This document shows, piece after piece, positions 1 to 36,963 of a DNA stretch of 36,963 bases (position 1 is its first letter; each line of letters begins with the position of its first letter). A program made the translations under genes and the position numbers. This DNA is from Arcobacteraceae bacterium (GTDB lineage: Bacteria > Campylobacterota > Campylobacteria > Campylobacterales > Arcobacteraceae), in the NCBI GenBank assembly GCA_029938215.1, contig JAOZVJ010000001.1:1-36963 (forward strand), in the 5' to 3' direction. The notes under the pieces are model-generated. The model did not search any database, was not told where the DNA came from, and was given only the letters and a program-made list of their open reading frames with translations.

Positions 1-189
1 CAGAGTGTAACAATTTTAGATTTTTATCTGCCCATTTTTAGAGTTCGCTTGACAAGTATCACTGGCTATATTATGGGAGAACAGATGAAATCAATAGATT
101 ATAATTCAAGAAATATAAAATTTATTGAGAAAGCAAGTCAAAAAACTATAAACCAAATATTAGGTATAATCGATAGTATCATACAATAA
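1..189 (+). CDS. C-terminal end of an unidentified protein (truncated by window start)
   Basis: Frame 1 is open from the first base to a TAA at 187-189, giving 62 residues that end in GIIDSIIQ. The segment mixes hydrophobic and charged residues (DFYLPIFRVRL, then KFIEKASQKTINQIL) and looks like the helical end of a cytoplasmic protein. There is no start codon in the window. I do not recognise the family. It runs convergently to murC, with 25 bases between the two stop codons. Confidence 0.55.
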   Translation, partial: QSVTILDFYLPIFRVRLTSITGYIMGEQMKSIDYNSRNIKFIEKASQKTINQILGIIDSIIQ

Positions 190-214
190 AATATATAGCA
201 AAAAAATTTTATTT

Positions 215-1519
215 TTAATGTTCACTAACTCTTATTTGATAAGTAATATCTCCAGCACCAACACCCAAAACAATACCTTTGTCAATAACATTGATGATTT
301 TATTATCTTTTATTAATAAGATTTGTCCATCATAAGCATCTACAGAGTCAGCAAAAATTACATCATAAGAAGAAAATTCTTTGGCAAAATCTATATCCAA
401 AATAGGCTCCGTTACTGTCCAAACAGGCAAGATTATAAGTTTATCGCATCCATCAAAGCACTTCTTAAAAGCTTCAAGATTATCTCTTGTTCTGCTATAT
501 TTATGAGGTTGCCAGATTACTGCTGTTTTTGTTATATTTTGTAAACTATTATACAATTTTACAGAATCTAGCGTTGCTTTTATTTCGGTTGGATGATGAG
601 CATAATCATCAATAACTATAAAGTTATCTTTTTTTTGCACTATGTCAAATCTCTTTTTAATACCTCTATATTTTGAAAGATTTATTTTAATAGTATCTAC
701 ATCAAGTGTTTCAAGTGCAGCTAAAATAGCCATAGAAGCATCAAAAGCGATATGTTCTCCAAATCCCCAAACTTCAAAAAAACCAAAATCTTTTAGTTCA
801 AATTTGGTATATGGTTCGCCATCTTTTAGAAAAAATTCACAATTTTTAATATCTTTTGATGGATAAAGTCGAATCGCTTCGTTTTTATAATCTTTTAAAA
901 AATAATCCTCAGCGTTTATCACTCTTAGTGGTGCGATATCTAAGAATTTTTTATATGCATCATAAAATCTTTTTTCATCATAATTGTAGTATTCCATATG
1001 CTCTGGTTCTGTATTTAAAACAATCGCACAATAAGGATTTGACAAGATAAAACTTTCATCACTTTCATCCGCCTCAAATGCCAAAACTTTATCGATATAT
1101 CTAAAGTTTGAATCAAACTCTTTACTAATAGCACCGATTAAGGCACTACTTTGAAGAATACTACTTAGCATTGCTGTTGTCGTACTTTTTCCATGAGCAG
1201 CACAAATACAATAATTTGTAGTATCTTTTAAAATAATTGGTAATGCTTCTTTTCTAGGCAATACATTTAAAAGTTTTCTATCCGCTTCTAGTCTTTCTGT
1301 ATTTGTATGCGTTACAGCAGCACTATATATAACCAAGTCTTGACTATCAATAACCTCAGCACTTTGCGGTATATTGACTTTTATATCTTCTGTTTCTAAT
1401 TTTTTTGTAATAGGTGTATTTTTTACATCACTTCCGCTTACTTCATGTCCGCTATGTTTTAAAAATCGTGCGAGTGCCGATAATCCAATACCACCAATTC
1501 CTATAAAATGAACTTTCAT
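215..1519 (-). CDS. murC: UDP-N-acetylmuramate--L-alanine ligase
   Basis: MurC adds L-Ala to UDP-MurNAc with ATP, the first step of building the peptidoglycan stem peptide in the cytoplasm. The 434-residue protein starts with the dinucleotide-like loop GIGGIGLSALARFL (about 7-20). The ATP loop is AAHGKSTTTAM (107-117), slightly changed from the usual GTHGKT with Lys111 kept. NTEPEHMEYY and EADESDESF follow in the central domain. The C-terminal ligase domain shows DDYAHHPTEI and WQPHKYSRTRDN, both typical of MurC. It is the last gene of a leftward operon, and its ATG shares one base with the stop codon of the preceding gene, so translation is probably coupled. The length is slightly short for the family but no domain appears to be missing. 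Confidence 0.96.
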   Translation of the reverse strand: MKVHFIGIGGIGLSALARFLKHSGHEVSGSDVKNTPITKKLETEDIKVNIPQSAEVIDSQDLVIYSAAVTHTNTERLEADRKLLNVLPRKEALPIILKDTTNYCICAAHGKSTTTAMLSSILQSSALIGAISKEFDSNFRYIDKVLAFEADESDESFILSNPYCAIVLNTEPEHMEYYNYDEKRFYDAYKKFLDIAPLRVINAEDYFLKDYKNEAIRLYPSKDIKNCEFFLKDGEPYTKFELKDFGFFEVWGFGEHIAFDASMAILAALETLDVDTIKINLSKYRGIKKRFDIVQKKDNFIVIDDYAHHPTEIKATLDSVKLYNSLQNITKTAVIWQPHKYSRTRDNLEAFKKCFDGCDKLIILPVWTVTEPILDIDFAKEFSSYDVIFADSVDAYDGQILLIKDNKIINVIDKGIVLGVGAGDITYQIRVSEH

Positions 1520-2097
1520 TATGCTAACAAGTGTCCAAGTTCATTAGATAATTTATTTAAAATTTCTTTATTATCATTTATATATTCTTTTGTATCAAAA
1601 GTAAAATTTACAATAAAATATCCATAAATTTCATCATTTTCCATTTGATTTTGCGATACTTGTGCTTCATAAAAAGTATCCATATCAGAAGAATTTGTAC
1701 AAGCAATTAAGTGTACTTTCATAGCATTTGATAGTTTTTCATCTTCTATAATTTGTGTTAAAATAAAAAATAATTCTTTAGCGCCTTTAAAATTTGATTG
1801 ACTCCATTTTTCAATTGCATGTTCATAAAATGCTCTTATAAAATGAATATCATCATTTGCTAAACTCAACTTTGCATTATCTAGAAGTCTATTTTCCATA
1901 CCTTCAAATGCCGTTTTTAAAATAGTTTCATAAACTTTATTTATTCTGCTCTCATCAAGATCCAATATCAGCAAATTGTCAAGTACCTCATATAAACCAG
2001 CTAAATCCTTATTTTCAATTACTTCTTTTTCTTTGGTTTCTAAATATTTTAAAAAGTCTAAATTTGTTCTTGCTTTTTGTAGTTCGTCTTGATTCAT
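1519..2097 (-). CDS. Conserved-looking hypothetical protein between dapC and murC
   Basis: This is a 192-residue acidic, mostly helical protein with no signal peptide or membrane segment. I do not recognise a domain. Its N-terminal half is rich in Leu, Glu and Lys (KYLETKEKEVIENKDLAG), suggesting helical-repeat or coiled-coil packing. The C-terminal part (GYFIVNFTFDTKEY) looks like a beta strand. Its start overlaps the end of the aminotransferase gene by four bases (ATGA), and its stop shares a base with the murC start. It is therefore translated within the same transcript as two cell-wall precursor genes. A role near peptidoglycan precursor synthesis is only inferred from position. Confidence 0.8.
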   Translation of the reverse strand: MNQDELQKARTNLDFLKYLETKEKEVIENKDLAGLYEVLDNLLILDLDESRINKVYETILKTAFEGMENRLLDNAKLSLANDDIHFIRAFYEHAIEKWSQSNFKGAKELFFILTQIIEDEKLSNAMKVHLIACTNSSDMDTFYEAQVSQNQMENDEIYGYFIVNFTFDTKEYINDNKEILNKLSNELGHLLA

Positions 2098-3230
2098 TTA
2101 TACTCTTTCATAAAATCTTTTAATCTTGTTAATACTTCTTTTGTTTTAATTTCATTTTCAACCAAGGCAATTCTTACATATCCTTTGCCCATACCATCTC
2201 TTCCTAAAAAACTACCTGGTAAAACTTTAATATTTTTTTGCCTATAAAGTTCTTTGGTAAATTCTAATTCATCTTTTACTTCAAGCCAAATATAAAAAGT
2301 AGCATCTGGAATTTTTATACCTAAAATATCTTTAGCAATATCAAAATTCTTTTTATAGATATCTCTAAAATTTTGTACAGAATTTTCATCATCCCAAGCA
2401 ACAGAAGCTGTTTTTTGCAATGGCAACGACAAAGCACAACCAACATAAGTTCGATATTTTAAATATTCTTTTAAAATATTTTTATCTCCAGCTATAAAAC
2501 CATTTCGTAACCCTGGTGCTGAATTTCTTTTTGAAATAGAATTTAAAATCAAACAATTTTTAAATTCATAATTTCCAACCTCTTTACAAGCTTCTAATAA
2601 ACTAACTGGTTTTTTATTTTCATCAAAATATAGCTCACTGTAACATTCGTCATTGATAAGTACAAAATCAAATTCTAAAGATTTTTTGACCCATTTTTTT
2701 AATTCTTCTTTGCTAATTGTTGCTGATGTTGGGTTGTTTGGAAAATTTAAAATTACTAAGTCACATTTTTTTAATTGCTCATCATCTATAATTGGAATAA
2801 AATTATTTTCTTTTGTTAAATTCAAATGAATTATTTTTGCTCTACTAGCAATAGCAGCACCCTCATATATTTGATAAAAAGGATTTGTAAAAGCCATAAT
2901 TGGATTTTGTTTATCAAAAAGATAAAATTGCGGAAAATTAAACAAAACTTCTCTTGTGCCAAAAGTTGGTATTATCTCGCTTTTTTTTAAAACAATATCA
3001 AATCTTCTTTTTACAAAATTAATCATTGACTCTTTTAAATAATCTTCCCCAGCACTTTTTGGATATTTATTTAAAAGATTTGTAGTATTTTTTAATTCGT
3101 CTTGTATAAATTGTGGTGTTTCAAATTGTGGCTCACCTATAGTCAAACTACTTGGTTTATATTTTTCATTTGGCAAAATTCCTGCCAATAATTCATTTAA
3201 TTTTTCAAACGGATATGTTTCAAAGTTCAT
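2094..3230 (-). CDS. dapC: PLP-dependent aminotransferase, probable N-succinyldiaminopimelate aminotransferase
   Basis: This is a fold-type I (class I/II) aminotransferase of 378 residues. Visible landmarks are NFPNNPTSA (about 162-170), the Asp and Tyr of NDECYSELYF (193-202), the Schiff-base lysine in NSISKRNSAPGLRNG (Lys234) and the substrate-carboxylate arginine in GYVRIALVENE near the end. The sequence resembles proteins annotated as succinyldiaminopimelate transaminase in Campylobacterota, which make meso-diaminopimelate for lysine and peptidoglycan. The operon with murC fits that role. Substrate choice within this family cannot be proved from sequence, so another amino-acid transaminase remains possible. 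It begins eight bases after the COG3400 gene. Confidence 0.82.
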   Translation of the reverse strand: MNFETYPFEKLNELLAGILPNEKYKPSSLTIGEPQFETPQFIQDELKNTTNLLNKYPKSAGEDYLKESMINFVKRRFDIVLKKSEIIPTFGTREVLFNFPQFYLFDKQNPIMAFTNPFYQIYEGAAIASRAKIIHLNLTKENNFIPIIDDEQLKKCDLVILNFPNNPTSATISKEELKKWVKKSLEFDFVLINDECYSELYFDENKKPVSLLEACKEVGNYEFKNCLILNSISKRNSAPGLRNGFIAGDKNILKEYLKYRTYVGCALSLPLQKTASVAWDDENSVQNFRDIYKKNFDIAKDILGIKIPDATFYIWLEVKDELEFTKELYRQKNIKVLPGSFLGRDGMGKGYVRIALVENEIKTKEVLTRLKDFMKEYK

Positions 3231-3238
3231 TATTTTCC

Positions 3239-4660
3239 TTATTCTTCAACTGTTGGGATTAATATTTGATTATATTTTGTTAAATCAAATGATAACAAAT
3301 CACTATCTGTGGTGAAAAAATTGATTTTTCTTCTATTAAACATATCTTTTTTTAATGGCAATATTTGTAATATTTTTTGCTCTTTTGTTAATTCTCTAAT
3401 TGGATTATTGTGATTTGAAATTGTATTTATCTCTTGATTAAAAATCTTTGCTAAATTTTCAAGATGAGATAAAAGTTCATCTTTGTTTTTATCTCCGACT
3501 GGATCTAAGTTGAAAACTTTAATTTTTAATTTTAGTTGTCCAGAGATATCAAATACTATAGGAGATAATTGTTCGTATTTAATTGTATCATTTAACACTA
3601 TTACTATATTTTTTATTGAAGCAAATCTTTCATAGCCTATTTTAAGTATTGGAATTTTAAATTCTATTATATTTTTAATTGCTTCTTTATATTTTAATAA
3701 ACTCTGAGTAAGAACTATCAGCCCTATATTAAATCTTTTTTTATCCTCTTTTAAAATTTTATTGATTCCTGTATTGCCATAATCAATTTCTAAAATTATA
3801 TCTTTTTCATTTTCCAATAAAGCTTTTATTTTGTCCATTGTATCAACAGTTGTTGGTCTTGTTACTTTAACAATAAGCTTTTTATTTTTCATTCTTTTAT
3901 GTAGCGTTTTTGTTTTTTCTATTGCATCAAGGATTTCATATTGAGGTTGAACATAAGGATCGCAATAAATATAAATATTATTACCAAAAGGCATAGGGAA
4001 ATGCCCAGCTGTTCTGGACATTGCATTATATACTTGAGTTAAAACCTCTGGTTTCCCAATAATCAACAAAATATCATTTGGCTTTAAAACAAGTGATGGC
4101 TTTACATTTACAAGTATTTGTTTTCTATATAAAGCAAATATTTTCCAATCTTTTTGTGCAATACTTCCAATATATCTATAAGCATAAGAACTTCCAAATG
4201 GAATTTTTATTTCCATTATTTCGCCCTGCTTTAACCCAATATTTTGTGCTAAAATCGGTATATTTGGAAGTTGTTCCAGCAAGCCATTTGCTAAAATTTC
4301 ATTACCTTTATAATGGTGTATTTTATCATCTTGAATATCCAAGTCCCAACTATCAAAAATTGTAAAATAAAAATTTTTTTTATATTTTCTAATATTTTCT
4401 GCGACACTCAAAGTATCATTTTTACTATTTAATACAACTAATGCTTCGTTATGCATAACTTTGTCTAAAACAAATTTTAATTTTGATTGGCTTGTTGGAT
4501 CAAATTTATAAAAAATAAAATTTGATGGTTTTTTTTCTGGCAATATATAGTCGTTTGTATAAATTATATCGTAAAGATTATTGCCTGTATTTGTTTCCAC
4601 TATTCTTTCTAAAAGTTTTTTTGCAATAATTCCATCAAGGATAACGAGTACATTTTTCAT
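3239..4660 (-). CDS. COG3400-type protein with a TrkA_C (RCK_C) domain
   Basis: This 473-residue protein begins with a Rossmann-like strand (KNVLVILDGIIAKKLLE). A TrkA_C-like region lies at about residues 148-212, including EIKIPFGSSYAYR and LKPNDILLIIGKPE. RCK_C domains of this kind bind regulatory ligands in potassium transporters and channels. The rest resembles the COG3400 proteins of Campylobacterota, whose function is unsettled. No membrane helix is evident, so it is probably cytosolic and may regulate an ion transporter encoded elsewhere. It is the first gene of the leftward operon. The start codon lies only six bases after a TATAAT and has no purine-rich ribosome site upstream, so the message may be leaderless. 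Confidence 0.75.
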   Translation of the reverse strand: MKNVLVILDGIIAKKLLERIVETNTGNNLYDIIYTNDYILPEKKPSNFIFYKFDPTSQSKLKFVLDKVMHNEALVVLNSKNDTLSVAENIRKYKKNFYFTIFDSWDLDIQDDKIHHYKGNEILANGLLEQLPNIPILAQNIGLKQGEIMEIKIPFGSSYAYRYIGSIAQKDWKIFALYRKQILVNVKPSLVLKPNDILLIIGKPEVLTQVYNAMSRTAGHFPMPFGNNIYIYCDPYVQPQYEILDAIEKTKTLHKRMKNKKLIVKVTRPTTVDTMDKIKALLENEKDIILEIDYGNTGINKILKEDKKRFNIGLIVLTQSLLKYKEAIKNIIEFKIPILKIGYERFASIKNIVIVLNDTIKYEQLSPIVFDISGQLKLKIKVFNLDPVGDKNKDELLSHLENLAKIFNQEINTISNHNNPIRELTKEQKILQILPLKKDMFNRRKINFFTTDSDLLSFDLTKYNQILIPTVEE

Positions 4661-4690
4661 TTGGACATTATAGCTAATTTATGTTAAAAT
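4661..4690 (+). promoter_or_regulatory. Probable sigma-70 promoter of transaldolase operon
   Basis: TTGGAC (4661-4666), an 18-base spacer and TAAAAT (4685-4690) lie about 50 bases before the transaldolase start. The -35 overlaps the region of the opposing promoter, so the two divergent units probably compete for polymerase. Confidence 0.45.
4667..4672 (-). promoter_or_regulatory. -10 box for the leftward COG3400-dapC-murC operon
   Basis: Read on the minus strand the sequence is TATAAT, then six bases (GTCCAA), then the ATG at 4660. A start site the usual distance after this box would fall at or next to the ATG. No clear -35 element is visible. Confidence 0.45.
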
Positions 4691-4741
4691 GAGTCCTTTT
4701 TGATAAAAATGTAATAATAGTAATAGATGATGGAGCAATAT

Positions 4742-5734
4742 ATGGACTTAAAAAAAGAGATAAATTTTTCACTTTGGTGTGATTTTATTGAGAGAGATTT
4801 TTTAGAAGATGGTTTTTTAAAATTATTAGATAAAAAATTAATATTTGGAGCTACAAGTAATCCTGCAATTTTTAAAGATGCTATAGTTAATTCTAGTGCT
4901 TATGAACAACAAATAAATATGCTACAAGTCAATGATTCAAAAAAAATATATGAAGAACTTTCAACTACAGATATAAAAAAAGCAGCTCAAATTTTAAAAC
5001 CTTTACACGATAAAAATGATGAAGATGGCTTCATATCTTTAGAAGTTGATCCTAGATTATGTGACAATACCTCAGACACAATTGAAGAGGGGGCTAGACT
5101 TCACAATCAAATAAAACATGATAATTTAATGATAAAAATTCCAGCAACAAAAGCTGGTTATCCTGCAATGGAACATCTTACATCTCTTGGAATAGCGGTT
5201 AATGCAACATTGGTTTTTTCTCCCGAACAAGCAATCAAAAGTGCAGAAGCACTTGATAAAGGCATTAAAAAAAGCGGAAAAGATACAAAAGCAGTAATTT
5301 CTATATTTGTAAGCAGATTTGATAGATTGCTTGATGCAGAACTTACAGAATTTAATATTGAAACATCTAAAACAGGAATCATAAACGCTACAAAATGTTA
5401 TCATGAAATTCAAAAATTTGAAAATAAAAATATAAGAACATTGTTCGCAAGTACTGGTGTAAAAGGTGATGAATTATCTCAAAGTTATTATATAGATAAT
5501 TTGATATTTCCAGACACCATTAATACAGCGCCTTTAAATGCAATACAAGCATGGGCAGAAAACGGAATGCAAGAACAATCTAAAATTTTAACACAAACAC
5601 AATGTGATGATTATTTCGGATTACTAGAAGCAAAAAATATTGATATTGATTTTGTCTATAAAAAACTGCTTAAAGATGGGCTAGATGCTTTTAAAGTTTC
5701 TTTTGATGAATTGTTAGAAAAAGTTAAATTATAA
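4742..5734 (+). CDS. tal: Transaldolase
   Basis: Transaldolase moves a three-carbon dihydroxyacetone unit between sugar phosphates in the non-oxidative pentose phosphate pathway. The protein has 330 residues from the chosen start. It shows GATSNPAIF near residues 36-44, a family signature, and NLMIKIPATKAGY with the Schiff-base lysine at about 132. I chose the ATG at 4742 because GGAG sits at 4732-4735, six bases before it. Two in-frame ATGs at 4727 and 4730 have no comparable site and would add five residues. DAHP synthase follows 17 bases later, which makes sense because transaldolase can supply erythrose 4-phosphate, a DAHP synthase substrate. Confidence 0.95.
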   Translation: MDLKKEINFSLWCDFIERDFLEDGFLKLLDKKLIFGATSNPAIFKDAIVNSSAYEQQINMLQVNDSKKIYEELSTTDIKKAAQILKPLHDKNDEDGFISLEVDPRLCDNTSDTIEEGARLHNQIKHDNLMIKIPATKAGYPAMEHLTSLGIAVNATLVFSPEQAIKSAEALDKGIKKSGKDTKAVISIFVSRFDRLLDAELTEFNIETSKTGIINATKCYHEIQKFENKNIRTLFASTGVKGDELSQSYYIDNLIFPDTINTAPLNAIQAWAENGMQEQSKILTQTQCDDYFGLLEAKNIDIDFVYKKLLKDGLDAFKVSFDELLEKVKL

Positions 5735-5751
5735 AAAATAAGGTTAAATAA

Positions 5752-7104
5752 ATGAGTACAATTTGGACACCAAATAGTTGGAGGGATTTTCCAATTAAAC
5801 AGCAACCTCTTTACGCAAATAAAAAAGCATTAAAAAAAGTTGAAGCAGAGTTAGCTTCGTATCCTCCTTTAATTTTTGCTCAAGAAGCTAGAGATTTAAA
5901 AGAAAAACTTTGTGATGTAGTTAATGGGAAAGCTTTTTTGCTTCAAGGTGGAGATTGTGCTGAAAGTTTTGCAAATTTTAATGCTAACAATATAAAATCT
6001 TTATTTCAAGTGATGATGCAAATGGCAGTTGTTATGACATTTAGTGGAGAAAAACCTGTAGTAAAAGTTGGTAGAATTGCTGGACAATTTGCAAAGCCAA
6101 GAAGTAGTGATTTTGAAACTATAGATAATATTGAATATCCAAGCTATAGAGGAGATGTCGTAAATGATATTAAGGCTGATTTGGATTTGCGAATTCCAAA
6201 TCCAAAAAAACTTTTAAAAGCTTACAATCAAAGTGCAGCTACTTTAAATCTTTTAAGAGCGTTTGCTAGAGGTGGTATGGCTGACTTAAATAAAGTGCAT
6301 AATTGGAATTTAGATTATATGAAAAATCATCCTTTGGGTGCAAAATATGAAGAAATGGCTACTAAAATTAGTGATTCTTTAAAATTTATGCAATCTTGTG
6401 GAATTACTGCAAAAAATACTTCACAGCTTAATCACACTGTACTTTATACTTCACATGAAGCTTTACTGCTTAATTATGAAGAAGCACTTACAAGAAAAGA
6501 TAGCTTAACTAATGATTGGTATGATTGTAGCGCTCATATGCTTTGGATAGGAGATAGGACAAGAGATTTAAATGAAGCTCATATTGAATATTTTAGAGGT
6601 ATTAAAAACCCAATTGGATGTAAAGTTGGTCCCTCTATGAAAGAAGATGAATTAATTCAGCTAATTGATACTTTAAATCCAGACAATGAAGCTGGAAGAT
6701 TAACTTTGATAGTTAGAATGGGTGCACAAAAGATTGCAGATCATTTTCCAAATTTATTAAAAAAAGTTGAAAAAGAAGGTAAAAAAGTTGTTTGGAGTTG
6801 TGACCCAATGCATGGAAATGTTGAAAAAGCACCAAATGGATATAAAACAAGAGATTTTTCTAATATTTTAAGTGAAGTAAAACAATTTTTTCAAATTCAT
6901 AAAGCACAAGGAAGTGTTGCAGGTGGTATTCATTTAGAAATGACAGGTCAAGATGTTACAGAATGCACTGGAAGTAAATCTTGTGGTATTACTGCGGATG
7001 ATTTAACATCAAGATATCACACTCAATGTGATCCAAGATTAAATGCCGATCAGTCTTTAGAATTAGCATTTATGATTGCTGATACTTTAAAAAATGCTAA
7101 ATAA
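5752..7104 (+). CDS. aroG: 3-deoxy-D-arabino-heptulosonate 7-phosphate synthase, class II (plant type)
   Basis: This enzyme condenses phosphoenolpyruvate with erythrose 4-phosphate to start the shikimate pathway. The 450-residue length and the motifs match class II (type II) enzymes, not the E. coli AroF/G/H type. The motifs include [11 protein letters not shown] (63-73, metal-binding Cys69), [16 protein letters not shown] (107-122) and [15 protein letters not shown] near the C-terminus. AAGG precedes the ATG by a normal distance. It follows transaldolase closely and is probably co-transcribed with it. No separate ACT regulatory domain is present. The symbol is the common one for class II enzymes in related genomes; other names are in use. 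Confidence 0.95.
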
Positions 7105-7126
7105 AAATAAGAAAGAGGATTAATTT

Positions 7127-8098
7127 ATGATAGAAAAAGAAGGCTCAATGCTAACAGTAAGAGAAGATATAAAAGTTTTTGATTGTACCATTAGAGATGG
7201 TGGTTTAGTTAATAATTTTCACTTTACAGATGAATTTGTAAAAGGGGTGTATGATACTTGCGTATCTGCTGGTGTTGATTATATGGAAATAGGAAAAAAT
7301 AACTCTCCAACAATTATGAGTGAAGAAGAATTTGGAGCTTGGAATTTTTGTAAAGAGGAAGATATAAGAAGAATTGTTGGTGACAATGATACTAATATGA
7401 AAATAGCTGTTATGTCCGATATTGGAAGAACAGTAAATGATGAATTGCTACCAAAGAGTGAGAGTGTTGTTGATATGATAAGAATTGCAACTTACATTCA
7501 TCAAATCCCAGCTGCTATTGAATTAATTGAAGATGCTCATGCAAAAGGTTATGAAACAACTGTAAATATTATGGCTGTTGCTAAAGCTTTTGATGATGAA
7601 CTTGATGAGGTTTTGGAAATGGTTAGCAAAACAAATGTTGATGTTATATATATAGCAGATACTTTTGGCTCATTTTATCCAGAACAAATCAATAAACTTG
7701 CACAAAAGTATGTAAAAATAGCAAGAGATACTGGCAAACAAGTAGGTATTCATGCTCATAATAATATTCAATTAGCTTTTGCAAATACAATTGAAGCTAT
7801 GATGTATGGCACAAGTTTTCTTGATGTGACAGTTTCTGGATTAGGCAGAGGAGCAGGAAACTGTCCTATGGAATTATTAATCGGATTTCTTAAAAATCCA
7901 AAATATAAACTTATGCCTGTGTTAGAGTTTATTGAAAAATTTATTGTACCACTTGAAAAAGAATTAGATTGGGGCTACAGCATACCATATATGCTAACTG
8001 GTCAACTAATCGAACATCCAAGATCAGCTATGAAAGCTAGAGATGAAGGTAACACAAACTATACACAATTTTATAAAGATTTGCTAGATACTCAATAA
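7127..8098 (+). CDS. DRE-TIM metallolyase (HMGL-like aldolase catalytic domain protein)
   Basis: This is a 323-residue TIM-barrel aldolase of the HMG-CoA lyase / 4-hydroxy-2-oxovalerate aldolase superfamily. The DRE-type metal and substrate motif reads DCTIRDGGLVNNFHF near residues 20-34. The two-histidine metal motif is GIHAHNNIQLAF, and VTVSGLGRGAGNCP follows. The regulatory domain found in isopropylmalate and citramalate synthases is absent. The true substrate is unknown; the related-genome label 4-hydroxy-2-oxovalerate aldolase is generic, and no acetaldehyde dehydrogenase partner is beside it. AGAGGA lies nine bases before the ATG. It follows DAHP synthase by 22 bases and ends just before a terminator, so it closes this operon. 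Confidence 0.85.
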   Translation: MIEKEGSMLTVREDIKVFDCTIRDGGLVNNFHFTDEFVKGVYDTCVSAGVDYMEIGKNNSPTIMSEEEFGAWNFCKEEDIRRIVGDNDTNMKIAVMSDIGRTVNDELLPKSESVVDMIRIATYIHQIPAAIELIEDAHAKGYETTVNIMAVAKAFDDELDEVLEMVSKTNVDVIYIADTFGSFYPEQINKLAQKYVKIARDTGKQVGIHAHNNIQLAFANTIEAMMYGTSFLDVTVSGLGRGAGNCPMELLIGFLKNPKYKLMPVLEFIEKFIVPLEKELDWGYSIPYMLTGQLIEHPRSAMKARDEGNTNYTQFYKDLLDTQ

Positions 8099-8101
8099 TA
8101 A

Positions 8102-8134
8102 AAATAGGAGATAAACTATATTTATCTCCTATTT
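8102..8134. terminator. Terminator between convergent aldolase and gatC genes
   Basis: There is a perfect 14-bp inverted repeat, AAATAGGAGATAAA, with a five-base loop CTATA and then TTTATCTCCTATTT. It lies between two convergent genes and is T-rich at both ends, so it may stop transcription from both sides. Confidence 0.8.
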
Positions 8135-8150
8135 ACAAATTTTCATAAAT

Positions 8151-9564
<1,414 letters not shown>

Positions 9565-9945
9565 TTATTTTTCTTCTTTTTTAAACTCAAGACCTGGCTT
9601 CCAATCAATATAAACAGAATCTTTTTCTTCAAAATATGGTGATTTTATAAAGACCGATTTAAAACTTGCCTCACTTTCATTTATAAACATATGAGCCTCT
9701 CCTGGCTCACATTGCAAATAATCACCTTTTTTAATAACTACTCTTTCTCCATCAATATAAACTGCACATTCGCCTTCTAAAACATAAAATGATTCTTCTT
9801 GTTTTATGTGTTTATGACAAGGATGTTCTTCTCCTGCTGTTATCACAACTACACCCATATCTATTGCTGGACCATCTTGCGTAAGATATTTTGGGCCGTG
9901 TGTTCCAAATCTATATTCGTGATTTTTTTCATTTGTTAATTTCAT
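9565..9945 (-). CDS. Small cupin-domain protein
   Basis: This is a single-domain cupin of 126 residues. The first cupin motif is visible as HPCHKHIKQEESFYVLEGE, with two or three metal-ligand histidines and a glutamate. The second is PGEAHMFINES, with the last histidine. It resembles sugar-isomerase-like or sensor cupins, but the substrate is unknown. I chose the ATG at 9945, which has AGG upstream at an acceptable distance. An earlier ATG at 9987 gives a basic 14-residue extension with no ribosome site. It is the first gene of the leftward cupin-tgt-gatC unit, and its link to tRNA modification is unclear. Confidence 0.8.
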   Translation of the reverse strand: MKLTNEKNHEYRFGTHGPKYLTQDGPAIDMGVVVITAGEEHPCHKHIKQEESFYVLEGECAVYIDGERVVIKKGDYLQCEPGEAHMFINESEASFKSVFIKSPYFEEKDSVYIDWKPGLEFKKEEK

Positions 9946-10075
9946 TTTTATGACCTTGTGTTTGTAATAATTTTTGTATTTTAACATATTTTTTACAATT
10001 TAATTTCATATAACACAAAATTGCCACTTTTTTTTACTATAGTTTTGATAAAGTCAATTTAAAAAGGACATTAGT

Positions 10076-11218
10076 ATGTCAGCGAAATTAAAACTATTAA
10101 AAAAGGCAACAATCTTATATGTGGAAGATGATATTCTGATTTCTTCAAATTTTATTGAAAACAATGAAGTTTTTTATAAAAAAATTTATGTTGCTCACAA
10201 TGGAGAAGAAGGATTAAATCTTTACAAAAAATATAAAAAGAAAATAAATATTATAATCACTGATTTAAATATGCCAAAATTAAATGGAATAGATATGATA
10301 TCAAAAATTCGTGATATTAGCCATAATATTCCTATTTTTATAATAAGTGCTTTTGGTGATAAAGAAACATTAAAAAAAGCTATAAATCTAGGCATTAATG
10401 GCTTTATAGGTAAACCAGTAGATATGGATACTTTACTCAAAAATATGGAACGAGCACTTGTTCCTATATTTTACAAAAAGGAACTTAAGAAAAAAGATAT
10501 TTTAATTTCTCAACAATCAAAATTTGCCATAATCGGAGAAATGACAGCAAATATTGCTCACCAATGGAGGCAACCTTTAAATTCAATTGGTGTTATTATG
10601 ATGAAATTAGAGTTTGACTGCGAAAACGATTCATTAACAAAAGAGAGTGCATTGGATGTTGCAAATAAAACAACTTCAGTTATACAGCATATGTCAAAAA
10701 CGATAGATGATTTTAGAAATTTTTTCCTACCAAATAAAGAAAAAAAAGAATTTAAAATCAAAACAAACATACAAAGTGTTTTGGCTTTGATGATACCACT
10801 ATTATATAAAAATAACATAGAAATTAAAATTTATGGAGAACAAAATATTTCAGTTTTTGGCTATGAAAATGAATTAAAACAGGTCTTAATCAATATTGTT
10901 AATAATGCAAAAGATGCCATTATAAATAATAAAAAGATTAATAAAGGTCTAATAAAAATAAAAATAAAAACAAACGATAAAAACTTATATTTATTTATTA
11001 GTGACAATGCCGGAGGTGTTCCAGAAGAAATTATGCATAAAATCTTTGAACCATATTATACAACAAAGTTTAAATCACAAGGTACAGGACTTGGCTTATA
11101 TATGTCTAAAATGATAATTGAAAAAAGTATGCATGGTAATCTTGTTATGAAAAATAATAAGAAAGGAGCTGTTTTTTGTATAAGATTGCCGATAAAAATA
11201 AAAAATATGATAAAATAA
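10076..11218 (+). CDS. Receiver-histidine kinase fusion (REC - HisKA - HATPase)
   Basis: This is a 380-residue cytosolic protein with an N-terminal receiver (about 10-125). The receiver has VEDD, the phospho-acceptor Asp63 in TDLNMP and Lys113 in GKPVD. A kinase core follows, with the H-box MTANIAHQWRQPLNS (His162), the N-box NIVNNAKDAI, and the G-boxes DNAGGVPEEI and GTGLGLYMSK. There is no membrane segment, so the signal should arrive through phosphorylation of the receiver or through a partner. A GGAC ribosome site precedes the ATG. It opens the signalling island and is divergent from the cupin gene. The HQWRQP H-box is common in Campylobacterota and differs from the textbook SHELRTP. Confidence 0.9.
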   Translation: MSAKLKLLKKATILYVEDDILISSNFIENNEVFYKKIYVAHNGEEGLNLYKKYKKKINIIITDLNMPKLNGIDMISKIRDISHNIPIFIISAFGDKETLKKAINLGINGFIGKPVDMDTLLKNMERALVPIFYKKELKKKDILISQQSKFAIIGEMTANIAHQWRQPLNSIGVIMMKLEFDCENDSLTKESALDVANKTTSVIQHMSKTIDDFRNFFLPNKEKKEFKIKTNIQSVLALMIPLLYKNNIEIKIYGEQNISVFGYENELKQVLINIVNNAKDAIINNKKINKGLIKIKIKTNDKNLYLFISDNAGGVPEEIMHKIFEPYYTTKFKSQGTGLGLYMSKMIIEKSMHGNLVMKNNKKGAVFCIRLPIKIKNMIK

Positions 11219-11247
11219 AAAAATACATCCAAAAAAGGTAAAAAATT

Positions 11248-11847
11248 ATGACTATAAAATATATGGGTCCAAGACCAATGATATCTCATCATGGGATAGA
11301 GTTCAAAGATGGGAAAGAAGATAAATATGTTTATTTGATGATTGGAATTCAAATACTTAAGGCTATTGATAAAGACTATGGTGAGAATAAAACCTATAGT
11401 TATGATTTATCCACAAAAAGAATATCTGATGACGAAATGCTAAGAGTTATGCAAAAATATGAGCCAACTTTAGAAAAGCTTGCAATAGAAGAAAATCAAA
11501 ACTACAAAAGCAAAATTCAGAAAGAAATTCAAAACATTAAAGAAAGAAACAATTTAAAAGAAGCTGAAAAAGAAGCTTGGACGAATAATCTTGAAATAAT
11601 GAAAGATTATAGAATTCAAAGAGCTATAAATAAAATATACTATATGCATTGTGTCAAAAGTATAAAAGAGATTATAAAAAGAGAAAATATAAAAGAAATA
11701 GATACACCTTTTTATGAAAAATATTGGCATGTTTTACAAACTATACAAGGTAGCTTGGAAGAGGGAAGAAGTTCTTTAAGAACAAATTTAAAAGTTGTTA
11801 CAGACGGTGACAATAAAATGACAGCCAAACTTTTTATAGGAGTGTAA
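11248..11847 (+). CDS. Unknown protein encoded directly upstream of the Na/Pi transporter
   Basis: This 199-residue protein is not recognised. The N-terminus (MGPRPMISHHGIEFKDGKED) contains His-His and is followed by a hydrophobic strand-helix (VYLMIGIQILKAID). The middle (about 65-130) is a long, charged, probably coiled helix rich in Lys and Glu. The C-terminus (LKVVTDGDNKMTAKLFIGV) looks beta-stranded. No signal peptide or membrane helix is seen. An in-frame ATG five codons later is a possible alternative start. The stop is one base before the transporter start, so the two are almost certainly co-translated, and a role as its cytosolic partner or regulator is inferred from that alone. Confidence 0.75.
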   Translation: MTIKYMGPRPMISHHGIEFKDGKEDKYVYLMIGIQILKAIDKDYGENKTYSYDLSTKRISDDEMLRVMQKYEPTLEKLAIEENQNYKSKIQKEIQNIKERNNLKEAEKEAWTNNLEIMKDYRIQRAINKIYYMHCVKSIKEIIKRENIKEIDTPFYEKYWHVLQTIQGSLEEGRSSLRTNLKVVTDGDNKMTAKLFIGV

Positions 11848-11848
11848 G

Positions 11849-13615
11849 ATGATAAAAAAACTCACATATCCATTATTTTTATTAGCTGTTGCGTATTTAC
11901 TTTTTTCTAGCAATGACGCAAAAATCATTATAGCTGGAATTGCCGTATTTTTAATAGGTATGGTATTTATGGAAGATGGCTTTAAGCTTTTTAGTGGCGG
12001 TATGCTTGAAAAAGTTTTGGAAAAAAGTACTTCTAGTGTGCCAAAAGCTATAGGAACAGGATTTTTGGCTACGGCGATTGTGCAAAGCTCATCTTTATTG
12101 ACTATTATAGTTATATCTTTTTTGAGTGCAGAGCTAATCTCTTTAAGTGGTGCTATTGGTGTAATTTTTGGTTCAAATATAGGTACAACAACAACAGCAT
12201 GGATAGTATCTGCATTTGGTGTAAAAATAAAAATAGCACATTATGCGATGCCTATGTTGATTTTTGGTGTAATTTTTAGATTTAATCAAAACAAAACTTA
12301 TCAAGGATTGGGAAATATTTTAGTTGGTCTTGGTTTTGTATTTTTAGGTATTGGATATATGAAAGAAGGCTTTGAAGCAATGAAAGCTGGTCTTGACCTT
12401 GCACAATTTGCAATGGATGGATATCTAGGGGTTTTGATATACATTTTAATAGGAGCTGTTGCAACTATTATTATACAATCCAGTAGTGCGACTATGGCGA
12501 TTATTATTACCGCTTTGGCCACTGGTCAAATAGAATATATAAATGCTCTTTCTTTAGCAATTGGTGCAAATATCGGTACTACAGTAACTGCCATTATTGG
12601 GGCTTTGTCCTCAAATTCAAATGGTAAAAGATTGGCCGTTGCCCATTTTATTTTTAATGTTGTAACTGGAGCAATAGCTATCGTATTTTTATATCAATTA
12701 GCGGATTTTGTTGATATATTTTCTGCAAAATTAGGAATAGGCGACACTGATTACGCTATGAAATTAGCTTTATTTCATACAGTATTTAATGTTATTGGAG
12801 TTTTGGCAGTTTCTCCATTTACTGATAAACTTGTAATTTTTCTAAAAGGTTTATTTAATGAGGAACAAAAAGATGTATCAAGAGCAAGATATTTGGATAA
12901 GGTTGTAATACAAATGCCAGAAGCCGCAATAGAAGTTCTAAAAAAAGAGATTATTCATCTTTATGATAATTCCACAGAAGTTTTATCGCACGCATTGTCT
13001 TTACATAGACATAATTTTATTGGAGTGGATGATGATGAAATAGCGGCAATTGTTAGAAAATCTAATAAAAAAATAGATACAAATATAGATGAATTTTACA
13101 AAAAAAGAATTAAATCTTTATATGGTGATATTATAAATTATGCAACAATTTCAGAAGAAAATATGAGCATTGAAGAAAAAAGTAAAGTTTATTCTTTAAA
13201 AAATGCTTGTAGAGATATAGTTGAATCCATTAAAGATGTAAGGGAATTACAAAAAAATATCAATAAGTTTATTAAAAGTAAAAATCAATATATAAAAACA
13301 GAATATGATTATCTTAGAGGAGAGATTGCAAAAACTCTTGATGGTATACATGACTTAAGAAATGGTGTTGATGATTTTGATGCATTAGCAGGAATAAAAT
13401 TATTAAAACAAAGTCTTGACAAACTTGATATGATAGAAAATGGTAGGATTGATGACTTGATAAGAAACAATAGTATTGAGCCAAAAATGGCAACCTCTCT
13501 TATAAATGACAGTGCATTTGCTTATGATATATGCAAAAAGCTTATTGAAGCTGCTGCTGTTTTATGGATAGAAAATGAAAAAATTAAACAACTAGGAGAA
13601 GATGATGAAAGTTGA
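11849..13615 (+). CDS. Na+/phosphate symporter-type membrane protein with C-terminal PhoU-like domain
   Basis: This 588-residue inner-membrane protein is of the Na/Pi cotransporter (NptA/YjbB-like) family. It has two inverted repeats, each with the family QSSS motif: IVQSSSLLT (about 78-86) and IIQSSSATM (about 209-217). Each repeat also has a glycine-rich FGSNIGTTTTA or IGANIGTTVTA segment. Hydrophobic helices fill roughly residues 8-330. Residues 340-588 are soluble, helical and charged like PhoU, which usually modulates transport on the cytosolic side. The likely substrate is phosphate or a similar oxyanion with sodium. It sits inside a signalling gene cluster, between an unknown protein and a lysine-rich mini-protein that overlaps its end. 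Confidence 0.88.
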   Translation: MIKKLTYPLFLLAVAYLLFSSNDAKIIIAGIAVFLIGMVFMEDGFKLFSGGMLEKVLEKSTSSVPKAIGTGFLATAIVQSSSLLTIIVISFLSAELISLSGAIGVIFGSNIGTTTTAWIVSAFGVKIKIAHYAMPMLIFGVIFRFNQNKTYQGLGNILVGLGFVFLGIGYMKEGFEAMKAGLDLAQFAMDGYLGVLIYILIGAVATIIIQSSSATMAIIITALATGQIEYINALSLAIGANIGTTVTAIIGALSSNSNGKRLAVAHFIFNVVTGAIAIVFLYQLADFVDIFSAKLGIGDTDYAMKLALFHTVFNVIGVLAVSPFTDKLVIFLKGLFNEEQKDVSRARYLDKVVIQMPEAAIEVLKKEIIHLYDNSTEVLSHALSLHRHNFIGVDDDEIAAIVRKSNKKIDTNIDEFYKKRIKSLYGDIINYATISEENMSIEEKSKVYSLKNACRDIVESIKDVRELQKNINKFIKSKNQYIKTEYDYLRGEIAKTLDGIHDLRNGVDDFDALAGIKLLKQSLDKLDMIENGRIDDLIRNNSIEPKMATSLINDSAFAYDICKKLIEAAAVLWIENEKIKQLGEDDES

Positions 13616-13826
13616 AAAATTATTTAAAAAAGTAGAAGAGTTTTTTGGAATGAATAAGAAAAAACAAAAAACAAAAAACAACAAAAAAGAAAAATTAAAA
13701 GATTCTTTAAACGATAAGATATCCTCTTTAAAAAAGAAAATAAAAAATACAAACAATAAACAAAAAAAATACAAATTGAAAGAAGAACTAATTGTTTTAA
13801 TTAAAATAAACAAAAAATTAAAATAA
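13605..13826 (+). CDS. Lysine-rich small protein overlapping the transporter gene
   Basis: This 73-residue basic protein has about 27 lysines. It opens with an amphipathic segment (KVEKLFKKVEEFFG), then an Asn/Lys-rich stretch, and ends with a predicted helix (KEELIVLIKINKKLK). AGGAG at 13594-13598 is six bases before the ATG at 13605 and only three before the ATG at 13602, so I prefer the second ATG. The gene overlaps the transporter end by 11 bases, suggesting translational coupling. The family is unknown. The amphipathic start could bind membrane or the transporter's PhoU-like tail, or the basic part could bind nucleic acid. These are guesses. Confidence 0.6.
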   Translation: MKVEKLFKKVEEFFGMNKKKQKTKNNKKEKLKDSLNDKISSLKKKIKNTNNKQKKYKLKEELIVLIKINKKLK

Positions 13827-13851
13827 TTTTTTGTTTATTAGACAATAATTT

Positions 13852-15360
13852 ATGATTGATGTAAAAAAACTAAAAGTTCTTACAAAAAAATTTAATGTTC
13901 TTTATGTTGAGGATGAAGAACAAATGAGAGAAAGTCTTATGGCTTATCTTGTAAAAATATTTAAAAATGTTAAAACAGCAAAAGATGGACAAGAGGGTCT
14001 AGAACTTTATAGGCATGAAAAATTTGATATAGTTATTACGGATATACAAATGCCAAATCTTAATGGTATAGAGATGGCAAAAAAAATAAAAGAATTAAAT
14101 CATAAACAAGAAATTATGATAGTTTCTGCCTATACTGAAATAAATTATTTTATTGAGTCTATTAAAATTGGTATTAGTGGTTACATAATAAAACCTGTAG
14201 ATTTTTCACAAATGAATGAAGAAATTTATAAAATTGTTTATAAGCTTAAAAAATTTAATGAAAATAAACTTTATGGACTTCATCTAGAAGAACTTATTGA
14301 AGAAAGAACAAAAGAAAAAGAAAGTTTGCAAGCACAAATTATAGAGAATCACCAGCAAACTCTTTTTGCCTTGGTTGGTATGATAGAAAAACGAGATTCT
14401 TATACAGGTGGACATAGTCAAAGAGTTGCAAAATATTCGATGTTAATAGCAAAAGAATTGGGATGTGCATACGAAGAGTGTGAAAAGCTTTATCAAGCGG
14501 GAATACTTCATGATATAGGCAAAATATCAACCCCTGATTCTATACTTCTTAAGCCTGGGAAATTAAGTGACATAGAATATAAATTGATACAAGAGCATGT
14601 AGAAAGTGGCTACGATATGCTTAAAAAAATATATATGTATAAAGAATTGGCTAAAATTATTCGTTGTCATCATGAAAGATACGATGGAACTGGATATCCA
14701 AAGGGATTAAAAGGCGATGAAATTCCGTTTCTTTCACGAATTATGATGGTTGCTGATGCGTTTGATGCAATGACAACAAATCGTATATATAAAAAAAGAA
14801 AAAGCATAGATGAAGCACTTAAAGAAATAAAAGAACTTTCAAAAATTCAATTTCATCCAGAGATTGCGGATGTTTCATTTGAAGCTCTTAATAAAATTTC
14901 TATTGAAAAAAATATTTCACAACTTCCCAAAAACGAACTAGAAAAAGAAAGATTTTCTTATTTTTATAAAGATCAGACTGTTAATACTTATAATAAAAGT
15001 TATTTTGAATTAATTCTAAACAAAGATTGTCAAGAAAAAAAATACAAATACTTAAAAGCCTTTTATTTTCATGGGCTTACGAAGTTTAATGAAAAGTATA
15101 GTTGGAACGAAGGAGATGAAATCCTTGCAAAATTTGTTTCTATTTTAGAAAAAATATCCTCAAAAGCTTTGATATTCAGGGTTCATGGCGAAGCATTTGC
15201 TGTATTACTTGAAGAAAATATACAATTAAAAGATGATTTTTTTAAAGATATAGATTTTTTAAAAAATAGTGATATTAGAATTAGCAAAAAAAATATTAAT
15301 CTTTTAGAAAAAAAAATATGTTCTTTTGAAGATTTAGAAAAATGCATACACTTCTATTAA
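13852..15360 (+). CDS. Receiver - HD-GYP phosphodiesterase with degenerate GGDEF-like C-terminus
   Basis: This is a 502-residue response regulator that probably degrades cyclic di-GMP. The receiver (about 10-125) has VEDEE, phospho-acceptor Asp64 in TDIQMPN and Lys in IKPVD. A coiled linker (140-170) leads to the HD-GYP domain (about 172-345), with HSQRVAKYS, ILHDIGKIS (His220, Asp221), HHERYDGTGYP and VADAFDAMTTNR, so the metal and GYP residues are intact. Residues about 370-500 resemble a GGDEF domain: NEGDEILAKFVSIL is followed by FRVHGEAFAVLL, where GGDEF should stand. The cyclase motif is lost, so this part may bind nucleotide or regulate. The start has a weak ribosome site. It follows the Lys-rich gene by 25 bases. 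Confidence 0.88.
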   Translation: MIDVKKLKVLTKKFNVLYVEDEEQMRESLMAYLVKIFKNVKTAKDGQEGLELYRHEKFDIVITDIQMPNLNGIEMAKKIKELNHKQEIMIVSAYTEINYFIESIKIGISGYIIKPVDFSQMNEEIYKIVYKLKKFNENKLYGLHLEELIEERTKEKESLQAQIIENHQQTLFALVGMIEKRDSYTGGHSQRVAKYSMLIAKELGCAYEECEKLYQAGILHDIGKISTPDSILLKPGKLSDIEYKLIQEHVESGYDMLKKIYMYKELAKIIRCHHERYDGTGYPKGLKGDEIPFLSRIMMVADAFDAMTTNRIYKKRKSIDEALKEIKELSKIQFHPEIADVSFEALNKISIEKNISQLPKNELEKERFSYFYKDQTVNTYNKSYFELILNKDCQEKKYKYLKAFYFHGLTKFNEKYSWNEGDEILAKFVSILEKISSKALIFRVHGEAFAVLLEENIQLKDDFFKDIDFLKNSDIRISKKNINLLEKKICSFEDLEKCIHFY

Positions 15361-15373
15361 ATAGGCTTTGTCG

Positions 15374-15406
15374 TATAATCTTTTGCTAACAATTTTTGTG
15401 CTAACA
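15374..15406 (+). promoter_or_regulatory. Candidate promoter and repeated motif upstream of the hybrid kinase
   Basis: TATAAT at 15374-15379 lies 66 bases before the hybrid kinase start, in an 85-base gap after the HD-GYP gene. Just after it, TGCTAACA occurs twice in direct orientation (15384-15391 and 15399-15406), 15 bases apart start to start. No good -35 is seen. The repeats could be an operator, but no binding protein is known. Confidence 0.35.
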
Positions 15407-15445
15407 TAACTTAACTAAATAATTTTTAAAAGTGAGGACGCAAAA

Positions 15446-18400
15446 ATGATTCAGCGATTAAAAGATTTTAATGTTGGTACAAAGATTCTAATTCCTGTGA
15501 TAATTATGGCTATATTTGGTGCTACTGTTAATGTTTATGATGTTATTTCACAGATGAAAGGTTTAGCAAAACAAAATAGTTCTACTTCACTCAATATGCT
15601 AGCAGATTCAATTTTTATCTCATTAAAAAATGCCATGAATACTGGTGATACAAATATTATAAAAAAAGTAGAAAGTGAGAGTAGAGAAAAAATAAGCGGA
15701 TTAAAAAAACTTCAAATTGCTAAGAGTGAGAAGATGATTAAATTTTTTAATCTTAAGCAATCAGCTACTGCGGACAAAAATATTTTAGAAGTTTTTAAAA
15801 CAAAAAAAGATGCTTTAATAGATGAAACAAAAAATAAAAAACATACAATTAGAGTATTGAAAGCTATGAGAGCTACAAAAGAATGTTTAAAGTGTCATAC
15901 TAATGAAAAAGAAGGCGATATAATTGCCGTAATTGATTTAACTTTTAATTTGGATAAGTCTGATTCTTTAATATCAGAATCATTAAGAAATTTAACTTTG
16001 GTAATATTTCTATTGCTAATAATAGCGTTGCCAATAGTATACATGATAATAAAAAGAGGGGTAGTAATACCGCTTAATAATTTTCAAGAAGGTCTTTTGG
16101 ACTTTTTTAAATATTTGAATAGAGAAGAAAAGAATGTAAAGCTTTTAGACCATGACTCAAATGATGAGATAGGGATAATGACAAAAGTTATAAATGAAAA
16201 TATTGAGAAAACAAAAACAAATATTGAAAAAGAAAATAAAAATAATTGGACAAAAGAAGGAATCAGTAAGTTAAATAAAAAATTATCAGGTGCTACTGAT
16301 ATTGTATTTGTAAGTAATAAAGCTATAAGTTTTTTATGCAGTTATCTAAAAGCAGGTATTGGTGCGTTATATGTTTACAATGAAGATGAAGAAATATTAA
16401 GTCTAAATGGAAGTTATGCTTTTGTGCAAAGAGAAGACTTGTCAAATAATTTTAAATTAGGGGAAGGAACAGTTGGTCAAGTAGCACTTGAAAGGTCACC
16501 AATTCAAATTGAAAATATTAAACGCACTCAAATGAGTATAGTTACAGGCACCACAAATGAACCTCCTATAAACACATATACCTTTCCGCTTATTTATCAA
16601 AAAACACTTTTTGGTGTAATTGAAATAGGTTCTACGGAAATATTTAATGAGGCACAAAGAGAGTTTTTTGAACAATCAAACCAAATAATAGCAACAGCGT
16701 TATTTACAGTTATTCAAAATACTAGAGTAAAAGAACTACTTACAAAATCACAAAAAGTAAATAAAAAGCTTAAAAAACAACAAAAAGAGCTGGAGTTCAA
16801 AAATACACAAATGCAAGAACAGCAAGCTCAACTTGAAGAAGCAAATTCTCAGATGCAAGAACAGCAAGCTCAACTTGAAGAAGCAAATTCTCAGATGGAG
16901 GAACAACAAGTTCAATTAAAAGAATCTGAAAAAGAGTTAAAAACTCAAAATAGTCAATTGTTAGAATCAAAAAAAGAGTTAAATCTAAGAGCAAAAGATT
17001 TGGAAAACTCAAATAAATACAAAAGTGAATTTTTAGCAAATATGAGCCACGAACTAAGAACACCACTAAATTCAATAATCTTATTATCAAGTATGCTTAA
17101 AGAAAATAGAAAACATATCTTATCTGAAGATGTAGTAAAAAAAGCAAAAATAATAAATAGCTCAGGAGAAGATCTTCTAAGACTTATCAATGATGTTTTG
17201 GATCTCTCAAAAGTAGAAGCTGGAAAAATGAATATTCTTGTAGAAGATTTTTCATCGAAAGATTTTGCAGAACATATTAAAGATTTATTTGAACCATCAG
17301 CACAAAAAATTGGTCTAAAATTTATTGTAGAAGACAAATACAGCAATACTATATCAAATGACAAAGACAAATTGTCTCAAATAATAAAAAATTTTTTATC
17401 AAACTCTTTAAAATTTACAAGTGAAGGTGAAATAAAATTAATAATTGAATCAGAAAAAGAAAACAATATTAAAATTTCCGTAAAAGATACAGGCATTGGA
17501 ATACCTAAAGAAAAACAAGATTTAGTTTTTAAAGCATTTCAGCAAGCAGATGGAAGTACAAGCCGTAAATATGGTGGCACTGGATTAGGACTGTCTATAA
17601 CAAAAGAGCTAACGGGACTTTTAAAAGGAAAGATAGACCTCGAATCGGAAGAGGGGAAAGGGAGTGTATTTAGTATAATCATTCCAAATTTAAAAAAAGA
17701 AAAAGAAACACCTGAATTGCCAAAAAAAATTCCATCAAAACCGATACAAAATCCTCAACAAAAAAAACAACCGCAAATTATTAAAGAGCCAGAAATAATA
17801 GATGATTCTAAAAAAATTATCGAAACAGACAAGCCTTTTTTAATAATAGAAGACGATGAAGGTTTTGCCTTAACTTTAAAAAGCGTTATAAACGACAATG
17901 ATGATTTGGTACTTATTGCTACAACAGGAAGCCAAGGAATTAAACTTGCAAAAAATAATAATAATATTCAAGGTATTTTATTAGACCTTGGTCTTCCTGA
18001 TATTGATGGTGTTGAAGTATTAAAAGAACTAAAGTCAAATATTAATACAAGAAAAATACCTGTATATATACTTTCAGGTCGCGACAATCAAAGTCAAACA
18101 AAAATAATGGGAGCTGTCGGATTCAAACAAAAACCATTATCAAATGATGATTTAAAAATCGTATTTGAAGATTTTGTTAAATTTAATGATAAAAAAATAA
18201 AAGATTTATTAATAGTAGAAAATGATTCTATTCAAAGAGAAGCTATGATTGAATTTATAGGAAACAAAACAATAAAATCAAAAGGGGTTGATTCTATAAA
18301 AGAAGCTATAAAAGAACTGCAAAAAAATATTTATGATGCGGTAATTGTTGATTTAATATTGCACGAAGGAAGCGGACTTGAAGTGTGCGAATATATTAAA

Positions 18401-18985
18401 AAAAATGAAGTGAATATACCAATTATTGTTTATACAGGTAAAGAATTAACACAAAAAGAAGAAAATGAAATAAAAAAATATACAGATTCTATTATTGTAA
18501 AATCTATAAATTCACAGAATCGTCTTCTTGATGAAGTAGATATGTTTTTACATAGAGCCAAAGCACCTGCCGCAACAAAAAATTGTCAAAACTCTTCCGT
18601 AAATGATATATCTTTTGATGATAAAAAAATATTAGTAGTTGATGACGATATGAGAAATACTTATGTTCTTATGGAAATTTTAGAAGAAAAAGGTGCGATC
18701 GTTGTAACAGCAGAAAATGGTAAAGAAGCCATTGAAGTGCTAGGCGATAATCTAGACACAAGCATAATACTTATGGATATTATGATGCCAGTTATGAATG
18801 GATATGAAGCAACCAAACTTATTAAAGCAAACGATAAAACAAAAGATATTCCAATTATTGCTGTAACAGCAAAAGCTATGAATAAAGATAAGGAAAAATG
18901 TTTAGAAGTTGGTGCGAATGATTTTTTAACAAAACCATTAAACTTGGATACTTTTGTTGGCGTTGTAAAGGCTTGGATAAAATAA
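15446..18985 (+). CDS. Hybrid sensor kinase: haem-type periplasmic sensor, GAF, coiled coil, kinase, three receivers
   Basis: This is a 1179-residue inner-membrane hybrid kinase. TM1 is at about 13-33 and TM2 at 183-203. The extracytoplasmic part between them ends in ECLKCHTNE, a haem-c CxxCH motif (Cys147, Cys150, His151) as in DUF3365/Tll0287-like sensors. A HAMP-like linker follows, then a GAF-like domain (about 275-425) and a Gln/Glu-rich coiled coil (430-525). The kinase has H-box NMSHELRTPLNS (His535), N-box NFLSNSLKFT, and G-boxes DTGIGIP and GTGLGLS. Three receivers follow, with Asp847, Asp969 and Asp1111; the first two are divergent and the last is canonical (LMDIMMPVMNGY). A histidine phosphotransfer domain is not seen. 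It leads a block with the CheB-CheR gene three bases downstream. Confidence 0.9.
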   Translation: MIQRLKDFNVGTKILIPVIIMAIFGATVNVYDVISQMKGLAKQNSSTSLNMLADSIFISLKNAMNTGDTNIIKKVESESREKISGLKKLQIAKSEKMIKFFNLKQSATADKNILEVFKTKKDALIDETKNKKHTIRVLKAMRATKECLKCHTNEKEGDIIAVIDLTFNLDKSDSLISESLRNLTLVIFLLLIIALPIVYMIIKRGVVIPLNNFQEGLLDFFKYLNREEKNVKLLDHDSNDEIGIMTKVINENIEKTKTNIEKENKNNWTKEGISKLNKKLSGATDIVFVSNKAISFLCSYLKAGIGALYVYNEDEEILSLNGSYAFVQREDLSNNFKLGEGTVGQVALERSPIQIENIKRTQMSIVTGTTNEPPINTYTFPLIYQKTLFGVIEIGSTEIFNEAQREFFEQSNQIIATALFTVIQNTRVKELLTKSQKVNKKLKKQQKELEFKNTQMQEQQAQLEEANSQMQEQQAQLEEANSQMEEQQVQLKESEKELKTQNSQLLESKKELNLRAKDLENSNKYKSEFLANMSHELRTPLNSIILLSSMLKENRKHILSEDVVKKAKIINSSGEDLLRLINDVLDLSKVEAGKMNILVEDFSSKDFAEHIKDLFEPSAQKIGLKFIVEDKYSNTISNDKDKLSQIIKNFLSNSLKFTSEGEIKLIIESEKENNIKISVKDTGIGIPKEKQDLVFKAFQQADGSTSRKYGGTGLGLSITKELTGLLKGKIDLESEEGKGSVFSIIIPNLKKEKETPELPKKIPSKPIQNPQQKKQPQIIKEPEIIDDSKKIIETDKPFLIIEDDEGFALTLKSVINDNDDLVLIATTGSQGIKLAKNNNNIQGILLDLGLPDIDGVEVLKELKSNINTRKIPVYILSGRDNQSQTKIMGAVGFKQKPLSNDDLKIVFEDFVKFNDKKIKDLLIVENDSIQREAMIEFIGNKTIKSKGVDSIKEAIKELQKNIYDAVIVDLILHEGSGLEVCEYIKKNEVNIPIIVYTGKELTQKEENEIKKYTDSIIVKSINSQNRLLDEVDMFLHRAKAPAATKNCQNSSVNDISFDDKKILVVDDDMRNTYVLMEILEEKGAIVVTAENGKEAIEVLGDNLDTSIILMDIMMPVMNGYEATKLIKANDKTKDIPIIAVTAKAMNKDKEKCLEVGANDFLTKPLNLDTFVGVVKAWIK
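16811..16894 (+). repeat. Two perfect 42-bp tandem copies within the kinase coiled coil
   Basis: Units 16811-16852 and 16853-16894 are identical and encode MQEQQAQLEEANSQ twice. A diverged third copy (MEEQQVQLKES) follows. The unit is 14 residues, two heptads, so copy-number change would lengthen the signalling helix without breaking its register. Confidence 0.9.
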
Positions 18986-18988
18986 AAT

Positions 18989-20650
18989 ATGATACATATT
19001 GTGCAAAAAAAAGCTATATTTAAAATTCTTATAGATGGAAATTGTGATGCAAACGATGCAAAACAACTTCTTAAGTTAATAAAGAAAAATAATAAACTAG
19101 AAATATCTTTTATTAATGTAGCTTTTTTACCTGTAAATACAATAAAAGCATTATCGATATATCAAAAAAATTTAAAATTAAATACTGATAATAAATTTCT
19201 TTGGACATATTTAAAAAAAATTTCAATTGATATTTCACTAAATTATATTTCTCAAAAACTTATCAAAAAACAAGCCAAGATAAAAGCTATAGCTATAGGA
19301 GGTAGTGCTGGATCTTTAGGAAGTATGATTAAAATTTTAAAAAATTTACCTTTTACAGATATTTCTGTATTTATAGTAATGCATATTTTACCTAATAAAA
19401 AAAATAGTCTAACTCAAGTGTTACAGCAATGTACAAATTACACAGTAAAAGAAGCAAAGCATGGGGAAAAAATCAAAAAAAATTATGTGTATGTAGCATC
19501 TGCTGATATGCATATGGTCGTAGAAGGTGGTTGCATTTACCATTCAAAAACAAATAAAATTAATTTTTGCAGACCAGCAATAGATATGCTTTTTAAAACA
19601 TTAGCATTAGAATACAAAGAATCATTACTCGCAATTCTTACTTGTGGATATATGGATGATGGTAGCCGATCTTTGGCAGATATTAAAGAAAATGATGGGG
19701 AATCCATTATTCAAAACCCAAATGAATGTGAAGCAAATGAGATACCTTTAAATGCAATAATTACAAAAAATCATACTCAAATTTTAGGAATTAAGGAAAT
19801 TTCTAATTATCTTAAATTGCAATTAAATTCTTTTGTATGCTATGAAGAGAATATTCCTGATTTTATAAATAATATTTATAAAACATATGGATATGATTAT
19901 AAAAATTATGATAAAAAATCCATAACAAGAAGAATAAAAATTTTACAAGAAGAATTAGGAATACCTACATTTAAAGAATTTGCTAATTTAATTTTATCCA
20001 ATAATGAAATGTTTGAGTTGCTTTTTAAAAAATTGTCCATAAATGTAAGTGAATTTTTTAGAAATCCATTAATTTTTAAACAAATAAGAGAAGAAGTTGT
20101 TCCGACACTAGAAACATATCCGCATATAAGAGTTTGGTGTAGTGCTTGTTCTGAAGGACAAGAGCCATATTCTGTTGCAATGCTTTTAGATGAAATGGGA
20201 TTATTGGAAAGATCAATTATTTATGCAACAGATTTTAACAAAACTATTTTAGAACAAGCAAAAAATGGTATTTTTTCAAATGAAGAATATAAAAAATTTA
20301 AAAAAAATTATATAAAAAGCGGGGGAATAAAAAATTTCAATAAGTGGTGGATAAAAAATGAACATTATGCAGAAATAGCTCCACTTATCAAAGAAAAAAT
20401 TCAATTTTTTCAACACAATTTAGTAACAGATGGAGAAATAAATGAATTTCATATAATTTTTTGCCGAAATGTTTTGATTTATTTTGATGAAAAACTACAA
20501 GAAAAAGTATTTAAACTTATTCATAGTTCTTTAATAAGAAATGGATTTTTAATTTTAGGAGAAAGTGAAACTGTAAAAAATAAAAATGGTTTTGAAAAAT
20601 TTAATATTTCTTCAGAAAATAAAATATTTAAAAAAATAGGAGAAGCATAG
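18989..20650 (+). CDS. CheB-CheR fusion (protein-glutamate methylesterase and methyltransferase) with STAS-like N-terminus
   Basis: This 553-residue protein has three parts. Residues 1-90 look like a STAS-type domain. The CheB methylesterase follows (about 97-270), with GGSAGSLGS (Ser106), VMHILPNK (His132) and CGYMDDGSRSL (Asp224), so the catalytic triad appears intact. The CheR methyltransferase (about 290-550) has SEFFRNP, the SAM-binding VWCSACSEGQEPYSVAML, and FCRNVLIYFD. In chemotaxis these enzymes reset receptor methylation. Fusions of this kind are also found beside sensor kinases, where the target is not a classical receptor. No methyl-accepting protein lies in the window, so the substrate may be a coiled coil of a neighbouring kinase (inference). 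It abuts the next gene with no spacer. Confidence 0.88.
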   Translation: MIHIVQKKAIFKILIDGNCDANDAKQLLKLIKKNNKLEISFINVAFLPVNTIKALSIYQKNLKLNTDNKFLWTYLKKISIDISLNYISQKLIKKQAKIKAIAIGGSAGSLGSMIKILKNLPFTDISVFIVMHILPNKKNSLTQVLQQCTNYTVKEAKHGEKIKKNYVYVASADMHMVVEGGCIYHSKTNKINFCRPAIDMLFKTLALEYKESLLAILTCGYMDDGSRSLADIKENDGESIIQNPNECEANEIPLNAIITKNHTQILGIKEISNYLKLQLNSFVCYEENIPDFINNIYKTYGYDYKNYDKKSITRRIKILQEELGIPTFKEFANLILSNNEMFELLFKKLSINVSEFFRNPLIFKQIREEVVPTLETYPHIRVWCSACSEGQEPYSVAMLLDEMGLLERSIIYATDFNKTILEQAKNGIFSNEEYKKFKKNYIKSGGIKNFNKWWIKNEHYAEIAPLIKEKIQFFQHNLVTDGEINEFHIIFCRNVLIYFDEKLQEKVFKLIHSSLIRNGFLILGESETVKNKNGFEKFNISSENKIFKKIGEA

Positions 20651-21856
20651 ATGAAGGCAAACATATTAATCGTAGATGATATTCAATCAAACCTAGATAC
20701 TTTGAATTTTATGATAGATGATATAGAATTTGAAGATGGAATTAGTGTAAATGTTATAAAAGCAAAAAGTGGAAATGAAGCTTTAAATTTAGCTACTAAA
20801 TATAATTTAGCACTTATAATTCTAGATATACAAATGCCAGAAATGGATGGATTTGAAGTTGCTAGATTTTTAAAAAAAAGTATAAAAACAAAAGATGTTC
20901 CAATTATGTTTTTAACTGCTGCATATAAATCAGAAGAAATGAGAAATTATGGTCTTCGAGTTGGCGCTTTTGATTATTTTTTAAAACCAATTGATCCATT
21001 GCTTTTAGTTCCAAAAATAAAACTTTATATACATTTTTATTTGCTTAATTCAAAATTAAAAGACTCAAATGCTATCTTAGAAGAAAAAATAAAAGAAGCT
21101 ATTGAAAAAAATTCTCAAATAGAATCAAAGCTTTATCAAGCAGAAAGGCTTGCATCAATTGGAGAAATGATAGGAAATATTGCTCACCAATGGAGACAAC
21201 CGCTTGCAATCATATCCATGTGGGCAAATAATATTGTTGCAGATGTAGATATGGAAGAAGTAGAAAATGAAAATTTACGAAAATATTCAAATAATATTGT
21301 TGAACAAACAAAACGCTTATCTCAAACAATAGAGGATTTTAGAGGATTTTTTGCACCAAATAAAGAAAAAAATAAATTTTTACTAGAAAAAAGTATAGAA
21401 AAAATTATAACTCTTTTATCTGCTTCATTTAAAGCACATAATATTGAAATAATAAAAGATATAGAAGACATTCAAATAACTGCTTTAGAAAATGAACTAA
21501 TACAGTCTATTTTAAATATTATGAAAAATGCAAAAGATGTACTGCTTACACTTGCAAAAGATAAAAAAAGATTAATTTTTATAAAAACATATCAAAAGCA
21601 AAATATAGCAGTTATTGAAATAAAAGATAGCGGAGAAGGAATATCAGAAGAAATAATAAAAAAAATATTTGAACCATATTTTACCACAAAACATAAGTTT
21701 CAAGGCACAGGCGTAGGCTTATATATGGTAGAATCTATTGTTACAAAGCATTTGGGAGGAAAAATTTCTGTTCAAAATTTAGAATATGAATATGAAGATA
21801 AAAAATATAAAGGTGCAAAATTTATTATTGAGATACCAACTGGAAATAAACAATGA
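20651..21856 (+). CDS. Receiver-histidine kinase fusion
   Basis: This 401-residue cytosolic protein has a receiver at about 3-120 (VDD, phospho-acceptor Asp59 in LDIQMPEMDG, Lys112 in LKPID). A short coiled linker (140-165) follows, then a kinase with GEMIGNIAHQWRQPLAI (His179), NIMKNAKDVL, DSGEGISEEI and GTGVGLYMVE. AGGAG in the end of the CheB-CheR gene serves the ATG at 20651. The stretch after the H-box (MWANNIVADVDM) is almost identical, in DNA too, to the next kinase. The last four bases overlap that next gene (ATGA), so production of the two is probably coupled. Confidence 0.9.
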   Translation: MKANILIVDDIQSNLDTLNFMIDDIEFEDGISVNVIKAKSGNEALNLATKYNLALIILDIQMPEMDGFEVARFLKKSIKTKDVPIMFLTAAYKSEEMRNYGLRVGAFDYFLKPIDPLLLVPKIKLYIHFYLLNSKLKDSNAILEEKIKEAIEKNSQIESKLYQAERLASIGEMIGNIAHQWRQPLAIISMWANNIVADVDMEEVENENLRKYSNNIVEQTKRLSQTIEDFRGFFAPNKEKNKFLLEKSIEKIITLLSASFKAHNIEIIKDIEDIQITALENELIQSILNIMKNAKDVLLTLAKDKKRLIFIKTYQKQNIAVIEIKDSGEGISEEIIKKIFEPYFTTKHKFQGTGVGLYMVESIVTKHLGGKISVQNLEYEYEDKKYKGAKFIIEIPTGNKQ

Positions 21857-23334
21857 AAAAAATATTTGAAAGAAAAATTGAAAAATTGAAAAATTATTAT
21901 ATTGGTATTTTAATTATTTCAACATTTATTATTGTTTTATCTTTAGGCTGGAATATTTATAATGAATCGCAACATTATAAAAATGCTGCCCTAGAACATG
22001 CAAAAAATTCATTTATTAAAAACATTATGTTTAGGGACTGGGTTGCTTCTCATGGTGGAGTTTATGTTTTTCCAACAAAAAGAACACCTCCAAATCCATA
22101 TCTTTTTCATGTTAAAGATAGAGATTTGATTACAACTGGGGGTAAAAAATTAACACTTATGAATCCTTCTTATACGATAAGGCAACTTATGGAAGAACAC
22201 AAAGGAATGTATGGAGCAAAAGGACATATTACAAGTTTAAAACTTTTAAATCCAAAAAATAAGCCAAATAACTGGGAAAAAAAAGCATTAAAAATATTTG
22301 AAAAAGGAAAGAAAAAAGAATTATATGAATTTTTATCAAAAGATGGTGAAGAGTATGTATTTTATATGAAAGCATTATCAACAAAACAGTCTTGCCTAAA
22401 ATGCCACGAACATCAAGGATTTAAATTGGGAGATACAAAAAGTGGTATTTTTATTTCAATTCCTATGAAAAAATATTATGATGATATGTATAGCGCAATT
22501 TATGACATTATAACAATATATCTTATTTTTTATATTATTGGTATAGCATGTTTAATCTATATTTATAAGAATTTAAAAGCATCCTTGCTTAGGCAAGAAA
22601 AGCTAATAGAGGAAAATCGTAAAAAAGATGAAATAATGCTCGCACAATCTCGCCATGCTGCAATGGGAGAAATGATAAGTATGATAGCACATCAATGGAG
22701 ACAACCAATTGCTGTTATAGCAATGTGGGCAAACAATATTGTTGCAGATGTAGATATGGACGAGATGAATAGTAAAAATTTTAAAGACTATGCCGATAAT
22801 ATTGTTAATCAAACGAAACATCTTTCCAGTACTATTGATGACTTTAGAAATTTTTTTAAGCCAAACAAGGAAAAAGAAAATATTGTCTTAAAAGATATTA
22901 TGGAAGAGTGTCTTGCCGTTGTTAATAAAAGTTTAGAAAATAACAATATACAAGTTGAAAAAAACTATAAAAGTCAAAATAAAATAAAAATACACTCAAG
23001 AGAACTTGTGCAAGTTTATATTAATTTAATAAAAAATGCCAAAGATGCTTTAATAGAAAACAATATAAAAAATGCTAAAATTACTATAAACATATATGAA
23101 GATAATGATAATATTATTACAGAAATAAGAGATAACGCAAAAGGAATAGATGAAGATATAATTTTAAAAATATTTGAACCATACTTCACAACAAAAAGTG
23201 TTCAGTCTGGAACTGGTTTGGGACTTTATATTAGCAAAATTATAGTTGAAAAACATCTACACGGAATAATAGGCGTAGATAATATAAATAATGGAGCTTG
23301 TTTTACTATTTTATTGCCAAAGGAAAATAAATGA
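21853..23334 (+). CDS. Membrane histidine kinase with haem-type (DUF3365/Tll0287-like) sensor domain
   Basis: This is a 493-residue inner-membrane kinase. TM1 is at about 15-34 and TM2 at about 216-238. The extracytoplasmic domain between them has FRDWVASHGGVYVF and a CLKCHEHQG motif (Cys181, Cys184, His185), the marks of DUF3365/Tll0287-like domains expected to carry c-type haem. Redox, oxygen or nitric oxide sensing is therefore plausible, though the ligand cannot be read from sequence. The kinase part has GEMISMIAHQWRQPIAV (His280), NLIKNAKDALI, DNAKGIDEDI and GTGLGLYISK. It has no receiver of its own, but a stand-alone receiver gene overlaps its end by four bases and is the obvious partner. 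Confidence 0.9.
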   Translation: MKKIFERKIEKLKNYYIGILIISTFIIVLSLGWNIYNESQHYKNAALEHAKNSFIKNIMFRDWVASHGGVYVFPTKRTPPNPYLFHVKDRDLITTGGKKLTLMNPSYTIRQLMEEHKGMYGAKGHITSLKLLNPKNKPNNWEKKALKIFEKGKKKELYEFLSKDGEEYVFYMKALSTKQSCLKCHEHQGFKLGDTKSGIFISIPMKKYYDDMYSAIYDIITIYLIFYIIGIACLIYIYKNLKASLLRQEKLIEENRKKDEIMLAQSRHAAMGEMISMIAHQWRQPIAVIAMWANNIVADVDMDEMNSKNFKDYADNIVNQTKHLSSTIDDFRNFFKPNKEKENIVLKDIMEECLAVVNKSLENNNIQVEKNYKSQNKIKIHSRELVQVYINLIKNAKDALIENNIKNAKITINIYEDNDNIITEIRDNAKGIDEDIILKIFEPYFTTKSVQSGTGLGLYISKIIVEKHLHGIIGVDNINNGACFTILLPKENK

Positions 23335-23729
23335 ATGAAGAAATAAAAGCCTTAAAACAAAAAGTCAAAGATATGAAGGTTATTTATGTTGAAGACGAGG
23401 ATGATATGAGAATAGGCACCGAAATGTTTTTAAATAAATTTTTCAACTTTGTTGAAATTGCAGAAAATGGTCAAGATGGATTACAAAAATTTAAAGATGG
23501 TGATTTTAATATAGTTTTTACAGATATTCTTATGCCAAAAATGAATGGTTTGGATATGATTAGAAATATAAAAAAATATAAAAAAAATATTTTTTGTATT
23601 GCTCTTACGGCATCTGAAATTAATAAAGAAAATATTGAAAATAATGTAAATTTATATTTTAGAAAACCTATTTCTTACAATAATATGATTGTTATTATGA
23701 AAGAAATTATTAAAAAGTTTGATTTATAA
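23331..23729 (+). CDS. Stand-alone receiver (single-domain response regulator)
   Basis: This 132-residue receiver has no output domain. The acidic pocket is VEDEDDM, the phospho-acceptor is Asp65 in TDILMPKMNG, and the conserved Thr/Ser and Lys are in ALTASE and FRKPIS. It is probably a phosphorelay carrier or a CheY-like effector that binds a partner. The ATG overlaps the stop of the haem-sensor kinase and has AAGGA upstream, so it is very likely that kinase's partner. An amphipathic N-terminal helix (EEIKALKQKVKDM) could aid docking. Confidence 0.88.
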   Translation: MNEEIKALKQKVKDMKVIYVEDEDDMRIGTEMFLNKFFNFVEIAENGQDGLQKFKDGDFNIVFTDILMPKMNGLDMIRNIKKYKKNIFCIALTASEINKENIENNVNLYFRKPISYNNMIVIMKEIIKKFDL

Positions 23730-23741
23730 TAAGTTATTATT

Positions 23742-24944
23742 GTGAAAAAAAAAATAAAAAATCTAATAGAAATTACAAAAAATTTAACAGTTTTGTATGC
23801 TGAAGATGATGATTTACTTAGAGAAAGTTCATATAGTTATTTAAAAAAAATATTTTACAAAGTAATTTGTGTTGAAGATGGAGAAAAAGCACTTGATCTT
23901 TACAAAAAAGAAAAGTTTGATATAATAATTACTGACATAGAAATGCCAAATATGAATGGGCTTGAAATGTCCAAAATGATAAAAAAAATAAATCCAAATC
24001 AAGAGATTATAATTATTTCAGCATATACAAATTCTGATTATTTTATAAATTCTATTGAAATAGGTGTTAGTGGCTATATCCTAAAACCTACGGACTTGTT
24101 GCAAATGAGTGAAGTTTTATATAAAACTTCACTAAAAATATTAGAACATAACAAAGTTATAGAGTATGAAAAATTTTTAGAGCAAAGAGTAGAAGAAGAA
24201 ATTGAAAAAAATAAAATAAGTCAAAAAATATTATTTGAACAATCCAAAATGGCAGCAATGGGTGAAATGCTTGAATCTATAGCACATCAATGGCGACAAC
24301 CTTTATCTGTCATCACAACGGCAGCTAGTGGAATGAAAATACAAAAAGAATATGAAATGCTAACGGATGATAGTTTTATTGAATCTACAGATGCTATTAT
24401 TTCTTCAGCACTTCATTTATCAAATACAATTGATGACTTTAGGGACTTTTTTAAACAAAATAAAAGAAAAGAACTTTTTTCTTTAAAAAATTCTTTTCAT
24501 AGAGCTACCAAACTTCTTAGTTCCAAATTTAAAAATAGAGAAATTAATATTATAGAAAATATTAAAGATGTAAAGATTATGGGATTGAACAATGAGTTGG
24601 TTCAGGTATTTATGAATATTTTAAATAATGCAAAAGATGCGCTAGAAGAAATAAAAGAGGGAAAAAGATTTATTTTTATCAACATACATAAAAAAGAAAA
24701 TAATATCGCAATAACCATAAAAGACAATGGCAATGGAATACCAGATAAAATTTTAAATAAAATATTTAAATCTCATTTTACGACAAAATCTAACAAAGAT
24801 GGTACAGGCATTGGACTTTATATGGCAAAACAAATAGTTGAAGATCATTTTAAAGGAAATTTAAAAGTTAAAAATGTTAACTATGAATATAAAGGCAAAA
24901 AATATAAAGGCGCAGAATTTTTATTAAATATTCCAGCAAATTAA
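23742..24944 (+). CDS. Receiver-histidine kinase fusion (GTG start)
   Basis: This 400-residue cytosolic protein has a receiver at about 14-130 (AEDDD, Asp65 in TDIEMPN, Lys in LKPTD). A coiled linker (140-165) leads to a kinase with GEMLESIAHQWRQPLSV (His182), NILNNAKDALEE, DNGNGIPDKI and GTGIGLYMAK. The receiver closely resembles that of the HD-GYP protein at 13852, sharing SAYT, SGYI and KP.D at the same positions, so the two are likely paralogues. The only plausible start is the GTG at 23742, which has no clear ribosome site; coupling to the gene 12 bases upstream is likely. It ends the kinase series. Confidence 0.87.
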   Translation: MKKKIKNLIEITKNLTVLYAEDDDLLRESSYSYLKKIFYKVICVEDGEKALDLYKKEKFDIIITDIEMPNMNGLEMSKMIKKINPNQEIIIISAYTNSDYFINSIEIGVSGYILKPTDLLQMSEVLYKTSLKILEHNKVIEYEKFLEQRVEEEIEKNKISQKILFEQSKMAAMGEMLESIAHQWRQPLSVITTAASGMKIQKEYEMLTDDSFIESTDAIISSALHLSNTIDDFRDFFKQNKRKELFSLKNSFHRATKLLSSKFKNREINIIENIKDVKIMGLNNELVQVFMNILNNAKDALEEIKEGKRFIFINIHKKENNIAITIKDNGNGIPDKILNKIFKSHFTTKSNKDGTGIGLYMAKQIVEDHFKGNLKVKNVNYEYKGKKYKGAEFLLNIPAN

Positions 24945-24992
24945 CTTAAAGAAACTATTTATTAAAAATATTAAAATTTAGTAACTTTTTAC

Positions 24993-25021
24993 TTGACATT
25001 AAAACATATTATATATATAAT
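24993..25021 (+). promoter_or_regulatory. Consensus sigma-70 promoter for the Lys/Ala-rich protein
   Basis: An exact TTGACA (24993-24998), a 17-base spacer and an exact TATAAT (25016-25021) lie 62 bases before the start codon. A second TATAAT lies at 25027-25032. Promoters this close to consensus are unusual in this AT-rich window, so strong constitutive transcription is expected. Confidence 0.75.
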
Positions 25022-25082
25022 ATCTATATAATATTACTTTTTTAATGAAGAGTTTTATTAAATTTAAAAGAGGAGTCCATAT

Positions 25083-25235
25083 ATGGCAAAATTAACAAAA
25101 AAAGAAGCTAAAAAATTAGCAGCGAAAAAAGCAGCAGCAAAAAAGAAAGCAAAAAAGAAAATAGCGGCGAAAAAGAAAGCGAAAAAGAAAAAAGCAAAAA
25201 AAAGCAAAAAAGCAAAAAAAAGCAAAAAAAAGTAA
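25083..25235 (+). CDS. Lysine/alanine-rich 50-residue protein, histone H1-like composition
   Basis: The 50 residues contain 29 Lys and 13 Ala, with Ser near the end; the sequence starts MAKLTKKEAKKLAAKKAA and ends KKSKKAKKSKKK. There are no aromatic or Cys residues. AGAGGAG lies a normal distance before the ATG, a consensus promoter precedes it and a hairpin follows the stop, so it is a self-contained, probably highly expressed gene. The composition recalls the tails of eukaryotic H1, Hc1 and AlgP-type bacterial proteins, so DNA or RNA compaction is the first guess. Polyphosphate binding is another. Because poly-AAA and GCA codons can arise from simple-sequence drift, function is unproven. 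Confidence 0.72.
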   Translation: MAKLTKKEAKKLAAKKAAAKKKAKKKIAAKKKAKKKKAKKSKKAKKSKKK

Positions 25236-25247
25236 TTTAAATTTTCT

Positions 25248-25274
25248 GCAAGCAATTATTTAATAGTTGCTTGC
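25248..25274 (+). terminator. Terminator after the Lys/Ala-rich gene
   Basis: The repeat GCAAGCAA, an 11-base centre that can partly pair, and TTGCTTGC form a hairpin 12 bases after the stop codon. It is followed by a T-rich tract (TTAAATTTTAT). Confidence 0.65.
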
Positions 25275-25422
25275 TTAAATTTTATACTTCATTCCTATCC
25301 AAAAAATTATTTTTTATTTATAAAACTTTTAGTAAATTACCAAAGACTCTATATGCTTAATAAAAAATAAAATAAAATTTGTGTATCATCATAAAAAACA
25401 ATTTATAATGTTAGGAAACAAA

Positions 25423-25800
25423 ATGTCAAATGTGTTGGTTGTAGATGATTCAAGAATTATGAGAATAAATATCAAAAAAATGCTTGAATCAATTGGACAT
25501 AAAGTCATAGCAGAAGCAACAAATGGATATGAAGCAATTGAAAAATATAAGCAAAATTGTGAAGAAATTGATTTGGTAACTATGGATATCACAATGCCAA
25601 TAATTAATGATATTAAAGATGGTATTGATGCTGTCAAACATATAATAAAATTTGATTCAAATGCAAAAATTATTATGCTAACATCTCTTGGTGAACAACA
25701 AGAAGTTATTAAAGCTGTTGAAGCTGGTGCTTCTAATTATCTCTTAAAACCTATTCAAGTTGACAAATTAACAGAAGCTTTATCTAAGCTTAACATATGA
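25423..25800 (+). CDS. CheY-like single-domain response regulator
   Basis: This 125-residue receiver starts MSNVLVVDDSRIMR. It has the acidic pocket Asp8/Asp9, phospho-acceptor Asp55 in TMDITMP, Thr87 in MLTSLG and Lys109 in YLLKPIQ, the full set for phosphorylation. The VVDDSRIMR opening is typical of CheY-family regulators that act on motility or another protein. I chose the ATG at 25423, which has AGGA seven bases upstream; a longer frame from a GTG at 25381 adds 14 residues with no family match. It is separated from the Lys/Ala-rich gene by a terminator and about 150 bases, so it probably has its own promoter. Confidence 0.9.
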   Translation: MSNVLVVDDSRIMRINIKKMLESIGHKVIAEATNGYEAIEKYKQNCEEIDLVTMDITMPIINDIKDGIDAVKHIIKFDSNAKIIMLTSLGEQQEVIKAVEAGASNYLLKPIQVDKLTEALSKLNI

Positions 25801-25832
25801 TTATCAGGGATTTTCTATATTTTAAGTGCAAG

Positions 25833-25863
25833 TTTGTTAAAATAATACAAATATTTTAACAAA
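25833..25863 (+). promoter_or_regulatory. Perfect inverted repeat overlapping the thrS ribosome-binding region
   Basis: TTTGTTAAAAT (25833-25843), a nine-base loop and ATTTTAACAAA (25853-25863) form an 11-bp perfect stem. Its last bases merge into the AAAGGA ribosome site of thrS. If transcribed, the hairpin could hide the site. TAAAAT within the left arm could instead be a -10 box, in which case this is a DNA operator or chance. Confidence 0.5.
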
Positions 25864-25871
25864 GGATTTTA

Positions 25872-27689
25872 TTGGACTGCATTGCCATTAAAAAAGATGG
25901 TCAAATTTATGACCTTCAAACTGCTAAAGCTTTAAATATTGAAGCTGAACAATATGAACAAATAAAAGCTAATAACTCTACTGATGCTTTAGAAATTTTA
26001 AGACACTCAACTGCTCATCTTATGGCGCAAGCTATAAAGGAGCTACATCCAGAAGCTAAATTTTTTGTAGGACCTGTTGTAAAAGAGGGATTTTATTACG
26101 ATTTTAAATTAGATCATCAATTAAATGATGAAGATTTACCTACTATTGAAAAAAAGATGAAAGAATTAGCTGGCAAAAAGATGCCAATCGAGCGAGCTGA
26201 AATATCAAGAAAAGATATAATTAAAAAGTTTGCTAGTGATGAACTAAAGCAAGCTGTTTTAGAAAATATTACTGATGATGTTTTAACTATTTACAAGCAA
26301 GGCGATTTTGAAGATTTATGTCGTGGACCACATGTACCAAACACTAGAATGATAAGAAATTTTAAACTTATTCGAGTAGCTGGTGCTTATTTAGGTGGAG
26401 ATGAAACCAATGAAATGATTACTAGAATTTACGGTATTTCATTTTTTGATAAAGCTGAACTAAAAGAGTATGTTACAATGCTTGAAGAAGCTAAGAAGCG
26501 TGATCATAGAAGATTAGGAACTGATCTTAAGCTTTTTACCTTTAGTGATGATGTCGGTGCGGGGTTACCATTGTGGTTACCAAATGGTGCAAGACTAAGA
26601 GGTAAATTAGAACAATTATTATACAAAGCCCATAGAGTAAGAGGTTATCAACCTGTTCGAGCTCCAGAGATTTTAAAAGCAGAAGCTTGGGTAAAATCAG
26701 GTCACTACGAAAACTATAAAGAAAATATGTATTTTACAACTATTGACGAGATGGAATATGGTTTAAAACCTATGAACTGTGTTGGTCATATTGAAATATT
26801 TAAAGATGATTTGGTTTCTTATAGAGATTTACCTATGAAATTCTTTGAGTATGGAGTAGTGCATAGACACGAATTAAGTGGTGCTATGCATGGATTGTTT
26901 AGAGTTAGAGAATTTACTCAAGATGATGCACATATTTTTTGTACACAAGATCAGGTAAAATCTGTAATTATAGAAGTAATTGAATTTGTTGAAAGTTTGA
27001 TGGGTCATTTTGGATTTAAATACGAAATGGAAGTATCTACAAAACCTAAAAAAGCAATCGGCGATGATGCATTCTGGGAAAGCACAACTAAAGGTATCAT
27101 GGATGCTTTAGATGAAAATGGTTACTCTTATGGAATTGATGAAGGTGGTGGAGCATTTTATGGTCCAAAGATTGATATTAAGATTTTAGATGCAATTGGT
27201 AGAAAATGGCAATGTGGTACTATTCAAGTTGATATGAATTTGCCTGAAAGATTTGATATACATTATACTTCAAAAGATGATACAAGAGAACGACCTGTTA
27301 TGATTCATAGAGCTATTTTAGGTAGTTTTGAAAGATTTATTGGAATTTTAACTGAACATTATGCTGGTGAATTTCCACTTAGTATCGCTCCTACAGGAGT
27401 AAGTATTATTCCAATTGCTAATGCCCATGTTCAATACGCAAAACAACTTCAAAAAGAGTTGCAAGAAATTGAAATAGATAGTGATATATATGACAAAAAT
27501 GATAGCTTAAACAAAAGAATCAGAACAGCTGAAAAACAAAGAGTTCCGATGATTGTAGTTGTTGGAGATGACGAGGTTGCAGATTCTACTATTGCATTAA
27601 GAGATAGAAGAGCAAGAGAAAGAAGTACTATGACTAAACAAGAGTTTATAGAGATGTTAAACAATAAAAAAATAGAGGATAAAATTTGA
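25872..27689 (+). CDS. thrS: Threonyl-tRNA synthetase (TTG start)
   Basis: ThrRS charges tRNA(Thr) with threonine. The 605-residue class II enzyme has an editing domain starting [13 protein letters not shown] (HxxxH at 45-49) with the second editing motif [10 protein letters not shown]. The catalytic core shows the zinc cysteine in [11 protein letters not shown], motif 2 [14 protein letters not shown] and motif 3 in [15 protein letters not shown]. The anticodon domain follows. Only about 40 residues precede the editing domain, so the N-terminal TGS domain of E. coli ThrRS is missing or reduced, as in related Campylobacterota. The start is TTG at 25872, five bases after AAAGGA; no in-frame ATG lies before the conserved region. 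infC overlaps its stop by four bases. Confidence 0.95.
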
Positions 27690-28231
27690 GTTTTAAAGAT
27701 AATAGAAAAAAACAAGATGATGTTTTAATGAATGAAGACATTAGGTTTAATGAAGTTAGATGTAATAGTGATGATGGACAATCATTTGGTATCATAAGTT
27801 CAGGTCAAGCACAAAAATTAGCTGATGAAGCAGGAATGGATTTGGTTTGTATTGCTCCAAATGGTAAGCCACCTGTTGTAAAAATTATGGATTATGGTAA
27901 GTATAAATACCAATTAGAAAAAAAGAAAAAAGAAGCAAGAAAAAACCAAAAAGTAATTGTTACTAAAGAGATTAAATTGTCTGTAAAAATTGCTGATAAT
28001 GACATTGGATATAAAGTAAAGCATGCAAGAGAGTTTTTAGAAGCTGGCAATCATGTAAAATTTAGAGTATTCTTAAGGGGTCGAGAAATGTCAAATCCTA
28101 GTGCTGGAGCCGAAGTTTTAAATAGAGTTTGGTTAATGGTTGAAGATATTGGCGTAAAAGATAATAACCCAAAATTTGAAGGCAGATATGTAAATATGTT
28201 AGTCACTCCTTCTAAAAAAGAAAAAAAATAA
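27686..28231 (+). CDS. infC: Translation initiation factor IF-3 (TTG start)
   Basis: IF-3 binds the 30S subunit and rejects wrong start codons and initiator pairing. The 181-residue protein has the N-domain [31 protein letters not shown], a Lys-rich linker, and the C-domain with [19 protein letters not shown] and a basic end. The start must be TTG at 27686: an in-frame stop lies two codons upstream, and AGAGGA is well placed before it. The next ATG, at codon 15, would remove residues that are normally present. A poor start codon is the known basis of IF-3 autoregulation (AUU in E. coli), so the same logic may apply here. It overlaps the thrS stop (TTGA). Confidence 0.95.
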
Positions 28232-28233
28232 AT

Positions 28234-28908
28234 TTATCTCCAAATTATTTCAAGGTCTTTTGATAAAGTAGATTTGTCAAAAGATTTTAAGGTACTTTCA
28301 ATATTACCTATATTATCACCTGTATCTAAAAATTGTTGTAAAAAATATTGTTTTTTATATCCTCTTTTTATTAAATCATTTATAATAAAATTTATATCTT
28401 TTTCATTTAATAAGTCATTATGAATAGTTGTTCTAACTTCAAAAGTAAAGCCTGAAGAGATAAGAAAGTCCAAAGTTTTACTAAATGCTTCAAAACTATT
28501 TGAATGTGTAATTTCTTTAAATTTATATTGTGGTGCTTTATAATCAAGAGCGATATAATCAATTAAGTTTAATTCAATCAAATCTTTTATCTGCTTAAAA
28601 TTAGCTCCATTAGTGTCTAGCTTTATTGAAAATCCAAGTTTTTTTACTTCTTTGCAAAAAGGGATTAGATTGTGTCCCGTAGCTTCTCCACCTGACAACA
28701 CAACGCCATCAAGCAAACCTACCCGTTTTTTTAAAAAGGTCAAAATATCATTAAATGACTTTTGACCCTCTTTGCTAAAAACAATAGATTTATTATAACA
28801 ATAATCACACTTCATATTACAACCAATCAGCCATATTATGCAAGCCAAATGATTTGGAAAATCAAGATGTGTGAATGATGTTAAATCATAAACAACTTTT
28901 TTATTCAA
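28234..28908 (-). CDS. nrdG: Anaerobic ribonucleotide reductase activase, radical SAM (TTG start)
   Basis: NrdG uses a [4Fe-4S] cluster and S-adenosylmethionine to install the glycyl radical on NrdD. The 224-residue protein has the radical-SAM cysteines in GCNMKCDYC (Cys30, Cys34, Cys37), and VVLSGGEATGHN for SAM binding. It is longer than E. coli NrdG (about 154 residues) and like the NrdG-type activases of strict anaerobes. The start is TTG at 28908; no ATG precedes the cluster motif. It overlaps by eight bases the ORF that carries the glycyl-radical motif, so activase and target peptide are made together. It ends two bases from the convergent infC stop. Confidence 0.88.
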   Translation of the reverse strand: MNKKVVYDLTSFTHLDFPNHLACIIWLIGCNMKCDYCYNKSIVFSKEGQKSFNDILTFLKKRVGLLDGVVLSGGEATGHNLIPFCKEVKKLGFSIKLDTNGANFKQIKDLIELNLIDYIALDYKAPQYKFKEITHSNSFEAFSKTLDFLISSGFTFEVRTTIHNDLLNEKDINFIINDLIKRGYKKQYFLQQFLDTGDNIGNIESTLKSFDKSTLSKDLEIIWR

Positions 28909-29050
28909 TAAATTGTTTTCTTTGTTTATGCTCGCCTGTTTTTCCTATGTTGAAACTCTCAACTGGTCTATGGTAACCCATAACTCTTGTATATACAATA
29001 CATTTTTGTCTTTTTTCTTTTAATTTTTCTAACATTTCACTTTTACTCAT
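28901..29050 (-). CDS. Stand-alone glycyl-radical domain of anaerobic ribonucleotide reductase
   Basis: This 49-residue ORF has AAGGAG seven bases before its ATG at 29050. After a basic, helical N-terminus (SKSEMLEKLKEKRQK) comes CIVYTRVMGYHRPVESFN, then IGKTGEHKQRKQF. This matches the C-terminal end of class III reductases, where RVxGY carries the radical glycine (here Gly25) and the xGKxxExxxRKxF tail follows. The large NrdD in this operon lacks that end, so this peptide should supply the radical by binding in its active site, much as the GrcA/YfiD spare part does for pyruvate formate-lyase. The frame is clean and unlikely to be debris: it keeps every expected motif, has a strong ribosome site, and overlaps nrdG. 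Confidence 0.85.
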   Translation of the reverse strand: MSKSEMLEKLKEKRQKCIVYTRVMGYHRPVESFNIGKTGEHKQRKQFIE

Positions 29051-29080
29051 TTTTTCTCCTTTTTTTATTTAATTCAAATC

Positions 29081-29584
29081 TTAATTACAAGATTGCTGTG
29101 TATATGGAACAGTTGTTTCTATTGTTTTAAAAACATACTCTTCTTCAATGCCATTTTTTATGTTTTGGTAATTTTCATAAGCTGCCATAAAAGCAACTAA
29201 AATCATTTTAATACAATCATCACAATTTTCTTGAGCATTTATCTCATCTAAAGATATTTTTGTAGTAACAAGTCCATCTTTTAAAGACACACCTTTTAAT
29301 TCTTCCGTAAAAACAGAAGCTGTAAAAGAAATTGTAGGGCAACCCTTATATTCATAACCTAAGTCTTGCAATATTTCATTCTCATCTATTAAAAGATACA
29401 TATCAACTTGACCCCAATTATCAGGATTTCTCCCAATACCTCGTGCGTTAAATTCTTTTAATGCAAAATTATTTTTTGGATTATCGTAATGTTCTTTTAT
29501 CTTTTTTTCTTGTTCATTAGTTACATTTTTAAGTTCACCATCTTTTGTAAGAAAATCACTAGAAGTTACATTATTATTGTCCAC
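29081..29584 (-). CDS. IscU/NifU-like scaffold-fold protein with altered ligand site (GTG start)
   Basis: This 167-residue protein follows the IscU pattern over residues 25-140. EHYDNPKNN corresponds to the IscU HYENPRN. GRNPDNWGQVDMYL stands where IscU has the ACGDVM ligand loop, so the first cysteine is Trp57 and the Asp is Gln59. YKGCPTISFTAS keeps the second cysteine (Cys82), and ENCDDCIKMILVAFMAAYENY keeps the third (Cys121 or Cys124). It may bind an iron-sulfur cluster differently, or only bind partners. Its position between nrdD and the glycyl-radical peptide suggests a role in maturing the reductase or NrdG. AAGG precedes the GTG at 29584. It overlaps the upstream gene by 11 bases. 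Confidence 0.7.
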   Translation of the reverse strand: MDNNNVTSSDFLTKDGELKNVTNEQEKKIKEHYDNPKNNFALKEFNARGIGRNPDNWGQVDMYLLIDENEILQDLGYEYKGCPTISFTASVFTEELKGVSLKDGLVTTKISLDEINAQENCDDCIKMILVAFMAAYENYQNIKNGIEEEYVFKTIETTVPYTQQSCN

Positions 29585-29906
29585 TTTTTACCTTTAAAAA
29601 TTTATTTACACATTTTTTAGCATTTTTTACTAAAATTTTTATATCATTTTTGGTTGCATTATCCAAATGTATTCCGCACACCACCAAAGTATCAACTCCC
29701 AACGAATCATAAATCAATGGAGCAACTTTACTTGTAATTATATCATCTTTATGCAACTTTTTGCAAACTGTTGAAATCTTATCTTTTTCAGATAAACTTA
29801 CAGCACCAATATGCGAAACTCCGCCAGTAATAATTACCAATAAATCTTTCCCGATAAAAGAATGGGTTAAGGAAATTTTATATTTTCCTTTTCCAGATTT
29901 CATCAA
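29574..29906 (-). CDS. Small protein with GGVSHIGAV motif, possibly LpdD-like (prenyl-flavin chaperone type)
   Basis: This 110-residue cytosolic protein has the strand-turn DLLVIITGGVSHIGAVSL (21-38) and a second strand DTLVVCGIHLDNATKND (72-88). The GG..HIGAV motif resembles what I recall of LpdD-like proteins, small chaperones linked with UbiD-type decarboxylases. No ubiD or ubiX gene is present in the window, so a different job in anaerobic nucleotide reduction is more likely here. Its ATG overlaps the nrdD stop by four bases (ATGATGA), and AGAAGG lies just upstream, so it is translated with nrdD. The family assignment is from memory of a short motif and could be wrong. Confidence 0.45.
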   Translation of the reverse strand: MMKSGKGKYKISLTHSFIGKDLLVIITGGVSHIGAVSLSEKDKISTVCKKLHKDDIITSKVAPLIYDSLGVDTLVVCGIHLDNATKNDIKILVKNAKKCVNKFLKVKSGQ

Positions 29907-31999
29907 GATATCAAACCTTCTTCTGCCAAAAGCTCTTCATCACATTTTGGACAAAATTCATGTTCTCCTACAATATATCCATGTTTTGGACATACTGAAA
30001 AAAGAGGTGTTATAGTAATATATGGCAATCTAAAATTTGAAATTACATTTTTTACTAATTTCCTACAAGCTTCAGTTGAACTAACTTTCTCTTTCATATA
30101 AAGATGTAAAACAGTTCCACCTGTATATTTACATTGTAAATCATCTTGCAAATCAAGTGCTTCAAATGGATCTTCTGTTAAATCAACAGGTATTTGAGAT
30201 GAATTTGTATAATAAATATTATCATCCATACCAGCTTGTAGAATTGAATCTCCATATCTTTTTTTATCCTCTTTTGCAAACCTATAAGTCGTTCCCTCTG
30301 CTGGTGTTGCTTCTAAATTATAAAGATTTCCTGTTTCTTCTTGATAATGAACCATTTTATCTCTCATATGATTTAAAATTTCAACTGCAAATTCTTCGCC
30401 CTTATCAGAACTTACATCAAAACTATCACTTGTAAAGTTTCTTATCATTTCATTTATACCATTTACTCCAATAGTTGAAAAATGATTATTAAACCCAGGT
30501 AAATATCTAGCAGTATAAGGGAAAAGTCCTCTTTCATACATATCTTGAATAAATACTCTTTTTTTCTCAAGTGTAGATGAAGCATAATCCATAAGTTGGT
30601 CAAGTCTCATCATTAAAGCTTCTTTGTCGCCTTTATGCAAAAAGCCAAGTCTTGCCATATTGATTGTAACAACTCCAATACTTCCTGTCATCTCAGCACT
30701 TCCAAAAAGACCGCCACCTCTTTTAAGTAATTCTCTTAAATCTAATTGCAATCTACAGCACATACTTCTTACATGTCCTGGCTTATATGCTTCTTCATTT
30801 TCTACTAGGTCACCATTTTCATCTCTTTTGTACTGGCTACCAATAAAATTTTGAAAATATGATGAACCAATTTTTGCAGTATTTTCAAATAAAATATCTG
30901 TATTTTCTCCATGCCAATCAAAATCTTCCGTAATATTAACAGTAGGAATTGGAAAAGTAAATGGCTGACCAGTCTTATCTCCCTCTGTCATTATTTCATA
31001 GTATGCTTTATTTATAAGATTCATCTCTTTTTGAAAATTTCCATAAGTCATCTCTTCAAAAGAGTTATGACCTCTTTTTTTTACTTCTGCTAATAATTCT
31101 TCATCTTCAATATCTTTTAAAAGATGTATTTGTCTTCTTGTCGGAATTTGGTCTTTTAAGTCAGATGGAACAGTCCAATCAATAGTAATATTTGTAAAAG
31201 GAGATTGCCCCCATCGTGCAGGAACATTTAAGTTATAAACAAAACTTCTTACAGCTTTTTTAATTTCTTTGTAATTTAATTTATCTCTAAAAACATAAGG
31301 TGCCAAATAAGTATCAAATGAAGAAAATGCTTGAGCTCCAGCCCACTCACTTTGTAAAATTCCAAGGAAATTTGCCATTTGACCCAATGCTTCTCTAAAA
31401 TGCTTCGGAGCATCGCTTTCAACTCTACCTCGTACTCCATTAAAACCTTCATCAAGTAAAGCTCTTAAACTCCAACCAGCACAATATCCAGTTAAGCAAT
31501 CTAAATCATGAATATGATAATCGCCATTTCTATGAGCATTACCCTCTTCTTTATTATAAATTTTATCAAGCCAATAATTTGCAATAACTTTACCAGCTGT
31601 GTTATTAACTAGACCAGCATTTGAGTATCCAGTATTTGAATTTGCTTTAATTCTCCAATCTGTTCCATTTATATACTCTTCAATAGTTTGAGTTGAATTT
31701 ATATAAGTTGTATCTTCCTCAAGAAGATGATCTCTTTGCATTTTATGAGTATGTCTATATAAAATAAACGATCGCATTACATCAAAATATCTTCCCTTGT
31801 AAAGTTCTTGCTCTATAGCATCTTGGATATCTTCAACGGCTACAATTCTTTTGTTTTTTAAATTTTCTAAAACATTAAAAAATATAGAATTATCATAAGT
31901 TATATGCTCACTTTTAAAAGCTTTTTGAATAGCGTCTTCTATTTTATATGAAGTAAACTCTTTAAAACTTCCATCTCTTTTTAGTATATTTTCAACCAC
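29903..31999 (-). CDS. nrdD: Anaerobic (class III) ribonucleoside-triphosphate reductase, large part lacking glycyl-radical end (GTG start)
   Basis: NrdD reduces ribonucleotides to deoxyribonucleotides without oxygen. The 698-residue protein has an N-terminal ATP-cone (about 1-90, with KRDGSFKEF and YKIEDAI) for dATP/ATP control. The barrel has DYHIHDLDCLTGYCAGW, and VRSMCCRLQLDLRELL with the likely thiyl cysteine (Cys414 or Cys415), followed by GSIGVVTINMARLGF. Near the end are CPKHGYIVGEHEFCPKC, part of the zinc site, and then only a dozen residues. The usual RVxGY glycyl-radical motif that should follow is missing here and is found at 28901-29050. AAGGA lies about seven bases before the GTG at 31999. 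It is the first gene of the leftward operon. Confidence 0.93.
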   Translation of the reverse strand: MVENILKRDGSFKEFTSYKIEDAIQKAFKSEHITYDNSIFFNVLENLKNKRIVAVEDIQDAIEQELYKGRYFDVMRSFILYRHTHKMQRDHLLEEDTTYINSTQTIEEYINGTDWRIKANSNTGYSNAGLVNNTAGKVIANYWLDKIYNKEEGNAHRNGDYHIHDLDCLTGYCAGWSLRALLDEGFNGVRGRVESDAPKHFREALGQMANFLGILQSEWAGAQAFSSFDTYLAPYVFRDKLNYKEIKKAVRSFVYNLNVPARWGQSPFTNITIDWTVPSDLKDQIPTRRQIHLLKDIEDEELLAEVKKRGHNSFEEMTYGNFQKEMNLINKAYYEIMTEGDKTGQPFTFPIPTVNITEDFDWHGENTDILFENTAKIGSSYFQNFIGSQYKRDENGDLVENEEAYKPGHVRSMCCRLQLDLRELLKRGGGLFGSAEMTGSIGVVTINMARLGFLHKGDKEALMMRLDQLMDYASSTLEKKRVFIQDMYERGLFPYTARYLPGFNNHFSTIGVNGINEMIRNFTSDSFDVSSDKGEEFAVEILNHMRDKMVHYQEETGNLYNLEATPAEGTTYRFAKEDKKRYGDSILQAGMDDNIYYTNSSQIPVDLTEDPFEALDLQDDLQCKYTGGTVLHLYMKEKVSSTEACRKLVKNVISNFRLPYITITPLFSVCPKHGYIVGEHEFCPKCDEELLAEEGLIS

Positions 32000-32068
32000 A
32001 TAGCATCCTTTGGCGTACTTAAAATTTTATGAGCAATTTTATAAAAAAAACCATTAAATCTTGGTTAA

Positions 32069-32074
32069 ATTATA
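32069..32074 (-). promoter_or_regulatory. Candidate -10 box for the nrdD operon
   Basis: Read on the minus strand the sequence is TATAAT, about 70 bases before the nrdD start, in the 187-base gap shared with rpmI. No convincing -35 is seen. I did not find a clear NrdR or Fnr-type box around it. Confidence 0.35.
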
Positions 32075-32186
32075 AGAATATATTTTGCTCATCTTACTAA
32101 TTAAAATTATGTTTAAACTAAGCTAAAGTTCTTTTAGGATAAACTCCAAACCCTAAATTAAAATCTATGAAAGGAGATTCGACATA

Positions 32187-32384
32187 ATGCCAAAGATGAA
32201 GTCTAACAGTGGAGCACTAAAAAGATTTAAAGTTAAAAAAAATGGTTCAATTAAAAGAGGAAGTGCTTTTAGAAGCCACATTTTAACTAAAAAGTCTCAA
32301 GAGAGAAAAGTAGATCTTAGAGGTCCACAAACTGTTGATAGTAGAGATACTACAAGAGTAAAAAGAATGTTGTGTAAAGCGTAA
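32187..32384 (+). CDS. rpmI: Ribosomal protein bL35
   Basis: This is a 65-residue basic large-subunit protein. It starts [20 protein letters not shown], matching the family pattern MPKMKT..GAAKRFK, and later has [11 protein letters not shown]. The length is normal. AAGGAG precedes the ATG by about ten bases. rplT follows after 119 bases, a long gap for this pair. The preceding 187-base region, shared with the divergent nrdD operon, contains a possible leader hairpin (TTTAGG at 32133 pairing with CCTAAA at 32152). Confidence 0.96.
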
Positions 32385-32416
32385 ATTATAAATTTTATAA
32401 ATTTTTAATTTCAATA

Positions 32417-32459
32417 GTCCCTCCGTTTTTAACGGACAAGTTTAGTATAAAAGTACTAA
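32417..32459 (+). promoter_or_regulatory. Two small hairpins in the rpmI-rplT spacer
   Basis: TCCGTT, loop TTT and AACGGA form one hairpin (32422-32436); flanking GTCC/GGAC (32417-32420, 32434-32437) offers an alternative pairing. TTAGTA, loop TAAAAG and TACTAA form a second (32442-32459). They lie 45-90 bases before rplT. They might be an attenuator or a site for bL20, which controls its own operon in other bacteria, but this is untested. Confidence 0.35.
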
Positions 32460-32503
32460 CACCTATAATATAATAAATATTTACGGTAAAGAAAGGAAAT
32501 AAT

Positions 32504-32860
32504 ATGCCAAGAGTAAAAACTGGTACAGTAAGAAGAGCGAGACACAAAAAAATCCTTAAAATGGCTAAGGGTTTTTATAGTGGTCGAAGAAAACATTTTA
32601 GAAAAGCAAAAGAAGCAGTAGAACATGCTTTAGTATATGCTTACAGAGATAGAAGACAGAAAAAAAGAGAATTTAGAAAACTTTGGATTATTAGAATCAA
32701 TGCTGCTTGTAGATTAAATAACATTAGTTATTCAAGATTTATGAACGGTCTTAAATTAGCTGAAATTGAACTTGATAGAAAAATATTAGCTGATATGGCT
32801 ATGAATGATGCTACATCATTTGCAAGCTTAGTAGAAAGTGCTAAAAAAGCTTTAGTATAA
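32504..32860 (+). CDS. rplT: Ribosomal protein bL20
   Basis: This is a 118-residue basic large-subunit assembly protein. It has the family opening [19 protein letters not shown], then [31 protein letters not shown] and [20 protein letters not shown]. The length is normal. The ribosome site is AAAGGA. It is followed by a strong terminator and then tRNA-Arg. Confidence 0.97.
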
Positions 32861-32881
32861 TTTTTACTTAAATAAAAACTT

Positions 32882-32914
32882 AAAAGGCTAGTCTATTTTG
32901 ACTAGCCTTTTTTT
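32882..32914 (+). terminator. Rho-independent terminator after rplT
   Basis: A 12-bp perfect stem (AAAAGGCTAGTC and GACTAGCCTTTT) with loop TATTTT is followed by a T run. It sits just 7 bases before the tRNA gene. Confidence 0.9.
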
Positions 32915-32921
32915 ACAAAAA

Positions 32922-32997
32922 CTCTCCATCGCTCAACAGGATAGAGCAATAGCCTCCTAAGCTGTAGATTCAGGTTCGAGTCCTGATGGGGAGACCA
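32922..32997 (+). tRNA. tRNA-Arg (anticodon CCT)
   Basis: A complete cloverleaf of 76 bases is visible. The acceptor CTCTCCA pairs with TGGGGAG (one T-G pair). The D stem is GCTC with GAGC. The anticodon stem ATAGC/GCTGT encloses the loop CTCCTAA with anticodon CCT (32956-32958). The T stem TCAGG/CCTGA encloses TTCGAGT. Discriminator A and an encoded CCA follow. It reads AGG arginine codons. It starts 7 bases after the rplT terminator and ends one base before the stop of the convergent aldehyde dehydrogenase. Confidence 0.96.
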
Positions 32998-32998
32998 C

Positions 32999-34414
32999 TT
33001 AGCAAATCACAACAGATTTTATCTCAGTAAATTCTTCAATTGCAAAGCGTGGACCCTCTTTTCCTATTCCACTAAGTTTTGTGCCACCATAAGGTTGAAT
33101 ATCAAATCTTAATGTAGGAATATCGTTTACAACAACTCCGCCACATAAAGCATCGGATATAAAACTTTGGGTTTGTTTTAAATCATTTGTAAATATACTA
33201 AACTGTAATCCATATGGCGAGTTATTCATCTTTTCTATCGCCTCATCATAGTTTTTTACTTTTATTAAGCTAACAATAGGAGCAAAAACTTCTTCACAAA
33301 CTATTTTCATATCATCTGTAACTTCTGTCATTATAGTTGGGTAGAAATTTAAGTTATCATTCTTATTTCCAGTCAAACATACAGCACCTTCATCAATAGC
33401 ATTTTTTATCCATAATTTTGCTTTTTGAAGCGACTCACTATTTATAAGTGGTCCTATAAAAGTATCATCTTCATATGGACTTCCTACTATTAATTTTTCT
33501 GTTTCTTCTTTCATCTCTTTTGCAAAATCATCATAAATATTTTCATCCACATAAATTCTTTGTAAGCTTATGCAAACCTGTCCAGAATTTATAAATGCAC
33601 CAAACGCACATCTTGAAGCTGCTATTTTTATATCTGCTGTTTTATCTATAAAAGTCGCTGCATTTCCGCCTAATTCTAAAGCAACTTTTTTTATTCCTGC
33701 TGTTTTTGTGATAATATTTCCAACTTGAACCGAACCAGTAAAACTTAAAACTCTTGGAATATCAGAACTTACCAAAGTACTACCAACTTCCACATCGCCA
33801 TATATTACACTTAAAGCATCTTTTATGGCAAATTCAGACTCAATAAAAAGTTTTGCAAATTTATAAGCAGTCAAAGGTGCTTCTGGTGTAGGCTTTAAAA
33901 CTACAGCATTTCCACTCACAAGTGCTGGTGCAATTTTATGAGCTACAAGATTTAATGGAAAATTAAAAGGAGTAATACAAGCAACAACACCGACTGGCTC
34001 TCTAAACCAATAAGCAGTTGTTTTCTTTCCACTTGGCATAGCATCCGTTGCGATTGTTTCTCCAGTAGAATTTACCATAGCTATATTGCTAAGCTTTATA
34101 GTTTCTATACATCTATCGACTTCAATTCTCGCAAATGAGATTGGTTTTCCAACTTCATCACATAATGTTTGTGCTATATCTTCTTTATTTTTAGTTAATT
34201 TTTTTACCACATCTTTAAGCCAATTTATTCTTTGTGCTATCGTTGAAGCTTTTGTATCTTGCGAAGCAAGTTGAGCGATTTTTAAAGCTTTTAAAGTGTC
34301 ATCTTTAGTACACATTGGATATGAAGAAACTACTTTTTTTGAATATGGGTTGATTATATTTTCAACATCCAACCTTGCTTCTTCTGTGCTTCCGAAAAAT
34401 ATATTTGCTGTCAT
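32999..34414 (-). CDS. NAD(P)-dependent aldehyde dehydrogenase
   Basis: This 471-residue enzyme of the aldehyde dehydrogenase superfamily oxidises an aldehyde to an acid. Visible are TPFNFPLNL (catalytic Asn151), KPTPEAPLT, FTGSVQVG, the general base in ALELGGN (Glu247) and the nucleophile in GQVCISLQR (Cys281). EEVFAPI and PYGGTKLSGIGKEGP follow near the C-terminus. The C-terminal pattern resembles lactaldehyde dehydrogenase or GapN-like members, but the substrate is not decidable from sequence. AGGAA precedes the ATG. It stands alone, divergent from ilvE, with no operon partner. Confidence 0.9.
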   Translation of the reverse strand: MTANIFFGSTEEARLDVENIINPYSKKVVSSYPMCTKDDTLKALKIAQLASQDTKASTIAQRINWLKDVVKKLTKNKEDIAQTLCDEVGKPISFARIEVDRCIETIKLSNIAMVNSTGETIATDAMPSGKKTTAYWFREPVGVVACITPFNFPLNLVAHKIAPALVSGNAVVLKPTPEAPLTAYKFAKLFIESEFAIKDALSVIYGDVEVGSTLVSSDIPRVLSFTGSVQVGNIITKTAGIKKVALELGGNAATFIDKTADIKIAASRCAFGAFINSGQVCISLQRIYVDENIYDDFAKEMKEETEKLIVGSPYEDDTFIGPLINSESLQKAKLWIKNAIDEGAVCLTGNKNDNLNFYPTIMTEVTDDMKIVCEEVFAPIVSLIKVKNYDEAIEKMNNSPYGLQFSIFTNDLKQTQSFISDALCGGVVVNDIPTLRFDIQPYGGTKLSGIGKEGPRFAIEEFTEIKSVVIC

Positions 34415-34448
34415 TGATGCATTCCTAATTGATGTTTTATTTAGTATT

Positions 34449-34457
34449 ATTATATCA
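34449..34457 (-). promoter_or_regulatory. Extended -10 promoter for the aldehyde dehydrogenase gene
   Basis: On the minus strand the sequence reads TGATATAAT, an extended -10 element 35 bases before the start codon at 34414. A weaker TATACT at 34480-34485 on the plus strand could serve ilvE. Confidence 0.5.
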
Positions 34458-34506
34458 TAAACATATTTTAGATAAACTCTATACTTAATTAAAAATAGGA
34501 TATTTT

Positions 34507-35427
34507 ATGGATAAATCAAAGTATATTTGGATGGATGGAGAATTAACTCCTTGGGATGACGCAAAAGTACATGTATTAACTCATACTTTACATTATGGAA
34601 ATGGTGCTATTGAGGGTACTAAAGCATATAAAACACAAGATGGAAGATGTGCTATTTTTAAACTTCAAGAACATACTCAAAGACTTCTAAATTCATCAAA
34701 AATGACACTTATGGATGTGCCATATAGTGTTGAAGAATTAAATAATGCTCAAGTAAAATTATTACAAGAAAATCAACTTTTTAATGGTGCATACATCAGA
34801 CCTTTAGTTTATCTTGGATATGGAGTTATGGGACTTTATCATAAAGAAGCACCAGTAAATGTATCAATTTCTGCTTGGGAATGGGGTGCATATTTAGGAG
34901 AAGATGGACTTAAAAATGGTATTCGCCTTAAAATAACTTCGATGACAAGAACACCAAACACTTCTGGTATGGGAAAAGCAAAAGCGGTTGCAAATTATTT
35001 AAACTCTCAAATGGCAAAATTTGAAGCAGTTGAAGCTGGATATGATGAAGCACTTTTAAGAGATGATGATGGATATATTGCAGAAGCTAGTGGCGCTTGT
35101 TTTTTTATGGTAAGAAACGGTGTTTTAATCTCACCACCAAATGACAATAGCTTAGAATCTATAACACAAGCAACAGTAATCGAACTTGCACTTGATATGG
35201 GAATTGAAGTTGTAAGAAGAAGAATTACAAGAGAAGAAATTTATATTGCTAATGAAGTATTTTTAACAGGAACTGCTGCTGAAGTAACTCCTGTGCGAGA
35301 TGTTGATGCTAGAATTATTGGATGTGGAAGCCGTGGTGTTATTACTGAAAAATTACAAACAGCGTATTTTGATGCAGTTTGCGGTAAAAACGAAAAATAT
35401 TTAAAAGATTTAACATATATTAATTAA
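34507..35427 (+). CDS. ilvE: Branched-chain amino acid aminotransferase
   Basis: IlvE transfers the amino group between glutamate and the keto acids of Leu, Ile and Val, using pyridoxal phosphate (fold type IV). The 306-residue length is normal. Landmarks are HTLHYGNGAIEGTKAY, the PLP lysine in GKAKAVANYLNSQ (about Lys159), DEALLRDDDGYIAEASG and ITREEIYIANEVFLTGTAAE. GGAT lies upstream of the ATG. The SPFH gene follows 16 bases later, and hisI after that, so a mixed operon is likely. Confidence 0.95.
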   Translation: MDKSKYIWMDGELTPWDDAKVHVLTHTLHYGNGAIEGTKAYKTQDGRCAIFKLQEHTQRLLNSSKMTLMDVPYSVEELNNAQVKLLQENQLFNGAYIRPLVYLGYGVMGLYHKEAPVNVSISAWEWGAYLGEDGLKNGIRLKITSMTRTPNTSGMGKAKAVANYLNSQMAKFEAVEAGYDEALLRDDDGYIAEASGACFFMVRNGVLISPPNDNSLESITQATVIELALDMGIEVVRRRITREEIYIANEVFLTGTAAEVTPVRDVDARIIGCGSRGVITEKLQTAYFDAVCGKNEKYLKDLTYIN

Positions 35428-35443
35428 AAAAAGGACAAACAAA

Positions 35444-36529
35444 ATGCCAATCGATAACGATTATTTTAAAAACAGACAACAACAAAAAGGGTCTAATAAC
35501 AATTCCAATAAAAATGATGGTGGAAATTTTCAACCTCCATTTGAGCCACCTGAGTTTTTTAAAAACTTTGGAAAACAATCAGGTTTAGTTTACGGGGTAA
35601 TTATTTTAGTTATAGTTTTATTTATAGCAAAACCATTTGTTATTATCAATTCTGGTGAAGTTGGAATTAAAAAAACACTTGGAGAATATGATCTTGAATC
35701 ACTAAAACCAGGTTTTCATGTATTAATACCTGGTGTACAAAAAGTAATAGTTGTTGATACAAAAGTTAGACTTATTAATTATAAAACAATAGAAGATATG
35801 AGTGGATATGGTGCAGGTATCAAAATCAATCCTGCTATTAATATTCTTGATGCTAGAGGTTTGCCCGTATCTATTGAATTAACTGTTCAGTATAGACTGC
35901 TTGCAGATACCGCTTCTAATACTATTGCAAATTGGGGACTTAGTTGGGAAGATAAAATAGTAAATCCAGTAGTTAGAAATATCGTGAGAAATGTAGTTGG
36001 TGGCTTTAATGCAGAAGATTTACCAATGCAAAGAAATGTGATAGCAACAAAAATTGAAAATGGAATAAGAGCAGAAATTGAAGCGCTTAAAGGAAAACCT
36101 GTATCTGTCGAATCTGTACAACTAAGAGAAATAGTTCTTCCAAGAAAAATCAAAGACCAAATTGAAAAAGTTCAAGTAGCAAATCAAGAAAGCGAAAGAG
36201 TAAAATATGAAGTTTTACGAGCAAAACAAGAGGCTCAAAAGAAAGCGGCATTAGCACAAGGTGAGGCAGATAAAAATAGAATTGAAGCTAAAGGTCGAGC
36301 TGATGCAGTTACTATTGAAGCTAATGCACAAGCAAAAGCAAATAAATTAGTAGCTCAATCTTTAACACCAAAACTTCTTAAAATGCAACAAATTGAAGTT
36401 CAAGGAAAATTTAATGAAGCGCTTAAGGTTAATAGAGATGCAAAAATTTTCTTAACACCTGGTGGAAGCACTCCTAATATTTGGGTTGATTCTAGCAACA
36501 AACAAAAGAATACAATAATAACTAGATAA
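35444..36529 (+). CDS. SPFH/prohibitin-family membrane protein (HflK/HflC-like)
   Basis: This 361-residue protein has a cytosolic N-terminal tail rich in Asn, Gln and Pro (about 1-46). One membrane helix (GLVYGVIILVIVLFIA, about 47-62) follows. An SPFH domain then includes INSGEVGIKKTLGEYD and SLKPGFHVLIPG. Ala/Glu/Lys-rich coiled helices with repeated AQ, EA and KA units follow (about 235-320). Such proteins form large rings at membranes and, as HflK/HflC, modulate FtsH protease. No partner hflC or ftsH is nearby. The tail ends in a short hydrophilic stretch. A GGAC site precedes the ATG. Confidence 0.87.
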   Translation: MPIDNDYFKNRQQQKGSNNNSNKNDGGNFQPPFEPPEFFKNFGKQSGLVYGVIILVIVLFIAKPFVIINSGEVGIKKTLGEYDLESLKPGFHVLIPGVQKVIVVDTKVRLINYKTIEDMSGYGAGIKINPAINILDARGLPVSIELTVQYRLLADTASNTIANWGLSWEDKIVNPVVRNIVRNVVGGFNAEDLPMQRNVIATKIENGIRAEIEALKGKPVSVESVQLREIVLPRKIKDQIEKVQVANQESERVKYEVLRAKQEAQKKAALAQGEADKNRIEAKGRADAVTIEANAQAKANKLVAQSLTPKLLKMQQIEVQGKFNEALKVNRDAKIFLTPGGSTPNIWVDSSNKQKNTIITR

Positions 36530-36553
36530 TATTGTTGAGATTGGAGCATAAAA

Positions 36554-36963
36554 GTGATAAATAGAATTGATTGGGAAAAGATAGATGGCTTAGTGCCTGT
36601 AATAGTGCAAGAAGATAAAACAAATGAAATGTTAATGCTAGCATATATGAATAAAGAATCGCTTTCATTAACACTTGAAACTAATTATGCTCATTATTTT
36701 AGCAGAAGCAGACAAAGGCTTTGGAAAAAAGGCGAAAGTAGCGGACATACGCAAGAAGTAAAATCTATAATGATAGATTGTGATAACGACACTCTTTTGT
36801 TGAAGGTTAAACAAAAAGGTGTCGCTTGTCATACTGGTAGAAAATCTTGCTTTTTTACAAATCTTAAAACCAATGAAGTTGTTAGTGAGGTAGAGATTGA
36901 CACGACAAATGCTTATGGTGTAATTACTACTCTTTATCACACAATTCAAGAGCGAAAAAATGA
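36554..36963 (+). CDS. hisI: Phosphoribosyl-AMP cyclohydrolase, probably HisIE (cut by window end, GTG start)
   Basis: This enzyme opens the adenine ring of phosphoribosyl-AMP, the third step of histidine synthesis. The frame starts at GTG 36554 with GGAG seven bases upstream and is still open at the last base (136 codons). HisI motifs are [30 protein letters not shown], the metal-binding aspartates in [11 protein letters not shown] (75, 77, 79) and the zinc cysteines in [13 protein letters not shown] (92, 99). After a linker the sequence reads [15 protein letters not shown], which looks like the opening of the HisE pyrophosphohydrolase, so the gene is probably a HisIE fusion continuing outside the window. 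Confidence 0.93.

Follow-up and report, generated by a model that had tools for sequence, protein, structure and literature searches.

The 36,963-nt window analyzed here, which covers positions 1 to 36,963 of contig JAOZVJ010000001.1 from an Arcobacteraceae genome (G000; 1.73 Mb in 145 contigs, same genus as its relative G001), contains a genuine single-gene transcription unit for a 50-aa Lys/Ala-rich protein, and of the 104 Arcobacteraceae genomes, at least 19, spread over eight genera, carry a gene of this family, with two copies in G094. The explanation we favor, to which we give a little less than an even chance as a whole, is that this highly expressed unit makes a histone H1-like polycation, consisting of tail only, that binds a polyanion, with polyphosphate as the favored partner. 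The window features bearing on this explanation are as follows:

24993..25021, forward strand: sigma-70 consensus promoter (−35 TTGACA at 24993-24998, 17-nt spacer, −10 TATAAT at 25016-25021)
25016..25038, forward strand: conserved −10/initial-transcribed motif TATAATnnCTATAnnnTATTACT, which recurs at the equivalent genes of relatives
25029..25060, forward strand: hairpin near the mRNA 5′ end, predicted by folding from a transcription start inferred at ∼25028
25071..25075, forward strand: Shine-Dalgarno sequence AGGAG, 7 nt ahead of the ATG at 25083
25083..25235, forward strand: gene for the 50-aa Lys/Ala-rich protein, identified by its ORF, homologs, and codon test
25248..25274, forward strand: intrinsic terminator, a stem-loop with a 12-pair stem, then a T-rich tail
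23742-24944: hybrid sensor kinase gene forming the upstream flank of the mini-gene (Pfam-confirmed)
25423-25800: CheY-like receiver gene forming the downstream flank (PF00072 in Pfam)
ending at 13615: Na/Pi cotransporter gene, upstream (PF02690)

The promoter, ribosome site, 50-codon ORF (29 Lys, 13 Ala), and terminator were all present where a sequence-only reading of this stretch had placed them, and the promoter was the sole 12/12 site in the 6 kb scanned. The full composition of the mini-protein is K29 A13 L2 S2 M T E I, giving a net charge of ∼+28. The same reading had set the gene beside a CheY-like gene and downstream of a phosphate-type transporter; the CheY-like gene does lie directly downstream and the cotransporter upstream, but the latter is 11.5 kb away. 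Around this cotransporter, positions 10076-24944 are crowded with hybrid kinases, response regulators, an HD-GYP-type/GGDEF regulator, and a Tll0287-like sensor.

Across the 1.73-Mb genome, the pattern TTGACA-N16-18-TATAAT occurred 22 times, compared with two occurrences of a reversed control pattern, and two of the 22 matches fell within long ORFs. Besides the mini-gene, exact-consensus promoters serve groES, the leading gene of the S10 operon, genes for DnaJ-like and isocitrate dehydrogenase-like proteins, and three tRNA clusters (protein names were read by eye from the translations). Exact consensus thus marks strongly expressed genes in G000, which supports high expression of the mini-gene as an indication, rather than a measurement, of level. 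The proposal of a self-contained and strongly expressed gene was borne out to this extent: the gene is probably expressed at a high level, and the mini-protein would then be abundant.

Relatives were recruited from the 104 Arcobacteraceae genomes by DNA-pattern searches in place of protein searches. A relaxed N-terminal DNA pattern recovered relatives of 52 aa in G001 and 54 aa in G094, the latter genome belonging to a different genus; a Lys/Ala pattern with two mismatches, applied to all 104 genomes, recovered ORFs of 57-104 aa, each with a clear ribosome site; and members in G119 and G122 were added later. Family members are stand-alone ORFs of 49-104 aa with 46-63% Lys and a good ribosome site, and the window ORF shares the properties by which the family was delimited (49-104 aa, ≥45% Lys, a start of M[AS]K, and a good ribosome site). 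The homolog survey suggested by the sequence-only reading therefore shows that the gene is not an orphan in Arcobacteraceae. The count of 19, which includes G011, whose ORF holds masked bases, is a lower bound, and absences are soft, since the search patterns are not exhaustive and several of the genomes are drafts; by these patterns, the large genus g11 had no carrier.

Several other candidates were set aside. The unrelaxed N-terminal pattern (MAKLTKKE) matched a Lys-rich ORF in G000 only, the pattern KKA[AST]AKK matched mostly topoisomerase I-like tails, and most of what matched on viral contigs was phage protein or unrelated low-complexity sequence. Lys-rich ORFs of 30-35 aa with good ribosome sites were observed in Vibrio xiamenensis (two identical copies) and Aeromonas lusitana; these share little with the family beyond the start and were excluded from it, though they are possibly analogous:

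L090:4283-4375, L102:302-394, and L098:5330-5437: Vibrio/Aeromonas Lys-rich mini-ORFs

When protein searches were run on 60 genomes, the mini-protein found itself at 44 bits and nothing else convincing, and whole-genome, plasmid, Pfam, NCBIfam, and PDB searches likewise returned only the mini-protein itself or nothing convincing. Neither Pfam nor NCBIfam holds a profile for the family, and none of the papers in the collection searched paired Arcobacter with "lysine-rich". The protein-search misses are attributable to composition correction and thus represent a blind spot, not proof of absence. Low-complexity letters alone cannot argue homology, so the homology argument is carried by the promoter and the gene neighborhood.

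The window gene has a control region of the form TTGACA-17-TATAATnnCTATAnnnTATTACT followed by a hairpin, which defines what we call group A. The exact-consensus promoter with its 17-nt spacer and TATAATnnCTATAnnnTATTACT with zero mismatches were found in G000, G092, G027, and the second copy in G094, and G011 had the exact promoter and TATAATnnCTATAnnnTATTACT with two mismatches, such that promoter and leader are kept across genera g1, g7, g9, and g10. Outside these loci, the fetched sequence (1.5 Mb, partly redundant) contained no TATAATnnCTATAnnnTATTACT match at zero or one mismatch; for two mismatches, simulation put the chance rate at ∼7 per 20 Mb of strand. A hairpin starting from the inferred transcription start was predicted in all five group-A leaders (z −1.4 to −2.8), with the G000 stem formed by partly different bases from those of the other leaders. 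Hairpins at the 5′ terminus commonly shield mRNA from decay, and the leader hairpin may stabilize the mini-gene mRNA.

A second promoter group, from g6, g14, g18, and g19, has the form TTGAC[A/T]-17-TAnnAT and is positioned ∼27-31 nt upstream of the ATG. In the g6 members, CTATATTTTA adjoins the −35 of the Lys-rich gene in two or three copies with a 20-bp period, forming a probable activator site on one helix face:

L260 at 1383 (reverse strand), L261 at 1195 (reverse strand), and L258:1744: direct repeat of CTATATTTTA, directly abutting the −35

The CTATATTTTA element led to an additional member, of 49 aa in G119, which had escaped the coding pattern; found through a promoter element, this member is an independent verification that promoter and ORF go together. 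The closest proteins, those of G001 and the first G094 copy, are without the conserved promoter, and no Pho-box was identified.

The gene neighborhoods of relatives point repeatedly to phosphate. A PsiE-like (phosphate-starvation) gene lies 0.04-4 kb from the Lys-rich gene in 10 loci plus G119 (11 of ∼19), and is directly adjacent in several, including G019 (37 bp) and the second G094 copy (135 bp). One PsiE-like protein scored over the Pfam PF06146 cut-off (28.4 vs. 23.9 bits) and another just below it; four others that were tested had no Pfam match at 0.001, and the remaining PsiE-like proteins were tied in by a home-made profile from six of them. In g6, g14, g18, and g19, the PsiE-like gene belongs to a more extensive conserved block that also holds ADP-ribosylglycohydrolase-like, DnaJ-like, and radical SAM genes; the linkage there thus counts as approximately one event, with G092 and G094 as separate arrangements. 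In G092, the Lys-rich gene is followed by two small ORFs, two PsiE-like genes, and two PstC/PstA-type permease genes. PsiE linkage is frequent in the family but does not define it: the window had no match to a PsiE-like gene, and none of the PsiE, pst, or PPK genes was found near the mini-gene at this locus.

In G001, a polyphosphate kinase 2 (PPK2) gene (299 bits) is located directly downstream of the Lys-rich gene. This PPK2 gene (L139:3309-4234, reverse strand; G001:C3) is split into two frames, with the break near its 5′ end and one internal stop in the match, which could be a draft assembly error or true decay. Almost all Arcobacteraceae genomes carry PPK2 genes; four PPK2 matches were found in 7 of the 19 carriers vs. 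2 of the 85 other genomes (Fisher p = 7e-5), a post hoc comparison that is uncorrected for phylogeny, relies on incomplete carrier detection, and is clear within genera only in g1. The association between PPK2 copies and carriers is suggestive. PPK2 genes in Arcobacteraceae are often arranged as tandem pairs (G013:C9, G002:C6, G003:C1, and others), and a second, distinct pair is present in some genomes (G000:C13, G001:C12, G094:C221).

A second conserved Lys-rich protein of 81-84 aa, with an acidic N-terminus, a C-terminus of the form ...KRKEAKKKKAKKKxKLKKNHNK, and no Pfam match, is encoded within ∼150 bp of the mini-gene in three genomes of g6, whereas a fourth genome has it near psiE:

L287:1557-1811; L280:8056-8301 (reverse strand); L282:8225-8470 (reverse strand); L288:1990-2235 (reverse strand): genes for the 81-84 aa Lys-rich protein

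To judge by its sequence, a 50-aa, +28 Lys/Ala peptide cannot hold a folded domain, a catalytic site, or obvious sequence-specific binding. Helical amphipathicity was not above that of shuffled sequences for nearly all family members, and single-sequence AlphaFold returned one straight helix at residues 6-49 (pLDDT 95), a prediction that is uninformative for so charged a peptide and that had no fold match. In the mechanism we favor, the consensus promoter would drive high expression, perhaps with the 5′ hairpin stabilizing the mRNA, and the +28 polycation would neutralize charge, binding and condensing a polyanion; this partner would be inorganic polyphosphate, and perhaps also the nucleoid, as for the Pseudomonas AlgP tail, in cells facing changing phosphate supply.

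In Pseudomonas aeruginosa, AlgP is reported on polyphosphate granules, which require its H1-like KPAA tail for even spacing; in cells devoid of polyphosphate kinases, the protein appears to interact with the nucleoid as a whole (PMC9239181). In Escherichia coli, YihI and RNase R bind polyphosphate via lysines in their disordered Lys-rich regions (PMC12345225). Because of these precedents and the PsiE, pst-type, and PPK2 neighbors in relatives, polyphosphate, with or without the nucleoid, is favored over DNA or RNA alone, although only modestly. The suggestion of a nucleoid, RNA, or polyphosphate binder in the sequence-only reading was thus upheld in part: the composition fits a polyanion binder and the neighbors in relatives back a phosphate or polyphosphate link, but both the binding and the target are what we infer from them. 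The stronger proposal, that this is a dedicated, highly expressed polyphosphate counter-ion or granule family, often psiE-linked, that packages polyphosphate in Arcobacteraceae, is possible but doubtful.

Lys-rich tails bind DNA and RNA as readily as polyphosphate. A miniature H1-like nucleoid protein with a DNA-compacting or DNA-bridging function in some growth phase, and without a special polyphosphate role, would suit the resemblance in composition to H1 and AlgP tails, the strong promoter of a class used by abundant housekeeping proteins, and the variable length of 49-104 aa, which is expected of a disordered DNA-neutralizing tail. We nevertheless consider such a protein unlikely, since it leaves the repeated PsiE, pst-type, and PPK2 neighbors unexplained and since these patterns did not detect the gene in most of the 104 genomes, g11 included, so that it is not a core nucleoid component. 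Still less probable is a polycation associated with RNA or ribosomes that stabilizes either, for instance during stationary phase, as other small Lys-rich accessory proteins of the ribosome do. In its favor, the promoter class is shared with the S10 operon and tRNA genes in G000, and the polyphosphate-binding Lys-rich proteins of E. coli are translation-related (PMC12345225); however, no ribosomal or translation gene was found as a conserved neighbor, and there was no Pfam or NCBIfam match, though such models are weak for a Lys/Ala composition.

Alternatively, the functional product could be the transcript itself, an RNA of ∼250 nt that has a conserved 5′ hairpin and a terminator and in which the Lys-rich frame is incidental to A-rich sequence. 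The leader is kept at the DNA level, and A-rich, T-poor sequence stays open easily, as in the antisense frame of 63 aa that is likewise open at the mini-gene. Substitution patterns, however, favor a protein. Between G120 and G121, 20 codons carried synonymous and six carried non-synonymous changes; of the 31 differences, 24 fell at third positions (p = 6e-7). Third-position excess was also found in four further pairs of the same genus, namely G121/G123, G024/G121, and G024/G120 (p < 1e-4) and G120/G123 (p = 0.012); these pairwise p-values are non-independent, and the repeats make alignments uncertain. The excess extended to G000 vs. the first G094 copy (p = 0.0025) and was marginal for G000 vs. 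G001 (p = 0.051), whereas G092 vs. the second G094 copy had none, and the very close pairs among G015, G089, and G031 had too few changes for an excess to show. The dominance of synonymous changes indicates that the frame is translated and selected. A broken frame or neutrally evolving codon positions in close relatives, which the sequence-only reading had named as grounds for discarding the gene, were not encountered; frame and ribosome site were intact in the relatives examined, lengths differed by whole codons, and there was no Rfam match, making an RNA product very improbable.

Gene order around the mini-gene is not conserved even relative to G001, and a synteny check of the thrS and cheY loci of relatives found the Lys-rich gene absent there. 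The previously suggested tie to the adjacent CheY-like gene finds no support, as G001, the closest relative within the genus, carries its mini-gene elsewhere and its own cheY and thrS loci are without it. A local partner of adjacent two-component genes (cheY-like, hybrid kinases), such as a signaling-island scaffold, is just as improbable as an RNA product: the mini-gene does lie among histidine kinases and response regulators in the window, in G001, and at the first G094 copy, but the kinases differ each time, such genes are plentiful (65-103 candidate regions for one CheY query in G000 and G001), and most other carriers have no adjoining kinase.

Highly cationic mini-proteins escape annotation profiles, composition-filtered similarity searches, and trypsin proteomics, so abundant ones can be overlooked; direct DNA search exposes the family-wide set, and the conserved promoters make its regulation testable. 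If the mini-protein binds polyphosphate, it would be a minimal natural polyphosphate-condensing protein and a candidate PsiE partner, and if it binds DNA, it would be a new minimal nucleoid protein. Polyphosphate packaging, if true, would provide a genetic handle on polyphosphate granule assembly in Campylobacterota and on the role of PsiE.

Among known systems, the C-terminal KPAA domain of AlgP (AlgR3) and the homologous PhaF tail are, like the mini-protein, Lys/Ala-dominated, H1-tail-like polycations. However, AlgP joins a 124-aa N-terminal domain to KPAA repeats, whereas the mini-protein has no proline and no other domain; all 50 residues are Lys/Ala sequence, without KPAA repeats or a separate N-terminal alpha-helical domain, and homology cannot be claimed. 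The PASK or Lys-rich polyphosphate-binding regions of yeast Nsr1 and Top1 and of E. coli YihI and RNase R are similarly disordered Lys-rich stretches, but PASK motifs are acidic and Ser-rich, and the mini-protein has one Glu, no Asp, and two Ser in 50 aa. Topoisomerase I C-terminal tails in Arcobacteraceae (host enzyme identified by eye) have KKAAAKK/KKTTAKK repeats of similar composition, but they contain Pro and Thr and are part of a large enzyme, whereas the mini-protein has a stand-alone gene; long H1-resembling Lys/Ala/Pro/Thr repeat tails were observed on topoisomerase I-like proteins in L127, L128, L129, L121, L122, and L126. Chlamydial Hc1/Hc2 and the eukaryotic H1 tail are, like the mini-protein, small, very Lys-rich, and probably polyanion-condensing, and Hc2 varies in length through repeat number (PMC2848022). 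Hc1/Hc2 nevertheless differ in lineage and gene context, and neither they nor any other Pfam family matched the mini-protein up to E = 1, a test that HMMER composition correction weakens. A set of stand-alone, tail-only Lys-rich mini-proteins across one bacterial family is a new version of this known kind of polycation.
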